64,000 bases of DNA from Candidatus Hebobacterum abditum (GTDB taxonomy: Bacteria > Armatimonadota > Hebobacteria > Hebobacterales > Hebobacteraceae): positions 62,001 to 126,000 of the forward strand of contig JALGXW010000001.1 in the NCBI GenBank assembly GCA_029821875.1, written 5' to 3'. Positions 1 to 64,000 of this stretch are shown here, one piece after another. A program made the position numbers and the translations under genes. The first letter of the stretch is position 1; every line of letters begins with the position of its first letter. The notes below the pieces were generated by a model, which had not been told where the DNA came from, made no database searches, and saw nothing but the letters and a program-made list of their open reading frames with translations.

Positions 1-418
1 TCTGACTGCCCTCGCCGGCGGGCGGGCGCTCCAGCACCTCGAACTCCACGATGCTGTCCTCCACCGGGAACGAGATGTAGTTGCGGGCCTCCCACTGGAT
101 GGACTTCCTGAGTTGTCGGTCAGACATCACCGGCAGCGGCACCTCTCGGACGACGACGGTGGGCCCTGCCACTCCCGCCGTCACCGTCCCGCTTTCCACC
201 TGCAGTGCCTCCAGAAGAGACTCGATCGCCTTTGCGACCGCGAGCGGATCGACGACGACGCCCCCCTTCACCGACTCTCGCGGCGTGGGCGCGCTCCCAG
301 CCTTGTAGAGGGCAGTGCCGCTCTTGGTGTCCTGCAGCTGAACGAGCTTGATCGCACTGCTACCTATATCGAGGCCTATCGACATGTTGCCACTTGAAAG
401 CTTAGGCAGCAATCCCAT
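1..418 (-). CDS. pilM: Type IV pilus assembly protein PilM (3' end cut by window edge)
   Basis: Actin-like ATPase of the type IV pilus inner-membrane platform, which in known systems binds PilN on the cytoplasmic face. About 139 N-terminal residues are visible and the rest lies beyond base 1. The nucleotide-binding motif reads IGLDIGSSAIKLVQLQ near residue 14, followed by a VAGPTVVVREVPLP strand and RKSIQWEARNYI, all typical of PilM. I chose the ATG at 418 rather than the in-frame ATG at 385. It adds the MGLLPKL leader common in PilM proteins and has a GGGAG ribosome site nine bases upstream. The gene lies 24 bases after the DUF4388 gene and is probably cotranscribed with it and with mglA. 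Confidence 0.85.
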   Translation of the reverse strand, partial: MGLLPKLSSGNMSIGLDIGSSAIKLVQLQDTKSGTALYKAGSAPTPRESVKGGVVVDPLAVAKAIESLLEALQVESGTVTAGVAGPTVVVREVPLPVMSDRQLRKSIQWEARNYISFPVEDSIVEFEVLERPPAGEGSQ

Positions 419-442
419 TTTGACTTGCTCCCAATCGCCTCG

Positions 443-1144
443 TCACTCCGGATCGGCGGAGCCGCCGCGCTGGGCGCCGGAGAGACTCAGCCCTTTCTTT
501 GCCAGCTTCTGCTTGGATGAGAAGTAGGTGCGAGAGCTGATATCTATTGCCCCCGAAGCCTCGGGAAGCTTGCCATCCGCGGAAAGCACCTCGCCGGACT
601 GCCGCGGCCCGCTCCATTGTTCCACAATTCCCTCGGTCAGCAGTTCAGTGACGGCTTTCAGTGCCTCCATGGGCTCAAGGCCGCTTTCCCTTATGACGGT
701 CGCCACGTCCCGCTGGGCATCCACAAGTCGCAAGATGCCCTGGGCCTCCTCACTCAGCTCTTCGAAGCGTTCGTTCACGGCTGAGGCGCTTTGCCGAAGC
801 ACGACGTGCATGTCGGGCATCTGCTCCTCGACGCGCTCCCACTCGTCGAACCGCTTCATGCCCTCCAGTATCAGGGCCTCGGTGCTTTGCTTTATGTTCC
901 TGACGACGGGCTCGTCCGAACGCTCGAACGAGAACTCGCCGGTCTTCCAGCCCAGGATCTTGTAGACCAACTCCGGCCCGCGGTCGCGGCGCGAAACGGC
1001 GCGAGCGACGTCGCCGTTCGCCAGGTAGAGCACGGCAGTCTCTCCCGGGCGAGCGACGGCAAGCTTTCCACTCCTATTGCCCACGTTGAGCATCTGCAGG
1101 AGCTCCGCGAAGCTCACATCTTCGAAAGTCCCTGTCAATGCCAT
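443..1144 (-). CDS. DUF4388 (PATAN-type) domain protein
   Basis: Protein of 233 residues. Residues 1 to about 100 match the DUF4388/PATAN fold seen in response regulators and gliding or pilus regulators: GTFEDVSFAELLQML near the start, then SGKLAVARPGETAVLYLANGDV and GWKTGEFSF. Residues 130-180 form helices resembling a small winged-helix unit (EEAQGILRLVDAQRDV), and the tail is polar. There is no signal peptide or membrane segment, so it is cytoplasmic. It sits between mglA (20-base gap) and pilM, and the family often occurs beside MglA GTPases. A role in polarity or pilus control is inferred from that context. Confidence 0.75.
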   Translation of the reverse strand: MALTGTFEDVSFAELLQMLNVGNRSGKLAVARPGETAVLYLANGDVARAVSRRDRGPELVYKILGWKTGEFSFERSDEPVVRNIKQSTEALILEGMKRFDEWERVEEQMPDMHVVLRQSASAVNERFEELSEEAQGILRLVDAQRDVATVIRESGLEPMEALKAVTELLTEGIVEQWSGPRQSGEVLSADGKLPEASGAIDISSRTYFSSKQKLAKKGLSLSGAQRGGSADPE

Positions 1145-1164
1145 CTTCAGTCCGCTCCGCCACC

Positions 1165-1767
1165 CTAGATAGTGCCGGCCTTCTGCTTCTGAGGCATCTG
1201 CGCAAGCACGAGCGTGCAGATGCAGTTGAGAGTGTCGAACACGCCGTCGCCTTGAATCGCGACGGCCTCGAACTGCGGAACCTGTCTCGGATTGATCGTG
1301 TACTGGAGATAGTCCACCGGTGCTGTGTTGTCGAGGTCCCGCTTGTTGTACTGAACGACGTAGGGCGTCGTCTCGAGGCTATACCCGTAGGAGGCAAGAT
1401 TCTCCGCGAGGTTGCGGAAGCTCTCGACGTTCTCTCTCATCTTGTCCCACTGCGAGTCGCACACGAAGATGATACCGTCGACGGCCCTCAGCACGAGCTT
1501 GCGGGTCGAGTTGTACATGACCTGGCCGGGTACGGTGTAGAGCTGGAACTTCGTGCGGAACCCGTGGACCTGCGACGCCTCCAGTGGCAGGAAGTCGAAG
1601 AACAACGTCCGCTCACCTGGCGTCGCGAGGGAGACCATGTTGCCCCGCTTGTCCGGCACTGTGTGCTGATGGATGTACTGCAGGTTCGTCGTCTTCCCGC
1701 ACATGCCGGGGCCGTAGTAGACGACCTTGCAGCTGATCTCCTTCAGCGCATAGTTTATCGAAGCCAT
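1165..1767 (-). CDS. mglA: MglA-type small Ras-like GTPase
   Basis: Cytoplasmic GTPase of 200 residues; MglA sets cell polarity for type IV pili or gliding in Myxococcus and Thermus. The P-loop is GPGMCGKTT (residues 19-27). The switch-II region carries the MglA-style TVPGQ (78-82) instead of DxxGQ, and the base-specificity motif is NKRD (131-134). The open frame extends upstream to 1854, but the ATG at 1767 (MASINYALKE) fits the family start and has GAAAGGATCG upstream. No MglB/Roadblock GAP gene is visible nearby. It lies between a membrane protein gene and a DUF4388 gene on the same strand. Confidence 0.88.
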   Translation of the reverse strand: MASINYALKEISCKVVYYGPGMCGKTTNLQYIHQHTVPDKRGNMVSLATPGERTLFFDFLPLEASQVHGFRTKFQLYTVPGQVMYNSTRKLVLRAVDGIIFVCDSQWDKMRENVESFRNLAENLASYGYSLETTPYVVQYNKRDLDNTAPVDYLQYTINPRQVPQFEAVAIQGDGVFDTLNCICTLVLAQMPQKQKAGTI

Positions 1768-1805
1768 CGACAGGCGATCCTTTCTCGTTCGACTCTCAGG
1801 GGATG

Positions 1806-2768
1806 TCAGGTGGTCGCAAAGACAATAGTGTCCGTCCCATCGACCTCGGCCCACGAGGGCGGAGAAGGTGGCGGAAGCTCCAGCGCTTCGGGCGGAAGCT
1901 GGGGCACGATGACCTCCAGCGGCAGCGCTACCGGAGTGCTCTCGACCTCTGCTTCTGAATCGCTCGGCTGCACGAGGGCCTTTCTGACGGCCGGCGGCAG
2001 CATGCCTCGCAGCTCACCGAGGGTGAACAGCACTTGGCCTTCCCTCAACTGAGGGTGGATCGCGTCAAGCGAGATGATGAGTGACTGAGAATCGCCAAGG
2101 GCCAGGGCTTTGTCCGTGACCACTTCCTCGGGAAGCAATGTGAGCACTCTGCTGAGCGGCAGCTCGATCTCCCCTTCGATGTCGAGTCGCGGGACGGCAC
2201 CCGGGCTCGCCGCCTGCGGGGTGAATGCCGGCACCTGCTCTTCATCGTCAGCCCTGTTCTTGACTGTCACAATAAGCAGCCCGCGATCGCCGTCGCCGGT
2301 TGCCGCGGTCGCCGACCGCACGGCGGCACTGTCGGCGAAGCCGCGTCCTCTCCTGATGGCTTGACTCTCCCTCAGCGGGAGGAACACGCGGAGCGGGTAG
2401 CAGGCCATCAGGCTGAAGAGAATGGCGCACGCGCGGGGCACCAGTCCCGCGGTCTGCTCGAGGGCGGCCCCGGGATCGCCCATTCCCTGCGTGAAGACCA
2501 CCACCATGCCGCCGGCCGAGGCGACCGCGACGCGGAAGATCATCAAGCTGGCGATGCCGAGGATCCAACCGAAAAACGATGCTCTGGAACACCAGATGAA
2601 CACCGCGGTGCCGAAGATGACGGCCTCGACAGCCCATAGCACAGGGGTGGACGCCTGCAATCCAACCTGCAGATCGGTCTGGGAGAACTGGCTGCACAGC
2701 GCCGCCCCGGCTGCGAATGCAGCGATGACCGAAAAGGCACTGACCGCGGTGAAGTCCTTCCGTATCAC
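1806..2768 (-). CDS. Four-TM membrane protein with repeated LPL-type cytoplasmic motifs, upstream of mglA
   Basis: I do not recognise the family. The 320 residues start at a GTG codon. The first 140 hold about four hydrophobic segments (near residues 8-27, 43-62, 66-95 and 112-128). The rest is soluble and acidic or proline-rich. It contains three related stretches: IELPLSRVLTLLPEEVV, then ISLDAIHPQL with FTLGELRGMLPPAV, then VALPLEVIVPQLP. The pattern is roughly beta-strand, Pro-Leu, helix, then LP. The gene precedes mglA by 38 bases on the same strand, so an envelope anchor or signalling partner for MglA is plausible. That role is inference from position. Confidence 0.6.
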   Translation of the reverse strand: MIRKDFTAVSAFSVIAAFAAGAALCSQFSQTDLQVGLQASTPVLWAVEAVIFGTAVFIWCSRASFFGWILGIASLMIFRVAVASAGGMVVVFTQGMGDPGAALEQTAGLVPRACAILFSLMACYPLRVFLPLRESQAIRRGRGFADSAAVRSATAATGDGDRGLLIVTVKNRADDEEQVPAFTPQAASPGAVPRLDIEGEIELPLSRVLTLLPEEVVTDKALALGDSQSLIISLDAIHPQLREGQVLFTLGELRGMLPPAVRKALVQPSDSEAEVESTPVALPLEVIVPQLPPEALELPPPSPPSWAEVDGTDTIVFATT

Positions 2769-3045
2769 TTGCCCACTCGCGCGGCGTCGATTGCCGATGC
2801 TCGTGGCAAGGTAGAGGGGATGCGGCCAGACTTGGCCAGCCTCCGTGTTGCCAGCAGGAACCCTCTGCCGCGAGCCCGCGCTGCCGCTAAAGCTAGGGGC
2901 TTATTCCACATTCCCCGGGGAACCTAACATCGGCGCACAGGCAGGCCCGGGGCCGCGAAAAGGCAGCGGGTCGGCGCAAAAAAAGGTCCCGCGCTGGTGC
3001 CCGCGCAGGGCCTCGGTTCCCGTGATCGCACATCGATGAGAATGC

Positions 3046-4737
3046 TTAGGGAAGGTACTCTCGCGTGCCCCGGAGTTCTCCATCCACAAGTATGCGGGCG
3101 GTGGTGGGGGCGGTCACGGTTATCTTCTGTGGTGGGATACGATCTCCCGGGCGGTGACGGCCCTGATAGATGCGGCGAGTGCCGTTCTCATCGGCCACCT
3201 CAATCGTTACCACCACCTCGCCTCCGTCGGAGACATCTGCAGGGACGACGTACTCGAGGGTCTCTTCCCTGGTCGCGCCCCCAGTGGGAGGAGGCGGCAG
3301 CGGCGGCCCGGTCGGCCCGGGGCGCTCCGGTCCGAGGCTCAGCACGATGGCGACCGCGGTGCCGGGCACCACGCGTGCGCCGGCGGCCGGATAGGTGCTG
3401 GCAACGTATCCGGCCGGGACGGTGTCGCTGTAGGATTGGTCCACCGTGCCAGTGGTCAGCCCGGCCGCTTCGAGGTTGTCTTGCGCCGACGGGATCGTCA
3501 TCTCCGTGACGTTGGGCACCAGGACATGGCTGGGGCCTTCGCTCAAGACGACCTTCACCACGGTCCCTTGCCTCACGAGGAGTCCAGGTGCGGGGTCCTG
3601 CAAGAGCACTGCTCCTTTGACGACGTCGTCGCTCGGCCTGGTGCCCCACTGTCTGTAGGCAAGGCCGAGGCCTTCCAGCGTTTCCCGCGTCGTCTTCGAG
3701 CCCATGCCCAGCACGTCCGGGACGCGCGACATCTCGGCCCGTGCGTCCAGCGAGGTGTAGCGCACGATGCCGGCCACCGCGCCAAGGGAGACCAGAAGCG
3801 CGAGAAGCAGCCACAGGCCGCGGTTGTGCATCCAGGCGAAGGCGGCAACGAACGGGCCGGACATGGCGCGCCGGATTCTGCTCCTCGCCGCGCGGACCGC
3901 GGTCGTCTCCTCCACTCTTGGGCAGGCGGACAAATAGCTGAGCAGTTCGCGCGCGGAGGCGAATCGCTTGGCGAGCTCCTTCTCGAGGCAGTGCCCCACC
4001 AGCGAGTCCACCTCAGGCGGAAGGCCGGGACGAAACTCGCTCGGCCGAGGTGGGCGGTCGTAGACGTGCTTGTGCAGGATCGCCAGCTGATCGCCGCCAT
4101 TGAAGGGAGGCTTGCCGGTCAGCGCCTCGAACAGTGTGGCGCCGAGCGAGTAGATGTCTCCCTGCGGTCCGACCGCCTCGCCGCGCGCCTGCTCCGGCGA
4201 GACGTAGTTAACCGTGCCGAGGACCGAACTCGTATCGGTCTGGCTGGGCGCAGAGGCAGCACGCGCGATTCCGAAGTCAGTCACCTTCACAGAGCCATCT
4301 TGGCCCAGCAAGATGTTGTGGGGCTTTATGTCTCGGTGCACGACGCCGGACTGGTGGGCGGCCTCCAAGGCCTCGGCGGTCTCGGCTGCGATGCGCAGAG
4401 CCTCCCTCAGCGGCAGCGGCCCCTCGCGGCGCAGCCTGTCCCGCATACTCTCGCCCTCAACATGTTCCATTACTATATAGTGGTGGGGTCCATCGCTGCC
4501 CGTATCGTACACTCCCGCGATATGCTCGTGCGTGATTCCCGCGGCTGCCCTTGCCTCGCGACGGAATCGCGCCACAAAGGCGGCGTCGGAGGCCAGCTCG
4601 GGCCGCATCAGCTTTATCGCCACCACCCGTCCTAGAACGCGATCCCGGCCCCTGTACGCGACCGCCATTCCACCCTCGCCGATCTTCTCGAGGATCTCGT
4701 AGCGATCATTCAGGACTTGGCCGACTACAGTCGCCAT
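3046..4737 (-). CDS. pknB: Membrane Ser/Thr protein kinase with PASTA domains (PknB/PrkC/StkP type)
   Basis: Transmembrane kinase of 563 residues. The Hanks-type domain fills residues 12 to about 275, with glycine loop GEGGMA (20-25), Lys42, HRDIKPHN (134-141) and DFG (154-156). A basic juxtamembrane stretch leads to one TM helix (about 307-325). Two extracytoplasmic PASTA repeats follow (about 336-402 and 405-472; muropeptide sensors in known homologues). A proline linker (PPLPPPPTGG) and a short beta-rich C-terminal domain complete it. Actinobacterial and firmicute relatives usually have three or four PASTA repeats, so two is few. No partner PP2C phosphatase gene is in view. Upstream lie a small membrane protein and redox genes on the same strand. 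Confidence 0.92.
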   Translation of the reverse strand: MATVVGQVLNDRYEILEKIGEGGMAVAYRGRDRVLGRVVAIKLMRPELASDAAFVARFRREARAAAGITHEHIAGVYDTGSDGPHHYIVMEHVEGESMRDRLRREGPLPLREALRIAAETAEALEAAHQSGVVHRDIKPHNILLGQDGSVKVTDFGIARAASAPSQTDTSSVLGTVNYVSPEQARGEAVGPQGDIYSLGATLFEALTGKPPFNGGDQLAILHKHVYDRPPRPSEFRPGLPPEVDSLVGHCLEKELAKRFASARELLSYLSACPRVEETTAVRAARSRIRRAMSGPFVAAFAWMHNRGLWLLLALLVSLGAVAGIVRYTSLDARAEMSRVPDVLGMGSKTTRETLEGLGLAYRQWGTRPSDDVVKGAVLLQDPAPGLLVRQGTVVKVVLSEGPSHVLVPNVTEMTIPSAQDNLEAAGLTTGTVDQSYSDTVPAGYVASTYPAAGARVVPGTAVAIVLSLGPERPGPTGPPLPPPPTGGATREETLEYVVPADVSDGGEVVVTIEVADENGTRRIYQGRHRPGDRIPPQKITVTAPTTARILVDGELRGTREYLP

Positions 4738-4746
4738 CGCTGCATC

Positions 4747-5007
4747 CTAGTCTCGGAAGCCCCGGAACAGCACTACGCCGATGGCCGCGCCCAGAAGCAC
4801 GACCGATCCAATTACCAGGAAGGAAGCGGCAGCAGCGGTCATCGGAGGTCTCGGCACGAGAGCGGCCACTATGAAAACGGTAGCTGCCGCGCCGAACAGC
4901 AGCACGGCAACGCCCAGCTCTCGGTCTCTCCGCCTGGCCTGCACATAGGCGGTGCCGAGAAGCCATGCCAGAAGCGCCCCACCCAATGCGAGCCGCCACC
5001 ACCTCAA
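4747..5007 (-). CDS. Small hydrophobic membrane protein, 86 aa
   Basis: Not recognised. The protein is nearly all hydrophobic with about three membrane segments: residues 5-21, 32-51 and 60-81. A basic loop (QARRRDRE) follows the first segment, and a short RGFRD end suggests a cytoplasmic C-terminus. It sits 9 bases upstream of the PASTA kinase and 27 bases downstream of the ferredoxin fusion gene on the same strand, so cotranscription is likely. Coding status rests on the clean frame, the positive-inside charge pattern and the tight spacing. Confidence 0.6.
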   Translation of the reverse strand: MRWWRLALGGALLAWLLGTAYVQARRRDRELGVAVLLFGAAATVFIVAALVPRPPMTAAAASFLVIGSVVLLGAAIGVVLFRGFRD

Positions 5008-5034
5008 GGGTCGTTCACCTCTTCAGGTTCGCTG

Positions 5035-6714
5035 TCAGAGGCCGGGGTACGGTGATCCCTGTTCGAGAGTCCCTTCGTCCGCCAGCTCGCGTATTGCCCG
5101 CTGCTCATTCCTGGTCAGGTGACGCTTGTCCCCGGACGAGTTGACGCGAATGGCCCCCCGCGGCTCGACGGGGCACACCCATTCACAGATACCGCATCCG
5201 GTACAGATTGGCTCATGCACCACCGGCCGGCTGACGCCATCGACCACATCCTGTGAGATCGCGTCATATGAGCAGGCTTCATCGCAGATGAGACACTCCT
5301 TGTCCTGCGCCCAGGCGATGCATGTGCTCCTGTCTAGGGAGGCAGTGCCCACGTACAAGTAGTCCTTCTCCTCGATGGAGAACGGTTGAATCGCCCGCGT
5401 TGGGCAAACGCGGCCGCAGAGATCGCAGGGCTGCGTGCACGGTCCGACGCGCGGCACGATGATCGGCGTTCCCAGGGCCTCCAACCCGCCCTCCCCGACA
5501 GCAGGCTGGAGCGTGTTGGTCATGCAGACCTTCATGCATTCCCCGCACCGCACACACGCGGTCACAAACTCATCTTCGGCTAGCGCGCCCGGCGGCCGGA
5601 TGAGGCGCATCGATGATAGCTTCAGCACTTGCCCGCCGGCATCGGTCCGGCGGACCCCGAGGCCGACCTTCGGCAGTGCCACGGCCGCCACTCCTGCGCC
5701 CATGGCCGCGAGCACGCGTCGGCGGCCGAGCCTGAGGTCATCCTCTCGCTCCTCCCCGCGATGACCTCGCGCCAGGGAGATTGCATTCTCGGGGCACACC
5801 GCGATGCAGCTATAGCACTCGATACACTCCGGGCCGCTGTAGTGATGAGGGTCGTCTGAGATCGCCCCGACCTTGCACTCGTTGACACACCGCATGCAGC
5901 GAGTGCATTCCTCGGAGACCCGAAGACGAATCGGCGACAGGCGCCCCAGCCATCCCAGCAGCGCGCCAAGCGGACAGAGATTGCGGCACCAGAATCGCCT
6001 GGCATATCGGCTCAAGGCTATGATGCCTGCGAAGACCAGAAAGGTGATGGCGCTCAGCCTGAAGTACGCGCCTTCAGGCCGGCCAACCAGCCCATATGCC
6101 ATCTGGAGGGGCGACAGCAGAACCGCGATCCAGGGATGATCCTGCACGGCATCGGAGCCGTTCCAGCCGTTGAGTACATCGCCGCCCATCCCTATGGCCC
6201 AGTGGGCCGCGGGCAGGCCGGTCAAAGTGAGCGTGCGAGTGAGCAGTGCGACTGGGTCGAGGAGGTAGACTGCGGAAAGGCCGACGCTGCCGGAGATCGA
6301 TGGCTCCGCCGCCTTGCGATGCGCCGAAGGTAGGGCTGCCGTGATCAAGATTGCGAGGAGGATGTAGAACTTGAGACTGCTGAGCCTCGGCGCGGCCGAA
6401 GGGCGTCGCCCGCGGATCCCAAACAGGCGCTCGCAGGCATCTATCGCGGTTCCCATCGGGCAGATCCATCCGCAGAAGACACGGCCGAGCAGAATCGTCA
6501 ATACCACGACGGTCAGCGCATACCACAGCGCGGGAAAGACGAGCTGCCTGAGCGAGATCATGGTAGACAGCGCGAGCAGGGGGTCCGCACGGAGAAAGAG
6601 GTCCACGGGAACGGGCGACAGCAACGGGTAGGCCGCAACCGCGAACAGCACCAGGAAGCCTGCGGAGAATAGAGCTTGAGAGACGCGGCGCAACAGGCGC
6701 AGCCGCTTAGACAT
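5035..6714 (-). CDS. NapH-NapG-like fusion: polytopic membrane protein with six [4Fe-4S] motifs
   Basis: Membrane electron-transfer protein of 559 residues. The N-terminal half matches NapH/CcoG: several TM helices, a CGWICPMG motif (81-88), a CRNLCPLG motif (243-250) and two ferredoxin clusters (Cys270-280 and 297-307). It runs straight into a NapG-like half with four more cysteine clusters (387-397, 426-437, 474-481, 504-514). Between them RRR at 331-333 plus a hydrophobic stretch (334-347) looks like a Tat-style signal embedded inside the protein. This would anchor the second half across the membrane. The start overlaps the end of the DUF362 gene by 8 bases. The electron donor and acceptor cannot be read from sequence; no nitrate reductase is nearby. 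Confidence 0.85.
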   Translation of the reverse strand: MSKRLRLLRRVSQALFSAGFLVLFAVAAYPLLSPVPVDLFLRADPLLALSTMISLRQLVFPALWYALTVVVLTILLGRVFCGWICPMGTAIDACERLFGIRGRRPSAAPRLSSLKFYILLAILITAALPSAHRKAAEPSISGSVGLSAVYLLDPVALLTRTLTLTGLPAAHWAIGMGGDVLNGWNGSDAVQDHPWIAVLLSPLQMAYGLVGRPEGAYFRLSAITFLVFAGIIALSRYARRFWCRNLCPLGALLGWLGRLSPIRLRVSEECTRCMRCVNECKVGAISDDPHHYSGPECIECYSCIAVCPENAISLARGHRGEEREDDLRLGRRRVLAAMGAGVAAVALPKVGLGVRRTDAGGQVLKLSSMRLIRPPGALAEDEFVTACVRCGECMKVCMTNTLQPAVGEGGLEALGTPIIVPRVGPCTQPCDLCGRVCPTRAIQPFSIEEKDYLYVGTASLDRSTCIAWAQDKECLICDEACSYDAISQDVVDGVSRPVVHEPICTGCGICEWVCPVEPRGAIRVNSSGDKRHLTRNEQRAIRELADEGTLEQGSPYPGL

Positions 6715-7624
6715 GCCTGACGTTCACCCGTCGTAGGTCGATCTCGCCAAGGCCCGCCGCGTGTGCACGCTGGAGATGGCCGATCTGTTCGGCCTTTCGG
6801 TCGAAGAGGGTGGCAGCGTAGGCGTCCACGGCCACCTGGTCCGTCCCGGCCACCACAATGCCCTTGTCCGCCGTCCGACCAGGCCCCTTGGGGCCGTTCG
6901 TCAACAGAATCCGGATGGCATCAAGGATCACGAGGTGAGGCCGCACTTCCGCCGCGCAGTCCACGATGGCCTGGTCCAGACTCGAGCTGCGATGGAAGGC
7001 GCCGCGATCCCATACGGCGCCCAGCATATTCTTGATTCCGAGCGTGAGCCCGGTCGTATTGTGCACTTTGGCGATCGGGACGTTGATGAACACGTCTGCC
7101 CTTCGCAGATCCCGTATCACACTAACGGACTTGAGCGCTCGACCTTTGGGCAGCGATACCTTCTCATAGAGGGCCGGCGACGAGGCCAGACTCACCTGAG
7201 CTCCAGCCTTCCGCGCGGCGGCCTCGATGCCTGACATCCGAAGCACCAACGCGTCCGGCCTGTCGACAGCGTGGTCCACCACTCGGATGTCTCGCGCCCC
7301 GGCCTGCTTGCACAGGCGCACAATCTCGGCCACGATCTCCGGGTTCGTAGTGGCCGCCTGTTCGGCTTTGCGGGCCCAGCCGATATTCGGCTTTATAACG
7401 ACCCGATTGCCTTTCTTCACGAACTTCCCGATGCCGCCGAGGGCCTCCACAGAAGCGCGCACGAGTTCGGCGGGTCGGCGCTTGGACGCCACGGCGATGG
7501 TCGGGCTCGAGGCGGCATCGGCCATATCTGCCCTGACGGCCACGAGCTCGCCGATCCCGATGGCGGCCGCGCCGCCCACAACCGCGCGCCTGAGGAAGTC
7601 ACGTCGGGTGATCTCATCTGTCAT
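6707..7624 (-). CDS. Tat-exported DUF362 protein
   Basis: Protein of 305 residues of the DUF362 family, often found with ferredoxin domains and of unknown activity. The N-terminus carries a twin-arginine signal (TRRDFLRR, residues 7-14, followed by AVVGGAAAIGIGE), so export of the folded protein is expected. Family motifs include VVIKPNIGW, then DIRVVDHAVDRPD and INVPIAKVH, followed by GIKNMLGAVWDRGAFHR. There is no cysteine cluster, so this copy lacks the ferredoxin part. That part may be supplied in trans by the overlapping NapH-NapG-like gene. The two genes very likely form one functional unit in or outside the membrane. Confidence 0.85.
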   Translation of the reverse strand: MTDEITRRDFLRRAVVGGAAAIGIGELVAVRADMADAASSPTIAVASKRRPAELVRASVEALGGIGKFVKKGNRVVIKPNIGWARKAEQAATTNPEIVAEIVRLCKQAGARDIRVVDHAVDRPDALVLRMSGIEAAARKAGAQVSLASSPALYEKVSLPKGRALKSVSVIRDLRRADVFINVPIAKVHNTTGLTLGIKNMLGAVWDRGAFHRSSSLDQAIVDCAAEVRPHLVILDAIRILLTNGPKGPGRTADKGIVVAGTDQVAVDAYAATLFDRKAEQIGHLQRAHAAGLGEIDLRRVNVRHV

Positions 7625-7732
7625 TGCTGCTCACCATCCATGAGTTCGTATTGAGGAAATCCTACCCTCGCGGGCCCGTTGGGAATACTGGGGCGCGTCA
7701 AAGGACGGCACGCAGTCCAACGGCCAGCGTCA

Positions 7733-9397
7733 CTACTCGTCCGGCCACTGGGCCGGTGATTCCGGCGCGGGGGACGGCTGCGGGCCCGGCTGCTGTTCCT
7801 CGAACGCCTGTTGCTGGGCCGCCAGTTCCTCTTCACGCTCGCGCTGTCGCTGCTCGTACCGGTCCATCCACTCCTTCTCTTCCTCTGCCAGCTCCTCTTC
7901 CCCGAGTCGCTCGAACGTTGAGCGAAGCTGGGCGTGAATGGATGGCACCTCCGTCACGTTGCCCGCGGCCGTGTACCACATCACGGCCTCCTCGGTTTCC
8001 CCAAGCTTCTCATAGGCTTGCCCCATTCCGAGGAGCGCCTGCGCGCGGCCGCTTGGAAGACGCTCGCCCAGACCTCTGCCCCAGGAGAGCGCGTTGTCGC
8101 TCTGCGCGTAGAACTCGGCTGCCTCTTCCCACTCGTTCTGCGAGGCCAGCAGCGTCGCCAGTTCATAGAACAAGGCCGCGGCGCCCAGGCCCCCGGCCTG
8201 CTGCGCCTGAGGAACGGCATCTCGCAGAAGGGCCAGCGCCTCCTCCTGCCTGTTCTCGGTCAGCGCGCGGTAGGCCGACATCTCCTTGTCCACTATCTCG
8301 ATGTCCGCCCTGCCGGCCAGGTCCGCCACGTACTCCCCCCACACTCTGTCGCGCTGCCGGTTCGCGAAGTCACTGAGAAGCTGCTCCTTGTTCTGCTCGA
8401 AGTCCTCGGGCAGCTGTCGGCTTCGCTCCTCGAGCTTCACGATCTCATACCCCTGGGGGCCCTCGATCACCCCGCTCACCTCACCCGGCTGAAGGGAGAA
8501 GACGGCCCGGTCCCACTCGGCGGGCAGCCAGCCCGGGCGCATGCCCTCCATCAGGCCTCCTGTCTGCTCGGCCTCCGGGTCGTCGGACTCGGACTTGGCC
8601 AGCGCCGCGAAGTTCGCCCCCTGGTTCACCTGGGCGAGCAGCTCCTCTGCTCTCTCCCGCGCTTGCTCCTCAGTGCGTTCGTCCCCGCCAGCCGGTCGCA
8701 GCGAAACCAGAATCCGGCGCAGTGTCGCCGCGTCGTAAGACTGGAGCAGGTCCTCCTCTGTCACCGACACCGGGCCGACGACGGACTGCTGGAGCCTCTC
8801 GATCGTCATGTCGTTGCGCAGGCCGCTGGCCGGGTCCGTGTACGTCTCGAGACGCCACTTCCTGAACTGCCGCTCACTCATCGTGTCGCCCTGGCGCGCC
8901 ACTCTGTTCTCGGCATCGGCCGCCACCTGCACCAGATACTGCTCCAGGGCTTCTCGCTGCAGTTGGCTCTTGTAGTAAGCCAGCTCCTGGTCGATCATAT
9001 CCTGCACACGCTGCTTCACCTCGCCCTTGGAAACCGACACGCCTAGCCTTCCCGCCTGCTGGAGGAGGATCTCTTGCTCGACTGCTTGGCCCATGGCGTC
9101 CAGCCGAAACCGCCAGAGCGTCTCCATCCCTAAGGGCTGACCCGCGGCCGCGTAGTACTGGAGCAGCTGAGTCGTGCCCCGTTCGAAGAGCCGGTCGGCC
9201 GTGGACTTGGGAACGACTTCATCGTTGACGCGCGCGAGCACTTGCGCACCGGCTCCCCCGCCACCGCCTTCCTCGCGCGTTGGGATCCTGGCCTGACTGA
9301 AGAGCAGTGGCAGCCCTATGATGAACGCGAGGAGCAATGCCCAGAGAGCTATTCGAAGCTGGACGGCGAAGCGCCGTCGCATGCGCTGGATTGACAT
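7733..9397 (-). CDS. Membrane-anchored SurA/PpiC-type peptidyl-prolyl isomerase with C-terminal TPRs
   Basis: Protein of 554 residues. One N-terminal TM anchor (about 14-34) leads to a SurA-like N-domain (about 50-220), with a VNDEVVPKS segment typical of these chaperones. A parvulin rotamase domain follows (about 225-335: RRILVSLRP, SDDPEAEQTGGLMEGMRPG and VSGVIEGPQGYEIVKLEER). After it come TPR-like helices (about 375-500) and a Glu/Gln/Pro-rich coiled coil. The layout resembles PpiD, acting on the outer side of the membrane on newly secreted proteins. The added TPR region is unusual. The gene is 8 bases downstream of the coiled-coil gene. Confidence 0.85.
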   Translation of the reverse strand: MSIQRMRRRFAVQLRIALWALLLAFIIGLPLLFSQARIPTREEGGGGGAGAQVLARVNDEVVPKSTADRLFERGTTQLLQYYAAAGQPLGMETLWRFRLDAMGQAVEQEILLQQAGRLGVSVSKGEVKQRVQDMIDQELAYYKSQLQREALEQYLVQVAADAENRVARQGDTMSERQFRKWRLETYTDPASGLRNDMTIERLQQSVVGPVSVTEEDLLQSYDAATLRRILVSLRPAGGDERTEEQARERAEELLAQVNQGANFAALAKSESDDPEAEQTGGLMEGMRPGWLPAEWDRAVFSLQPGEVSGVIEGPQGYEIVKLEERSRQLPEDFEQNKEQLLSDFANRQRDRVWGEYVADLAGRADIEIVDKEMSAYRALTENRQEEALALLRDAVPQAQQAGGLGAAALFYELATLLASQNEWEEAAEFYAQSDNALSWGRGLGERLPSGRAQALLGMGQAYEKLGETEEAVMWYTAAGNVTEVPSIHAQLRSTFERLGEEELAEEEKEWMDRYEQRQREREEELAAQQQAFEEQQPGPQPSPAPESPAQWPDE

Positions 9398-9405
9398 CGG
9401 TGACT

Positions 9406-9891
9406 CTAACCTTCCTCCGACTGGTCTCTATCTTCCTCGGCCTCTTCGGGCCCGGTGCTCAGGCGCTCCCGTGCGGTCCGCACGGCGCCGAGTATGCGGG
9501 TGACATACTCCTCGAGGTTCGCGAGCACACGGGTAGCATACCCTTCTGCGCTGCGCCGTATCTCGGCCGCTTCGGTGGTGGCTCGCTGGATTATCTCCTC
9601 CGCCTGCTCGGTTGCACGTCGCACCACTTCGTCGTTCGACACGAGGAGAGCCGCCTGCTCTCGCGCCTCTTCGAGCAAGCGCTGCCGCTCGGCCTCGGCG
9701 CTCTCGAGAATCTGCTCGCGCTCCTGCGCAACCCGATTCGCCGCCTTGATCTCGTCCGGCAGGGCCGCGCGGACGCGGTTGACCTGTGCAAAGAAGCGGT
9801 CGAGATCAAATCCCCATGCGCGGTGCAGAAACTGCGGACGGCTCTCTTCCCCCATCCGCTCGAGTTCTTCCAGCCGCTCTAGGATTTCGAT
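9406..9891 (-). CDS. Coiled-coil DivIVA-like protein downstream of coaD; probable AUC start
   Basis: Long charged coiled coil (EQILESAEAERQRLLEEA, QAEEIIQRATTEAAEIR) like the DivIVA- or ATP-synthase-b-like proteins that follow coaD in several Gram-positive-type lineages. The conserved N-terminus IEILERLEELERM has no ATG, GTG or TTG before it in the coding frame. A strong AAAGGAGG site lies seven bases upstream of an ATC codon at 9891-9889, giving 161 residues. The fallback is the ATG at 9855 (149 residues), which has only a weak ribosome site and loses the conserved helix. With the ATC start the gene overlaps the coaD stop by 13 bases, which suggests translational coupling. Confidence 0.72.
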   Translation of the reverse strand: MEILERLEELERMGEESRPQFLHRAWGFDLDRFFAQVNRVRAALPDEIKAANRVAQEREQILESAEAERQRLLEEAREQAALLVSNDEVVRRATEQAEEIIQRATTEAAEIRRSAEGYATRVLANLEEYVTRILGAVRTARERLSTGPEEAEEDRDQSEEG

Positions 9892-10400
9892 GGGGATCCC
9901 TCCTTTCCACCGGAGCCCTTTCCCCGGTCCAGCCGCTCCTTCAGTCTTCGCCCAACACTGGGCGGGACGAACTCGGCGACATCCCCTCCGAAGCGCGCGA
10001 TCTCGGCCACTATGCTCGCGCTCACGTAGTGGTACTGCGGCGCGGGAGTGAAGAATACCGTCTCTACCTCTGGCGCCAGCGCGCGATTCGTCGAGGCCAT
10101 CTGCAGCTCGAACTCGAAGTCGGACACGGCCCGCAGTCCCCGAACGATGACCTCTGCTCCGACCTCTCGAGCGAAATCGACCACCAGCCCCGGTGCCACA
10201 GCGACAGCGACGTTCGGGAACTCCTTGCACTCTTCGCGGAGCATCTCCGCTCTCTCTTCGAGAGAGAAGAGCGGCGTCTTTCTTGGGTTCACCGAGACTG
10301 CGACGATCACCTTGTCAAACAGCGACGCCGCGCGGCGTACCACGTCAAGATGACCGTAAGTCACGGGATCGAACGTGCCTGCATAGAGCGCTGTCGCCAC
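9879..10400 (-). CDS. coaD: Phosphopantetheine adenylyltransferase
   Basis: Fourth step of coenzyme A synthesis: ATP plus 4'-phosphopantetheine to dephospho-CoA. The nucleotidyltransferase motif TFDPVTYGHLDVVRRA (with the T/HxGH-type GH at residues 16-17) is at the N-terminus. VNPRKTPLFSLEER, IVRGLRAVSDFEFELQM and the C-terminal YVSASIVAEIARFGGDV are all diagnostic. Length (173) is normal with a short Gly/Lys/Ser tail. The start is GTG at 10400, supported by GGAGGTTTCAGAA upstream. It lies 27 bases after rsmD, the usual bacterial rsmD-coaD pairing. Confidence 0.96.
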   Translation of the reverse strand: MATALYAGTFDPVTYGHLDVVRRAASLFDKVIVAVSVNPRKTPLFSLEERAEMLREECKEFPNVAVAVAPGLVVDFAREVGAEVIVRGLRAVSDFEFELQMASTNRALAPEVETVFFTPAPQYHYVSASIVAEIARFGGDVAEFVPPSVGRRLKERLDRGKGSGGKEGSPSKS

Positions 10401-10427
10401 TTCTGAAACCTCCGTGGGCGTGATAGC

Positions 10428-11021
10428 TCAGCCCGGCTCTGTCGGCCGCGACCCGTCTCCCGCTTGGGCCTCCCGGCGGTAGAGGTCCACGACCGTTTCG
10501 CCGTACCTCATGCTCCTCATTCTTTCAAAGTCCCCCGCCCGCGGGCCCGGGTCCTCATGGCGCGACCGCTCGACCACGATGAGTCCGTCGCCAGCCACCA
10601 TCTCGGGCCACTGGCTCAGTCTCGCGATCGCCCCGCCGAGATCTCCGCTTCCATACGGTGGATCCACGAAAACGATGTCGAAGCTGGCTCTCTCCCGCCT
10701 CAATATGGCGAGCCCTCGCTCCACGGGAGCGATTATAACCCGGACTCGGCCCTCAAATCCACACCGCCCGGCGTTCTCTTCGATAACGCGCCCGGCGGGC
10801 CGATGGGACTCGACAAAGGTCGCGTGCGCGGCCCCTCGACTGATGGCTTCGAGCCCTACCGTGCCGGCACCGGCAAAGAGATCCAGGAACCGAGCGCCCA
10901 CGACCGACTCGCCGAGCGCGGCAAAGAAGCTCTCTCGGACGCGATCCGCTGTTGGCCGGAGCTCGCGGCCCCGCAGAGAGCGCAGCACTCGTCCCTTCGC
11001 CGATCCGGCTATTATCCGCAT
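10428..11021 (-). CDS. rsmD: 16S rRNA (guanine966-N2)-methyltransferase
   Basis: SAM-dependent methyltransferase of 197 residues. RIIAGSAKGR at the start and RPTADRVRESFF are RsmD signatures. The SAM loop is LDLFAGAGTVGLEA (about 46-59) and the catalytic motif is DPPY (about 119-122). It is encoded 3 bases after recG and upstream of coaD, a common gene order. The C-terminus has a short hydrophilic extension. Confidence 0.95.
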   Translation of the reverse strand: MRIIAGSAKGRVLRSLRGRELRPTADRVRESFFAALGESVVGARFLDLFAGAGTVGLEAISRGAAHATFVESHRPAGRVIEENAGRCGFEGRVRVIIAPVERGLAILRRERASFDIVFVDPPYGSGDLGGAIARLSQWPEMVAGDGLIVVERSRHEDPGPRAGDFERMRSMRYGETVVDLYRREAQAGDGSRPTEPG

Positions 11022-11024
11022 GGC

Positions 11025-13610
11025 TCAGCCAACCGCCCGCTCCATGCGGGCACGCAGCTGGGCGACCTGCTCTCGCAGCGCGGCGTGGTCGGGGCCAGCC
11101 AGGTCTGGCTGCTGTTCGATCAGCCGGAAGGCCGCTGCCCGCGCCTCCTCCAGCGTCCTGACATCCCGAGCCATGCGCGCGAACCGCAACTCGGGCACGC
11201 CGTGTTGCCGTGTTCCGTAGAACTCCCCCGGCCCTCGCAGCAGCAGGTCTTGCTCCGCAATCGCGAACCCATCGCTGGTGTCGAGCAGCACCCTGAGCCG
11301 AGACCGCGCCTGGCCGAGAGACTCATCCCCGGCGGGCATGAGGCGCGGCGACGGGTTGTACTTGCGGTCGCTGACGAGAATGCAGTGAGACTCCTGCCCG
11401 CCCCGGCCCACTCGGCCTCGCAGCTGATGCAGCTGCGCCAGGCCGAAGCGCTCGGCATTGAGGACGAGCATCACGGTGGCGTTGGGCACGTCGACCCCGA
11501 CCTCTATGACAGTGGTCGCGCAGAGTACGGACTTCTCGCCCGCGCGAAAGGACTCCATCACAGCATCCTTCTCGGCAACGGGCATCGCCCCATGGAGCAG
11601 CCCGACATCGAGGTCGGGGAAGACGTCGCGCCCCAACTCCTCGGCGAGCTTGGTGGCGGCCTCGGCCTGCAGCTTCTCCGATTCCTCGACCAGAGGGCAG
11701 ACGATGTATGCTTGGCGGCCCTCGGCCGACTGCGCCCCCACGAATTCGTATGCTTCGGTCAGGCTCTGCAATGGCATCCAGCGGGTCAGGACGGGCCTGC
11801 GCCCCGGCGGCATCTCGTCGAGGATCGATATGTCGAGATCACCATAGAGCGTCATGGCCAGAGTCCGTGGTATGGGGGTGGCCGTCATCACCAGCATGTC
11901 CGGCTGCCTCCCCTTCGTGAGCAGTTCTGCCCTCTGCCTCACACCGAACCGGTGTTGCTCGTCCACGATCACGAGGCCCAGGCTGTCGAACTCAACTCCC
12001 TCTTGAATGAGAGCATGTGTTCCGACCACCACCTGCGCCTGTCCGCCTGCAATGCGAACGCCGGCCTTCTGTTTGTCCCGCCCTCGGAGTGAACCAGTGA
12101 GCAGCTCCAGGCGAACGCCGAGGGCGCCCAACATCCTCGATAGCACCAGGTAGTGCTGCTCCGCCAGCAACTCCGTGGGCGCCATGAGCGCTCCCTGGTA
12201 CCCGCTCTGCAGGGCAATGAGCAGGGCGGCCGCTGCGACTACGGTCTTCCCGGACCCCACATCCCCCTGGACCATGCGCGACATCGGCTGGTCTGCCGCC
12301 ATGTCGGCCGCCACCTCGGCGATGACGCGCTGTTGAGCCCGCGTGAGGGAGAAGGGAAGGACTTCCTCGAGCATGGCGACCATGTCCCCGCGCGGCTCCA
12401 TGCTGATGCCGGAACCGGGGCGCTGCATCGCTGCCTTCCGTTGGGCGAGCGCGAGCTGCAGTGTCAGCAACTCCTCGAACACGAGCCGCCGCTGGGCCTT
12501 TTCCTTCGCCTCGGTGCTGGCCGGCCAGTGGATGGCGCGAAGGGCCTCCGGCAGGCCAAGCAGCCTCTGCCGCTGCAGCAGAGACTCTGGCAACGGGTCA
12601 GGTATATCGCCCGGCATCTCGTCGAGGATTCTGCGAAGGGCTGGCCGCAGCTGGCCCTGGTAGACGCCATCGGTTAGGGGATACACCGGCACCAGCGTGC
12701 CCGGCGCTACATCTTCGGCAGGCAGGAGCTTCTGAGAGCCGCTGTGCTGGATCTCGATGTGAGGCCCGGCCCGCCGCACGGCGCCTTCCACGAGCAGTCG
12801 CGTCCCTTCGGCGTAGTTGAGTGCCAGGGGAGATGCGAGGATCGCTTTCGAGCGGCGTCCGTGCCGGGGAACGCGAGCGAACGATGTCACCCAGGCCTTC
12901 CCGCTGCCGTCTTGGATCTCGAGCGCGTAGCGCATCAGACGGAAGCTGCGGCCCTCCCGAGTCACGGCCTGGTCCCTTGCGCCGGCCTCGGCGACGACTG
13001 CGGCCCTCTCTCCGTCGGCCAGATCGGCGATGCGCTTGACCAGCACATAGTCGCGCGGCACATGGTAGAGCAGGTCTCGCCTCGTCTCTATGCCGAGCTT
13101 CCGCAGCCGCTGAATCCACGCCAAGCTGCGGTACCGACCCTGCGCGAGCGGCGCATCGAGGTAGGAGGTGGTGGGATGGCTCTCGTCTGCAGGCTCCGTG
13201 GCCGGGGGGGCTCCCCCCGCCGCCCTCGTGCCCGAGCGTCTGTTGGAGGGGCTGCGCGCTCGCGAATGAGCTGCTCCCCGGCGAGAGTGGGTCGCGCGAG
13301 CGGGTGCCCGTGCGCGCGGCCGCGCTGGACGCAGAGCTTCTGCCAGTTCGGTCAGAAGCTGCTGGGCCTCGTCCACGGAGGCGCGGCGCGCCCGACCGTC
13401 GGCGGATTGGTAGGCGGCGAGTGTTGCCTCGACGCGCGAGACGACTGCTTCCTCGCCGGGATCGGTGAGCGCGGTCCGAGCGCGCTCGGCCCAGGCTCGA
13501 ACATACTCGCCGAGGCTATGCCCGATCACGGCCGTGTCGCGGTATCCCTCGCGCATCTCCACCTCGAGAGGGCCGGCAAGGGCGCGCACTATCTCCTCAG
13601 TCCCACGCAT
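11025..13610 (-). CDS. recG: ATP-dependent DNA helicase RecG with long N-terminal extension
   Basis: Remodels stalled replication forks and Holliday junctions. An OB-fold wedge domain (roughly 190-330) precedes the helicase. Walker A is GDVGSGKT near residue 450 and the Walker B box is DEQH near 548. Motif VI is QLRGRVGRGGQESHC, and the C-terminal MARDVRTLEEAR region is typical. I use the ATG at 13610 (MRGTEEIV), giving 861 residues; the frame stays open to 13688 but the extra residues look non-coding. E. coli RecG has about 690 residues. The excess is an N-terminal helical part plus an Arg/Pro/Ser-rich linker around residues 120-160. Confidence 0.93.
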   Translation of the reverse strand: MRGTEEIVRALAGPLEVEMREGYRDTAVIGHSLGEYVRAWAERARTALTDPGEEAVVSRVEATLAAYQSADGRARRASVDEAQQLLTELAEALRPARPRARAPARATHSRRGAAHSRARSPSNRRSGTRAAGGAPPATEPADESHPTTSYLDAPLAQGRYRSLAWIQRLRKLGIETRRDLLYHVPRDYVLVKRIADLADGERAAVVAEAGARDQAVTREGRSFRLMRYALEIQDGSGKAWVTSFARVPRHGRRSKAILASPLALNYAEGTRLLVEGAVRRAGPHIEIQHSGSQKLLPAEDVAPGTLVPVYPLTDGVYQGQLRPALRRILDEMPGDIPDPLPESLLQRQRLLGLPEALRAIHWPASTEAKEKAQRRLVFEELLTLQLALAQRKAAMQRPGSGISMEPRGDMVAMLEEVLPFSLTRAQQRVIAEVAADMAADQPMSRMVQGDVGSGKTVVAAAALLIALQSGYQGALMAPTELLAEQHYLVLSRMLGALGVRLELLTGSLRGRDKQKAGVRIAGGQAQVVVGTHALIQEGVEFDSLGLVIVDEQHRFGVRQRAELLTKGRQPDMLVMTATPIPRTLAMTLYGDLDISILDEMPPGRRPVLTRWMPLQSLTEAYEFVGAQSAEGRQAYIVCPLVEESEKLQAEAATKLAEELGRDVFPDLDVGLLHGAMPVAEKDAVMESFRAGEKSVLCATTVIEVGVDVPNATVMLVLNAERFGLAQLHQLRGRVGRGGQESHCILVSDRKYNPSPRLMPAGDESLGQARSRLRVLLDTSDGFAIAEQDLLLRGPGEFYGTRQHGVPELRFARMARDVRTLEEARAAAFRLIEQQPDLAGPDHAALREQVAQLRARMERAVG

Positions 13611-13721
13611 CGGATCACTGCCTAAGCTATCACATGGGGCCTGCGAGCGGCAAGCGACTGTGCGCCCGGGGGCGCGACCATCCGCCACTCGGGTGGGTCT
13701 AACCTACTGCAGCGGCGACGG

Positions 13722-14882
13722 TTGATTCCCAGTCTTGATCGCTGCAGGTGGGATGGAGAAGTGGTCGGTCTCTTGGTGCACACATCATCCGCAGCCATTC
13801 GCTGTCTGGGCTTCGCCCTATTCGCCTCCTTCTGGCTACTCGCGGCGGGCAGGCCGCAGTGCATGGCCCAGTCCTCATTGTTCGCCACCCCTCCCGAACC
13901 TCCGGGGGGCACATCGGCCGAAGGGGCCCGTTCCGCCGGCAAGCTGCGGGTCGAATCCTTCTGGATCGAGCTCAGTTGGGCGAGATCAAGGGCCGAGGTC
14001 TCCACTGTCGGCCTGAGGCTTGGAATTCGCCTCTCATCGGTCCCCGACGGCTGGCTTCAGATCGCCGCGCGCGTGCCTGAAGGCTACCGGGTCTCCCGGC
14101 ACGTGGCAGGTGAATGGGTGCCGTTCTACCTCATGACCCACAGTCCGGAAGCGGAGGTGGAACTGCGGCTGCAGCAGTGCGCCTCCGAGCCAGGGATGGT
14201 GGAGTTCCCATTGGTGATCCAGGTTGGCGCCTGGCACCAGTGGCTGCGGGTGTACTTGCGCGGCTCGCCGGACGGCCAGGCTGCCGCTGCCGTTCTCACC
14301 GATAGCAGGGGCCAGCCGCTGTGGTTTCGCGGCTCTCAGACTCGAGCGTCCGTGGGCGCTCCTACGAGCTTCTGGACGTTGCCGACCCGGGTCGGCGAGT
14401 CGCTCGTCTTCGCCTCCGAAGTTCTCGGCGTACACATCGAGATGCCCGGGTACCTGAGTCCCTGGTGTGGCATAAGCACCTCGCCTGCGAGTCTCGACAG
14501 TCTGCTCAGCCAGGTCTGCCACTACGCGGGCTGCGCGGCTCGGCGAGTCGACGACCGGCGCTACGTGGTCGACTTCGTCGAGACCTATCGGGGCGCGCCG
14601 GACGCCTCCTGGTTTGTCGTCAAGGAAGGTCAGCGCCTGCGCTACCACGCGGAAGACGCCCCTGCGACGGCGCTGCTGCCGGCTCTCGTTGAGATCGCAG
14701 GAGAGATGATGGGCGACTCCCCGGACCTCGTCTGGCCGCGGGTGAACCACACCTGGAAGGGCGGCTTCCTCGGGGTGCTCGCAAGTGTCTGCGATAACGC
14801 AGTGCCCCCGCTGCAGTGGGAGCCGCGCAATGGGGCGCACTACTTCGAGCTGGCGAGCAGACCCGCGCCGAACAGCCGATGA
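13722..14882 (+). CDS. Secreted hypothetical protein with a possible STN-like domain
   Basis: Not recognised as a family. A hydrophobic signal segment (CLGFALFASFWLLAAG) ends near residue 45. The start is uncertain: the annotated TTG or an in-frame GTG at 13761, which sits just after GGATGGAGAA. The middle (about 75-205) is beta-rich. The region around residues 225-290 (SLVFASEVLGVHIEMPGY, then PASLDSLLSQVCHYAGC and RRYVVDFV) follows the pattern of an STN/secretin N-domain: weak evidence, no known partner nearby. It is the first plus-strand gene after the recG chain and is followed by a GC-rich hairpin. Confidence 0.6.
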   Translation: MIPSLDRCRWDGEVVGLLVHTSSAAIRCLGFALFASFWLLAAGRPQCMAQSSLFATPPEPPGGTSAEGARSAGKLRVESFWIELSWARSRAEVSTVGLRLGIRLSSVPDGWLQIAARVPEGYRVSRHVAGEWVPFYLMTHSPEAEVELRLQQCASEPGMVEFPLVIQVGAWHQWLRVYLRGSPDGQAAAAVLTDSRGQPLWFRGSQTRASVGAPTSFWTLPTRVGESLVFASEVLGVHIEMPGYLSPWCGISTSPASLDSLLSQVCHYAGCAARRVDDRRYVVDFVETYRGAPDASWFVVKEGQRLRYHAEDAPATALLPALVEIAGEMMGDSPDLVWPRVNHTWKGGFLGVLASVCDNAVPPLQWEPRNGAHYFELASRPAPNSR

Positions 14883-14892
14883 ACCCGCCGGG

Positions 14893-14914
14893 GGAGAGCC
14901 TCGTCTGGCTCTCC
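14893..14914 (+). terminator. Hairpin after the secreted hypothetical gene
   Basis: Perfect 8-bp inverted repeat GGAGAGCC-TCGTCT-GGCTCTCC starting 11 bases after a stop codon. There is no T-run behind it, so it could act as a weak terminator or a 3'-end stabiliser. Confidence 0.4.
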
Positions 14915-15026
14915 GGAACCCAGCCGCCTCCCTGATGCACGTCGGCACGCGGCCGTGTGCCCGGCCGTGGACAGGTCCCGTGGCGGGCGCCCAGAATCTG
15001 CGCCCGGCCCCGAGGAGGAGGTCGAT

Positions 15027-15476
15027 ATGCGCGCTCTCATATCCTACGATACGCTCCACGGCAACACCGAGCAGATCGCACACGCGGTAGGAGAGGGACT
15101 CGAATCGGGGGCTGAGGTCGTCGTGAAGAAGATGGCGGACATGGGGCCGGACGATGTCCGTTCTGCCGACCTCCTGGTGGCCGGCTGCCCGGTGCATGCG
15201 TGGAACGTGTCGCGCGCGGCGCGCAGCTTCCTCAGGTCTCTGGGCGGCGAGCGATTCGACGGGAAGAAAGCCGCGGCCTTTGACACGAAGTTCCAGGGCT
15301 TCCTGGCGGGGAGCGCGGCGAAGAAGCTGGCGCGCGACCTCCAGAAGAGGGGCTTCCACGTGATCGCGCCTGCCGAGAGCTTCTTCGTGACCGGGATGGC
15401 AGGGCCGCTCAAGGAAGGAGAACTCGAGCGCGCGCGGGCGTTCGGCGCCACACTCGCGCGCGCGTCCGATAGCTAG
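15027..15476 (+). CDS. Flavodoxin-like protein
   Basis: FMN-binding electron carrier of 149 residues. The phosphate loop is SYDTLHGNTEQIA near residue 6, followed by DLLVAGCPVHAWNVS and KKAAAFDTKFQGF, typical of the flavodoxin/MenG-like fold. The ATG at 15027 has a strong GAGGAGGAG site five bases upstream; the longer open frame to 14955 has no such support. It is a stand-alone gene with hairpins on both sides. Its redox partners may be among the many ferredoxin proteins in the window, but this is only inference. Confidence 0.85.
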   Translation: MRALISYDTLHGNTEQIAHAVGEGLESGAEVVVKKMADMGPDDVRSADLLVAGCPVHAWNVSRAARSFLRSLGGERFDGKKAAAFDTKFQGFLAGSAAKKLARDLQKRGFHVIAPAESFFVTGMAGPLKEGELERARAFGATLARASDS

Positions 15477-15540
15477 CCGCGTCCCTGGCCCAGGGAGCCC
15501 ATCGCAGGACGCCGCCGGCTTCGTGTCGAAATCACGGGCG

Positions 15541-16467
15541 ATGAAGCTCCTTACCGCAGGTCTCCTTCTGGTCTCGCTGTTTGCCGGAGGCTCCGTCGCC
15601 CTCGCCCTCGACGAGTGCCCACGCGATGCCGTCGTCAGAATCGAGGCGGCCATAGACCCGAGCTCCGTCGGGCCGAGCCTGGCAAGCGAGCTTGCCGCGC
15701 GCGGGGCACACACTTCCTATGAGTCCGAGCTCGCGCGCCGCCTCAGAATCGGGAGCAGCGGCACAGGCTTCTTCGTGAACTCCGAGGGGGATATCGTCAC
15801 CAACGCCCATGTAGTGCTGAGCGGCGTGCGCCTCCGGGGACTGCACCTCACCCATGCCGAGTGGGATTCGATGACGCGACTGCTCGAGGTGGTGCGCGAC
15901 ATCTGGGTGACTGTCGGCGAGGGGAAGGAAGAACGCAGCTACCTCGCTGTGCCGATCGCGATCGCGGAGGGCGTTGACCTGGCAGTGCTGCGGATCGCTC
16001 GGCCGCCTGGCGACGAGACGAGGTTCCATCGCTTACGGATCGGCAGGACCGACCGTCTGGCCATCGGTTCGCCGGTCCGCTGCTGCAGCTTCGCTGAGAA
16101 TGAGTTCTGTGAAACGCAGGGGGAGGTTCTGGCCTTCGTGCATGGCCGAGCAGTATCCGAACGCCTTGAGACCGTGCGTCGCGTGCATCCATCGACAGGC
16201 GAGGAGATCATCACCGTCGGCGGGACGAGCCCGGGCCCCTTGAACCGCTTTCAGCACAGCGCCGCCGTCGGCCACGGCAGCAGCGGTGGTCCGCTGCTGG
16301 ACGAGGCGGGCAACGTGGTGGGTGTTGGATATGCCTACCTGTCTGACCATCGGCCGGGGGAGAACGGAAAGGCGGGTGCCGCCGGACTGAACATGGCGAT
16401 CGCGTCCAACGTCGTCAGGCAGTTCCTCATCGCTCACTCGATTCCATTCGAGGAGGCTCGGCCGTGA
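15541..16467 (+). CDS. Secreted trypsin-like serine protease
   Basis: Protein of 308 residues with a signal peptide (KLLTAGLLLVSLFAGGSVALA, cleavage near residue 23). The catalytic triad is visible: His90 in IVTNAHVV, Asp147 in VDLAVLRI and Ser249 in GSSGGPLL. It resembles HtrA/S1-type proteases but lacks a PDZ domain and has an insertion between the His and Asp segments. I use the ATG at 15541; a GTG at 15523 is in frame. The stop overlaps the next gene by four bases, so the two are translationally coupled. Confidence 0.85.
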   Translation: MKLLTAGLLLVSLFAGGSVALALDECPRDAVVRIEAAIDPSSVGPSLASELAARGAHTSYESELARRLRIGSSGTGFFVNSEGDIVTNAHVVLSGVRLRGLHLTHAEWDSMTRLLEVVRDIWVTVGEGKEERSYLAVPIAIAEGVDLAVLRIARPPGDETRFHRLRIGRTDRLAIGSPVRCCSFAENEFCETQGEVLAFVHGRAVSERLETVRRVHPSTGEEIITVGGTSPGPLNRFQHSAAVGHGSSGGPLLDEAGNVVGVGYAYLSDHRPGENGKAGAAGLNMAIASNVVRQFLIAHSIPFEEARP

Positions 16468-17300
16468 GGTCGATCGCGGTGCTGCTACTGCTCCTTGCCG
16501 GGCTGCCGTCGGCTGCCTACGGCGTCGATCCGGCTTCCCTCGAACAGCATGTGAGACGGAACCCGTGCGACTACTCTGCACGTCGCGATCTGGTTGTGGC
16601 GCAGGCCGGGTCTGGGGACTTCGCAGCCGCCTACTACCATGCCGCGTGGCTGGCCTGGCTGGGTCCTCGGGAGTACGCTGACTCTGCAGAGGGCATCGCC
16701 TTCATTCGCAGCCGGCTCAACCGGGACCGCTCGCGTCTTCACGCGACCAGAAGCACTGCGACGGTCACAGCGGCTGTACAGGCGAGACGACTGCTCTTCG
16801 ACACGTGCCTCAACGGCGCCGTCGCGCAGCAGACCACGCGGCTCCGTCGAGACATCTCGGATCTCGCCGAGCGCGCGGAGGAGACAGCGGCCGCGGCGAG
16901 CAGGAATGATCCCGTCGTGCGAATGGCTCTGGCGGACCTTGCCTTGACGCTGGATGACGTGCTCGTGTTCGAGGGAAGGAACTCGACGAAGCGCAGCCGC
17001 GTGCGGACCCTCCGGGCCGCGGCAAGCCGCGCCGAGGCCGCGGCGGCCATGGTTCCGGAAGCGCCAGGGCCTCGGCGGCTGCTGGCGGTGATCCGCTCTC
17101 GCCTGGCCGAGCTGGACGGCATACCCGATCTCTGGGATCTCGCCATCGCCGAAGCCGAGTTCGCTCGACAGATTGATCCATCCGACGCGTATCTCTCCGA
17201 GCTCCTCTGGACCCTACACCTGCGTGCAGGCCACTGGGAGCGGGCCAAGGTCTGGCAGAAGCGCGTGGAGGCCGCAGCCGAGGCATCTGGGAGCGAATGA
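16464..17300 (+). CDS. Secreted TPR-like helical protein coupled to the protease
   Basis: Protein of 278 residues, GTG start overlapping the protease stop (GTGA). A short signal peptide (SIAVLLLLLAGLPSAAYG) is followed by helical, alanine-rich sequence with TPR-like spacing (RRDLVVAQAGSGDFAAAYYHAAWLA; AEFARQIDPSDAYLSELLW). No catalytic motif is seen. Overlap with the protease suggests a partner or substrate-delivery role outside the cytoplasmic membrane. I cannot assign a family. Confidence 0.65.
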   Translation: MRSIAVLLLLLAGLPSAAYGVDPASLEQHVRRNPCDYSARRDLVVAQAGSGDFAAAYYHAAWLAWLGPREYADSAEGIAFIRSRLNRDRSRLHATRSTATVTAAVQARRLLFDTCLNGAVAQQTTRLRRDISDLAERAEETAAAASRNDPVVRMALADLALTLDDVLVFEGRNSTKRSRVRTLRAAASRAEAAAAMVPEAPGPRRLLAVIRSRLAELDGIPDLWDLAIAEAEFARQIDPSDAYLSELLWTLHLRAGHWERAKVWQKRVEAAAEASGSE

Positions 17301-17441
17301 GCAACTGCCAATCCTTTGGTTCTAGCGCGAACGGGGAGTCTGAGGTAGAGTAGCGACGGCCGCCGTTCCCCTGAGTTTCCTGCCGGGTCCACCTGAGAGA
17401 GGCGTTCTCCCGTTGGGCGGCCGAAGGGAGGTCAGCCGAAG

Positions 17442-17672
17442 GTGGATGTCAAGTGCTCGAAGTGCGGGGCCGAGAACTGGCTGGAGAACCAGAGCCGGTG
17501 TCTCACCTGCGACGCGATCCTTCGCCGATGTGCCGACTGCACCAATTATGACGCGGCCCAGGAGAAGTGCCGGCCGCTGGACACTGATGTGGACGGCCAC
17601 GAGGCGGAGAACCCCAGCCTGCTCTCGATGAGCACGAACTGCCTCAACTACCGCTGCGCGCAGAAGGTCTGA
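17442..17672 (+). CDS. Cysteine-rich double zinc-knuckle protein, copy 1
   Basis: Protein of 76 residues with nine cysteines. Cys5, Cys8, Cys20 and Cys23 form a zinc ribbon (CSKC...CLTC). The segment LRRCADCTNYDAAQEKC gives Cys30, 33 and 43, and SMSTNC gives Cys67, suggesting a second metal site. A paralogue with the same plan lies at 27268-27504. The start is GTG with GGGAGG about ten bases upstream. No signal peptide or membrane segment is present, so it is cytoplasmic. Function unknown; RNA, DNA or protein binding is possible for such knuckles. Confidence 0.75.
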   Translation: MDVKCSKCGAENWLENQSRCLTCDAILRRCADCTNYDAAQEKCRPLDTDVDGHEAENPSLLSMSTNCLNYRCAQKV

Positions 17673-17704
17673 GAGCCGGAGGGTTCGCTCCTCGACGGCG
17701 GACC

Positions 17705-19882
17705 TCAGCCGCGACGCGCTCGCTCGACGCGGAGAACGTCGCTCAGCGCGCCAATGCGGTCCGTGATCTGCTTGAGGTGGTCGAGGCTTCTCACCTCGAC
17801 GCGGAGGGATACGCGCGCCATTCTGGGCTTGCCGCCGGTCCGAACGCGAGCCTCGAGGATGTTCGTGCTGAGCGAACTGATGATCGAGGTGATGTCGCTG
17901 GTGAGCCCGACCCGGTCGAGCGCATCGACTTCCACCGTCACCGGGAAGTATGCGTCTTCGCTCAGCGTCCACTCGAGGGGAAGGAGGCGGTCGGGCTCGC
18001 GGCGCGAGTAGTAGGACACATTTGGGCATTTAGCTCGATGCACCGTGACGCCCCTTCCCCGGGTGATGAAGCCGACTATCGCGTCGCCCGGCACCGGCGC
18101 ACAGCAGCGCGAAAGGCGGTACAGGACATCGGTCACGCCGGCGGCGCTTATCGCCACCCGAAGGCTGCCCTGATCGGCCTGTGCGGCCTTCTTCTTGCGC
18201 TTGGCCTTCGGCGCTTCTCCACGCAGCCTGCGGACCACCGTCTCTGCAGCGAGGTCGCCATAGCCGACGGCCGCGTAGATGTCCTCCACTGCGTTGTAGC
18301 TCAGACGCGGGGCCAGCTCGGCGAGGCCCTTCTCCGCGAGCGTCTTCCCTGGATCGATGCCCGATCGCGAGCACTCCTCCTCGAGCCGTTCGCGTCCCCG
18401 AGCGATGCTCTCCTCCCGCTGAGCGCGTCGATACCAGGCCTTGATCTTGCTCCTCGCCGGGGAGCTCGCCACGAAGGAGAGCCAGTCGAGGCTCGGGCGC
18501 GCGGTCGGACGCGAGGAGGTGATGATCTCCGCAACGTCGCCGTTCCTGAAGACGTAGTCCAGGGGAACCATGCGGCCGTTGACCTTGGCGCCGACACAGC
18601 TATGTCCCACCTCGGTGTGAATCCGATAGGCGAAGTCCACGGGTGTGGATCCCGCTGGCAGGTCGATGACGTCCCCCTTGGGGGTGAAGACGAAAACTTG
18701 GTCTTTGAAGAGGTCGAGCTTCAGCGATTCAAGCCACTCGTGTGGGTCGCGAAGATCGGTGTGAAGCTCTAGCAGCTGCCGCAGCCATGAGAGCTTGGCA
18801 TCCGCCTCCAGGTCCCCGCCCCGGCCCTCCTTGTAGCGCCAATGGGACGCGACGCCATACTCAGCACGGCGATGCATCGCCCACGTTCTGATCTGCACCT
18901 CCATCGGACTGCCCGTGGGGCCGACCGCCTTCGTATGCAGAGACTGGTACATGTTTGGCTTGGGCTTGGCGACATAGTCCGTAAACATATCGGGCAGCGG
19001 CAGCCATAGCGAATGGACGACCCCGAGCACTGTGTAGCACTCGGTCTCCGTGTTGACGATTACGCGGATGGCTTCGAGATCGAGGATCTGATCGAAGTCC
19101 ACAGATTGCGTCTGCATCTTCTGGTAGATGCTGTAGAAGTGCTTCGGCCGCCCCTCGATGGTGGCCTCGATGCCCATCTCTGTGAGCCTATCGCGAAGCT
19201 GCGCGACGGCCTCTTGGATGGCCGCCTCCCGCTCCTCCCGGCTCTGGGTGACCGCCTGGGCGATCTCCAGATACTTCTCGGGGTCGAGGTGCTCCAGCGC
19301 CAGGTCTTCCAGCTGCCATTTGAAGCGCCAGACGCCGAGGCGGTGGGCGATGGGGGCCATGATCTGGAGCGTCTCCTGCGCGACCTCCCGTCTTCGTTCC
19401 TCCGGGAGGGGGCCGAGAGTGCTCATGTTGTGGAGGCGGTCCGCCAGCTTGATGAGGATGACCCGCAGGTCCTGTGCCATCGCCAGGAGCATCCGGCGCA
19501 GGTTCTCCGCCTGGTGTTCGCGCCCCGTGTCGAACTGGATGCGGCGGAGTTTGGTGACGCCATCCACGAGGACGGCTATCTCGTCCCCGAACTCCCGACG
19601 TATCTCGTCCAGGTCGCGCCCGGTGTCCTCCACCACATCGTGCAGAAGGGCGGCCGCGAGAGTCGCATCATCCATCTCAAGCTCGGTCAGCAGCTTGGCC
19701 ACCGCCAGGGGATGAACCACGTAGTCATCGCCGGTGAGCCGCTTCTGGCCCTCGTGGGCCAATGCGGCGAACTCGTATGCCCGCCTCAGGCGGTCCTGGT
19801 CCGCCTCCGGGTCATACTGCGATGTGGCCTCGAGAAGCTCTTCGAGCGCGGCCGGCGTTCTGTCGGTCGTTCTCCCCGCCAT
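17705..19882 (-). CDS. rel: Bifunctional (p)ppGpp synthetase/hydrolase, Rel/SpoT family
   Basis: Stringent-response enzyme of 725 residues. The HD hydrolase domain has LLHDVVED near residue 80 and the RLHNM helix, with both metal-binding motifs intact. The synthetase domain (about 237-345) has GRPKHFYSIYQKM, FDQILDLEAIRVIV and EVQIRTWAMH. A TGS domain (about 395-457: VFVFTPKGDVIDLPAGSTPVDFAYRIH) and a C-terminal ACT domain (about 650-725) follow. Both activities appear intact, as expected where a single Rel is present. It lies 3 bases after recJ at the end of the sec operon; rel and recJ are adjacent in many bacteria. Confidence 0.96.
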   Translation of the reverse strand: MAGRTTDRTPAALEELLEATSQYDPEADQDRLRRAYEFAALAHEGQKRLTGDDYVVHPLAVAKLLTELEMDDATLAAALLHDVVEDTGRDLDEIRREFGDEIAVLVDGVTKLRRIQFDTGREHQAENLRRMLLAMAQDLRVILIKLADRLHNMSTLGPLPEERRREVAQETLQIMAPIAHRLGVWRFKWQLEDLALEHLDPEKYLEIAQAVTQSREEREAAIQEAVAQLRDRLTEMGIEATIEGRPKHFYSIYQKMQTQSVDFDQILDLEAIRVIVNTETECYTVLGVVHSLWLPLPDMFTDYVAKPKPNMYQSLHTKAVGPTGSPMEVQIRTWAMHRRAEYGVASHWRYKEGRGGDLEADAKLSWLRQLLELHTDLRDPHEWLESLKLDLFKDQVFVFTPKGDVIDLPAGSTPVDFAYRIHTEVGHSCVGAKVNGRMVPLDYVFRNGDVAEIITSSRPTARPSLDWLSFVASSPARSKIKAWYRRAQREESIARGRERLEEECSRSGIDPGKTLAEKGLAELAPRLSYNAVEDIYAAVGYGDLAAETVVRRLRGEAPKAKRKKKAAQADQGSLRVAISAAGVTDVLYRLSRCCAPVPGDAIVGFITRGRGVTVHRAKCPNVSYYSRREPDRLLPLEWTLSEDAYFPVTVEVDALDRVGLTSDITSIISSLSTNILEARVRTGGKPRMARVSLRVEVRSLDHLKQITDRIGALSDVLRVERARRG

Positions 19883-19885
19883 GCA

Positions 19886-21607
19886 TCATCCGCCATCGGG
19901 AACGGCTACATCAACCACATGCAACCGGACCCTGGGAGTTCCGCCCCAGTCGTCGAGCCTGGCACGATAGCATACATCCATTGTTCCCCCCACGCGGAGG
20001 TCTTCCCCCGCCGATCCCGCGCCAAACCAGATCGCGTCTGCGACCTCTGCCTGATCGCCGCGGAGACGTAGGGACAGATGAGAGCCATCCCCCACGGGCG
20101 CGATCTCCTCCGCCGTGAGGTCCGTGGTCATCAGGGTCGGCGTCGGGTTCCCCATCCCGAAAGGCGCAAGCTCGTTCAACTCGCTCACAGCGCGCAGCGT
20201 CAGCTCTCCCATGGAGGCTTGGGCATCGACCTCGATGCGGCGAAGGAGGTCGTCCCCCGAGAGGCACTCATCCGCAACTTCGTTGATTCGTTGGCGAAGC
20301 TCCTCCATTCGGGGCGCCTCGATCCCGAAGCCGGCCGCGTAGTGGTGGCCGCCGAAGCGGGTCAGCACGGAGTCGCAGCGCTGCAGCGCCTCCCACAGGT
20401 TGAAGGCCATGATGCTCCGCCCAGAGCCCTTTCCCACACCGTCCGAGATCGCGACGAGAAGCGTCGGCCTGTGGTATCTTTCCACGAGACGCGAAGCGAC
20501 GATCCCGATTACGCCGGGGTGCCAGCGCTCCGATCCCAGGACGATCACCTTTTCTCGAGCCAAGTCTATCTCGGCAGCCAGCATCTCCTCCGCTTGCGCC
20601 AGCGTCTGCCTCTCCTCCAGTTGGCGAGCTTCGTTGTGCTGCGACAACTCGCGCGCCAGATTGCGCGCCTCTGCCGCGTCTTGTGTCAGCAGCAGCCTCA
20701 CGGACGCGCGCGCATCCTCCATGCGGCCGGCAGCGTTGATGCGGGGCGCAAGGGCGAAGGCGACATCGCGCGTCCCCACAGCGCGGTCGCGACCGATGCC
20801 CGACACCTCCAGCAGCGCTTTGATTCCGGCCTTGCGGCTAGTTGACAGTCTGCCGAGTCCGTGCTGGACGAACAGCCTGTTCTCCCCGAGCAAAGGGACG
20901 ACGTCCGCGACGGTGCCAAGGCAGACGAGATCGAGGAAGTTGAGCTCCTGCCCTTCAGGTATGTTCCTCGCCCGGGCGAGGGCGGTGACGAGCTTGAATG
21001 CCACACCTACTCCGGCCAGGTCCTTGAAGGGGTAGCCGGAATCGGCCCGCCAGGGGTTGAGGACGGGCGCAGAAGGGAGCCGATCCCCCGGGCGGTGGTG
21101 GTCGGTCACGATGACCTGCATCCCGAGCTCTTGTGCCGCCGCGACGGGCTCCAGCGCAGTGCTCCCGCAGTCGACGGTTATCAGCAGTTCGACTCCGTCG
21201 TGGTGTGCCTGCTGGATGGCCTCCTCGTTGACACCGTATCCCTCCTCAACGCGGTGGGGTATGTACCAGTCGACGTCCGCGCCCAGCCGCCCCAGGGCCC
21301 TTACCAGAAGAGCCGTTGCGCAGACTCCGTCTACGTCGTAATCCCCATAGATTCGTATGCGAGCGCTCCGGCGGAGAGCGTCGTCTACCATCTCGGCCGC
21401 CTGCGTCATATCCGCCATCGCGAATGGATCGGCCAGCGCAGCAAGATCGTGGCCGAGGAAGGCGCGAGCGGCCTGCGAATCAGCGACGCCCCTGCAGACG
21501 AGCGCGCGCGCGGTGAGCCGACCGACGCCGAGCTCATCCGACAGCCTCTGCGCCGCCACATCGTCGGCCTGTCTGATCGCCCATCGCGCTCCGGTGAGAC
21601 TACGCAT
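19886..21607 (-). CDS. recJ: Single-stranded-DNA-specific exonuclease RecJ
   Basis: DHH-family 5'-3' exonuclease of 573 residues used in recombination and repair. Motifs in order: IYGDYDVDGVCATALL (about 85-100), DCGSTA (about 143), VTDHHRPGD (about 166), then the GGHHYAAGF motif of the DHHA1 domain and a C-terminal OB-fold region. Length is normal. The start overlaps the end of the CDF transporter gene by 8 bases, and rel follows after 3 bases. Confidence 0.95.
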   Translation of the reverse strand: MRSLTGARWAIRQADDVAAQRLSDELGVGRLTARALVCRGVADSQAARAFLGHDLAALADPFAMADMTQAAEMVDDALRRSARIRIYGDYDVDGVCATALLVRALGRLGADVDWYIPHRVEEGYGVNEEAIQQAHHDGVELLITVDCGSTALEPVAAAQELGMQVIVTDHHRPGDRLPSAPVLNPWRADSGYPFKDLAGVGVAFKLVTALARARNIPEGQELNFLDLVCLGTVADVVPLLGENRLFVQHGLGRLSTSRKAGIKALLEVSGIGRDRAVGTRDVAFALAPRINAAGRMEDARASVRLLLTQDAAEARNLARELSQHNEARQLEERQTLAQAEEMLAAEIDLAREKVIVLGSERWHPGVIGIVASRLVERYHRPTLLVAISDGVGKGSGRSIMAFNLWEALQRCDSVLTRFGGHHYAAGFGIEAPRMEELRQRINEVADECLSGDDLLRRIEVDAQASMGELTLRAVSELNELAPFGMGNPTPTLMTTDLTAEEIAPVGDGSHLSLRLRGDQAEVADAIWFGAGSAGEDLRVGGTMDVCYRARLDDWGGTPRVRLHVVDVAVPDGG

Positions 21608-22529
21608 CCGCTCCTCCGCCGTCTCTCCGCGTGGGCTCCACGTGTATCATGATCTGGGCGCCCGGGACAAGCGCTCCCAGCTCCTCCTCGAGGTGGTCGC
21701 ACAACGCGTGAGAGTCCGACACCGACTGGTCGCCGGGGACCTCCAAGTGCAGGTCAACGTACCGCTCGGGCCCTGCCTGGCGCGTTCGCAGGCGATGGAA
21801 GCCAGCGAACTGCGGGTAGTGCTCTGCAAGGAGCGTCTCTATCTTCGCAATGTCCGCCTCGGGCAGAGCGCGGTCGACGAGTTGGTCGTAGGAACGCCGC
21901 GCGATACCGACTGCTGCACGCGTTATGATGAGTGCAATTGCGATGGCTATGAAGGGGTCCACGTGATGAACTTCAGGATACCCCGCCCAGGAACCGATGG
22001 CGATCGCTGCCATGCCAACCAGGACGGCGGCCGAAGTCCACACGTCTGTGCGCAGGTGCCAGGCGTCGGCCTCCAGCGCCATCGACTCGGTCTCGCGCGC
22101 CACGCGGAAGAGCATCCGGGAGACGAACAGGTTCACGATCGCCGACACGGCCATCACAGCCGCTCCTAGAAGGGGCTCCCGCACCTCCGATTCCCAGCGG
22201 ATCAGCCTGCTGCCTGCACCCCAGAGTATGACACCCACGGCGGCGAGGATCAGCACCGCCTCGGCCAGGCCCGAAAGGCTCTCGAACTTGCCGTGCCCAA
22301 AGGTGTGATCCGGGTCGGCCGGCTCGCGGGCCTTTCGCACGGCGACATAGGCCATCATTGCCGCGGCGAGATCGAGCCCGGAGTGGAGAGCCTCGGAAAG
22401 GATGCTCACAGAGCCCGTGACCAGCCCTGCGGCCAGCTTGCCGCCAGCGAGAAGGATATTGGAGTAGACGGAGGTGCGAGCGGCTCGGGTTGCCTTGGTC
22501 CTTGCTTCCGCTCCTCGCACCGGGGTCAT
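21600..22529 (-). CDS. Cation diffusion facilitator (divalent metal efflux)
   Basis: Zn/Fe/Mn-proton antiporter family of 309 residues with six TM helices. The binding-site motif HSGLD (helix 2) and the ALEADAWHLRTDV motif (helix 5; HxxxD) are intact, and DPDHTFGHGKFE marks the loop. A C-terminal cytoplasmic domain (about 215-305) has the usual ferredoxin-like pattern. The metal cannot be predicted. It lies 22 bases after secF, inside the sec-recJ-rel operon. Confidence 0.93.
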   Translation of the reverse strand: MTPVRGAEARTKATRAARTSVYSNILLAGGKLAAGLVTGSVSILSEALHSGLDLAAAMMAYVAVRKAREPADPDHTFGHGKFESLSGLAEAVLILAAVGVILWGAGSRLIRWESEVREPLLGAAVMAVSAIVNLFVSRMLFRVARETESMALEADAWHLRTDVWTSAAVLVGMAAIAIGSWAGYPEVHHVDPFIAIAIALIITRAAVGIARRSYDQLVDRALPEADIAKIETLLAEHYPQFAGFHRLRTRQAGPERYVDLHLEVPGDQSVSDSHALCDHLEEELGALVPGAQIMIHVEPTRRDGGGADA

Positions 22530-22551
22530 CAGGAAATCTCCCCCAAGGCGA

Positions 22552-23733
22552 TCAGAAGCGCCGCTTACGCTTTCGGCCTGCCCTCAGCTTCTTGCGCTCG
22601 GCGCGCGACGCGCGGGTCCGCTTCTGCGCGGCCGGCGGCGGTGACTCGACTGGAGAGTCGGCCTCCTGGCGCTCCTCGGTCGGTGCCGCCTCGGCCGCAG
22701 GCTGCGCCGGAGTCAAGCGCGCTGGGCGGCGCACCGGCGCGGCTCGCTCGGCCATCTGCCGCACGGGCCGCCCCGTAGCCCGGCGCGCGGTGAGCTTGCG
22801 CTCCTCCCGGTTCTTGAGCACGACGAGCACCTGCGCCGCGTTGAAGATCGAGGAGTAGCCGCCCGCAAGCATCCCGACGATCAGCGCGAAGGTGAAGTCC
22901 CGCAGCGAGGCGCCGCCCAGCAGGTACACGGCCACCAACACCAGCAGGACCGTCAGAACGGTGTTCACCGACCGCGCCATCGTCTCGAGCAGCGAGATGT
23001 TCGCGGTCTCTCCGAACGTATCTCCTTTGCGCAGGCGCATGTTCTCGCGGAGGCGGTCGAATAGGACGATGGTGTCGTGCACCGAGTATCCCACCACCGT
23101 CAGAGCGGCCGCCACAAAGGGGCTGTTGATCTCTCGCTGCGTGATGGCGAACGCGCCGACGAGCACGAGCACGTCGTGGACCAGGGCAACGAGCGCCGAG
23201 CCGGCCCACTTGAAGTCGAAGTAGCGAATGCGGATCCAGATGAGGATGAAGAGACAGCCCCAGGCGACCGCCTTGACCGCGTTCCAGATCAGCTCCTCGC
23301 TCACGACCGCGGTGACGAGCTGGCTCTCTGCCTCCTCGATGCCGGGAAATGCCTCGGAGAGCACGGGCAGCATTGCCCGCCTCTGCTCGCCGAGGACATC
23401 GTCGTCTGTCTTGCCCTGCGGGGCGACGACGCGGGTGCGAACCAGGAGCTGGTCTGTGACGGTCGCCGTGCCGGCGAGCTGGAGTCGCGCGTCCACACCG
23501 GTTGACCCGATGGCCTCTCTCGCGCGCCCCAGCGTCTGTGTGTGCTGTCCTGGCGCGACCGGCTCGGAGAACCGGTAGGTGACGAGCCCGCCCCCTGTGA
23601 AGTCGATGCCGAAATTGAGGCCGCGGGTACCCAGGAAGACCATGCCGGTCGCGATCACTATGAGCGAAATCGCGAACCAGAGCCATCTATATCCGACCAG
23701 GTCCCACTTTCGTCCGCGAAAAAGGTCTACCAC
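22552..23733 (-). CDS. secF: Protein translocase subunit SecF with long basic C-terminal tail
   Basis: Membrane partner of SecD in proton-driven late steps of Sec export. GIDFTGGGLVTYRF follows the first TM, and YSVHDTIVLFDRLREN is the signature of TM4-5; six TM helices are present. The canonical protein should end near residue 306. Here it continues for about 85 residues rich in Arg, Lys, Pro and Ala, ending RKRKRRF on the cytoplasmic side. It lies 37 bases after secD. Confidence 0.95.
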   Translation of the reverse strand: MVDLFRGRKWDLVGYRWLWFAISLIVIATGMVFLGTRGLNFGIDFTGGGLVTYRFSEPVAPGQHTQTLGRAREAIGSTGVDARLQLAGTATVTDQLLVRTRVVAPQGKTDDDVLGEQRRAMLPVLSEAFPGIEEAESQLVTAVVSEELIWNAVKAVAWGCLFILIWIRIRYFDFKWAGSALVALVHDVLVLVGAFAITQREINSPFVAAALTVVGYSVHDTIVLFDRLRENMRLRKGDTFGETANISLLETMARSVNTVLTVLLVLVAVYLLGGASLRDFTFALIVGMLAGGYSSIFNAAQVLVVLKNREERKLTARRATGRPVRQMAERAAPVRRPARLTPAQPAAEAAPTEERQEADSPVESPPPAAQKRTRASRAERKKLRAGRKRKRRF

Positions 23734-23770
23734 GGTTCTTCTCCCAACGCCGCGCGGCGCGTGTCCTCCC

Positions 23771-25468
23771 CTAGACCTGTCCGACTTCCTCCGGGGATAC
23801 CCCGAACAGAGCCACCTTCCGTGCCAAGGCCGTGTTTATCGCCATGTTCACGAAGAGCCTGGTCACGGTCACGGCCGTGAACAGGCTGACGGCAACGCCG
23901 ATGATGAGGGCGACAGCGAACCCCTTGATGGGTCCGGTGCCGAAGTAGAAGAGCACGAAGCCCGTGCCGATGCTGCACACGTTCGAGTCCAGGATGGCCG
24001 CCCAGGCCCGCTTGAAAGCGGCCTCGACGGCGGATCGCATCGTCTTCCCGGTTCGGATCTCCTCCTTGAGGCGCTCGAAGATGATGATGTTGGCGTCGAC
24101 CGCCATACCGATCGACAGGATTACGGCGAGAATGCCCGGGAGTGTCAGCACTTGGTTCACGAGCTTGATCGCTCCGAGCAGGAGAATGACGTACATCACC
24201 AGAGCAACGTCTGCCAGCAGGCCGGGCAGCCGGTAATAGAGCGCCATAAACACGAGCACGGCGAGGAAACCCCAGAAGCCGGCCTTCAGGCTTTTGAGGA
24301 GAGCGTCCTGGCCGAGCTGGGCGCTGACGGTTCGGCTCTCGATGTACTCGAGGTCGAAGGGGAGCGCACCTGCATTCAGCAGGATACTGAGGTCGCGCGC
24401 CTCCTCCAACCCGCCCGGCCTGTCGAAGCCGCCCTCGATCACACCTTCGCGGCGGATGGTGGCTCTAATCACCGGCGCGCTGATCAGCTTGCCGTCCATC
24501 ACGATGGCGAGGTAGTGATTCTGATGCGCACGCGTGAAGTCTTCAAAGCGCTTGATGGCATCGCCTTGGAGCTCAAAGGTGACCTGGGTCTGCTGCCCGG
24601 CCAGCGAGTCCACTCGCGACGTGGGCCTTAGGTCCTTCCCGGTCACGATGACAGGAGACTCGTCGATTACCTGCTCTGTCGGAACCTCTTTGCCCGTTGG
24701 GTCCCGGAAGGTGTAGACGGGCTCCCCCGCAACTTCAGTCTCCTCCGGCCTGCCCTCGTCGCCAAAGGCATACTTGCGGGGGATGTGCCGAAGCTGGAGG
24801 ACAGCCGTCTGCCGGATGAGCTCCTTCGCCGCCTCGGGGTCCTTCACGCCGGGCAGCTCCACGATGATACGATCCGGCAGCTGCCGCTGGATGATCGGCT
24901 CCGTGACACCGTACTGATTGACGCGGTTCTCGATGATCCTCTCGATGCTGGCGAGGTGCTCCGATGTGAAGTCCTCAGGCTTCGCGACCTTGATCTCAAC
25001 GTCCGGGAACCTCTCCGCCAGGAGGGCCTTGATCTTCTCGGCCTGCTCTCCGACATCGACGCCCTCCTCCAGCCGAGTACGGACGCGGATGCGATCATCA
25101 ACGAGCTGGAGCTCGCGCTTGCCGGTGCCGATGGCCTCGGTTGGCAGGAGCCCTACCAGCTCCCCATAGAGGTCGTTGCGCTCCTCCTCTGACATCTCCT
25201 GAGCGAGCTCGGCGGCGGAGAACTCGTACACGGCCTGTCGCTGCGCCTGCAGCACGAGGTGGCTGCCGCCCCGGAGATCGAGACCCAACGTGATCCCGAA
25301 GTGGGGTCTGTAGAGCTTGAAGGGCCCCACCTCTCTGACAGGAGACACGACCTCCCCGGTGGCGGGGTCCCTGCGATCGCGCAGCTTGAGCGGCTCGAAG
25401 ACACCTAACGCTGCCAGTATGACCAAGACGATGATTCCAGTGAGCCACCAGCGCGTTCGCGCCTGCAT
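23771..25468 (-). CDS. secD: Protein translocase subunit SecD
   Basis: Protein of 565 residues. TM1 near the N-terminus is followed by LGLDLRGGSHLVLQA (about 58-75). The large P1 domain includes QYGVTEPIIQRQLPDRIIVELPG split across its sheets. Five C-terminal TM helices (about 385-555) contain GMAVDANIIIFERLKEEI. It works with SecF at the Sec channel. First gene of a five-gene operon; the mRNA leader is about 147 bases long from the predicted promoter. Confidence 0.96.
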   Translation of the reverse strand: MQARTRWWLTGIIVLVILAALGVFEPLKLRDRRDPATGEVVSPVREVGPFKLYRPHFGITLGLDLRGGSHLVLQAQRQAVYEFSAAELAQEMSEEERNDLYGELVGLLPTEAIGTGKRELQLVDDRIRVRTRLEEGVDVGEQAEKIKALLAERFPDVEIKVAKPEDFTSEHLASIERIIENRVNQYGVTEPIIQRQLPDRIIVELPGVKDPEAAKELIRQTAVLQLRHIPRKYAFGDEGRPEETEVAGEPVYTFRDPTGKEVPTEQVIDESPVIVTGKDLRPTSRVDSLAGQQTQVTFELQGDAIKRFEDFTRAHQNHYLAIVMDGKLISAPVIRATIRREGVIEGGFDRPGGLEEARDLSILLNAGALPFDLEYIESRTVSAQLGQDALLKSLKAGFWGFLAVLVFMALYYRLPGLLADVALVMYVILLLGAIKLVNQVLTLPGILAVILSIGMAVDANIIIFERLKEEIRTGKTMRSAVEAAFKRAWAAILDSNVCSIGTGFVLFYFGTGPIKGFAVALIIGVAVSLFTAVTVTRLFVNMAINTALARKVALFGVSPEEVGQV

Positions 25469-27066
<1,598 letters not shown>

Positions 27067-27267
27067 CGCCAGTGGGCAAGCCGGAACAGCATTGCCGATC
27101 GCTCCTGGGAAGCCCGGTCGAAGCCGCACGCTGACGAGAGAACGGATCCGCCCGGCTGGATGGCGGGCGACAACGGCGGAGCCGAAAGAGTCGTTGATCG
27201 GCGTTCGGAAGCGGGCACGTGCAGCCGGAACCGTCGCGGAGACGGGGCTGCGGAAAGGGGGAGCGAC

Positions 27268-27504
27268 GTGCAGATCGTCTGTCCCAAGTGCAAGCAGATG
27301 CACGACGTTGACGACAAGACGGCCACCTGTCCGGAGTGTCGCGGCGTCCTCAGGCGCTGCGTGGACTGCGAGAAGTACGACGTCCGGGTTTCCTTCTGCC
27401 GCGAGTTCAACCGACCCATAGATGTGGGAGATGCGAACTACCCGACCTACTCCTCTGAAAGCACCTACTGCCGAGAGTACTCTCCCGCCACCACGGTTGG
27501 CTGA
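27268..27504 (+). CDS. Cysteine-rich double zinc-knuckle protein, copy 2
   Basis: Paralogue of the protein at 17442-17672: 78 residues, GTG start with GGAAAGGGGGAG upstream. Eight cysteines align with copy 1: Cys5 and Cys8, Cys21 and Cys24 (ribbon), then LRRCVDCEKYDVRVSFC (31, 34, 44) and SSESTYC (68). The segment after the last cysteine also matches (CREYS versus CLNYR). No membrane or secretion signal. Function unknown; it follows enolase with a 201-base gap, so it may have its own promoter. Confidence 0.75.
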   Translation: MQIVCPKCKQMHDVDDKTATCPECRGVLRRCVDCEKYDVRVSFCREFNRPIDVGDANYPTYSSESTYCREYSPATTVG

Positions 27505-27523
27505 CCGCGTGTGTGAGCCGCCG

Positions 27524-27551
27524 TTTGCAGGGCGTCGAGGCCGGGTAGAAT
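27524..27551 (+). promoter_or_regulatory. Possible promoter of the 27626 gene
   Basis: TTTGCA, a 16-bp spacer, then TAGAAT (five of six to consensus at -10). It sits about 75 bases before the start codon of the next gene. Confidence 0.4.
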
Positions 27552-27625
27552 CTAGCTGGTCGAGGTTTGGACCTGTCTCTTCGTGAAGATCACCTGCTCA
27601 CGCTCCCGGGGACGGGAGGACGAGC

Positions 27626-28195
27626 ATGGCAATCGACGTCAGGCAAGCACGGCGGGCGCTCAAGGCCGCCGGCGTTCGGAGTTCGGCGCTATGCGCCACA
27701 GCGTGGCCGTTCGGCCGCGAGCGGCGACTGCGGGCACTGCTGCGGCGACGGCTGGCAGTGATCGAAGCCAAGAACGGCGTCGTCGAGTTTCTCTTCCGCA
27801 CCCAGAGACCGCTGGGCGACTTCCGGCTCTTCAGTCTGGATCAGGTGGAGCGCGCCCTGAACGATCCTGACCGGCGCAAACTCGTCGTCGGGATGAGCGT
27901 GAGCCGGGAGGTGATCGCGGAGGAACTCACGTCGCGCTCTGGCGCCGAGGTGGGACGCTCTCTCGATCTAGCACTGTCGGAGTTGCTGGCCGAAGGCGTG
28001 CTGCTTCGGGTCCCCGGCAAGATGGTAATGTCCCGCGAGGAGGTGTTCCTGGCGGTCCAGCGCCGCGCTCGGCCGCACTATGATACCTCAGAGCTTAATC
28101 GCTTGGTTCACCAGGGCAGAAGCCACGCCAAAGAGCTGCGCAGCCGGGCGCGACGAGAAGCCTCGACTACAACCGAGCGAAGCTACGAACTCTGA
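27626..28195 (+). CDS. Hypothetical basic protein, 189 aa
   Basis: Not recognised. Start ATG with GGGAGGACGAGC just upstream. The protein is basic at both ends (RRALKAAG, RRLRALLRRRL; RARREAS), with a helical middle (LDQVERALNDPDRRKLVVG; SREVIAEELTSRSGAEVGRSLDLALSELLAEGVLLRV) that has the helix-turn-helix and wing spacing of a winged-helix fold. DNA binding is therefore possible but unproven. A strong hairpin terminator follows 25 bases after the stop. No neighbour suggests a role. Confidence 0.6.
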   Translation: MAIDVRQARRALKAAGVRSSALCATAWPFGRERRLRALLRRRLAVIEAKNGVVEFLFRTQRPLGDFRLFSLDQVERALNDPDRRKLVVGMSVSREVIAEELTSRSGAEVGRSLDLALSELLAEGVLLRVPGKMVMSREEVFLAVQRRARPHYDTSELNRLVHQGRSHAKELRSRARREASTTTERSYEL

Positions 28196-28219
28196 GGTCG
28201 CCGAGCCGGAGGAATGGAA

Positions 28220-28244
28220 GACGGGGCGCGGAGAGCGCCCCGTC
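28220..28244 (+). terminator. Bidirectional hairpin terminator
   Basis: Perfect 10-bp stem GACGGGGCGC-GGAGA-GCGCCCCGTC, followed on the plus strand by TCTACTTCT. It lies between convergent genes (the 27626 gene and ftsB) and can serve both. Confidence 0.75.
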
Positions 28245-28270
28245 TCTACTTCTGGCCAAGCTCGGCGGCA

Positions 28271-28627
28271 CTAAGAGTCGGGGGCAGGATCGGCCCGGCT
28301 GACCGCGGGCTCCGTCTGCGCCCTTTCGTCTCGCACGAACACGAGGCGCCTCTCGCCGGGTCGCACATAGCCCTGACGCCGGGCGGCTGCCTCCTGTCCT
28401 GACTGAGTGGCCAGCTCGGCCCTGTCCGCCTCGAGGGCGCCACGCTGTGCGAGCAAGTTAGCCTTCTGCGTTTCCAACTGCGCGAGGCGGCCGGACTGAT
28501 CATGGATGGTCGCCAGCGGAGCCGCGAGCTTCCACAGACCGACCGTCAGGATCAGGCCGGCCAGGGCCAAGACGGCCCTGATCTTCAGGCGTCGACGCCG
28601 GGCACCCGGGCGGCGTCGAGGCAGCAT
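28271..28627 (-). CDS. ftsB: FtsB/DivIC-family septum formation protein
   Basis: Bitopic division protein of 118 residues. A basic cytoplasmic head (RRRPGARRRRLKIR) precedes one TM helix (about 18-36). A coiled coil follows (about 42-75: RLAQLETQKANLLAQRGALEADRAEL), then the family motif ARRQGYVRPGERRLVFV. FtsB/DivIC bridges the division machinery outside the membrane. It lies 10 bases after pyk on the same strand. In many bacteria it sits next to eno, which is close by here but on the other strand. Confidence 0.82.
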   Translation of the reverse strand: MLPRRRPGARRRRLKIRAVLALAGLILTVGLWKLAAPLATIHDQSGRLAQLETQKANLLAQRGALEADRAELATQSGQEAAARRQGYVRPGERRLVFVRDERAQTEPAVSRADPAPDS

Positions 28628-28637
28628 GTCCCCTCCT

Positions 28638-30098
28638 TCAGAAGCGGTGGTGCTTTCCCACGACCTCGACCTTGATCAGATTGGTCAGGCCGGGCACACC
28701 GGCCGGCACGCCGGCCGTGACCACAACAACATCACCGTCCCGCACGAGCTTCTCTTCCTGCGCGCGGGCGATGGCGTTGATGATTAGCTGGTCAGTATTC
28801 CGCCCTCGCTTGGCGAGCAGCGGCCGTACTCCCCACGCGAGGGTCAACCGTCTCTGTGTTGCCATGTCTGGAGTGAGCGCTATTATCGGGCACTCGGGCC
28901 TGTGCATGGCCACCATCAGAGCAGTGTGTCCGGTCGTCGTCGCGGTGATGATCGCGCGGGCCCGCAGATCGTGCGCGAGGTTCACGGTGGCCTGGCTGAT
29001 GCCGTCCGTCACGGTTTCGCAGGGCCACTGGCTCGACTCGGCCAGGCGCTCGGCGAAGTCGAACGCTCCCTCGCCGCGGGCGGCGACTCGCGCCATGACC
29101 CTCACGGCTTCCACAGGATGGTCGCCGATGGCCGTCTCGCCCGAGAGCATCACCGCGTCAGTGCCGTCGAGCACGGCATTGGCGACATCGCTCACCTCCG
29201 CGCGCGTCGGCCGCGGACGGCGGATCATCGACTCCAGCATCTGGGTGGCGGTGACCACGGGCTTGCCGGCGGCGTTGCAGCAGCGAATGATGGATTTCTG
29301 CAGCAAGGGCACGCGGTCCAACGGAAGCTCGATTCCGAGGTCCCCCCGCGCCACCATAAGCCCGTCGGCCGCCTCGACTATCGCGTCCAGGTGGTCTATG
29401 GCCTGGTGTTGCTCTATCTTGGCCATTACGGAGACCGCGGTTCCCGCGCGCTGGATCTCGCGGCGAAGGGGCTTCAGGTCCTCCGCCTTCCTCACGAACG
29501 ACATCGCCACCCAGTCGACGCCGCGGGCGAGCCCGAACTTCAGGTCCCGGCGATCCTTCTGCGTGAACGTCCTGATGGGCAGCTCGACGTCGGGCAGGTG
29601 GACGCCTTGACGGGACCGGAGCACTCCGCCCACGCGGACGCGGCAGCGCACTGCGCGATCGGCCGCCTCGATGACCCGGAGCTCTATCTGCCCGTCGGCG
29701 AGCAGCACGCGCTGCCCGGACGTCAGCGCCGCGAGCACCTCCGGGAACGGGAGCGGGATCTGTCGTGGATCATCGGAGGCCGAGGCGGCAAGGACGACCT
29801 CTGTGGACGGGCGAAGGGCCAGCCCCTCTCCGGGCAGCTGGCCCACCCTGAGCTTGGGACCGGCCAGGTCCTGCAGAATGCCGATCGCGCGTCCGAGCTT
29901 CTTGTCGAGCGACCTGATGTGTGAGATCGTCTGTGCGTGCTCCGAGCGGCTGCCGTGGGAGAAGTTGAGACGCGCCACATCCATGCCGGCCTCGGCGAGA
30001 CGCTCGAGCATTCTGGGCGACGCGGTGGAAGGCCCGATCGTGCAGACGATCTTGGTCCGGCGATCCCTCGGGGACACTGGCTTTCCAGATCGTGGCAT
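28638..30098 (-). CDS. pyk: Pyruvate kinase
   Basis: Final glycolytic step, PEP plus ADP to pyruvate plus ATP. 486 residues. TKIVCTIGPST and MDVARLNFSHG are at the N-terminus. VMVAKIEQH-type motif appears as SVMAKIEQHQAI with catalytic Lys, then MVARGDLGIELP and RPTRAEVSDVANAV. VMLSGETAIG precedes a complete C-terminal regulatory domain. The protein ends shortly after GVPGLTNLIKVE, so there is no PEP-utilising extension. Cotranscribed with ftsB. Confidence 0.97.
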   Translation of the reverse strand: MPRSGKPVSPRDRRTKIVCTIGPSTASPRMLERLAEAGMDVARLNFSHGSRSEHAQTISHIRSLDKKLGRAIGILQDLAGPKLRVGQLPGEGLALRPSTEVVLAASASDDPRQIPLPFPEVLAALTSGQRVLLADGQIELRVIEAADRAVRCRVRVGGVLRSRQGVHLPDVELPIRTFTQKDRRDLKFGLARGVDWVAMSFVRKAEDLKPLRREIQRAGTAVSVMAKIEQHQAIDHLDAIVEAADGLMVARGDLGIELPLDRVPLLQKSIIRCCNAAGKPVVTATQMLESMIRRPRPTRAEVSDVANAVLDGTDAVMLSGETAIGDHPVEAVRVMARVAARGEGAFDFAERLAESSQWPCETVTDGISQATVNLAHDLRARAIITATTTGHTALMVAMHRPECPIIALTPDMATQRRLTLAWGVRPLLAKRGRNTDQLIINAIARAQEEKLVRDGDVVVVTAGVPAGVPGLTNLIKVEVVGKHHRF

Positions 30099-30119
30099 AC
30101 GTGACCTAGGGGGAGTCGT

Positions 30120-30148
30120 GCGGCGGCCTGCGTGCAGCAGGCCGCCGC
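30120..30148 (-). terminator. Strong GC hairpin after the 30194 gene
   Basis: Perfect 12-bp inverted repeat GCGGCGGCCTGC-GTGCA-GCAGGCCGCCGC between the small RG-rich membrane protein and pyk. No T-run follows on either strand, so it may attenuate rather than fully stop transcription into pyk. Confidence 0.55.
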
Positions 30149-30193
30149 GGTCAGGACTGGGCTCAGCTCATCACGACTGTCGCTCAGCTCAGG

Positions 30194-30475
30194 TCAATCC
30201 TCTTCCTCATCGGCTTGGGTGCCGCCCGGCGCTGCCTCTGTGGGTGACTCGCCGCCCGGCGCCTGCCTGCCGCCTCGCCTGCCGCGCGTCCCGCGCTGCG
30301 CGGCGTCCGTGTCCGTCTGCCGCTGGCCTCCGCGGCGGGAGCCCATCTGCCCTGGGCCGGGCATGCCCGTGGTGGGCTTCTCCCCCGCGGTGAGCTTCAT
30401 CCAAACGAAGGCCACAGCCGCAACTACGATCAAGATGAGGATTACAGCCACGACAGGTGAGATATTGCGCTGCAT
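30194..30475 (-). CDS. Small single-TM protein with RG-rich tail
   Basis: Not recognised. 93 residues from the ATG at 30475, with GGAGGGAGAT upstream; the longer open frame is unsupported. A TM helix (SPVVAVILILIVVAAVAFVWMKL, about residues 6-28) starts almost at the N-terminus. It leads to a tail that is low-complexity: SRRGGQRQ and RGTRGRRGGRQ, then an acidic end (ADEEED). The tail resembles RGG-type nucleic-acid-binding linkers; which side of the membrane it faces is unclear. A hairpin follows the gene, with pyk beyond. Confidence 0.65.
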   Translation of the reverse strand: MQRNISPVVAVILILIVVAAVAFVWMKLTAGEKPTTGMPGPGQMGSRRGGQRQTDTDAAQRGTRGRRGGRQAPGGESPTEAAPGGTQADEEED

Positions 30476-30739
30476 GGCATCTCCCTCCGTGCCGGATCCG
30501 GCCGAAGACATCCGGGCCCGGCTGCTTTGTCAGCCCGCGCTCGCTGCGCGCCGCCTGCGGCCGTTCATAGCCGCCGTACCGCAGTATACTACCACATGCG
30601 CCCCCGACCTGCTATCGCTGCGGCCGGCTTGGCAGCAGCGCCGCGGGACTCATTGGTTAGACGTGACGTGAGAGCGCAGGGTTCCCGCGAGGCAAGGCGG
30701 AAGGTGAGGGCACACCGGACGCTGAGAGGAGCTGTGAGC

Positions 30740-31765
30740 ATGCGGGCCGCGGTGTTCCCCAGGCCGCAGGAATGTGAGACTGTCGAACGGGAAGTGCCGG
30801 TTCCGGCCGAGCACCAGGCCCTGGTGCGGGTGCACGTCTGCGGCGTGTGTGGGACCGACGCTCACATCTATCGGGGGGAGTTTCCGGCTCGATTCCCTGT
30901 CATCGCCGGGCACGAGTTTGCGGGCGTCGTGGAGAAGGTAGGGACGGGCGTGTCCTCCCTGCGGCCAGGCGATCGGGTCGCAGTCGACCCCAACATACAC
31001 TGCGGCTCCTGTCGGCCTTGCCGGCGCGGGCTGACGCACCTGTGTCGGAACTTGTCCGCAATCGGTGTGACACAGGACGGGGGCTTTGCCACGCATTGTG
31101 TCGTGCCAGCGCGCCAGTGTCACAGAGTCCCCGATGACATGCCATACGAAGTCGCCGCGATGGCCGAGCCGGTCGCCTGCTGTGTGCACGGGATCGACCG
31201 CGCGGGCATCCGAAGTGGTGACGTGGTTCTGCTACTGGGAGCCGGCACGATCGGGCTCGTGCTCCTCCAGCTCGTGCGGCTGCAGGGCGCGGCCGTCACG
31301 ATTGTGTCTGAGCCGAACGCGGGCAAGCGCGACCTGGCAGAGCGCCTCGGCGCGACGACGGCGGTGGACCCGGTGTCGGAGGATTTCGAACAGGCCGTGA
31401 AGGCGGCGACTGGAGGCACCAGGCCCGATGTGGTCATAGAATGCGTCGGCAGTGCCGCTACTGCACAGCAGGCCTTCGACCTGGTCGGAGAGGGAGGACG
31501 TGTGCTCCTGTTCGGAGTGGCGCCGGAGGAGGTCCAGATCACCATCTCTCCCTACCGGGTGTACCGGGAGGAGATCGCCATCACGGGGAGCTTCACCAAT
31601 CCCTTCGCCCAGAGCCGCGCCCTCGCCCTGCTGGCCTCAGGTCGTCTCCGAGTCAACGACTTGATCAGCCATCGGCTGCCGCTCGCCGACGTATCGCGAG
31701 GGATCGAGTTGCTCGAGTCGGGCACGGCGACGAAGGTCGTCATCGAGACTCAGGAACGCGGATGA
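30740..31765 (+). CDS. Zinc-dependent medium-chain alcohol/polyol dehydrogenase
   Basis: NAD(P)-dependent oxidoreductase of 341 residues. Catalytic zinc ligands are Cys37 (CGVCGTD) and the GHE motif (57-59). The structural zinc site is Cys88, Cys91, Cys94 and Cys102. A Rossmann loop GAGTIG lies near residue 168. It resembles sorbitol/threonine dehydrogenases (L-iditol type); the substrate is not determinable. The ATG at 30740 has GAGAGGAG upstream; the longer open frame to 30527 is not supported. It is divergent from the RG-rich protein gene. Confidence 0.92.
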   Translation: MRAAVFPRPQECETVEREVPVPAEHQALVRVHVCGVCGTDAHIYRGEFPARFPVIAGHEFAGVVEKVGTGVSSLRPGDRVAVDPNIHCGSCRPCRRGLTHLCRNLSAIGVTQDGGFATHCVVPARQCHRVPDDMPYEVAAMAEPVACCVHGIDRAGIRSGDVVLLLGAGTIGLVLLQLVRLQGAAVTIVSEPNAGKRDLAERLGATTAVDPVSEDFEQAVKAATGGTRPDVVIECVGSAATAQQAFDLVGEGGRVLLFGVAPEEVQITISPYRVYREEIAITGSFTNPFAQSRALALLASGRLRVNDLISHRLPLADVSRGIELLESGTATKVVIETQERG

Positions 31766-31861
31766 CCTGAACTTCCCATCCTTCGCTCGCGTCTAACGTA
31801 GCGGTCGGCCCAGATCGTGCGCCGAAGCCGTCTACTGCGCGGCTGACCGCGGAGGGTAGAT

Positions 31862-32389
31862 GTGGCGGCAACGCCCGAACTCATTGAGGTCATAGTCCGG
31901 CTCTTTAAGGCCGCCATCTTCGTGCCCATCATCGGCCTCGTCACCTGGTGGATCCTCTCCAACTGGCTCGTCGAGCAGACGCTGAACGCCGAAGAAGCAT
32001 TGATCGGGCTGTTCTTCGTAGCCGTCGCCTTCGTCCTCGGGGTCAGCTCCATCGTTGCCGGCGGCTGGGGCTTCCTCGGCATCCTGGCGTTCGTGTATGC
32101 CGGCCTCCTTGGCCTCGCTGCATGGCAGTACATCTACTGGCGTCGTCGAGAGCATGAGCACTGGCTATCGGAGGTTGACAGGTACACGGACGCCATCGAC
32201 AGGGACCCGAGGAATGCCGCCGCCTACTCGTTCTTGGGCGAGGCGTGTCTCAGGCTGAGCCGGTTCGAGGAAGCGCAGGCCGCGCTGGAGATGGCCCTCG
32301 AATTCGACCCCGAGTCAAAACGGGACCAGCGTCTGCTCAGGCAGGCGAGGGAGCGCAGATCCCAGATCCCTTGGCTGCGGTCGGACTGA
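31862..32389 (+). CDS. Three-TM membrane protein with a TPR
   Basis: Protein of 175 residues, GTG start with GGAGGGTAGAT upstream. Three hydrophobic helices (about 13-36, 46-66 and 68-90) are followed by a cytoplasmic TPR-like pair: DRYTDAIDRDPRNAAAYSFLGEA and SRFEEAQAALEMALEFDPES. Probable scaffold; the family is not identified. It stands alone 96 bases after the dehydrogenase gene and converges on the QueG-like gene. Confidence 0.7.
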   Translation: MAATPELIEVIVRLFKAAIFVPIIGLVTWWILSNWLVEQTLNAEEALIGLFFVAVAFVLGVSSIVAGGWGFLGILAFVYAGLLGLAAWQYIYWRRREHEHWLSEVDRYTDAIDRDPRNAAAYSFLGEACLRLSRFEEAQAALEMALEFDPESKRDQRLLRQARERRSQIPWLRSD

Positions 32390-32397
32390 TCACTGTG

Positions 32398-33081
32398 TCA
32401 CGCGCGAGGCCGTCGCGGGCAGACTGCCATGCAGACGCCGCATATCCCGGCCTCTATGCCAGCTGCACGGGAGCGCTGGCCGCACATCCTGTGGCATGCG
32501 TGCGCGTCGAATATCTCCTCCCGTGGGCGACCGGCATGCCAGTGCTCACCGGTGGCCGCGCCTGCGGGGCACGCCTCGACACAGGCGACACACTCCCCGC
32601 ATCGGCTCTCGGCGATGGGCTCGCCCACGAGCAGGGGTGCATCCGTCAATACGGACACAAGGCGAATGGCTGGGCCGTACTGCTCCGTGACCAGCAGGGC
32701 CGTCTTGCCCACCCAGCCGAGCCCGGCCCGGGTCGCAGCTGTCTTGTGCGGGAAAGGTGCGGCCAGCCGGCGCGGGTCGATCTTCTCGGTTGTTGATGGG
32801 TTCGCACGGGCCTCGAATCCTGCCTCCCCCAGCATCTCGGCAATGCCCTGCGCGGCCTCGGTCAGCCGTCGGTTGACCTCGAAGTACTCGCCCGAGTAGG
32901 CCCGGTTGGGCATGTCATCCGCGTCGCGAAGCACGGCCAGCGAATGCGCTATGGCGATAGCCACGGCGCGAGGTAAGTCTGCAATGCCCTGGAGGTCCGC
33001 GAAGCCCACCAACTGCGCGCCGCCTGCGCGGGCTCTCTCCTCGACCTCACGAGTGAGCGTGCTGTCGTCGGATTCTCTCAT
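32398..33081 (-). CDS. QueG-like Fe-S protein (short epoxyqueuosine reductase family member)
   Basis: 227 residues, while QueG enzymes have 310-380. It keeps KTAATRAGLGWVGKTALLV and the two ferredoxin-type clusters CGECVACVEACP and CHRMCGQ / CGVCMAVCP of this cobalamin-linked family. The short length and missing C-terminal HEAT part argue against true queuosine synthesis. Relatives with the same double-cluster domain occur as redox proteins of unknown substrate. Start ATG with GGAGG four bases upstream. Last gene of the glmL operon, which has a B12-enzyme flavour. Confidence 0.75.
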   Translation of the reverse strand: MRESDDSTLTREVEERARAGGAQLVGFADLQGIADLPRAVAIAIAHSLAVLRDADDMPNRAYSGEYFEVNRRLTEAAQGIAEMLGEAGFEARANPSTTEKIDPRRLAAPFPHKTAATRAGLGWVGKTALLVTEQYGPAIRLVSVLTDAPLLVGEPIAESRCGECVACVEACPAGAATGEHWHAGRPREEIFDAHACHRMCGQRSRAAGIEAGICGVCMAVCPRRPRA

Positions 33082-33106
33082 GCGGCCTCCATTCGGCGGC
33101 CGGCCC

Positions 33107-33667
33107 TCAAAGGCCTGGCCTCTCTACGTCGCGCTGAGGCTCCCGTGCGCGCGGTTGGAAGATGAGGCCGGGATGCAGGGCCCGGCGCTGGGTGACGAAG
33201 ACCTGTATGCCGGGCTCTCTCTCGCCCAGTACAGCAGCATCTTGTTGCTGCACCAGCCGCACCGTCGATAACATCTGGAGTTCGATCTGGAAGAGGTTGT
33301 CAGGGCTGACCCACACAGCGTTGAAGAGATCGCGCGCTTCCTCGTCCGTCGCCTTCCTGGCCCACTGGGGCTCTCCCTCGGCGAGTGGTCGCCAGCCCTC
33401 GGCCTCAAGCAGGTTCTTGTAGAAGTAGTAGACAGACTTGGATGGGTAGTCCTCGTTGAGGGTGAACCAGTACTTCCGGAAGCCCAGGTTCTCGGCCGTC
33501 TGCTCCTCGACATCTTCGTAGCCGGGATAGTGCACGAGCGGGGGGCCGGTCGGCGCCCGACCGGGCTTGGCGGAGCGCTGCAGCTTGGTGAGGACCAACA
33601 CGATCAGCACCCACGCCGCGGCGATCACGAACACCGTGCGCATCAGCTCGCGGCGATTGGGCCTCAT
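33107..33667 (-). CDS. One-TM protein of unknown function
   Basis: 186 residues from the ATG at 33667, which overlaps the LysE-type gene stop by four bases (ATGA). A TM helix lies at about residues 10-27 (TVFVIAAAWVLIVLVLTK), with a soluble domain behind it. The YPGYEDVEEQ stretch, YWFTLNEDYPSKSVYYFYKNLLEAEGW and the following beta segments look like a compact sensor-type domain. Function not known. Member of the glmL operon, 25 bases before the QueG-like gene. Confidence 0.6.
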   Translation of the reverse strand: MRPNRRELMRTVFVIAAAWVLIVLVLTKLQRSAKPGRAPTGPPLVHYPGYEDVEEQTAENLGFRKYWFTLNEDYPSKSVYYFYKNLLEAEGWRPLAEGEPQWARKATDEEARDLFNAVWVSPDNLFQIELQMLSTVRLVQQQDAAVLGEREPGIQVFVTQRRALHPGLIFQPRAREPQRDVERPGL

Positions 33668-34407
33668 GACGGCGCGCCTCTCTGGCCTGCGGGCCGGACT
33701 TCCCTTGCGAGGGTCCTCATGGCCGCCGCAGCGAAGATCGCGCCCAGCGCTATCAGGAAGGCTGCACAACCCAGGTAGATTCCCTTCAGTGCCCCCGCCG
33801 ACAGCAACGCTCTTCCCGTGCCGAGCGCAATCGACACAGCAGTATACCATAGCACATCGGAGAGCACGTGACCCGTGAAGTATGCGGCTGCTCCCAGCCG
33901 GCCTCTCTGTACCGCCCAGGCAGTATGTGCCGCGCCGATGGTCGCCCACCACAGCCACCAGTAGGGGTTGACCATGCTCATCAGGGCACCCAGCCAGACC
34001 AGCCCCAACCACCCGCTCGCCGTGCCGCCGCCGCCAGCCGTCCGCAGCGCCTCCGATGCTGTTCCCGCGGGAATCAGGGCCGTCTCGTACCCGAGGTAGA
34101 TGAGAACACCTCCCCCGGCCAAGCCGATTAGACCTCTGGCGATGGCCGGCCGAGCGAACCTGATCAGGCCCGTCATCAGCAGCATGATGGCGACCAGTTC
34201 CAGAAGGCCGTGCCCAATCATCATGACCGGCCCGGCGGCCCAGCCAACACGCACCGACTCTCGCACGACGACCGCGAGCAGCGACCCGGGCACGACCGCG
34301 CCGGAGAAGCCTGTGGCAAGCGCCACGCCGAAGATCACGGGCACGCCGCGGTGGGCCGGGAGTCGAGTGCCCTCGACCGCCGGAGACTGCGGCTGCGCGC
34401 AGTTCAT
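33664..34407 (-). CDS. LysE-family amino acid exporter
   Basis: 247-residue membrane protein with about six TM helices. The N-terminal region FSGAVVPGSLLAVVVRES matches the LysE/RhtB PGP(L/F) signature, and SMVNPYWWLWWATIG is the conserved second motif. Start ATG at 34407 overlaps the previous gene stop (ATGA). The longer frame upstream is a shadow of the KOW-protein gene. In the glmL operon it could export an amino acid made or degraded there; that is inference. Confidence 0.85.
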   Translation of the reverse strand: MNCAQPQSPAVEGTRLPAHRGVPVIFGVALATGFSGAVVPGSLLAVVVRESVRVGWAAGPVMMIGHGLLELVAIMLLMTGLIRFARPAIARGLIGLAGGGVLIYLGYETALIPAGTASEALRTAGGGGTASGWLGLVWLGALMSMVNPYWWLWWATIGAAHTAWAVQRGRLGAAAYFTGHVLSDVLWYTAVSIALGTGRALLSAGALKGIYLGCAAFLIALGAIFAAAAMRTLAREVRPAGQRGAPS

Positions 34408-35522
34408 TCCTGGATGATCTCCAGGTTCGCTCGCGGGACGCGAGCGTCGGCTCCGTCGTCCAGCTTCACGCTCGCGATCCGCACGGCCGATTCGGTCTCG
34501 ATCTCTGTCAGTTCCGCGGGCAGGGCGGTGACGCGGCCGAGGGCGCCGAAGTGGGGTGCCCGAATGACTCGCACCCTCGATCCTGACTGGAGGATCTGCT
34601 CGGGCTCGGGCTCCGCCGTCTCCTCTTCTGTCGCCTCCCCGGTCACGATGACCTCGGGCCGGATGACGCCGGCGCGGATCTGTGTCGCGCCGTCGATGGA
34701 CGCGAGCTGCCCTTCCAGCGAGCTGAGCAGATCCCACGTACGGGTCGCCATCGCGAGGTCGCCGAATCCCTCGGTGAGGATCAGTGTCATCGGCACGGGC
34801 TCTTGACCTGTTATCGCCACGCCGATGTCATAGCCTACGTACTCGCGCAGCGCCTGGTCCCGGACGGCGGCTACGACCAGACCCACTGCTCCGGCCTCGG
34901 CCGCCGCTCCTATCGCATCGGCGCCGGCAGACGCGCCTCCTACGATGACGCATCCCTCGCACTCGGCGATGCGATCGCGGCGAAGGACGTCGCCGGGGCC
35001 TCCGGCCAGCACGCGGAGCGGGCCGCGTCGCTCTCCGCCAACTCCGAAGATGCCCTGCACCAGGGAGCCCTGTGCCTCGATGACAGCTCCCTCATCCTTG
35101 ATGACCTCGGCGACGCGGCCTCTGATGTGAGCTGCTACCTCGACGCGGCGGGGTGCTTCCCGCACCCGGAGATGCCCCGAGGCCGCGCTGACCTCCTCGA
35201 GCGTTCCCGAGATGGGCGTCCGGAGCTCTGACTTGAATAGTCCCCAGAGCCCCTTCGTCTGAGCGATGACCTCGCCGGCCCGCACTGTGTCGCCGGGACC
35301 TCTGAGCAGATGTGATGCTAGTTCCTGTGGCTCCACGCGCAGTATCTGGGCAGCCCTGAGGGTGTGGAGGTTCCCCGGCATCTCCGCCCGTGCGACGACG
35401 TGGTCCGCCTCGATAAACTGCCCCTCTTCTACCAGCACCTCGCCGCGAAGCGGGAGACGGCGCTCCTCTACGACGAGTGCACGCGCCATGACCCGAAGTC
35501 CCGGCGTGTAGGCGACGGCCAT
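34404..35522 (-). CDS. GlmL-linked protein with barrel-sandwich and KOW-like parts
   Basis: 372 residues; no family name recognised. The first 200 residues have repeated short-strand, PGDTVRAGEVIAQTKG-type and SELRTPISGTLEEVSAASGHL segments, typical of barrel-sandwich (biotinyl/lipoyl-like) folds but without a modifiable lysine motif. The middle holds CEGCVIVGGASAGADAIGAAAEAGAVGLVV (split here as CEGCVIVGGASAG and ADAIGAAAEAG). The C-terminus (SRVRVIRAPHFGALGRVTAL) is a KOW/SH3-like segment. Its ATG overlaps the glmL stop by one base (TGATG), so it is translationally coupled and probably works with GlmL. Confidence 0.65.
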   Translation of the reverse strand: MAVAYTPGLRVMARALVVEERRLPLRGEVLVEEGQFIEADHVVARAEMPGNLHTLRAAQILRVEPQELASHLLRGPGDTVRAGEVIAQTKGLWGLFKSELRTPISGTLEEVSAASGHLRVREAPRRVEVAAHIRGRVAEVIKDEGAVIEAQGSLVQGIFGVGGERRGPLRVLAGGPGDVLRRDRIAECEGCVIVGGASAGADAIGAAAEAGAVGLVVAAVRDQALREYVGYDIGVAITGQEPVPMTLILTEGFGDLAMATRTWDLLSSLEGQLASIDGATQIRAGVIRPEVIVTGEATEEETAEPEPEQILQSGSRVRVIRAPHFGALGRVTALPAELTEIETESAVRIASVKLDDGADARVPRANLEIIQE

Positions 35523-37306
35523 CACTCCGGCCCTCCCGGCGTTGCGCCCGCAGACTCCATCCACTCGGTGAGCTTCTGCCTGCGCTCCCCGTCATCGTCC
35601 GGCAGCCGCAGGGGCCGACCGCGCCCATCGAGAATCACGCCGGCCGGGCCTCCCTCGACCCCCCCGGACCACACGCGGCCTCGTCCTGCGCCGACATCCG
35701 TGCCCCGGCTCGGGCTGAACTCGGCCGGCGCCCTTTGCCCGGCCGGCAGTGGGAGGCGGACAAGCTCTCCCGCCCGAAGCTGCCCGCGCTCGCCGCCCAT
35801 CTGCCACTCGAGGATGGCGTCTCCGTCTCGGAAGCGTCCGACCGGAGCTACGACCGTGCCGAGCGGCACGAGGCAGTCGCGCCTGAACACCTCCGTCGCC
35901 GCCTCCGGCAGGACCGACGCGAGTACTCCCAGCTGCGGCATCATGAATATCGAGTCGACCGCCAGGCGCGTCACGCCCTGTGGCTCGAACGCGTCGATGA
36001 GCATGAGGGCGGCCTGCTGCCGGCGCGGGGCATGGGATAGGATGCCGCCGCTTCCGATGATGAGTCCGAGCGACATCATGTCGACCAGGGTCTCGCCGGC
36101 CGAGGCCTGTACGAAAAGGTCTGCGACCGTCCGGGCCTGCGCCACACCCTTGAGGCCCGAAGCAAGAGCTCCATGGTGGGCAAGCGCAAGGCGAAGGGCC
36201 TCCCGCGCAACGGCCTGCTCTATGAGCAAGTCCTCCCGGGTCTGAGGAATGGTCGTGGGGCGGATCATCTTGTTGCGAAGCCGGTTGCGCAACTCATCTT
36301 CCTTCAGGGGCATTGCGAGCCAGCGGCGGATGCCGTCGGCCCCGGCCTCGACAAGCACGTTGCCTACGCTGTAGCTCATGCCGAGGTTCGCCGACACCGT
36401 CCGGTTGAACTGGCCCCCGAAGACGGAGAAGATGTCGGTAGTGGCGCCGCCAATGTCCACAGCCAAGACGTCCGTGTCTTCGGTCTGCGCTGCGAGCTGC
36501 ACCATCTCCCCCACCGCTCGGGGTGTGGACATGACGGGCGCGCTGGTCCACATGAGCAGCTTGTCATAGCCAGGGGCCTGGGCCATCACGTGTTCGAGGA
36601 AGAGGCGATGGATGGCTTCGCGCGCCGGCCCCAAGTTCTCCAGCTCGAGCTGCGGCCGCAGGTTCTCCTCGACGATCAGGTTAACGCCACCTCCGAGCAC
36701 TTCGCGGATCTGATCGCGGGCATCGATGTTGCCGGCATAGATCACCGGGAGCTTAAAGTCGCGGCCGAGGCGGGGGCGCGGCGCGGCGGCTACTAGTATC
36801 TCGGCCGCGTCGAGCAAGTGTTGGACCGTGCCTCCCTCTGTCCCTCCAGACATGAGGATCATATCAGGGCGGATCGCGCGGATACGAGCGACGCGCTCGT
36901 GATCTTCCCGGCCGTCGTCGACCGCGATCACGTCGATCACGATGGCGCCGGCCCCGAGAGCGGCTCGCTGAGCGGACTCGGCCGTCATCGTCTTGACGAC
37001 ACCCGTGACGAGCATCTGGAGGCCCCCGCCTGCGCTGGACGTGGACACGTAGAGGTCCGCGCCTGCGTCAGCGGCGGTTGGCGTGCCGACGCGGGCCTGC
37101 TCGATGAAGCGCCGCTCGGTGAGTTCTTCGAGCTCGCCCACGGCGTTGAGCACACCGACGGTGACATCGTCGAAGGGCGCCTCGACCGTGGTGGGGGCTT
37201 CGCCGCGGCCCTGCAGACGATACTCACCGTTGCGCCGCTCGATGAGAATCGCCTTCGTGGTGGTGGAACCGCAGTCCGTAGCAATGATTCGCGATGGGTC
37301 TGGCAT
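35522..37306 (-). CDS. glmL: GlmL/MutL family ASKHA ATPase
   Basis: 594 residues; GlmL is the accessory (reactivase-like) protein of B12-dependent glutamate mutase. ASKHA-fold motifs: IIATDCGSTTTKAILIERR at the start, AVDIGGATTDIFSVFGG near the middle and LIIGSGGILSHAPRR near the end. True start at the ATG 37306 (MPDPSRII). No mutase genes (GlmS/GlmE or MutB-like) lie in the window, so its client enzyme is elsewhere or different. First gene of a five-gene operon behind a good promoter. Confidence 0.88.
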   Translation of the reverse strand: MPDPSRIIATDCGSTTTKAILIERRNGEYRLQGRGEAPTTVEAPFDDVTVGVLNAVGELEELTERRFIEQARVGTPTAADAGADLYVSTSSAGGGLQMLVTGVVKTMTAESAQRAALGAGAIVIDVIAVDDGREDHERVARIRAIRPDMILMSGGTEGGTVQHLLDAAEILVAAAPRPRLGRDFKLPVIYAGNIDARDQIREVLGGGVNLIVEENLRPQLELENLGPAREAIHRLFLEHVMAQAPGYDKLLMWTSAPVMSTPRAVGEMVQLAAQTEDTDVLAVDIGGATTDIFSVFGGQFNRTVSANLGMSYSVGNVLVEAGADGIRRWLAMPLKEDELRNRLRNKMIRPTTIPQTREDLLIEQAVAREALRLALAHHGALASGLKGVAQARTVADLFVQASAGETLVDMMSLGLIIGSGGILSHAPRRQQAALMLIDAFEPQGVTRLAVDSIFMMPQLGVLASVLPEAATEVFRRDCLVPLGTVVAPVGRFRDGDAILEWQMGGERGQLRAGELVRLPLPAGQRAPAEFSPSRGTDVGAGRGRVWSGGVEGGPAGVILDGRGRPLRLPDDDGERRQKLTEWMESAGATPGGPE

Positions 37307-37436
37307 ATCCCGCTGCTGCCAAGTCGCCGTTCTGTGCGCACCACAGATGTGCGCTCGGGCCGCCGCCGCGCCCCGCACACCGTTGAGAAGGCGTCGGGAG
37401 CGCGCACTGCCGGCGGGTGCCCGGACGGCGCCGCGA

Positions 37437-37466
37437 ATCATAGCACGTGAGATTCCGGCGGGTCAA
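37437..37466 (-). promoter_or_regulatory. Promoter of the glmL operon
   Basis: On the minus strand TTGACC (37466-37461), an 18-bp spacer and TATGAT (37442-37437), with a TGC extended -10. Start of transcription near 37430, about 125 bases before the glmL ATG. Confidence 0.75.
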
Positions 37467-37594
37467 TTGACATAGGTTCCCGCGGTGGCGAATGACAGGG
37501 GGCACGGCGGATGCGCGGCACGGCCGGTGTTGCAGCAACACCTCCTGGTGTGGAAGAAGACGACGAAGGAACGAGAGATCCCTGGTCTGGCGCA

Positions 37595-38473
37595 ATGCTC
37601 GATCACACAGAATGCCCACGGTGCGGCGCTCCCAACCTCGGCAGCGAAGTGTGCTGCTTCGCTTGCGGAACGCGCTTGAAAGTACTGCCGAAGCGGTACG
37701 GACCACCGCCTGCAGGCCCGACGCCGTGGCCGTTGTGGATCGGCCTTGTCATACTGCTGATTCTGTTCGGCCTCACCGCCTACTATGCGGTGGGCTGGCT
37801 GGTGGGCTATCGAGACCGCGCGGCGCTGCCTCCGTGGTATCTACCCGTGGGGGGACTCGTGCTCGTCGCGGCCGGCCAAGTGGCCTTCTGGGAGGCGCGC
37901 CGGCGGGACGCGCGCAGTTGGCGATTGCGGCGCGCCCCCGAGTTGCCGCTGTCTCAGGCCCATACGGGAGACGCGGTCTGGGCGAGGGGGAAGGTCGAGT
38001 GCGACACTCCGGTCGTTCCCGCCTACTTCCCCCAGGAGTGTGCCTACTACCACTATGTGCTGCGGGAACGCGAACAAGGGGAGGCGGGCTGGCGCGTCAG
38101 CGACCGCGAGACCAAGGCCGTGGACTTCCGCCTGGTCGACGGCGATGAGTCTGTCTACGTGCCTTCGGGCTGTGTCCGCTTCGACGCCCCCATCTACATG
38201 GAGACCTACGTCGATCCCGGCGCGACCATGCAGGTGAAGCTCTGGGCGATCCCCGTGGGGCTTCCGGTGAGCCTCTGCGGCCGCATCGCCGGCCAGACCT
38301 CCAAGCCGCGGGTAGATCGGCTCGGAGAGGACCTGCCCGGTGTGGTAACCTGGAGATCGCCGGCCGATTACGTCAAGATGGTGGCGCGTCGCGCGCGGCT
38401 TGCGGCGCTGGGCGGTTGGGCGCTGACCACCGCTGGTGTGCTGGCCGCCATCGCAGGGATCGTCAGTGCCTAG
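37595..38473 (+). CDS. Membrane protein with zinc ribbon and GIDE-like domain
   Basis: 292 residues from the ATG at 37595, though the start is uncertain (no clear ribosome site). An N-terminal zinc ribbon (CPRCGAPN, CCFACGTRL) is followed by two TM helices (about 48-70, 80-98). A cytoplasmic GIDE-type domain comes next (AVWARGKVECDTPVVPAYFPQ; YYHYVLRERE; KAVDFRLVDGDESVYV), and a C-terminal TM near 270-290. GIDE domains are named after eukaryotic membrane E3 ligases, but bacterial members lack the RING. Function unknown. Terminates at a palindrome that also serves the opposite gene. Confidence 0.72.
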   Translation: MLDHTECPRCGAPNLGSEVCCFACGTRLKVLPKRYGPPPAGPTPWPLWIGLVILLILFGLTAYYAVGWLVGYRDRAALPPWYLPVGGLVLVAAGQVAFWEARRRDARSWRLRRAPELPLSQAHTGDAVWARGKVECDTPVVPAYFPQECAYYHYVLREREQGEAGWRVSDRETKAVDFRLVDGDESVYVPSGCVRFDAPIYMETYVDPGATMQVKLWAIPVGLPVSLCGRIAGQTSKPRVDRLGEDLPGVVTWRSPADYVKMVARRARLAALGGWALTTAGVLAAIAGIVSA

Positions 38474-38562
38474 TCGGCCGCGCAGAGATGCTGTTGGATC
38501 ATCCGCGCCTCTCTGATCGCCTGGAGACGCCCCTTGGCGCCCGGGGCGCGTCAGACAAAGAC

Positions 38563-38588
38563 GAAGCCCCGGCGGCCGCCGGGGCTTC
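38563..38588. terminator. Bidirectional terminator, 26-bp perfect palindrome
   Basis: GAAGCCCC-GGCGGCCGCC-GGGGCTTC between convergent genes ending at 38473 (plus) and 38610 (minus). GC-rich stem with AAGACGAAG before and AGAAGG after. Confidence 0.75.
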
Positions 38589-38609
38589 CAGAAGGCAAGC
38601 TACCAGATG

Positions 38610-39998
38610 CTACTCGCTGGCCGGCTTTGCCGGACCCAGATCAGGCAGATGCTCTCTGACAAGGGCCTCCATTTCCTCATCCGACATCGCGGTCGTCCGC
38701 CCCGCATCGTACTCTACCTGGATCGCCTCCACGATCTTGGCGATTCCCGGGTCTGACTTCTGGAGTATGTGGTCCGCCGTGAGGCCATAGTAGGCGTTGA
38801 CCCAGTGGGCGACGCCCGCGCTGCCAGAAGTATTGCCTATGGCGACAGCCACGGGCCTGTTCAGCAGAGCGTCCGTGTCGAAGATGTTGTAGATCTCCTC
38901 GTCCTTCAGCAGCCCGTCGGCATGGATGCCTGCGCGCGTGACATTGAAGTCCTTGCCGACGAACGGCTGGTTGTGTGGGATCTCATACCCGACCTCGTTC
39001 TCGAAGTAGTCGGCGATTTCGGTGATGACCTGCGGCTGCATGCCGTTGTCATCGCCCCGGATGCCCATGTACTCAAAGACGAGGGCCTCGATCGGCGTGT
39101 TGCCCGTTCGCTCACCGATGCCCAGCAGTGTTCCATTGGCGGCCGCGCATCCGTAGAGCCAGGCGGTAGAGGCATTGCTGACCGCGCGGTAGAAATCGTT
39201 GTGCCCGTGCCACTCCAGCCATGAGCTCGGCACGCCTGCGTGGTGGACGAGGCCGTAAATGATCCCCTTCACACTGCGGGGCATAGCCACGCCGGGGAAG
39301 GCGATGCCATAGCCCAGAGTATCGCAGGCCCGCACCTTCACTGGCATCTCCGCTTCCTTCGCCAGGCGCATCAGCTCCTGAACGAACGGCACCACGAAGC
39401 CATAGAAATCCGCCCGCGTGATGTCCTCGAGGTGGCAGCGCGGCACGACGCCGGCCTCCAGGGCAGACCGGACAATGTCGAGATACATGTCCATCGCCTC
39501 GCGCCGCGTCTTCTTGAGCTTAAGGAATATGTGATAGTCCGAGACCGACGTGAGAATGCCCGTCTCCCGCAGGCCGATCTGTCGGACGAGCTTGAAGTCT
39601 TCCTTCCGCGCGCGAATCCACCCCGTTATCTCCGGGTATCGGAAGCCCTGCTCCAGGCAGGCGGCGACTGCCTTCTTGTGAGCGTCCGAGTAGAGGAAGA
39701 ACTCACACAAGCGGATCATGCCGTTGGGCCCGCCGAGCCGGTGAAGCATGGTGTAGAGGTCCACTATCTGCTTGACAGTGAACGGCGGCCGGGCTTGCTG
39801 GCCGTCGCGGAAGGTCGTATCCGTGATCCAGATCTCATCGGGGGGATCCATTGGCACCAGCCGATGGTTGAACGAGACCATCGGGGGCTGATGATAGGAG
39901 AACAGGTCCCGGAACAGATTCGGTTCGGAGATGTCCTGAAGCTCGTAGTGATATGTCTCCTGTTCGAGCGTATTCCGCCTCTTGTTGAACGCGATCAT
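38610..39998 (-). CDS. DRE-TIM metallolyase: isopropylmalate/homocitrate/Re-citrate synthase family
   Basis: 462 residues. The acyl-CoA-condensing motif reads DTTFRDGQQ (60-68), where many family members have RDGEQ. The metal-binding HGHND lies near 264-268, and NGTLLGIGERTGNTPIE near 290. It lacks the LeuA C-terminal regulatory domain of leucine-type enzymes; the C-terminus (about 340-450) is a short helical part. The Re-citrate synthases of Clostridium kluyveri and Dehalococcoides belong to this superfamily, so Re-citrate synthase is a serious candidate but not settled. Independent promoter region upstream. The next operon on this strand makes glutamate from 2-oxoglutarate. Confidence 0.8.
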   Translation of the reverse strand: MIAFNKRRNTLEQETYHYELQDISEPNLFRDLFSYHQPPMVSFNHRLVPMDPPDEIWITDTTFRDGQQARPPFTVKQIVDLYTMLHRLGGPNGMIRLCEFFLYSDAHKKAVAACLEQGFRYPEITGWIRARKEDFKLVRQIGLRETGILTSVSDYHIFLKLKKTRREAMDMYLDIVRSALEAGVVPRCHLEDITRADFYGFVVPFVQELMRLAKEAEMPVKVRACDTLGYGIAFPGVAMPRSVKGIIYGLVHHAGVPSSWLEWHGHNDFYRAVSNASTAWLYGCAAANGTLLGIGERTGNTPIEALVFEYMGIRGDDNGMQPQVITEIADYFENEVGYEIPHNQPFVGKDFNVTRAGIHADGLLKDEEIYNIFDTDALLNRPVAVAIGNTSGSAGVAHWVNAYYGLTADHILQKSDPGIAKIVEAIQVEYDAGRTTAMSDEEMEALVREHLPDLGPAKPASE

Positions 39999-40041
39999 CG
40001 GTTTGCTCCTCCGGTCTGGGGGAAGTCAGGAACGCTCCCTA

Positions 40042-40071
40042 AGATTACCCGAAAGAGGGACAGATTGTCCA
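40042..40071 (-). promoter_or_regulatory. Possible promoter of the synthase-family gene
   Basis: On the minus strand TGGACA (40071-40066), 18-bp spacer, TAATCT (40047-40042). The spacer's start overlaps a small inverted repeat GGACA-ATC-TGTCC. The -10 is only a partial match. Confidence 0.35.
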
Positions 40072-40239
40072 GGGGACGGCCCTCCATCTGTTGGGCAAGA
40101 GGCTAGCGGCCCCCCGGCCACGCACGGCCTGGGTCGCTGTGAAGAGGGGCTGCGGCTCTGGCGATGCACGGCGAGAGGCCCGTACCGGCCCGGGAGGCAC
40201 TGTGCTCACGACCGACGAACAGCCCGGAGCCATCGCCGT

Positions 40240-40992
40240 CTAGTAGGTCCGGGGCCTGGGAAGATCGAACGTCGCGCTCCCCTCCGCCTCCCCGTCTCTC
40301 ACTAGGAGGGAGAGAGAGCGCACGTTGGGCCCTACCGGTGGAACCCCCGGCCCCCCCTCAATAGGGAACCGCACGACATAGTAGTACAGCGCGGCCGGTG
40401 GCGCGGACTTGTCGAACGTGGGACTGATGTCTCGCACCCACTGCGGCGTCTCCACCGCAACGGGAGGATACTCAACGCCGAGATTGGTGCGTAGCGCGAA
40501 GTCGACGCTGGCCGGGTCTCTGTCCTTCGGAACCTGCACCGTGGCGACGCACCGCAGCTCGCGCTCGATGGTCCTCAGCGCCTTGTTCACCGCCCGGCGC
40601 ACGCCCGCATCGCTCCTATCCCCGCCCAGCGCAACCTGATAGCAGACCTCGTCCTGCGGCCAGCAGCATCCGGCCGAGCGGAGGATCACATCGGCCGAAA
40701 TGCGCACGTTGACATCCATGAGCCGCCACTTGAAAACGTCCGCCGGATCGCCCCCGCTTGCGATCGTGCTCTTGCCTCGGTTCACCGCGCGCGTCATGTC
40801 CTGGTCGCTGACCTGCAGAGCAGGATGGAGGGTCTCGCGGCTGCTGCAACCCCCGGCAGCCAGGATCAGGGACAGGATGCTCGCCGCCGCGACGCCCACT
40901 AAGAGGTGGCTCGGCAGGAGGGAGCGGAAGGCGCGAGGCAGGAAGGTGGTGCGACACTGGCCGTAGGCACACGTACCCATGGCTTTGCTCAA
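40240..40992 (-). CDS. Lipoprotein, about 250 aa
   Basis: A hydrophobic signal (LLVGVAAASILSLILAAGGC) ends in a lipobox-like AGGC, so the Cys near residue 49 would be lipidated. Start is uncertain: TTG at 40992 or ATG at 40980. The mature part has no recognised domain: DVFKWRLMDVNVRISADVIL, three nearby cysteines around CCWPQDEVC, then beta-rich sequence ending DGEAEGSATFDLPRP. Family unknown. Own promoter upstream; a leader hairpin may control translation. Confidence 0.7.
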   Translation of the reverse strand: MSKAMGTCAYGQCRTTFLPRAFRSLLPSHLLVGVAAASILSLILAAGGCSSRETLHPALQVSDQDMTRAVNRGKSTIASGGDPADVFKWRLMDVNVRISADVILRSAGCCWPQDEVCYQVALGGDRSDAGVRRAVNKALRTIERELRCVATVQVPKDRDPASVDFALRTNLGVEYPPVAVETPQWVRDISPTFDKSAPPAALYYYVVRFPIEGGPGVPPVGPNVRSLSLLVRDGEAEGSATFDLPRPRTY

Positions 40993-41035
40993 TCCCCCAC
41001 GCAGTCGTCTCTCCTTTCAGAAAGAGACCCAGTGT

Positions 41036-41064
41036 AGGATACCACAACCACGCGCGAAGGTCAA
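41036..41064 (-). promoter_or_regulatory. Promoter of the lipoprotein gene
   Basis: On the minus strand TTGACC (41064-41059), 17-bp spacer, TATCCT (41041-41036) preceded by TGG (extended -10). Transcription would begin near 41029 with GGGTCTC. Confidence 0.65.
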
Positions 41065-41286
41065 AGTCAACTCGCACGCCGTTCGCGCACCTTTTTGCTT
41101 GGCCGCTTCGGAACTGCTGTGTCCTGCAACCGAGATTCGCCGCCCCCCGCAGGATGATTGCACAAGAGGCCTCTGGCGAGGCCGTCACTCTGAGTGCAGC
41201 AGAGGGCTTGCCTTGCAGAGCCCTGGAGCCGCCGTGAAGGTGTGGCGCGTCAGGGCGAGCTGGCGATGTCGTCTTGCCCCGATTGA

Positions 41287-42027
41287 CTAGGCAGCATACT
41301 TGGCGCCGTACGGGCGGTGCGAGATGGCGGCAATCCGGATGAATCCATCGCTGAGGATGTCGTCGGCGCTGAGGCCAAATGCGTCGGAGAAGGCCTCGAT
41401 GTGCGGTCGCAGGCCCTCTTTCTCGCTCTCCTCTGCCCCCCGCACGCCCGCGAACTGCGATGCAACGCGCCACGGCTCGACTTCTCCACGCACGAACACC
41501 TCGCCGCCGTGCATGCCGGTCGCGCACCAGTCACCGACGAGCGGCTCGCCGCGGCGACGGTCCAGGCCGAGGATGATCAAGAGCCCTCCGGCCATGTACT
41601 CACTTAGGAAGTCGCCAGCTGTGCCTCCCGCGACCAGCACGGGCCGCCTGCCGCGGTAGGCCTTCATGTGAATGCCGACGCGATAGCCGACGCGCCCGCG
41701 GACGAACAGCTCTCCGCCGCGCATTCCATACCCGAGCACATCGCCGGCATGGCCCTCGATGATGATGCGGCCGGCATTCATCGTATTCGCGACTGCATCT
41801 TGCGCATTCCCGAGCACCCGCATTGTCGGTCCGTCCATGAAGGCGCCGAGGTCGTTGCCGGGCACGCCCTTGATAACGATCTCGACATCGGCGCCTTGCA
41901 GCCCGTCTCCGATGTACCGCTGGCCATTCACGTTTACCAGCTCGAGCGACTTCTCGCCGGCCGCCAGGGCCTCTCGTATCCGCTGGTTCAGGTCTCGGTA
42001 GTGCAGGTTGTCCGCGTCGATCCGCAT
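41287..42027 (-). CDS. Glutamate synthase GXGXG domain subunit
   Basis: 246-residue stand-alone copy of the C-terminal (alpha-3) GltB domain: GADVEIVIKGVPGNDLGAFMDG, GRIIIEGHAGDVLGYGMRGGELFVRGRVGYRVGIHMK and later GMHGGEVFVRG form the repeating GxGxG beta-helix. In archaeal-type glutamate synthase this part is a separate polypeptide. It follows the FMN subunit gene by 44 bases with GGAAGGGCGAGCG before the ATG. The C-terminal 60 residues form a helical extension. Confidence 0.88.
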   Translation of the reverse strand: MRIDADNLHYRDLNQRIREALAAGEKSLELVNVNGQRYIGDGLQGADVEIVIKGVPGNDLGAFMDGPTMRVLGNAQDAVANTMNAGRIIIEGHAGDVLGYGMRGGELFVRGRVGYRVGIHMKAYRGRRPVLVAGGTAGDFLSEYMAGGLLIILGLDRRRGEPLVGDWCATGMHGGEVFVRGEVEPWRVASQFAGVRGAEESEKEGLRPHIEAFSDAFGLSADDILSDGFIRIAAISHRPYGAKYAA

Positions 42028-42071
42028 CGCTCGCCCTTCCTAATCGGCATTCGTCATCTTGCAGCGCCGGC

Positions 42072-43652
42072 TCAAGCTCCGACGCCGGCCGGCTTGACTC
42101 CGAGTATCTCCATGGTCGTGTGGTCGAGGCCGACCGCGCGCAGCCGCTCGCGGCTGCCGCGCAGGCTCTCGATCGCATTCACTCCCATTGCCCCCAGTAT
42201 CTCCTCGAGTTCGGCGCTCCACCCCCGAAGGAGGTTGGCGACGCGGCGGGAGCCGAGGTAGGGGTCGAGGCGGCGGGTGAGCGCCGGGTCCTGGGTGGTG
42301 ATCCCCCAGGAACAGCGGCCTGTATAGCACTTCTGGCACAGGGTGCACCCGAGGGCCAGCAGGGCGCCCGTGCCCAGAGCGACCGCGTCGGCGCCAAGCG
42401 CAATCGCCTTCGCGGCGTCGGCACTCGACCGGATGCCGCCGGCGGCGACGATGGCGGCCTGATTGCGGATGCCCTCGTCGCGGAGCTGCTGATCCACGAC
42501 GGCGATGGCGATTTCGATCGGAATGCCGAGGTGATCCCGGATGATCGTGGGCGCGGCGCCGGTCCCGCCGCGGAATCCATCGAGGTAGACGATGTCGGCC
42601 CCCGCCCGGACGATGCCGCTGGCGATCGCGGCGACATTGTGCACAGCGGCGATCTTCACCGAGACGGGCTTCTCGTACCTGGAGGCTTCCTTGAGCGCGT
42701 AGATAAGCTGGCGCAGGTCCTCAATGGAGTAGATGTCGTGCTGTGGGGCCGGGGAGAGGGCGTCGCTTCCCTGGGGGATCATGCGCGTCTGCGAAACCTG
42801 CTGCGATACCTTCTCGCCGGGGAGGTGTCCGCCGATGCCGGGCTTGGCCCCTTGGCCGATCTTGATCTCGATTGCCGCGCCCGCGTTCAGGTAGTCCGCC
42901 GTGACACCGAAACGACCGGAGGCGCACTGCACGATGGCGCGGTGACCATATGGCTTCAGATCCTCGTGCAGGCCCCCCTCGCCGGTGTTCCAGTATGTCC
43001 CGCACTCCTCGGCCGCCATCGCAATCGCCTTCTGTGCGTTGAGGCTGATTGACCCATAGGACATGGCGGCGAAGATTATCGGCGTCTCCAGCTCCAGAGT
43101 CGGCGCGATCTCCGTCGCGAGCTCTGGGCCGTCATCTGTGATCTCCAACCCGACCTGGTCCGGCAGGCGGCCCAAACAGGTGCGCAATTCCATCGGCTCC
43201 CGGAGGGGATCGATGGAGGGGTTGGTGACCTGACACGCGTCGAGGAGCAGGCTATCCCATAAGATCGGGTAGGGGAGGTCGTTACCCATGCCGGTCAGCA
43301 GCACGCCGCCAGTCTCCGCCTGAATCCAGAGGTTCTTTCGATGTGCCTCGCTCCACAGCGGGTGCGGCCGCAGGTACTGCGGGTCGGGCTGTATCGTGAT
43401 TGCCTTCTGCGCACAGAAGGCCTCGCAGCGATGGCAGCCCACGCATTTCGCGGCGTCGACAACCGGACCGTTCTCCCAGGTTATCGCGTCGAACCCGCAC
43501 TGCTGCACGCACCGCTTGCAGAGCGCGCAGCGCTCAGCATCCCGCGTCCATTCGAAGTCGGACGGCCGGTAGATGGGAGCCCGCGTCGTCCGCGCCGGCC
43601 TGGCCGTCGCCGCGTCCGCGTTCCCTCTTTTCTTCGTCGTTGCGCTACTCAC
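42072..43652 (-). CDS. Glutamate synthase FMN subunit with N-terminal 2x[4Fe-4S] ferredoxin
   Basis: 526 residues. After a basic leader, two ferredoxin clusters (CALCKRCVQQC and CVGCHRCEAFC, about 42-85) precede the FMN/3Fe-4S barrel of GltB: IIFAAMSYGSISLNAQKAIA, GRFGVTADYLNAG, KIGQGAKPGIGGHLPG, YLDGFRGGTGAAPT and the 3Fe-4S cysteines in CTLCQKCYTGRC. This is the archaeal/Thermotogales-type arrangement with built-in ferredoxin clusters rather than a GltD partner. It overlaps the amidotransferase gene by 8 bases. Produces glutamate from 2-oxoglutarate, ammonia (tunnelled) and reduced ferredoxin-type electrons. Confidence 0.9.
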   Translation of the reverse strand: MSSATTKKRGNADAATARPARTTRAPIYRPSDFEWTRDAERCALCKRCVQQCGFDAITWENGPVVDAAKCVGCHRCEAFCAQKAITIQPDPQYLRPHPLWSEAHRKNLWIQAETGGVLLTGMGNDLPYPILWDSLLLDACQVTNPSIDPLREPMELRTCLGRLPDQVGLEITDDGPELATEIAPTLELETPIIFAAMSYGSISLNAQKAIAMAAEECGTYWNTGEGGLHEDLKPYGHRAIVQCASGRFGVTADYLNAGAAIEIKIGQGAKPGIGGHLPGEKVSQQVSQTRMIPQGSDALSPAPQHDIYSIEDLRQLIYALKEASRYEKPVSVKIAAVHNVAAIASGIVRAGADIVYLDGFRGGTGAAPTIIRDHLGIPIEIAIAVVDQQLRDEGIRNQAAIVAAGGIRSSADAAKAIALGADAVALGTGALLALGCTLCQKCYTGRCSWGITTQDPALTRRLDPYLGSRRVANLLRGWSAELEEILGAMGVNAIESLRGSRERLRAVGLDHTTMEILGVKPAGVGA

Positions 43653-44814
43653 GTGTCACCTCCTGGCCGACGGTCTGGGCTGAGATCACATTGCCGTCAC
43701 GGCTCGGCTCGCCGATCACGATGTCGCTCCCGAGACGGCCGATCACTGGATACCCAGCCCTAGGAGTCCACACGAGGTCGGGGTCTGGACACATCGCCCG
43801 AATTCCGGCCTCCTCGCTCGATATGAACAGCCAACTCCCCTTCCGCGCCGCCACCAGCGGCCGCAGCTTGATCCGATCATTCACTCCCACCATCTCCCCC
43901 TGCCGTCCGAAGATGATGGCGAACGGTCCGTTGACCAGGGCGCTGCCGTAGACCTGCCGGAGCGCCTGGTAGAGCCGGCGCCTCGGTCCTGGCAGCCGAT
44001 CGATCTGCTCCCAGAAGGGAGCGGCCATTACATCGCAGGCGACCTCGACGGGAAGGCTGTGTCGCCTTATCAGTAGATCGAGCAGGTAGGCCATGACCTC
44101 CGTGTCGGTGCGCATCGTGCACTTGTAGCCGAACATCTCGAGATACCTTCTGTTGATCCCGTAGGAGGAGATCTCACCATTGTGCACGACGGCCCAGTCC
44201 AGAAGTGTGAACGGATGGGCCCCCGCCCACCACCCCGGCGTATTCGTCGGGAATCGTCCGTGAGCGATCCAGATATAGGCCTCGTACTCCTCCAGCCGGA
44301 AGAAGTCGGCGATGTCCTCTGCGTAGCCAACGGCCTTGAAGGCGCCCATGTTCTTCCCGCTGGAGAAGACGAAGGCTCCGGGCATCTCGGCGTTGATGCG
44401 CATGACTCGCTCGAGCACGAAGTCTTCCGGGGTGCTGCCGGACTCCTGCAGCTGCAGCGGGCGCGGCTGCACGAAGTACCTCATCAGCAGCGGGGGATTG
44501 ACTATGTTCGGGTTCGGGCGGGTCGGAATCCGCTCGTCAAGATCCACATCGAAGTCCTGCTCCAGCAGCGCTTCCGCGCCCTCCTGCGCGGAGGCCGTAT
44601 CGAACATCATGTGCAGCGCGAACTGATCCGCTCGGTCCGGGTAGATGCCATAGCAGGCGAAGCCGCCGCCAAGGCCGTTGGACCTCTCGTGAAGGATAGC
44701 GATCGAGGAGCGGATGGCACTTCCGTCCACCCTCTCTCCTGTGAGGCTCATCATCCCGCTCAGGCCGCAGCCCGATACGTTGCGCCGGCCTCGGTCGAAG
44801 CTAGCTTGAGTCAT
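43645..44814 (-). CDS. Class II glutamine amidotransferase subunit of glutamate synthase
   Basis: 389 residues from the ATG at 44814. The Ntn-hydrolase Cys is Cys16 in VSGCGLSG, so a 15-residue propeptide must be removed to free it. Class II features follow: ERSNGLGGGFACYGIYP, then WIAHGRFPTNTPGWW, VVHNGEISSYGINRRYLE and TDTEVMAYLLDLL, all GATase-II signatures. It supplies ammonia to the FMN subunit. The longer open frame to 45141 is a shadow of the Hdr gene. Overlaps that gene by 14 bases and the next by 8. Confidence 0.9.
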   Translation of the reverse strand: MTQASFDRGRRNVSGCGLSGMMSLTGERVDGSAIRSSIAILHERSNGLGGGFACYGIYPDRADQFALHMMFDTASAQEGAEALLEQDFDVDLDERIPTRPNPNIVNPPLLMRYFVQPRPLQLQESGSTPEDFVLERVMRINAEMPGAFVFSSGKNMGAFKAVGYAEDIADFFRLEEYEAYIWIAHGRFPTNTPGWWAGAHPFTLLDWAVVHNGEISSYGINRRYLEMFGYKCTMRTDTEVMAYLLDLLIRRHSLPVEVACDVMAAPFWEQIDRLPGPRRRLYQALRQVYGSALVNGPFAIIFGRQGEMVGVNDRIKLRPLVAARKGSWLFISSEEAGIRAMCPDPDLVWTPRAGYPVIGRLGSDIVIGEPSRDGNVISAQTVGQEVTRE

Positions 44815-46180
44815 CGTCGCTGTCCTCCGTCTCCGCCCTATCTTCGCTCGTCGCGGGTAGTGGGCTCGGCCCGAGGAGTTCTCGCAGTTCCTCAATGGCG
44901 ACCTCGGGCGGGGGTGGGAGCCCCAGTCGCCGGCGCTGAGCCACAGATGCCTGTGTGAGCTGGCCCTTGTCGCGGAAGGTCCGCATGCCCTCGAGGGCCG
45001 CTGGGGGCGCCAACCCCTGCTCAATGGCAAGGTGCTTGGCCTGGCGCAGGATGGACATCTGATCGTACTTGCTGGGGCAAAGTTCCGCGCATGTGTAGCA
45101 CTCGACACACTTCCAGAGGTCAGGTGAGCGCAGCACCTCATCTACCTGTCCGGCCGCCAGCGCGCGGATGAGCGCGTTGGGATCATACGTTGGGTCAGCG
45201 TGTGCGACGGGACAGTCATCGACACAGGCGCCGCACTCGGCGCATGCGCGCAAGAGATTCAGATCCCAGTGGTTCGTCACGAGGTCGAAGGCCTCAGTGC
45301 GTCCGCGCCAGCGGTCGAGGAAGGGCCCGACATCGACTCTGTGTCGGTCGAGTCCTAGCTCGGCCGGCTCCATGCCCAGCGAGAGGCCAAGGAGTTCGGG
45401 GTAGTACAGGACCGGGAGGTGGACAGCTTCTCCTTCCCGCTGGAGCAGGAACTGCATGTTGTCGTACTGCATCATGCATGACGGGCACACGAGAGTCAGC
45501 GCGTCGGCTTCTTCGTCGATCATGTCCCGCAGCTTGCCCCGGCACATGGCGCGAGCCGTATCCTCTTCGCCCGCGCGCAGAAGCAGATTGCCGCAGCACT
45601 CCATCTTGGAGGGGTAGGGGAGACTGTCGGCGCCAAGGGCCTCGACGAGTTCGTCGAACTTCTTGGGCCAGAACGGATCGTCGAACAGCAGCTCGCCGCT
45701 CGGACGGAGAAGGTGGCAGCCGTAGTGCACCGCGATCCGGAGGCCGGTCATGGGGTAGACGACACGGTTCCGCAACGCGCCCGGCCCCACGTCCTGGTAG
45801 AGCAAATCGAGCACATGCATGACGTCGGTCGTGCCGCGGTAACGCCGTCCGATGCGCGCCAGCTCGGTGTTGACCTCCTCCCGGAGCGCGGGCTCGGAGA
45901 GAAGCTTGACCTGCGCCTCCTTCAACGTCGAGAAGCAGCCAGTGCATGGCGTCACGAACACCCGCCCGGCCTCCTCCGCTACCGTGAGATTCCGAGCAGC
46001 AGTCAGAAGCCAGTCCCGGTAGCTCATGTTGCGGATCATGGTCTTCTCCGGACAGCAGGTGAGGCCGTCCACATCGACCGCATCGATCCCCAGTCGCTCA
46101 AAGACAGCGCGTGTGGACTTCTCCATGTAGGGAAGACGCCCCGGGACGTAGCAACCCCAGAAATAGGCGTAAGCAGGCAT
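44801..46180 (-). CDS. HdrB-HdrC-like fusion Fe-S protein
   Basis: 459 residues. The N-terminal 290 residues carry two CCG-type domains as in HdrB: first Cys10, Cys42-Cys43 and Cys79/Cys82 (TPCTGCF), second HYGCHLLRP, then MECCGN and CPSCMMQYDN. The C-terminal part has two [4Fe-4S] clusters as in HdrC (CAECGACVDDCP; CVECYTCAELCP). Domain order HdrB then HdrC in one chain. Known members pass electrons to disulfides or from ferredoxin; this one leads the glutamate synthase operon and overlaps its amidotransferase gene, so it may serve as electron input. The exact partner is inferred, not seen. Confidence 0.85.
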   Translation of the reverse strand: MPAYAYFWGCYVPGRLPYMEKSTRAVFERLGIDAVDVDGLTCCPEKTMIRNMSYRDWLLTAARNLTVAEEAGRVFVTPCTGCFSTLKEAQVKLLSEPALREEVNTELARIGRRYRGTTDVMHVLDLLYQDVGPGALRNRVVYPMTGLRIAVHYGCHLLRPSGELLFDDPFWPKKFDELVEALGADSLPYPSKMECCGNLLLRAGEEDTARAMCRGKLRDMIDEEADALTLVCPSCMMQYDNMQFLLQREGEAVHLPVLYYPELLGLSLGMEPAELGLDRHRVDVGPFLDRWRGRTEAFDLVTNHWDLNLLRACAECGACVDDCPVAHADPTYDPNALIRALAAGQVDEVLRSPDLWKCVECYTCAELCPSKYDQMSILRQAKHLAIEQGLAPPAALEGMRTFRDKGQLTQASVAQRRRLGLPPPPEVAIEELRELLGPSPLPATSEDRAETEDSDDDSS

Positions 46181-46233
46181 GTGCGCCTCCGCAAGGCGTG
46201 CCCCGCCACTGGCCGACAGGGCTTCAGGGGGGG

Positions 46234-46256
46234 CGGCGGTAGGTGACCTACTGCCG
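46234..46256 (-). promoter_or_regulatory. Operator-like palindrome in the HdrBC-glutamate synthase leader
   Basis: 23-bp inverted repeat centred on base 46245: CGGC-G-GTAGGT-G-ACCTAC-T-GCCG with one mismatch pair. It lies just downstream of the predicted start of transcription (near 46268), the usual place of a repressor operator; an RNA hairpin is an alternative. Confidence 0.5.
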
Positions 46257-46274
46257 GCCGCCGCTCCTACTCCG

Positions 46275-46304
46275 AGTATACCCTTCCACGTCCGGCTGAG
46301 TCAA
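46275..46304 (-). promoter_or_regulatory. Promoter of the HdrBC-glutamate synthase operon
   Basis: On the minus strand TTGACT (46304-46299), 18-bp spacer, TATACT (46280-46275): five of six matches at both boxes. Confidence 0.8.
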
Positions 46305-46489
46305 CCCCTTGTGTCTCACCTGCAGCTTCGTTGGTGGGCGGGCCTCCAGCGAGACGCAAGCCTGTGTGGGGGTGCTGTGGGGAGAGGGTGAAGGCTGTTG
46401 GGAGCTGGCGGCGAGGGGTGGAGCGGAGCGCTAAGGAGGGGGGAGAACTGCCGGATGAAACGCCCGAGTGCAAGGGCGGAGAGGTGTCG

Positions 46490-47449
46490 CTAGGCGCCGC
46501 CGCGCGCGCGGAGGACCTCTATGGTGTCGGGGTCCTCCGCGATTGCGATGGGCGTGTTGCCCTCGCTGTTCTCTGGTTGGGAGCGGGCGCCGGCGATGAG
46601 GATGAGGTCGGCGATCTCCGCATGCCCGCCCTGGGCCGCGAAGTGCAACGCGGTCCAGTCGTTGGGATTCGTGGCATCCGGATCGGCTCCGGCGCAGAGA
46701 AGGCGCTCGACGATGATGACATCTCCCCGCGAGGCGGCGGCCATCAGCGGTGTCCATCCGTCGCCCGACAGGGCGTTGACATCCGCGCCGCGCTCGATCA
46801 GCAGGTTGGCGATCTCGGTGGTATGCGCGAGGCGCAGCGGAGCGATGTCGTTATCATCCATCGCGTTGACATCCGCGCCCGTGTCGAGCAGACGCTGGAC
46901 TGTCCGAGCACTCACCCCGCGTGCAGCTTCATGGAGCGGCGTGCGGCCGTCAATGCCCCGTGCGTCGGTCCTCGCGCCAGCGTTGAGCAGCAGTTCCACA
47001 ACGTCGGCGCGCCCGCGTCGAGCCGCGAAGATAAGAGGAGTCTGACCGCCGCGCAACGAGCAGTTCGGGTTCGCTCCGTGCTTCAGCAAGAGATCAACTA
47101 CCTTCCTCGATGCACGAACGTCCCTACACCAGACGGCATCGATCAGAGGCGTGTCGCCGTGGTCTGAACGCGCCTCCAACTCCGCGCCGTTGTTGAGCAG
47201 GCACTCAACAACCTGCACCTGACCACGACTGGCGGCGAAGTGGAGTGGTGTCTCGCCCCACCGATGGCGCGCGTTGATGTCTGCCCCGCGTTGAAGATGA
47301 CGTTCGACGGCCTCCACATCGCCGTGCGCAGCCGCGCGATGAAGCCCCGGGCAGGCAGTAATGCAGCCCCGGCCCTTGCCCAACATCACCGAACACACAG
47401 CGATGAGGGCAAGACTCAAGCAGGCGAAGACTATCCCGCTCTTCTGCAT
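46490..47449 (-). CDS. Secreted or anchored ankyrin-repeat protein
   Basis: 319 residues. An N-terminal hydrophobic segment (GIVFACLSLALIAVCSVML) acts as signal or anchor. Then eight full ankyrin repeats and part of a ninth run to the end, each with TPLHFAA-type and GADVN-type motifs. Ankyrins bind proteins; the target is unknown. Ribosome site GCAGGAGG upstream of the ATG. Divergent from the glycosidase-domain gene. Confidence 0.82.
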   Translation of the reverse strand: MQKSGIVFACLSLALIAVCSVMLGKGRGCITACPGLHRAAAHGDVEAVERHLQRGADINARHRWGETPLHFAASRGQVQVVECLLNNGAELEARSDHGDTPLIDAVWCRDVRASRKVVDLLLKHGANPNCSLRGGQTPLIFAARRGRADVVELLLNAGARTDARGIDGRTPLHEAARGVSARTVQRLLDTGADVNAMDDNDIAPLRLAHTTEIANLLIERGADVNALSGDGWTPLMAAASRGDVIIVERLLCAGADPDATNPNDWTALHFAAQGGHAEIADLILIAGARSQPENSEGNTPIAIAEDPDTIEVLRARGGA

Positions 47450-47698
47450 CTAGCCGGGCCTCCTGCGGGGGGCACGTGCTGGGTCTCCCTGAGCCCTGGT
47501 AGGCATGTTTCCACAGAGATGGCCGATTTGGCAGAACTTACTTGCTGGGCAAGCCTGGCGGCGTGAGAGCGCTCTTGCACACGTGTGCCGGTTGGCGCGG
47601 CACGGCCCGCACGGCAGGAGCGCACGTAGGCTCCGGGGAAGTCGACGGGGGCATTTGGGGCGGAGACGCGGTTCGAGATCAAGTAGACCACAGCTGAG

Positions 47699-49867
47699 AT
47701 GGCGAAGCCGCAGCGGCTGGCAGCAGCGTACGCAATAGGCCTTGTCCTTCTGGTCGTGCTCCCCTTGGCCGGCGTAGCCGACGAGGCGGTGCCGATCGGC
47801 CCCGGCGCGACCTACCAGAGCATGTATCGCCCGGAGGGGCCCTGGGCCATCCACATCCTCGAAGCTGATCTGGGAGCGGAGTACCTCGAGCTGCGGGCCC
47901 TGCTGGGCGGAGGCGATACCATGGCCCGGGGGCAGCTCTCCCGGGTGCTAGAAGCCGCCGAGTCGGATGTCATCCGTCCGGTGGCCGGGGTGAACGGCGA
48001 CTTCTTCTCGCTGGCCGGAGGGAGCCACGAGGGCATCCCGCTGGGCCTCCACGTGGAGAGTGGCGAGCTTGTCAGCTTCCCCGACCCGGCCCGGTCCGTC
48101 TTCTACATACTAGAGGATGGCACACACCACATTGACAGGCTGAGGGCCAACGCTTGGGTGCGCGGGCCAGGCAATCTGCTGTTCCCATTGATGGAGCTGA
48201 ACCGACCGCCGAGGTTCGCCGAGCTGGCGCTGTTCACGCGGCACTTCGGCGAGTACACGAGATCGGAGAAAAAGGCGACGCAGATAGCCCTGGTCGGCCT
48301 GTCCGACCGGCTTCACCCGAATGCGGATGTGAGCGCGCGTATCGCCAGCATCTCGACGGGAGTCAGTCAGCGGATACCGCCCGAAGGGGCCGTCTTGGTG
48401 GCGCGAGGTATTGCCGCGTACGCGCTGCGGAAGCTGCAGGTCGGCGATGAAGTGACCCTGTGCCTGGACCTCCTCCCAGAGAAAGGCCGGATCGATCAGG
48501 CCATCGGAGGTGGTCCGCGGCTGGTGAGGAACGATGTGGGTCTGGTGGAGCATGCCAGGGAACGGTTCGCCACCAGTTTCGCAACGAGGCGGCATCCCCG
48601 CACGGGGCTGGGACTGCGCGATGGTACGCTGGTCATGGCCGTCGTCGACGGACGGCAGCCCGGCTACAGCGAGGGAATGACGCTCTACGAGTTCACCCAA
48701 CTGTTCCTGGAACTGGAATGCTCCGATGCGATGAACCTCGATGGTGGCGGCTCCGCGACCATGGTGGTACGGGATCGTCTTATGAACTCACCATCGGGCG
48801 GATACCAGCGGGCGGTGGCGAATGCGCTGGGCCTCCTGACAACATCACCCCTTGGCCCCCCGGTGCGGCTTGCCCTGGAGCCGAGGACGATGACAGTCCT
48901 CAGCGGGGAGCGGGTGGAACTGCGGCCCTTGGCGCTGGACAAGTACTACAACCCTGTCCCGGTTGATCCGGCCGACGTCAGATGGCGCCTGCCAGCGATA
49001 CTCGGGGCGGTGGACGACGCGGGTGTGTTTAGAGCGGCCGATCTTTCAGTGTCGACCATGGCCCGTGTATCGGCGAGATTGGAGGGTCTGTCTGCCTCGG
49101 CGATAGTGAGGGTGGCACCCTTCCCTGACCGCATCGTGGTGACGCCTCCGCGAGCTGCGCTGATGCCAGGCGCCTCCCAGCAGTTCCGCGCGCGAGCCTA
49201 TGACAGCGAGGGCCAGCCGATGCGCCTGTCGCCGGAGCGGCTGGAGTGGCGCCTCTCGCCCGAGGAAGCGGGCGGGGAACTCAACCAGGCGGGCCTGCTG
49301 CGCGCCCCAGGGAGGGGCGGGAAGATCTCAGTCCTGGCATGTGTCGGCGATGTCTGCGGCGGGGCCGAAGTGACCGTGGCGACACGCCTTGCCATGCTGG
49401 AGGACTTCGAGCGCGCCGGGCAGTGGTCGCGCCAATCTCAGCCCGCGGGGATCCCAGTGGCCGTCCACTGGGTGACGGACCCCTTGAGGGACGACAATCA
49501 CTGTCTCCGTCTCGGATACGATTTCACCCAGGGCGAAGGCACACGAACGGCTCATGCTGTTCTCGCGGTCCCACTGCCAGATGCGGGGTCCTTCTCCGTG
49601 CGTGTGCTGGGCGATGGTCGTGGATGCTGGCTGCGCGCGCGCCTTCGAGACGCTGCCGGCCGCGGATTCACAGTCGACCTGGCGGACAAGGTCACTTGGT
49701 CTTCGGCCTGGCGAGAAGTGGACGCGGCCTTGCCGGAGGAAGCAGAGCCGCCCGTCACGCTCGAGTCCGTCTACTTGGCCGAGTTCCACGAGGATCGGAG
49801 GCCGGTGGGCGCGGTCTACTTCGATGACATATGTGCCGGCCCTGGGGGCTCAGAAGAAGGACGATAG
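47699..49867 (+). CDS. Secreted phosphodiester glycosidase (NAGPA) domain protein
   Basis: 722 residues. Signal peptide (AAYAIGLVLLVVLPLAGVA). NAGPA domain about 90-385: VAGVNGDFFSLAGG, HEGIPLGLHVESGELV, RTGLGLRDGTLVMAVVDGR and NLDGGGSATMVV (near 346), the family signature. Two Ig-like/invasin-type beta domains (about 395-560) follow, then a C-terminal beta-sandwich (about 575-715) of carbohydrate-binding type. The family hydrolyses sugar-phosphodiester bonds (uncovering enzyme in animals) or acts on exopolysaccharide; substrate here unknown. Starts a plus-strand group ending with nadE. Confidence 0.85.
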   Translation: MAKPQRLAAAYAIGLVLLVVLPLAGVADEAVPIGPGATYQSMYRPEGPWAIHILEADLGAEYLELRALLGGGDTMARGQLSRVLEAAESDVIRPVAGVNGDFFSLAGGSHEGIPLGLHVESGELVSFPDPARSVFYILEDGTHHIDRLRANAWVRGPGNLLFPLMELNRPPRFAELALFTRHFGEYTRSEKKATQIALVGLSDRLHPNADVSARIASISTGVSQRIPPEGAVLVARGIAAYALRKLQVGDEVTLCLDLLPEKGRIDQAIGGGPRLVRNDVGLVEHARERFATSFATRRHPRTGLGLRDGTLVMAVVDGRQPGYSEGMTLYEFTQLFLELECSDAMNLDGGGSATMVVRDRLMNSPSGGYQRAVANALGLLTTSPLGPPVRLALEPRTMTVLSGERVELRPLALDKYYNPVPVDPADVRWRLPAILGAVDDAGVFRAADLSVSTMARVSARLEGLSASAIVRVAPFPDRIVVTPPRAALMPGASQQFRARAYDSEGQPMRLSPERLEWRLSPEEAGGELNQAGLLRAPGRGGKISVLACVGDVCGGAEVTVATRLAMLEDFERAGQWSRQSQPAGIPVAVHWVTDPLRDDNHCLRLGYDFTQGEGTRTAHAVLAVPLPDAGSFSVRVLGDGRGCWLRARLRDAAGRGFTVDLADKVTWSSAWREVDAALPEEAEPPVTLESVYLAEFHEDRRPVGAVYFDDICAGPGGSEEGR

Positions 49868-49913
49868 CGCGCGGGCGGAGGATCGGCGGGCCCGCAGTGT
49901 AAGGAGGCCGGAC

Positions 49914-50597
49914 ATGGGCGATGTGCCGACCTATGTGTGTCGCCGGACGCCTGAGCCGATCACGATAGACGGCCACCTGAGCGAGGCCGTGTGGCCGCGG
50001 TCGCAGCCCGTGGGCGATTTCGTGCTGGCCGACGGCACCGCGGCCCCACAGCTTCCAACCGAGGTGCGGGCCTGCTGGGACTCCGCCAACCTCTACCTAG
50101 CCTTCACAGCCATCGACACCGACATCTGGGGGAACATGAGCCGACGGGACGATGCCATCTACGACGAAGAGGTGGTCGAGGCATTCGTCTGCTCGGGTGA
50201 GGATGTGACCCGCTACTTCGAGTTCGAGTTCAGTCCCCACAATGTGGTCTTCGATGCGGCAATCGAGTGTCCTGAATCGGGGGATCGGCGGTTCATGAAG
50301 GTGGACGCCGGTTGGGACTGCAATGGCCTTGCCTCGGCCGTTCACGTCGTCGGGACTCTGGACGACCACGCCGATGTCGATGAGAAGTGGACCGTGGAGG
50401 TGGCCCTGCCTTTCAGCCAGATCGGCCGAGCTGGCAAGCCGCCGACCGAAGGAGAGACGTGGCGGGCGAACTTCTACCGGATCGACCGAGCTGGCGAAGG
50501 TGAGTTTAGCTGCTGGTCGCCGACGCTGGCCGATCCGCCCAACTTCCACGTCCCGCGCCGTTTCGGCCTCCTGAAGTTCTCCCTTGAGACGGCCTGA
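49914..50597 (+). CDS. CBM9-like (family 9 carbohydrate-binding) domain protein
   Basis: 227 residues from the ATG at 49914, with TAAGGAGG upstream. ITIDGHLSEAVWPRSQPVGDF, ACWDSANLYLAFTAIDTDIW and the DDAIYDEEVVEAFV segment are typical of CBM9-like domains, as is EKWTVEVALPFSQIG. There is no signal peptide, which is odd for a carbohydrate-binding module, so it may be cytoplasmic or exported another way. It follows the glycosidase gene by 46 bases. The open frame further upstream is a shadow of that gene. Confidence 0.8.
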   Translation: MGDVPTYVCRRTPEPITIDGHLSEAVWPRSQPVGDFVLADGTAAPQLPTEVRACWDSANLYLAFTAIDTDIWGNMSRRDDAIYDEEVVEAFVCSGEDVTRYFEFEFSPHNVVFDAAIECPESGDRRFMKVDAGWDCNGLASAVHVVGTLDDHADVDEKWTVEVALPFSQIGRAGKPPTEGETWRANFYRIDRAGEGEFSCWSPTLADPPNFHVPRRFGLLKFSLETA

Positions 50598-50688
50598 GCG
50601 CGAAAACTGGCGAGACGACGGCCGGGCGGGGCAAGGGCCGATGTCGCAGTCGCAACGGCGCCGCGAGGATGACGGCCAAGGGATCGAG

Positions 50689-50718
50689 TTGCCTTCACTC
50701 GCCTCGGGGTGGTAACCT
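50689..50718 (+). promoter_or_regulatory. Possible promoter before the PHP-domain gene
   Basis: TTGCCT, 18-bp spacer, TAACCT with TGG before it, about 20 bases ahead of the start codon. Match is partial. Confidence 0.3.
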
Positions 50719-50738
50719 GAGGGCCAGGGAGGGATGAC

Positions 50739-52106
50739 ATGAGACCCGAGCGTGCTCTGCTTGTGTTACCTATGCTGTTCCTGCTGGCGAGCGCTGCCTT
50801 CGGCGCGAATGTCGAGATCACCTCACCGGCGAGCGGCGCCCGACTCACCGCCCTCATCACCGTGACGGCGAGAGTCGATGCCGGACCGGACGAGGATCTC
50901 ACGCCGCCGGTTCTCCAGACCATCGACGGCCGCCAGATCCCCATGGTGCTCGAGTCTGATGGGGTCTACACAGGACAAGTCGACACGACCACACTGCCGA
51001 ACGGCCACCAGTCGCTGCTCGTGTTCGTCACGCCCAAGGGGGTCGAGCCCGAACGCAGAGACGACTATGCCGACTCCTCTTGGGGGGCTGACAAGCTCAT
51101 CTCCGGCGCTGAGACGCGGGTCGTTGTGCGCAATCCCTACAAGTTCTACTGGGGAGACCTTCACGCCCACAGCACCTACTCCGATGGCGCCTGGTATCCC
51201 AAGGAGGTCTACGAGTTCGCGCGCGATGAGGCCAAGGTCGATTTCTTCGCAGTCACGGATCACGCGGAGATCCTCACGGTCGAGGAGTATGCCGATGTTG
51301 TCGCTCAGGCAAACGCAGCTGACGAGCCCGGACGCTTCGTTGCCCTGTACGGTGTCGAGAGCACCAACACGGACACGGGGCACGCGAACTTCTACATGTC
51401 CCCGGTCCATGTTCTGCCATACGACCTCAATGACTTCTATCGGACCCTTGGCGAGATGGACCTCATCGGCCACTTCAACCACCCGTGGAAGGTGTACCCG
51501 GAGCAGAGCTCGTTCAACGACTTCCAGGGCTTTCGCTACGCGCCCGAGGGGGACAGCTGCATGGCAATGGTGGAGCTGCGCAACGAGGGCGAAGAGGAGT
51601 GCTACATCGCCATGCTGGACAACGGGTGGCACGTGGGCGCCGCGGGCTGCGCAGACAAGCACTCGCCGGAGTGGGGGCAGGGCCCCACCTGGACCGTGGT
51701 GCTGGCGCGGGAGCTGACGCGCGAAAGCGTCCTGGAGGCAATGCGGGCCCGGCGCATCTACAGCACAGCCGATCGGAACATGAAGCTGGAGTTTACGCTG
51801 GACGGCGAGGATATGGGGGCGCGGATCTCGCGACCGGCCGGGGAGTACGACTTCTCGGTATCTGTGGATGATCCGGATCTGGCGGATCGGGTCGAGCAGG
51901 TCGACGTGTTCCTGGATGGGCGCATCGAGGCGAAGATGGGGTCGGAGCCGGCCGCTCGGGTCGCGTTCGGGGGTCCTCTGACGTTCTCGGCGGGGAATCA
52001 CTACTGCTTCGTCCGCGTGACCCAGCCCGAGGGGCGGACGACCTGGTCGAGTCCTATCTGGGTGAGCGCCTACGAGTACTCGCCCGAAGTCGAGGCCGGG
52101 CAGTAG
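50739..52106 (+). CDS. Secreted PHP-domain (DUF3604-like) phosphoesterase
   Basis: 455 residues with a signal peptide (LLVLPMLFLLASAAFGA). An N-terminal Ig-like domain (about 25-120) leads to the PHP metal site: GDLHAHSTYSDG near 140, FFAVTDHAEIL near 170, GHFNHPW near 245 and GCADKHSPEWG near 300. A beta-sandwich C-terminal domain ends the protein. PHP proteins are metal-dependent phosphoesterases, often of trinuclear type. Substrate unknown; together with the two genes upstream it suggests a set for handling phosphorylated sugar polymers outside the cell. SD GGGAGG. Confidence 0.82.
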   Translation: MRPERALLVLPMLFLLASAAFGANVEITSPASGARLTALITVTARVDAGPDEDLTPPVLQTIDGRQIPMVLESDGVYTGQVDTTTLPNGHQSLLVFVTPKGVEPERRDDYADSSWGADKLISGAETRVVVRNPYKFYWGDLHAHSTYSDGAWYPKEVYEFARDEAKVDFFAVTDHAEILTVEEYADVVAQANAADEPGRFVALYGVESTNTDTGHANFYMSPVHVLPYDLNDFYRTLGEMDLIGHFNHPWKVYPEQSSFNDFQGFRYAPEGDSCMAMVELRNEGEEECYIAMLDNGWHVGAAGCADKHSPEWGQGPTWTVVLARELTRESVLEAMRARRIYSTADRNMKLEFTLDGEDMGARISRPAGEYDFSVSVDDPDLADRVEQVDVFLDGRIEAKMGSEPAARVAFGGPLTFSAGNHYCFVRVTQPEGRTTWSSPIWVSAYEYSPEVEAGQ

Positions 52107-52150
52107 TCTGCTCAGATCCCGATGCCGCCTCGGGCGGCGGAGCGGACACG

Positions 52151-53884
52151 ATGAGAGAGCTGCGCGTTGCCCTTGCACAGATAAACGTGACCGTTGGCGA
52201 CCTCGACGGGAACGCTCAGCGGATCGTCGACTCGATCCGCGAGGCGGAGTCGCTCGGCGCGGATGTGGTCGCCTTCCCGGAGCTGGCCGTCACCGGCTAT
52301 CCGCCTGAGGATCTGCTGCTGAAGCCAGAATTCATCGCGGCCAACCAGAGAGCGCTGGCGTCCATCGCCGAGAAGACTGAAGACGTCGTAGCGGTGTGTG
52401 GCTTCGCGGATCGTGCCGACGATCTCTACAACGCGGCCGCTCTGCTGCGCCGCGGACAGCTGGCGGCCGTCTATCACAAGAACTACCTCCCCACCTACAG
52501 TGTCTTCGATGAGGACCGGTACTTTCGGGCGGGCAAGGAGCGGCCGGTCTTTCGCATCGGCGGCGGCATCGTAGGGGTCAGCGTGTGTGAAGACATATGG
52601 TATCCCGATGGCCCGCCAACCGAGCAGGCATTGGCGGGCGGCGCGGAGCTGCTGCTCAACATCTCGTCTTCGCCCTACTGCATGGGCCGCTTCGAGACGC
52701 GGCGAGAGATGCTCGCCACGCGCGCCTCGGACACCGGCGCATTCGTCGCCTACGTGAATCTGGTCGGCGGACAGGACGAGCTTGTCTTCGACGGTCAGAG
52801 CATGGTGTTCGCACCTGACGGCGAGCTTGTGGCCCGGGGCCCTGCCTTCGAAGAGACGATGCTCGTCGTCGATCTCGATCTCGAGGCCGCCTTCCAACAT
52901 CGGCTTCATGACCCCAGGCGGCGGAAGCGCACCTCCCCCTCTGACTCGGCTCCGCTAGTGATCAACGAGACGGTCAAGTCGGACAAGCCGGGCCTAGGCC
53001 GGCCGGTGATGGCCGAGCCACCGGTGAGTGAGGATGAAGTTTACCGTGCCCTCGTCATGGGGACCCGGGACTACGTCCGCAAGAACGGATTCCAGAGGGT
53101 CGTCATCGGGCTGAGCGGCGGCGTGGACTCTTCGGTGGTGGCGAGCATCGCGGCCGACGCGCTGGGGCCGGAGAATGTGGTCGGCGTGTCTATGCCCTCC
53201 CGCTATTCTTCAGATGGCAGCCGAACCGACGCGGAGGCGCTGGCGAAGGCTCTCGGCATTGAGCTACGGCTCGTGCAGATCGAAGACGTCCACGTCGCCT
53301 ACGAGTCGATGCTCGCGCCGCAGACGGAGGGCTCTCCCAGCATCGTCTTCGAGAACATCCAGGCCCGCATCCGTGGGAACATCTTGATGGCCCTGTCGAA
53401 CGCGCACGGCTGGCTCGTCCTCACAACTGGCAACAAGAGCGAGATATCGACCGGCTACTGCACCCTCTACGGCGACATGGCCGGCGGCTTCGCCGTCCTG
53501 CGGGATGTGCCGAAGACGCTCGTCTATGAGTTGGCGCGGTTCAAGAACGAGTCCGCGGGCCGGGAGATCATCCCCCAGAGCGTCATAGGCAAGGTGCCGT
53601 CGGCCGAGCTGCGTCCCGACCAGAAGGACACGGACTCGCTTCCGCCCTACGAGGTGCTCGACCCCATCCTGCGCGCCTATGTCGAGGAGGATCGCCCGGT
53701 CGCCGAGATCGTGGCGATGGGCAACGACCCGGAGGTCGTGGCCCGAGTGGTCGAGCTGGTGGACCACAACGAGTACAAGCGCCGCCAGGCGCCGCCTGGA
53801 CCGCGGATCACCTCCCGGGCCTTTGGCCGCGACCGGCGGCTGCCGATCACGAATCGGTTTCGAGGCGGTCCGCTGACGCGATAG
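52151..53884 (+). CDS. nadE: Glutamine-dependent NAD+ synthetase
   Basis: 577 residues; last step of NAD synthesis. The N-terminal nitrilase-type glutaminase has the triad Glu44 (FPELAVTG), Lys110 (HKNYLPTY) and Cys146 (SVCEDIWYP). The synthetase has the PP-loop GLSGGVDSS near 320 and TGNKSEISTGYCTLYGDMAGG. Normal two-domain length. It follows the PHP gene by 44 bases and ends next to a convergent gene. Confidence 0.96.
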   Translation: MRELRVALAQINVTVGDLDGNAQRIVDSIREAESLGADVVAFPELAVTGYPPEDLLLKPEFIAANQRALASIAEKTEDVVAVCGFADRADDLYNAAALLRRGQLAAVYHKNYLPTYSVFDEDRYFRAGKERPVFRIGGGIVGVSVCEDIWYPDGPPTEQALAGGAELLLNISSSPYCMGRFETRREMLATRASDTGAFVAYVNLVGGQDELVFDGQSMVFAPDGELVARGPAFEETMLVVDLDLEAAFQHRLHDPRRRKRTSPSDSAPLVINETVKSDKPGLGRPVMAEPPVSEDEVYRALVMGTRDYVRKNGFQRVVIGLSGGVDSSVVASIAADALGPENVVGVSMPSRYSSDGSRTDAEALAKALGIELRLVQIEDVHVAYESMLAPQTEGSPSIVFENIQARIRGNILMALSNAHGWLVLTTGNKSEISTGYCTLYGDMAGGFAVLRDVPKTLVYELARFKNESAGREIIPQSVIGKVPSAELRPDQKDTDSLPPYEVLDPILRAYVEEDRPVAEIVAMGNDPEVVARVVELVDHNEYKRRQAPPGPRITSRAFGRDRRLPITNRFRGGPLTR

Positions 53885-53908
53885 TGCCAGCGAGAGCTGT
53901 CCCGTCCG

Positions 53909-54712
53909 CTACCTGAACGGAGCGAACGCATCGGCGAGCCGCCTCATGCCCTCGGCCAGCACGCTGCCGTCTGAGCCCAGCCCGATGAAGGTGAAGCCGT
54001 CCTCTATGGTGCGCGCGATCTGGTCGGGGCTGTTGAGCAGTATCCCAGCGGCCTTCCCACGGTTCTTCGCCGCGTCGGCCACCCGCTTCAGGGCCTCCCG
54101 GAATCGCGGATGGTCGAACTGCTGCGGGATGCCCATACTCACGCTGAGGTCGAGCGGCCCGACGAACAGCACGTCCGCTCCGTCTACCGCTGCGATGTCG
54201 CCCACTACGTCGAGGGTCGCCTCGGTTTCGATCTGAAGCACGGTCAGCAGCCTCTCGTTCGCCGTGGCGAGGTAATCCGTGAAGCTCGCGCCGAAGTCGC
54301 AGGCCCGGTTGAGGCTGGCGGCGCCCCGAATCCCCTGGGGCGGATAGCGCATGGCCGCGACGGCCTGCTGGGCCTCGGCTTGGCTGGTGACATAGGGGAC
54401 GACCACGCCGGCCGCGCCGAGGTCGAGCACGCGCTTGAAGCGTGGCGCTTCGTTCCAGGCGATGCGGACGATGGGCGCGGCAGGCGTTCTCGCGACGGCC
54501 TGCAGTTGGTGCAGACAGCCCTCGTGGTCGCCCGCCCCATGCTCGAGGTCGATCACGACCCAATCGAAGCCGGCCGTGGCCGCGATCTCGGCCGTCATGC
54601 TCGAACCGAGGTTCAGCCAGGTGCCGGTCGCTAGCTCCCCCCGCAGAACTCGCTCTCGTATCCGCTGCATCAGATGGCTCCCGTACAGGACGTTGTCTGC
54701 GCGGTCTTCCAT
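53909..54712 (-). CDS. HpcH/HpaI-family aldolase
   Basis: 267 residues; class II (metal-dependent) pyruvate aldolase family. FDWVVIDLEHGAGDHEG, PIVRIAWNEAP, IQIETEATLDVV and DVLFVGPLDLSVSMGIP are family signatures with the metal-binding Glu (QIETE) and Asp (GPLDLS). Substrate could be a 2-keto-3-deoxy sugar acid or 4-hydroxy-2-oxo acid. It is divergent from a sugar isomerase gene, which suggests sugar catabolism. Confidence 0.9.
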   Translation of the reverse strand: MEDRADNVLYGSHLMQRIRERVLRGELATGTWLNLGSSMTAEIAATAGFDWVVIDLEHGAGDHEGCLHQLQAVARTPAAPIVRIAWNEAPRFKRVLDLGAAGVVVPYVTSQAEAQQAVAAMRYPPQGIRGAASLNRACDFGASFTDYLATANERLLTVLQIETEATLDVVGDIAAVDGADVLFVGPLDLSVSMGIPQQFDHPRFREALKRVADAAKNRGKAAGILLNSPDQIARTIEDGFTFIGLGSDGSVLAEGMRRLADAFAPFR

Positions 54713-54823
54713 GTCGAGCCTGCGCGTCCTCTAGGACCTGCCATGCAGGTGAGCCGTCACAGGCGGCAAACTACGGACCCCGACCTATGGCTGAACTGCG
54801 GCGCAGCGGGAGGAAAGAGAAGC

Positions 54824-55660
54824 GTGGAGATCGGATTGCTGACAGCCCCCCTCGGGGACAAGAGCCTGGAATGGGTAGCTGACTTCGCACATGTGCACGG
54901 CTTCGGTGCCCTCGAAGTGGTCGCGCGGCCGGGCGGCGGGCACATTGATACCGCAACCCTCACGGAGGAGAAGGCCGGGCAGATCAAGGACCTCGTCCAC
55001 CGGGGCGGCGTCCGGATTTCGAGCCTCGCCTGCTACGTGAATCTGCTCGAGCCGGATGCAGCGAAGCGCTCCCAGTTGGCAGAGGACATGCGTTCCGTCA
55101 TCGACGCCGCGCAGGCCCTGGGAGTTGAGGTGGTGTGCACGCTGGCCGGCATGCCGATGCCGGGCAAGGACAAGATGGCGACCATCGAGGATGACTTCCC
55201 GGCCGTGTTTGCGCCACTGACGGAGTACGCGGGCGAGCGGAACGTGAAGATAGCTTTCGAGAACTGGTTCGCGACCAACCTGCAGAACCTGGCCCACTGG
55301 GAGCGCGTCTTCGAGGTCGTGCCGGCGCCGAACCTCGGGCTGAACTACGACCCCTCCCACCTCCTCTGGCAGGGAATCGACTACCTCGAGGCAGTCGAAG
55401 ACTTCCGGGACCGCATCTACCATGCCCATGCCAAAGACACTGAGATCAAGCAGCACATGCTGCGGCGGCTGGGCAATCAGTCGATGGAGTGGTGGCGGTA
55501 CTGCATCCCGGGCTACGGTGAGGTGGACTGGGGTGTCCTCATCGCTCGCCTGCGCGATGTCGGATACGATGGCGTGCTCAGTATCGAGCACGAGGACCGC
55601 GCCTTCGGTGTGGAGGAGGGCTTCATCAAGGGGCAGCGGTATCTGGCGCAGTACCTGTAG
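54824..55660 (+). CDS. Xylose-isomerase-like sugar phosphate isomerase/epimerase
   Basis: 278 residues from a GTG at 54824 with GGGAGGAAAGAG upstream. TIM-barrel metal site residues: KIAFENWF (Glu), LNYDPSHL (Asp), YHAHAKDTE (His) and LSIEHEDR (Glu). The longer upstream open frame lacks support. Substrate is unknown; such enzymes act on inositol, hydroxypyruvate or keto sugars. Divergent from the HpaI aldolase gene by about 110 bases. Confidence 0.88.
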   Translation: MEIGLLTAPLGDKSLEWVADFAHVHGFGALEVVARPGGGHIDTATLTEEKAGQIKDLVHRGGVRISSLACYVNLLEPDAAKRSQLAEDMRSVIDAAQALGVEVVCTLAGMPMPGKDKMATIEDDFPAVFAPLTEYAGERNVKIAFENWFATNLQNLAHWERVFEVVPAPNLGLNYDPSHLLWQGIDYLEAVEDFRDRIYHAHAKDTEIKQHMLRRLGNQSMEWWRYCIPGYGEVDWGVLIARLRDVGYDGVLSIEHEDRAFGVEEGFIKGQRYLAQYL

Positions 55661-55698
55661 ACCGCAGTCTGCTGTCATCAGAGCCGAACCGGGTCGCG

Positions 55699-55728
55699 TT
55701 GACGCCCTTTCTTGCGGCGTGCTAGAAT
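55699..55728 (+). promoter_or_regulatory. Promoter of the rarA operon
   Basis: TTGACG, 18-bp spacer, TAGAAT preceded by TGC (extended -10). Transcription would start near 55735, only about 11 bases ahead of the rarA ATG. Confidence 0.7.
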
Positions 55729-55745
55729 CCCCGCGGAGATGATCT

Positions 55746-57131
55746 ATGGGTGGTGAGGAGGCGGCGGGGAGCCTGTTCCCGGAGGAGCGGCGGGCCGCGC
55801 AGGAGGCCAAGACGCAGGCCATGCCGCTCGCCGCGCGTATGCGGCCGCGCATGCTTGACGAATTCGTGGGGCAGGAGCAGATCGCCGGGCCCGGCACCTA
55901 CCTGCGGCAGGCCATTGAGGAGGACGAGCTCTCGTCCGTGATCTTCTACGGGCCTGCGGGGACGGGCAAGAGCACCCTCGCTCACATCATCGCCCATTAC
56001 ACGAAGGCTCAATTCGAACCCTACAGCGCGGTCACGTCCGGAGTAGCCGACATCCGCCGGGTCACACAGCAGGCCAGGAAGCGGATGCAGGTGCAGGGGC
56101 GGAGGACGATCCTCTTCGTCGATGAGATCCACCGCTTCAACAAGGCGCAGCAGGACGCATTCCTGCCCTTCGTGGAGGACGGCACGATCATCCTCATCGG
56201 CTCCACCACTGAGAATCCTTTCTTCGAGATCAACGCGCCGCTGGTGAGCCGCTCCCGCATCTTCGTCTTCGAGCCGCTGACTGCCGAGCAGGTCGGCACG
56301 ATTGTCGACCGGACCCTGGCCGATGCAGAACGCGGCCTCGGTGGGCAGAACATCGAGGTGACAGCGGAGGCGCGAGAGCACATCGTCAACCTGGCCAATG
56401 GCGACGCGCGGGCGGCGCTCAACGCGCTGGAGGCGGCCGCGCAGCAGGCCGCGGCTGGGCGGGACAAGCGTGTGGTCACGCTGGAGATGGTGGAGGACGC
56501 CGCTCAGCGCCGGGCACTCACGTACGACAAGGCCGGCGACACTCACTACGATGTGATTTCCGCCTACATCAAGAGCATGCGCGGCGGAGACCCGGACGCG
56601 GCCCTCTACTGGCTGGCACGGATGATCTCGGCGGGGGAGGACCCGCGGTTCATCGCCCGGCGGCTGGTGATACAGGCGGCGGAGGACGTCGGCAACGCCG
56701 ACCCGATGGCGCTCATGGTCGCCACCGCGGCCGCGCACGCGGTGGAGTATGTAGGTCTGCCAGAGGCCCAGATCCCGCTCGCCCAAGCGACAGCCTATGT
56801 CGCTGCCGCGCCCAAGAGCAACGCCTCCTATCTGGCCATCGCCCGGGCGATGGAGGATGTGCGGAATCGAGTGGTTCCCCTCGTGCCGAAGCACCTGCGG
56901 GACGCGAACTACCCCGGCGCGAAGCAGTTCGGGCACGGCGACGGCTACCAGTACCCCCACGACCTTCCGGGGCACTTCGTCTCACAGGAGTACCTGCCGA
57001 AGGGCACCAAGTCGCGCCGCTACTACGAGCCGGCCGAGCAGGGCTACGAGAAGAAGATCAAAGCGCGGCTGGAGGAGTGGCGCCGGCGGCGCCGCGAAGC
57101 GGGAGGGGACGAGGGGTCCGCGAACCCATGA
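55746..57131 (+). CDS. rarA: Replication-associated recombination protein A (RarA/MgsA)
   Basis: 461-residue AAA+ ATPase acting at stalled replication forks. N-terminal LAARMRPRMLDEFVGQEQ, Walker A GPAGTGKST (about 69-77), Walker B DEIHRFNKAQQDAFLP and the ISSTTENPFFEIN-type sensor (as IGSTTENPFFEI) are present. The C-terminal tetramerisation and helical domains include YDVISAYIKSMRGGDPDAALYWLARM. The stop overlaps mnmA (ATGA). Confidence 0.95.
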   Translation: MGGEEAAGSLFPEERRAAQEAKTQAMPLAARMRPRMLDEFVGQEQIAGPGTYLRQAIEEDELSSVIFYGPAGTGKSTLAHIIAHYTKAQFEPYSAVTSGVADIRRVTQQARKRMQVQGRRTILFVDEIHRFNKAQQDAFLPFVEDGTIILIGSTTENPFFEINAPLVSRSRIFVFEPLTAEQVGTIVDRTLADAERGLGGQNIEVTAEAREHIVNLANGDARAALNALEAAAQQAAAGRDKRVVTLEMVEDAAQRRALTYDKAGDTHYDVISAYIKSMRGGDPDAALYWLARMISAGEDPRFIARRLVIQAAEDVGNADPMALMVATAAAHAVEYVGLPEAQIPLAQATAYVAAAPKSNASYLAIARAMEDVRNRVVPLVPKHLRDANYPGAKQFGHGDGYQYPHDLPGHFVSQEYLPKGTKSRRYYEPAEQGYEKKIKARLEEWRRRRREAGGDEGSANP

Positions 57132-58219
57132 GCGGACGGCGCGTCGCTGTCGCGATGAGCGGCGGGGTGGACAGTTCAGTCGCGGCAGCGCTTCTGCTGG
57201 AGCAGGGGTGTGAGGTCGTCGGGTTCACGATGCAGATCTGGCCCCGTGAGGCGGAGGAGAGCGCGCCACCGGGACTGCGGGGGTGCTGCGGACTGGAGGC
57301 GATCGACTCGGCCAAACGCGTGGCCAGCACTCTCGGCATCCGGCACTACGTACTGAACCTCCGCGAACCGTTCGAGCAACTAGTGATAGATCCATTCTGC
57401 GACGAGTACGCCGCGGGCCGAACTCCCAACCCCTGCATTCGGTGTAACACCTTCGTGAAGTTCGGCCCGCTGTTGAGGCGGGCGGCCGAGGTCGAGGCGG
57501 CGAAGCTGGCCACGGGCCACTACGCCGGGACGGCATATGACGAGCAGTCGGACAGATGGCAACTGCTCTGTGGGGCCGACGAGGCGAAGGACCAGTCGTA
57601 CAGCCTCTACTCACTCAGTCAGGGGCAACTGTCGCGAGCGATGTTCCCTCTGGGCGAGATGACGAAGAAGGAGGTGCGGAGCAAAGCCGGCGAGCTCGGT
57701 TTGCCGTCGGCGGATCGGCCTGAGAGCCAGGAGGTTTGCTTCCTCTTCGGGGAGAGCTACCGGGAGTATCTGGCGCGTCAGCGGCCCGAGCTCGTTCGAC
57801 CTGGTCCCATCGTTGACAGCGAGGGCAGGCAGGTCGGGCGGCACCGGGGCACGGCTTTCTACACAGTCGGGCAGCGGGAGGGCCTCGGCGTCTCCCGTCA
57901 CACACCTCTGTATGTGACTGATATTGATGTGGGCTCCAATCGCCTGGTCGTCGGCGAAGCGGAAGAGGCGGCGGCGCGCGGTCTCGTGATGGGCGACGTC
58001 AACTACGTGTCTATTGCGGATCTGCCAACGGAGGGGAGGCAGCTGAGAGCGAAGATCCGATCCGCAGGTCGCGCCGCGGCCTGCGTCGCGCGACCCGATG
58101 GAGACGGCGTGCGGGTGGAGTTCTCGGCCCCGCAGTGGGCTGTGTCTCCCGGGCAGGCCGCCGTGTGTTACGAAGGCGACGCAGTGGCGTTCGGCGGGAT
58201 CATCGAAGCTGGATTCTGA
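57128..58219 (+). CDS. mnmA: tRNA-specific 2-thiouridylase MnmA
   Basis: Makes the 2-thiouridine at U34 of tRNA Lys/Glu/Gln. 363 residues from the ATG at 57128. The PP-loop is AMSGGVDSS (9-17), the two catalytic cysteines are Cys103 (NPCIRCN) and Cys204 (SQEVCFLF), and KDQSYSLYSL and the C-terminal beta-barrel are intact. Overlaps rarA by four bases. Sulfur comes from an IscS-type donor not in this window. Confidence 0.96.
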   Translation: MSGRRVAVAMSGGVDSSVAAALLLEQGCEVVGFTMQIWPREAEESAPPGLRGCCGLEAIDSAKRVASTLGIRHYVLNLREPFEQLVIDPFCDEYAAGRTPNPCIRCNTFVKFGPLLRRAAEVEAAKLATGHYAGTAYDEQSDRWQLLCGADEAKDQSYSLYSLSQGQLSRAMFPLGEMTKKEVRSKAGELGLPSADRPESQEVCFLFGESYREYLARQRPELVRPGPIVDSEGRQVGRHRGTAFYTVGQREGLGVSRHTPLYVTDIDVGSNRLVVGEAEEAAARGLVMGDVNYVSIADLPTEGRQLRAKIRSAGRAAACVARPDGDGVRVEFSAPQWAVSPGQAAVCYEGDAVAFGGIIEAGF

Positions 58220-58233
58220 GGAGGGACTCGTCG

Positions 58234-58647
58234 ATGGAGAAGGTGGCGTTGGGGGCAGCAACGCTGGCTGCTCTACTAGTCGCTGTGGTCGCGATCAGGC
58301 TGTACATACTAATCTCGCGCGCGCAGTCGGCAGTCGACCGGCTCGAGCGCCTGGTGGAATCGGAGGCGGTGTCGGCTGTGCGTGCCTGGGAGGGGGCGGC
58401 GCGAGGGGTTAGGGAGGCGGCAGGGAAGTTAGGAGCCGGGCTGGAGTCTCTGGCGAGCGCCCTGCGCCGATTGGATCGAGTCACCGAGAAGCTGGAGCCA
58501 GAGGTGCTTCGCCTGACGGCGATTCAGCCCGCCGTGGCCAAGGTGGCCTCGTGGCTGGGCGGCGTCAGCAAGGGCCTGGCAGACGTCATGGGGCGCCGGC
58601 CCAAGACGAAGGCGGCCGGAGAGGGCGTCGAGACAGAGGCCGGGTAG
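58234..58647 (+). CDS. One-TM coiled-coil protein (DUF948-like)
   Basis: 137 residues from the ATG at 58234, with GAGGAGGG upstream. A TM helix at about 5-24 (ALGAATLAALLVAVVAIRLYI) is followed by a long helical, coiled-coil tail (AQSAVDRLERLVESEAV; LASALRRLDRVTEKLEPE), similar to DUF948 proteins. Function unknown. It sits 14 bases after mnmA and before the anti-anti-sigma gene. Confidence 0.7.
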   Translation: MEKVALGAATLAALLVAVVAIRLYILISRAQSAVDRLERLVESEAVSAVRAWEGAARGVREAAGKLGAGLESLASALRRLDRVTEKLEPEVLRLTAIQPAVAKVASWLGGVSKGLADVMGRRPKTKAAGEGVETEAG

Positions 58648-58656
58648 GAGAGCCAG

Positions 58657-59010
58657 ATGACCACGCCGCTGAAGATCGCCTCCCGAACAGAGGGTAAGGA
58701 CACGGCCATTCTGTCGCTTACCGGTGAGGTGGACGTGGCGAACGCCGGCCGGGTCCGCGACGCCGGCCTCAAGCTGATCTCAGACGGAATCAAGCATTTG
58801 ATCATCGATCTAAGCCCTACCGACTATATGGACAGCACGGGTTTGGGAACGCTTGTCGGGCTGCACAAGCGCCTCGTGGAGTCGGAGGGAGAGCTGATCG
58901 TCGCCGGGCCGCAGCCTCGGGTAGAGCGGTTGTTCGAGATTACGGGCCTGACTCAGGTCTTTAGAATCTTCGATGACGTGGACGCTGCTCTGAAGGAGGT
59001 GCGGGGATGA
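58657..59010 (+). CDS. Anti-sigma factor antagonist (RsbV/SpoIIAA-like STAS)
   Basis: 117 residues. The STAS motif is LSLTGEVDVANAGRV near 19 and DSTGLGTLVGLH with phosphorylatable Ser60. In partner-switching it binds the anti-sigma kinase when not phosphorylated and frees the sigma factor. It overlaps the next gene (the kinase) by 4 bases, and the sigma factor follows. Good ribosome site (GGAGAGCCAG). Confidence 0.9.
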   Translation: MTTPLKIASRTEGKDTAILSLTGEVDVANAGRVRDAGLKLISDGIKHLIIDLSPTDYMDSTGLGTLVGLHKRLVESEGELIVAGPQPRVERLFEITGLTQVFRIFDDVDAALKEVRG

Positions 59011-59435
59011 AGACGACGACCCCCGACCAGGTGGAGATTCGGCTCCCGCGCAGGGCCGAGTTCGTGCGGGTGGCGCGGATGGCCGCGTGCGCGGTGGCCT
59101 CCCAGCTCGACTTCACCTATGACGTTGTCAAGGACGTAGAGCTCGCCGTGGGAGAGGCGTGCGCGAACGCCGTGGAGCACGTCGCCGAAGAGGGCTGCAA
59201 TGAGATCTTGGTCAGGTTCGGCATCGATCCCACGCAGCTCACAATTGAGGTCCTCGACCGGGGACAGGGGTTTGACCCGAACGAGGCCGGAGGCGGGCGG
59301 GAGCAGGACTGGGATGACCCCGGCGGGCTGGGGCTTGGACTTGTGGTCATCAGGGAACTGATGGACGACATGGTCATTGAGTGCGACGAGGCGACCGGGA
59401 CCTGTGTCCGGATGGTGAAGTACAGGTCGAGGTAG
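59007..59435 (+). CDS. Anti-sigma factor Ser kinase (RsbW/SpoIIAB-like)
   Basis: 142-residue GHKL ATPase: N-box ELAVGEACANAVEH with Glu50 and Asn54, G1 box VLDRGQGFDP, and GLGLGLVVIRELMDDM (G2). It should bind and inhibit the sigma factor encoded next door and phosphorylate the STAS protein. ATG overlaps the STAS stop by four bases. Confidence 0.9.
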   Translation: MKTTTPDQVEIRLPRRAEFVRVARMAACAVASQLDFTYDVVKDVELAVGEACANAVEHVAEEGCNEILVRFGIDPTQLTIEVLDRGQGFDPNEAGGGREQDWDDPGGLGLGLVVIRELMDDMVIECDEATGTCVRMVKYRSR

Positions 59436-59440
59436 GGCAC

Positions 59441-60259
59441 ATGACCCCGCGGAAGGCCGCGGAAGCGAAAGAGGTCGAGGAGAAGGCGAAGGCCGGAACC
59501 AGGCCGGGCCGGGACGCGGCCACGCCAGAGCTCTTCACGAAGTTCCAGCAAACCCGCGATCCGCAGGTGCGGGAAGAGCTGATACTGGCCCACATGAACC
59601 TCGTGCGCTACCTCGCGCGGAAGTTCGCCAATCGGGGTGAGCCCCTGGAGGACCTGATTCAGGTCGGGATGGTTGGCCTCATCAATGCCATAGACCGATT
59701 CGATTCGAGCCGCGGCATTCGGTTTGCGACCTACGCCACTCCGACGATCCTGGGGGAGATCAGGCGCTACTTCCGTGACCGGGGATGGGCCGTGAAGGTG
59801 CCCCGCCGGCTGCAGGAGCTCAATCTGGCGGCCAACAAGGTGGTCGATGAACTGACTCAGCGACTGACCCGGCCGCCTACGGTTCGCGAGATCGCGTCGG
59901 AGATGGACGTCACCGAGACCGAGGCCCTGGAGGCGATGGAGCTCAGCGAGATGTACGAGCTGCCTTCTCTCGATGGCGAACTCGGCGCGGAGTCCGACGA
60001 GGCGCGGAGCCGACTGCAGGACTATGTCGGACACGTGGATGAGGAGATCGAGCAGTTCGAGCGGAAGAGCCGACTGGCCGAAGCGCTGCGAGCCCTATCG
60101 CCGCGGGAGCAGAGCATCATAAAGATGCGCTTCTTCGACAACCTGTCTCAGACGCAGGTCGCCCAGGAGCTCAACATATCGCAGATGCATGTCTCGCGGC
60201 TCCAACAGCGAGCCCTGGCGAAGCTGCGAGAGCTGCTCCGCGAGCAGGAGAACGAGTGA
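59441..60259 (+). CDS. Sigma-B/F/G-type alternative sigma factor
   Basis: 272 residues from the ATG at 59441 (GAGGTAGGGCAC upstream). Region 2 is HMNLVRYLARKFANRGEPLEDLIQVGMVGLINAIDRFDSSRG, split here as HMNLVRYLARKF and EDLIQVGMVGLINAIDRF. Region 3 has RRLQELNLAANKVVDELT. Region 4 has LSPREQSIIKMRFFDNLSQTQ with the HTH QVAQELNISQMHVSRLQQRA. Regulated by the two upstream genes. Its own promoters are not defined. Confidence 0.92.
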   Translation: MTPRKAAEAKEVEEKAKAGTRPGRDAATPELFTKFQQTRDPQVREELILAHMNLVRYLARKFANRGEPLEDLIQVGMVGLINAIDRFDSSRGIRFATYATPTILGEIRRYFRDRGWAVKVPRRLQELNLAANKVVDELTQRLTRPPTVREIASEMDVTETEALEAMELSEMYELPSLDGELGAESDEARSRLQDYVGHVDEEIEQFERKSRLAEALRALSPREQSIIKMRFFDNLSQTQVAQELNISQMHVSRLQQRALAKLRELLREQENE

Positions 60260-60343
60260 CGGGGGCACGGGGGGGCTGGGGGATGGCGCCCGGCGGTTTG
60301 GGATGGCGTCAGGCTGGGAGCGAGCACATCGGGGAGGTACAGC

Positions 60344-61555
60344 TTGGACCTGCCAACAGCTGTTGTCGCCCTCATAGCGGTCGCAGTCATTGCTTACATC
60401 GTGACTATCGTTCACGCCGCGACGACGCGTACGCTTGGGCTCCAATCGGAGACTTACCGGCCTGAAGAAAGGCTGCTCGCCTGGCCGAAGTGGCTCTTCG
60501 GCCTCATCGGCGTGCTGCTGGTCATCTGGCTGCTCTATCGTGTACGCGGGATACTTCTCCCCTTCGTGCTGGGAGCGCTCATCGCTTACCTGTTGAATCC
60601 CGGCATCGCGCGCCTCGAACGGAAGGGGTGGAGGCGAGGCAGAGCGATTCTCGTTGTGTTCGGCGTCTTCCTGGCGCTATTAGTGCTGGCCGTCATCCTC
60701 CTCGTTCCCCAATTCATCACCGATGCGAACAACCTGGTCCAGGAGTACGAGTACTACGCGAAGGCGTCGCGGCAGCTGTGGGAGTCGCTGAGGGAGACCG
60801 TCGAGGGTTGGGGTCAGGTCGTGGGCATGCTTCCGGAGGAGGTGCGCAGCGCGTTCAGCGACTTGGCGGACGCAGCTCAAGCGTATGGCCGTAATGTCCT
60901 GAGCAAGAGCATCATATGGCTCAACCGATCGGTCGTTCTCGTGTCTCTGCTGGTGATCACCCCGGTCGTGGCCTTCTGGGTGCTGCGCGACTACCAGAGG
61001 CTGGGGCAGCGACTGCTTCGCGCAGTGCCTGAGCCGCGTCGGCGCGCCCTGGTGGAGGTGCTCGGAGAGATCAACAAGCTTGTGGGGAGCTACCTCCTCG
61101 GCATGGTCACTATGATGGTCGTTGTCGGGATCTTCGCCATCATCGTGCTCACGGCCACGGGTGTCCCCTTCTCGGTGCTGCTCGGCATCATGACGGGCGT
61201 GCTCTACGTGATCCCCTACATCGGGTTCCCGGCCGCCATGATCGTCATTGTCGTCACGATGGCCGTCACTGACAAGGGCCTCGCTATGATCCTGGTCACG
61301 CTGGGCATCATGATGGCGGGCAACATCGCCTTTGATTACGGTGTTCAGCCGAGGGTCATCGGAAAGCGGGTGGGGCTCCATCCGCTCGTCGTGATTTTCT
61401 CGATCCTCGCCGGGGCCAGCCTCCTCGGCTTCGTGGGGATCGTGCTGGCCGTCCCGGTTGCGGGGTCGATTAAGGTCGTCTTGCTCCACTTCTGGCCGGA
61501 GCTCTTCTCTTCCGAGGGCGAGGTCGCTCAGGCCGGGGATGCAGAGACCGGATGA
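60344..61555 (+). CDS. AI-2E family transporter (PerM-like)
   Basis: 403 residues; TTG start with GGGGAGGTACAGC upstream. About eight TM helices; the family motif FWVLRDYQRLGQRLLRAVPEPRRR is in the middle loop, and the C-terminal helices have GILYVIPYIGFPAA-like sequence (GVLYVIPYIGFPAAM). The family includes Na+/H+ antiporters and putative efflux permeases; substrate unknown. It follows the sigma factor by 84 bases in the rarA operon. Confidence 0.88.
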   Translation: MDLPTAVVALIAVAVIAYIVTIVHAATTRTLGLQSETYRPEERLLAWPKWLFGLIGVLLVIWLLYRVRGILLPFVLGALIAYLLNPGIARLERKGWRRGRAILVVFGVFLALLVLAVILLVPQFITDANNLVQEYEYYAKASRQLWESLRETVEGWGQVVGMLPEEVRSAFSDLADAAQAYGRNVLSKSIIWLNRSVVLVSLLVITPVVAFWVLRDYQRLGQRLLRAVPEPRRRALVEVLGEINKLVGSYLLGMVTMMVVVGIFAIIVLTATGVPFSVLLGIMTGVLYVIPYIGFPAAMIVIVVTMAVTDKGLAMILVTLGIMMAGNIAFDYGVQPRVIGKRVGLHPLVVIFSILAGASLLGFVGIVLAVPVAGSIKVVLLHFWPELFSSEGEVAQAGDAETG

Positions 61556-61558
61556 GTC

Positions 61559-61567
61559 TGCTATAAT
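61559..61567 (+). promoter_or_regulatory. Extended -10 promoter element of alaS
   Basis: TGCTATAAT: a perfect TATAAT (61562-61567) with TGN just before it. No clear -35 is present, as is usual for extended -10 promoters. Start of transcription near 61574. Confidence 0.55.
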
Positions 61568-61578
61568 AGGCGTACCAC

Positions 61579-61607
61579 TTGCGCCGCGCCCGAGTGCGCC
61601 GGCGCAA
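61579..61607 (+). promoter_or_regulatory. Palindrome at the alaS transcription start
   Basis: Perfect 8-bp inverted repeat TTGCGCCG (61579-61586) and CGGCGCAA (61600-61607) right after the -10 box. Could be a protein operator or RNA hairpin in the leader. Confidence 0.45.
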
Positions 61608-61665
61608 TTGTTATAGCGGCCAGCGCGGCACACAGCAGACGAGACTCGACGGGAGACGAAGGCGC

Positions 61666-64000
61666 ATGACGAGCCGGGAACTCCGGCAAAGCTTCCTGGA
61701 CTTCTTCGCCCAGCGGGATCACCGCGTGATGCCCAGCGCGCCCCTCAAGCCCACCGACGAGACGACGCTCTTCACCAGTGCTGGCATGCAGCCTTTCGTT
61801 CCGTGGTTTCGAGGCATCGTGCCCCCAGAGGTGCCGAGAGCGGCAACATGCCAGAAGTGCTTCCGCTCCGATGACGTAGAGGAGGTCGGGCGCACCCCCT
61901 GGCACCTCACCTTCTTCGAGATGCTCGGCAACTTCTCGTTTGGCGACTACTTCAAGCGCGAGGCCATCGTCTACGCTTGGGAGTACGTCACCCAGGTCCT
62001 TGGGGTGCCGAAGAGCCGCATCTGGATCACCGTCTACCCGGAGGATGACGAGGCGCCGGAGATCTGGGCGAAGGACATCGGTGTCCCGCGGTCGCGGATC
62101 GTCCAGGATGAGACGAACTGGTGGGGGCCGATTGGCGACTCGGGACCGTGCGGGCCGGACACGGAGCTGCATCTCGACAGTGGAGACGACCGAGGCTGTG
62201 GGCGGCCCGAGTGCGATCCGACATGCGATTGCCCGCGGTTCAATGAGGTCTGGAACCTCGTCTTCCAGGTGTATAACAAGACTCCGGCGGGCGAACTCGA
62301 GCCGCTGCCGCAACCTGGAATCGACACTGGCATGGGCATGGAGCGGCTCACCGCCCTCATCCAGGATGTGCCCTCGATCTTCGAGACCGACCTGCTCGCG
62401 CCGATCGTATCGGGAGTAATCGCGCGGGCGCGCGAGTCGGGACCGGAACTGCCGGAGCATCTCGACGAGAAACAGACGCAGGCGACGAGAGTGATCGCCG
62501 ACCATACGCGCGCGCTCGCCTTCCTGCTTGCCGACGGCTTTACGCCCTCGAATGAGGGCGCGGGCTACGTGCTGCGCCGGGTGCTCCGGCGGGCCTACCG
62601 TTCTGGGAGGCGACTCGGCGTCGAGGAGCCATTCCTGAGCGAACTCGTCCCGTCGATCGTGGAGACGATGGGGCCTGTCTACCCGGAGCTCGTCGGTGCC
62701 CAGGAGCGTATCACGACCTGGATCAGGCAGGAGCAGCAGCAGTTCGAAGACACGCTGGAGCGCGGCCTCGGTCCGCTCATGGCGGCCGTCGAGCGGGCAC
62801 GAGCAGCTGGGCTTGATGTCCTGCCGGGCGAAGACGGGTTCAAGTTGCACGACACTTACGGCCTGCCGAAAGAGCTAGCTGCCGATATCGCTGCGGAGAG
62901 CGGCCTGCGGCTCGACGAGGAGGGCTTCGAGCGGGCCATGGCGGAGCAGCGGGAGCGGGCCCGCTCCCGGGCCCAGCAGGACTTCGCCTCCGCGATGCGC
63001 TCTGGCTATCAGAGCTTCGCCGGCAAGACGACCTTTCTCGGCTATTCGAGCTGTGCGGCCGAGAGCACGATCATTGGCATCATCAGAGATGGCGGCCCCG
63101 TCGATCGGCTCGGCGAGGGCGAGGAGGGAGAGCTGTTCCTCGACACGACGCCGTTCTACGCCGAGAGTGGCGGCCAGGTCGGCGACCGGGGCACGGTGAC
63201 GGCGGACGACACGGAGGCGGCCGTGCTCGACACCTACTATCCCGTGGAAGGCGTGCACGCGCACACCGTCCGGGTCGAGAGGGGCGAGCTTCGGGCGGGC
63301 CAGTCCGTGACGGCGCGGGTAGACGAAGAGCGACGCCAGGCCATCGCGAGGGCCCACACCGCGACCCACTTGCTCCATCATGTGCTCCGAGAAGTGCTCG
63401 GCGAGCACGCGGTGCAGTCGGGTTCGCTCGTCGATGCGGATCGGCTTCGCTTCGACTTCGCGCACTTCTCGGGCCTGACAGATGAGGAGCGTCAGCGAAT
63501 AGAGGAAGGTGTCCTTAGACTGGCCCTGCAGGACTCGGCGCTCACTGCCCAAGAGATGACCTTGCGGGATGCCCAGGACATGGGCGCGATCGCGCTCTTC
63601 GGCGAGAAGTACGGCGAGCAGGTCCGCGTCGTCCAGATCGGCGAGTTCAGCCGGGAGCTCTGCGGGGGCACTCACCTTGTTCACGCGGGCGCCATCGGGG
63701 GCTTCTTCATCGTGAGCGAGAGCAGCATCGGCGCGGGCCTTCGACGGATAGAGGCAGTGACCGGCACGGAGGCACAGCGATTGGCTCTTCGTCAACGGAG
63801 TCTGCTGGCGGAGGCGGCTGGGACGCTGAAGTGCCAGCCCGACGATGTCGCCGAGCGCGCGGGGGCGCTCCAAGGCGAGATACATGAGAAGCAGAGAGAG
63901 ATCAGCCGCCTCCAGCAGAAGGGCGCGGGCGAGGCCGCGGCCGATCTGGTGAAGCAGGCTGTGGACGTACATGGCGTGAAGCTCGTGGCGGCGCGAGTGG
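61666..64000 (+). CDS. alaS: Alanyl-tRNA synthetase (3' end cut by window edge)
   Basis: About 778 residues visible and open at the end. Class II catalytic core: SFLDFFAQRDHRVMPSAPL, TCQKCFRSDDVEEVGRTPWHLTFFEML (seen as FRSDDVEEVGRT and HLTFFEMLGNFSFG) and GMGMERL. Editing domain zinc residues: His564 and His568 (AHTATHLLHH) and Cys666 with His670 (ELCGGTH). Starts at the ATG with GGGAGACGAAGG upstream. A C-terminal oligomerisation part is only begun. Behind an extended -10 promoter and a palindrome. Confidence 0.96.
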   Translation, partial: MTSRELRQSFLDFFAQRDHRVMPSAPLKPTDETTLFTSAGMQPFVPWFRGIVPPEVPRAATCQKCFRSDDVEEVGRTPWHLTFFEMLGNFSFGDYFKREAIVYAWEYVTQVLGVPKSRIWITVYPEDDEAPEIWAKDIGVPRSRIVQDETNWWGPIGDSGPCGPDTELHLDSGDDRGCGRPECDPTCDCPRFNEVWNLVFQVYNKTPAGELEPLPQPGIDTGMGMERLTALIQDVPSIFETDLLAPIVSGVIARARESGPELPEHLDEKQTQATRVIADHTRALAFLLADGFTPSNEGAGYVLRRVLRRAYRSGRRLGVEEPFLSELVPSIVETMGPVYPELVGAQERITTWIRQEQQQFEDTLERGLGPLMAAVERARAAGLDVLPGEDGFKLHDTYGLPKELAADIAAESGLRLDEEGFERAMAEQRERARSRAQQDFASAMRSGYQSFAGKTTFLGYSSCAAESTIIGIIRDGGPVDRLGEGEEGELFLDTTPFYAESGGQVGDRGTVTADDTEAAVLDTYYPVEGVHAHTVRVERGELRAGQSVTARVDEERRQAIARAHTATHLLHHVLREVLGEHAVQSGSLVDADRLRFDFAHFSGLTDEERQRIEEGVLRLALQDSALTAQEMTLRDAQDMGAIALFGEKYGEQVRVVQIGEFSRELCGGTHLVHAGAIGGFFIVSESSIGAGLRRIEAVTGTEAQRLALRQRSLLAEAAGTLKCQPDDVAERAGALQGEIHEKQREISRLQQKGAGEAAADLVKQAVDVHGVKLVAARV

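Follow-up and report, generated by a model that had tools for sequence, protein, structure and literature searches.

The window, a stretch of 64,000 nucleotides from Candidatus Hebobacterum abditum (class Hebobacteria of the Armatimonadota), encodes on its minus strand a NapH-NapG fusion and, overlapping it by 8 bases, a DUF362 protein that carries a Tat signal and is predicted to adopt the fold of the N-domain of LarA, the lactate racemase that depends on the nickel-pincer nucleotide (NPN). We propose that this DUF362 protein may be an extracytoplasmic oxidoreductase of LarA fold, possibly NPN-dependent, that is wired to the quinone pool via the fusion, a reading to which we give a roughly even chance. 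For DUF362 as a whole, the proposal of a non-LarA NPN-binding family, in which a Tat-exported LarA-fold oxidoreductase is linked to quinone via a dual Sec-Tat polyferredoxin, is put forward more tentatively, at somewhat less than even confidence. The features of the locus are listed below by position in the window.

5035-6714, minus strand: NapH-NapG fusion (polyferredoxin), 559 residues (open reading frame, NCBIfam, alignment of homologues)
6707-7624, minus strand: DUF362 protein, 305 residues, predicted LarA N-domain fold (Pfam PF04015, E 1.7e-48; AlphaFold2 pLDDT 92.2; LarA-family structure matches)
6707-6714, minus strand: 8-base overlap of the fusion and DUF362 genes
7511-7624, minus strand: Tat signal of DUF362, residues 1-38 (TRRDFLRR and a hydrophobic stretch; from the sequence, end approximate)
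6992-7063, minus strand: DUF362 candidate cofactor residues H188, K198 and H211 (conservation; weak hhalign placement for H188 and K198)
5761-6714, minus strand: NapH-like half, residues 1-318, with about four predicted Sec-inserted transmembrane (TM) segments and cytoplasmic clusters
5656-5724, minus strand: internal twin-arginine TM segment, residues 331-353 (conserved RR, low hydrophobicity, tested homologue)
5143-5613, minus strand: NapG-like half, residues 368-524, with four [4Fe-4S] motifs, predicted extracytoplasmic

The open reading frames of the window, when read again, gave the same coordinates and the same 8-base overlap as the original prediction. On the minus strand the DUF362 gene comes first and is followed by the fusion; the same-strand flanks are a PpiC/SurA-type isomerase (7733-9397) on one side and, on the other, an 86-residue frame and then a PASTA kinase (3046-4737).

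The identity of the fusion is borne out by its NCBIfam alignments, NapH over residues 236-316 and NapG over 327-524, and by a conserved set of cysteines, although both alignments score under the curated cut-offs (NapG 91.4 bits against 269, NapH 86.9 bits against 234). Six four-cysteine ferredoxin motifs were found, two in the NapH-like half and four in the NapG-like half, together with two CX3CP motifs at positions 81 and 243, both in the NapH-like half. Twenty-four of the 28 motif cysteines are kept in all 110 aligned homologues, an alignment in which three genomes are entered twice via two collections, and the last four in 109, one row having a gap; the 29th cysteine, at position 94, is not conserved. 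Twenty-eight conserved cysteines lead us to expect seven [4Fe-4S] clusters, so that the six ferredoxin-type motifs originally described stand as a count of motifs and fail as a count of clusters. A predicted arrangement of three cytoplasmic and four extracytoplasmic clusters fits the one that Tooke et al. (2017, eLife 6:e26577) predicted for a homologue, the MLMS-1 polyferredoxin. Since the conservation of the cysteines and of the twin arginine spans phyla, a chance origin of the fusion is excluded. In a few genomes the fusion frame is longer (641-863 residues), with N-terminal extensions and a longer stretch ahead of the last cluster, and no extra domain was seen on reading these sequences by eye. 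Of the four longer frames at loci L217-L220, which lie outside the 110-homologue alignment, the three compared at the first NapH ferredoxin motif all read CxxCxxC there, the fourth cysteine being missing; the full cysteine set is therefore not universal.

The RRR at residues 331-333, reported at the join of the two halves, is real, and the arginines at 331 and 332 are nearly invariant (109 and 106 of the 110 homologues); five rows have no exact RR before the last TM segment. By a Kyte-Doolittle proxy rather than dGapp, TM1 exceeds this last segment in hydrophobicity in 102 of 108 homologues, and in 106 of the 108 at least one positive charge lies near or after its end, with a mean of 3.0 charges; two of the 110 rows were dropped from these counts for too short an N-terminus. 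In the window protein R354-R355 or their neighbours (VGLGVRRTD) lie at the end of the segment, and TatC is encoded in the genome. As described by Tooke et al. (2017, eLife 6:e26577), the polyferredoxin of the delta proteobacterium MLMS-1 is itself a NapH-NapG fusion inserted by Sec and then by Tat; reporter fusions to MBP and AmiA, exchange of RR for KK and the use of tat mutants showed that the last segment depends on Tat, while the remainder inserts without it, and low hydrophobicity and positive charges are named there as features of the Tat-dependent segment. Tat dependence and topology have thus been shown elsewhere for a homologue, and by analogy with it export of the C-terminal half of the window fusion by Tat is probable. 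The proposal that an internal Tat segment carries the NapG half outwards is therefore supported, on the conserved RR, the features of TM5 and the tested homologue, and had already been published: the architecture and the dual Sec-Tat targeting of the fusion are known, not new.

The likeness to the MLMS-1 protein (Q1NSB0) extends to the five TM segments, the seven predicted clusters with three inside and four outside, the twin arginine right before TMD5, the weak hydrophobicity of TMD5 and the positive charges after it. Q1NSB0 was tested with reporters, whereas the window protein is known from its sequence; in the main text of that paper we did not find DUF362, and in the parts of it that concern the polyferredoxin no enzymatic function is assigned. 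In domain content the two halves correspond to the NapG and NapH that accompany periplasmic nitrate reductase, from which the fusion differs in being one polypeptide with an uncleaved internal Tat segment, in scoring far under the family cut-offs and in having no NapA at cut-off among the molybdopterin proteins of the genome. Four-cysteine repeats at residues 368-524 were also matched by NapF and MauM/NapG-type ferredoxins, again under cut-off and, unlike those proteins, joined to a membrane domain.

The pairing with DUF362 is kept across many phyla. The fusion was found in 92 of 291 Armatimonadota genomes and in 182 confirmed stretches of the genome_contigs collection, from which 80 loci were kept for neighbour analysis; three genomes are shared by the two sets, and the window itself was excluded from the neighbour counts. 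Its hosts in genome_contigs, by record label, include Acidobacteria, Desulfobulbaceae and other Deltaproteobacteria, Omnitrophota, Zixiibacteriota, Spirochaetes, Nitrospinota, Latescibacterota, Blastopirellula and others. In 73 of the 80 loci a DUF362 gene of the same orientation lies no more than 2.7 kb from the fusion, and in 47 no more than 300 nt. One of the seven scored misses (L073) does have an overlapping DUF362 frame, and three of the other six begin at a contig edge. Among the Armatimonadota loci L012-L040, DUF362 lies within 700 nt in 26 of 29, two of the three misses being at contig edges. At the level of whole genomes, 92 of the 92 Armatimonadota genomes with the fusion have a DUF362 gene, against 65 of the 199 without it. 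Neighbourhood clustering returned, besides DUF362, only a DUF6599-like gene as a direct neighbour recurring across several phyla, and no reductase gene recurring beside the fusion across phyla. The search for the pair across genomes thus answered in favour of the prediction, DUF362 adjoining the fusion in most loci, and this adjacency across phyla supports a shared extracytoplasmic pathway.

The window DUF362 protein has a clear N-terminal Tat motif, as had been noted, and an RRxFLK-type motif is present in most DUF362 neighbours of the fusion. What the original prediction missed was a LarA-like fold, and with it a possible terminal redox partner, which emerged from AlphaFold, Foldseek and VIA-align. 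Folding from the single sequence gave a pLDDT of only 34.7, and a model from an alignment of 37 sequences, made after a 75% identity filter that dropped 36 of 72 DUF362 proteins, was used instead (mean pLDDT 92.2, pTM 0.85). All 18 Foldseek matches of this model in the PDB at E <= 1e-3 belong to the LarA family; in VIA-align, twelve LarA-like entries reach Z 16.1-19.5 and the next entry 5.9, with an rmsd of 2.5-3.4 over about 207 residues, mostly LarA residues ~33-270. DUF362 is therefore predicted, at the level of a structural model, to have the fold of the LarA N-domain. Searches of the PDB sequences with phmmer and hmmsearch gave no meaningful match, so that the link to LarA rests on fold and residues and not on sequence; in Pfam, all 37 aligned members match DUF362 alone and none matches Lar_N. 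Pfam clan CL0471 unites DUF362 with DUF2088/LarA, and DUF362 serves as an outgroup in a study of LarA (PMC11770544). The DUF362 family is large, and genomes carry several members of it.

LarA binds NPN via R75, K184 and H200, and its catalytic residues are D72, H108, H174 and K298 (PMC7583248); H200 is a nickel ligand and K184 is linked to NPN. A weak hhalign alignment of DUF362 with LarA (E 0.035, probability 1.5%, 32 columns), for which the LarA side was built from the 17 of 30 LarA loci whose picked frame read as LarA, puts H188 on LarA H174 and K198 on K184. This H-x9-K pair is present in 139 of 139 DUF362 proteins, a set of frames above 200 bits taken from loci L012 up. All 37 aligned DUF362 sequences have H188, K198 and a histidine at 211; in the 139-protein set the H211 column holds a histidine in 73, the listed rows having it one column on through an indel. 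H211 sits 13 residues past K198, against 16 from K184 to H200 in LarA. H188, K198 and H211 thus appear to be candidate equivalents of LarA H174, K184 and H200. For R75, H108 and K298 no clear DUF362 counterpart was found; no invariant histidine of the 37-row alignment can be placed on H108, and K298 lies in the LarA C-terminal domain, beyond the range aligned with DUF362. The DUF362 protein of the window has two cysteines only, and no cysteine is invariant in the family alignment, so that an Fe-S cluster of its own is unlikely. Set beside the LarA superfamily (DUF2088/Lar_N), then, DUF362 shares the predicted N-domain fold, the H-x9-K with a following histidine and the clan, and differs in having no counterpart of the C-terminal domain in the aligned range, in its export by Tat, in its pairing with a membrane electron relay and in matching no LarA significantly at the sequence level.

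Taking these features together, we suggest the following scheme. Sec would insert four segments of the fusion, after which the fifth, acting as a non-cleaved internal Tat signal, would carry the NapG half out. In the membrane, the NapH half would trade electrons with the quinone pool, and the seven [4Fe-4S] clusters, of which three would face the cytoplasm and four the exterior, would form the electron wire, by which electrons would pass to or from the exported DUF362. There the chemistry would be hydride transfer on an NPN-like cofactor: LarA retains the hydride in its active site, but in this protein, if the cofactor is NPN, the hydride would be traded with the quinone pool, and an extracytoplasmic substrate would undergo a net redox change, be it oxidation or reduction, in place of LarA racemisation. 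The cofactor would be loaded into DUF362 in the cytoplasm and the folded protein then exported. Tat export of DUF362 fits a protein folded around its cofactor in the cytoplasm, the compartment in which LarB, LarC and LarE act. We infer the exchange of electrons between the fusion and DUF362, as we do NPN as the cofactor, the substrate and the direction of the electrons.

Genes of the lar pathway occur beside the pair in one phylum. Of the Acidobacteriota loci, 21 have 3.9 kb or more of upstream sequence; in 15 of these, larE-larC-larB stand upstream of the fusion on the same strand, and the other six have none of the three. One locus with 1.7 kb upstream (L096) shows larC and larB. The genes were identified by an NCBIfam scan of a single representative each (LarE 316.9 bits, cut-off 150; LarC 205.8, cut-off 90; LarB 287.9, cut-off 175), and the remaining neighbours were assigned by phmmer to these. 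Outside Acidobacteriota, 0 of 53 loci have lar genes beside the fusion, and in 30 larC loci, taken from fusion genomes that do not belong to this Acidobacteriota set, neither DUF362 nor the fusion lies within about 1.5 kb.

LarC is found in 84 of the 92 Armatimonadota genomes with the fusion against 81 of the 199 others. Once two families without LarC and without the fusion are removed, the association is modest (84 of 92 against 81 of 106, odds ratio 3.2, p 0.007); in these per-genome counts kinship is handled by the family table only, in which the limits of f18 and f19 were inferred from handle order. The eight LarC absences among fusion genomes agree with the 8.2 to be expected from incompleteness, and among the 64 that are at least 90% complete four were observed against 2.5 expected. 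Two genomes of one family, G228 (95% complete) and G229 (99%), have the fusion, yet no LarB, LarC or LarE above cut-off, and the DUF362 of G229 retains the same H, K and H despite the missing pathway; two further fusion genomes (G190 and G232) also have none of the three, and another, G199, has LarB and LarE. A strict link between fusion and lar is contradicted by some genomes, and a universal one was rejected on the adjacency limited to Acidobacteriota and on G228 and G229. In genome_contigs, 40 of 50 fusion genomes of unstated completeness have LarC; this set lies outside the Acidobacteriaceae-type loci and the class of the window and leaves 27 further Acidobacteriota loci apart; three of its loci bear the labels Acidobacteria or Acidobacteriota (L066 and L079) and Armatimonadetes (L045). 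No match to LarA (Lar_N) was found in 14 of 23 LarC-positive fusion genomes outside Acidobacteriota, while all 27 Acidobacteriota fusion genomes have one, strong in 13 and weak only in 14. Among Armatimonadota, 21 fusion genomes have LarC without Lar_N, and 34 genomes have LarC without both Lar_N and the fusion. In family f20, 13 of 18 genomes have LarC and 1 of 18 has DUF362, LarA and the fusion being absent from all, and the controls Methanocaldococcus jannaschii and Corynebacterium glutamicum have a LarC match and neither DUF362 nor LarA. On the strength of these cases, the fusion-DUF362 pair was rejected as the sole non-LarA user of NPN; it could be one such user among others.

The same observations bear on what else the pair might do. 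The fusion may relay quinone electrons to a DUF362 protein that uses another nucleotide or metal in its LarA-like fold, with the neighbouring lar genes serving LarA or another enzyme. That some genomes have the fusion and DUF362 and no lar pathway, that the lar adjacency stays within a single phylum whose 27 genomes all match Lar_N, 13 of them strongly, and that R75 and H108 of LarA show no clear conservation all speak for it; the invariant H-x9-K and following histidine, the number of LarC absences, which is about that predicted by incompleteness, and the 14 of 23 LarC-positive fusion genomes elsewhere without LarA speak against it. We hold it to be a real possibility, though an unlikely one and behind the NPN-dependent reading.

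Less probable still, and in our judgement rather improbable, is that DUF362 is an accessory protein, such as a scaffold, an assembly factor or a binding protein, and that the polyferredoxin feeds another extracytoplasmic reductase. NapGH feeding NapA offers a precedent, to which Tooke et al. (2017, eLife 6:e26577) refer, and three molybdopterin oxidoreductases are encoded in the genome: the alpha subunit of a formate dehydrogenase, a protein related to that subunit and one that is PhsA-like. In the search for a terminal reductase elsewhere in the genome these three were found, none of them near the NapA cut-off, which extends the absence of a nitrate reductase from the window to the whole genome at the sensitivity used. 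Against the accessory role stand the neighbourhood clustering, where no reductase recurs beside the fusion across phyla, and DUF362 itself, the constant neighbour and one that looks like a catalytic fold. That the pairing has no functional meaning, the two being independent genes held together by shared descent, we regard as very improbable: adjacency by itself does not prove interaction and DUF362 is abundant enough to occur more than once in a genome, but adjacency and strand are kept across many phyla despite different flanks and gene orders, and no fusion genome of the 92 lacks DUF362.

The reading we prefer, that of a LarA-fold oxidoreductase outside the cytoplasm, meets a question already raised in the literature. 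In a set of over 1,000 genomes, about 15% were reported to have larB, larC and larE but no larA, from which the existence of further NPN-binding proteins was considered likely (PMC11796402, 2024). DUF362, with its predicted LarA fold, its LarA-type lysine and histidine and, in Acidobacteriota, larECB in one run of genes with it, would be a named and testable candidate for the missing NPN user. If so, it would explain part of the NPN-making genomes without LarA, would be the first NPN enzyme with net redox chemistry outside the cytoplasm, and would supply the published Sec-Tat polyferredoxin with a partner and a likely function. Searches of the open-licence PMC literature, to which the bioRxiv collection does not belong, turned up neither the fusion-DUF362 pairing nor its interpretation as a lar-linked protein of LarA fold, and within the literature searched they are the new part of this work. 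The same question of NPN without LarA was raised in an annotation review of Haloferax volcanii (PMC8305020). Both Haloferax volcanii and Synechococcus elongatus, included here as controls, have DUF362 and LarC and no LarA.

In the genome of the window (G000), larE occurs twice, each copy on its own contig, and a larB-larC pair lies on a third.

Contigs carrying lar genes in the genome of the window
G000:C67
G000:C27
G000:C30

Elsewhere in the phylum, in families f18 and f19, whose membership was set from handle order, a match to the LarA domain Lar_N was obtained in 15 of 93 genomes, some of the matches being very strong, while LarC was found in 0/93; judged by sequence, these matches are predicted LarA-like proteins without the known nickel-insertion enzyme. 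Family f20 (G172-G189) encodes LarC in 13 of its 18 genomes, these having neither LarA nor the fusion; since DUF362 is also rare there (1/18), we consider it likely that these genomes contain a further, unknown user of the nickel-pincer nucleotide.

At the fusion loci themselves, a small exported DUF6599-like protein is encoded beside or near the fusion in all 27 Acidobacteriota loci (range L056-L120) and in nine loci of several groups outside that set (L054, L061, L067, L080, L115, L026, L028, L029 and L030), the DUF6599 assignment having been confirmed by Pfam for one representative, L097. At L030, two DUF362 genes flank the fusion, all on the same strand, and at least two DUF362 copies adjoin it in many Acidobacteriota and genus g103 loci. 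Downstream in Acidobacteriota, genes for a GH127 beta-L-arabinofuranosidase-like protein and a Tat-type aldo/keto reductase recur, which hints at sugar or sugar-acid substrates.

Examples of the recurrent GH127-like and Tat-type aldo/keto reductase genes, Acidobacteriota
L102, 9721-11622
L118, 12216-13511

In the longer fusion frames of three loci (L217, L219 and L220), the first NapH ferredoxin motif is without its fourth Cys, and the stretch ahead of the last cluster is extended.
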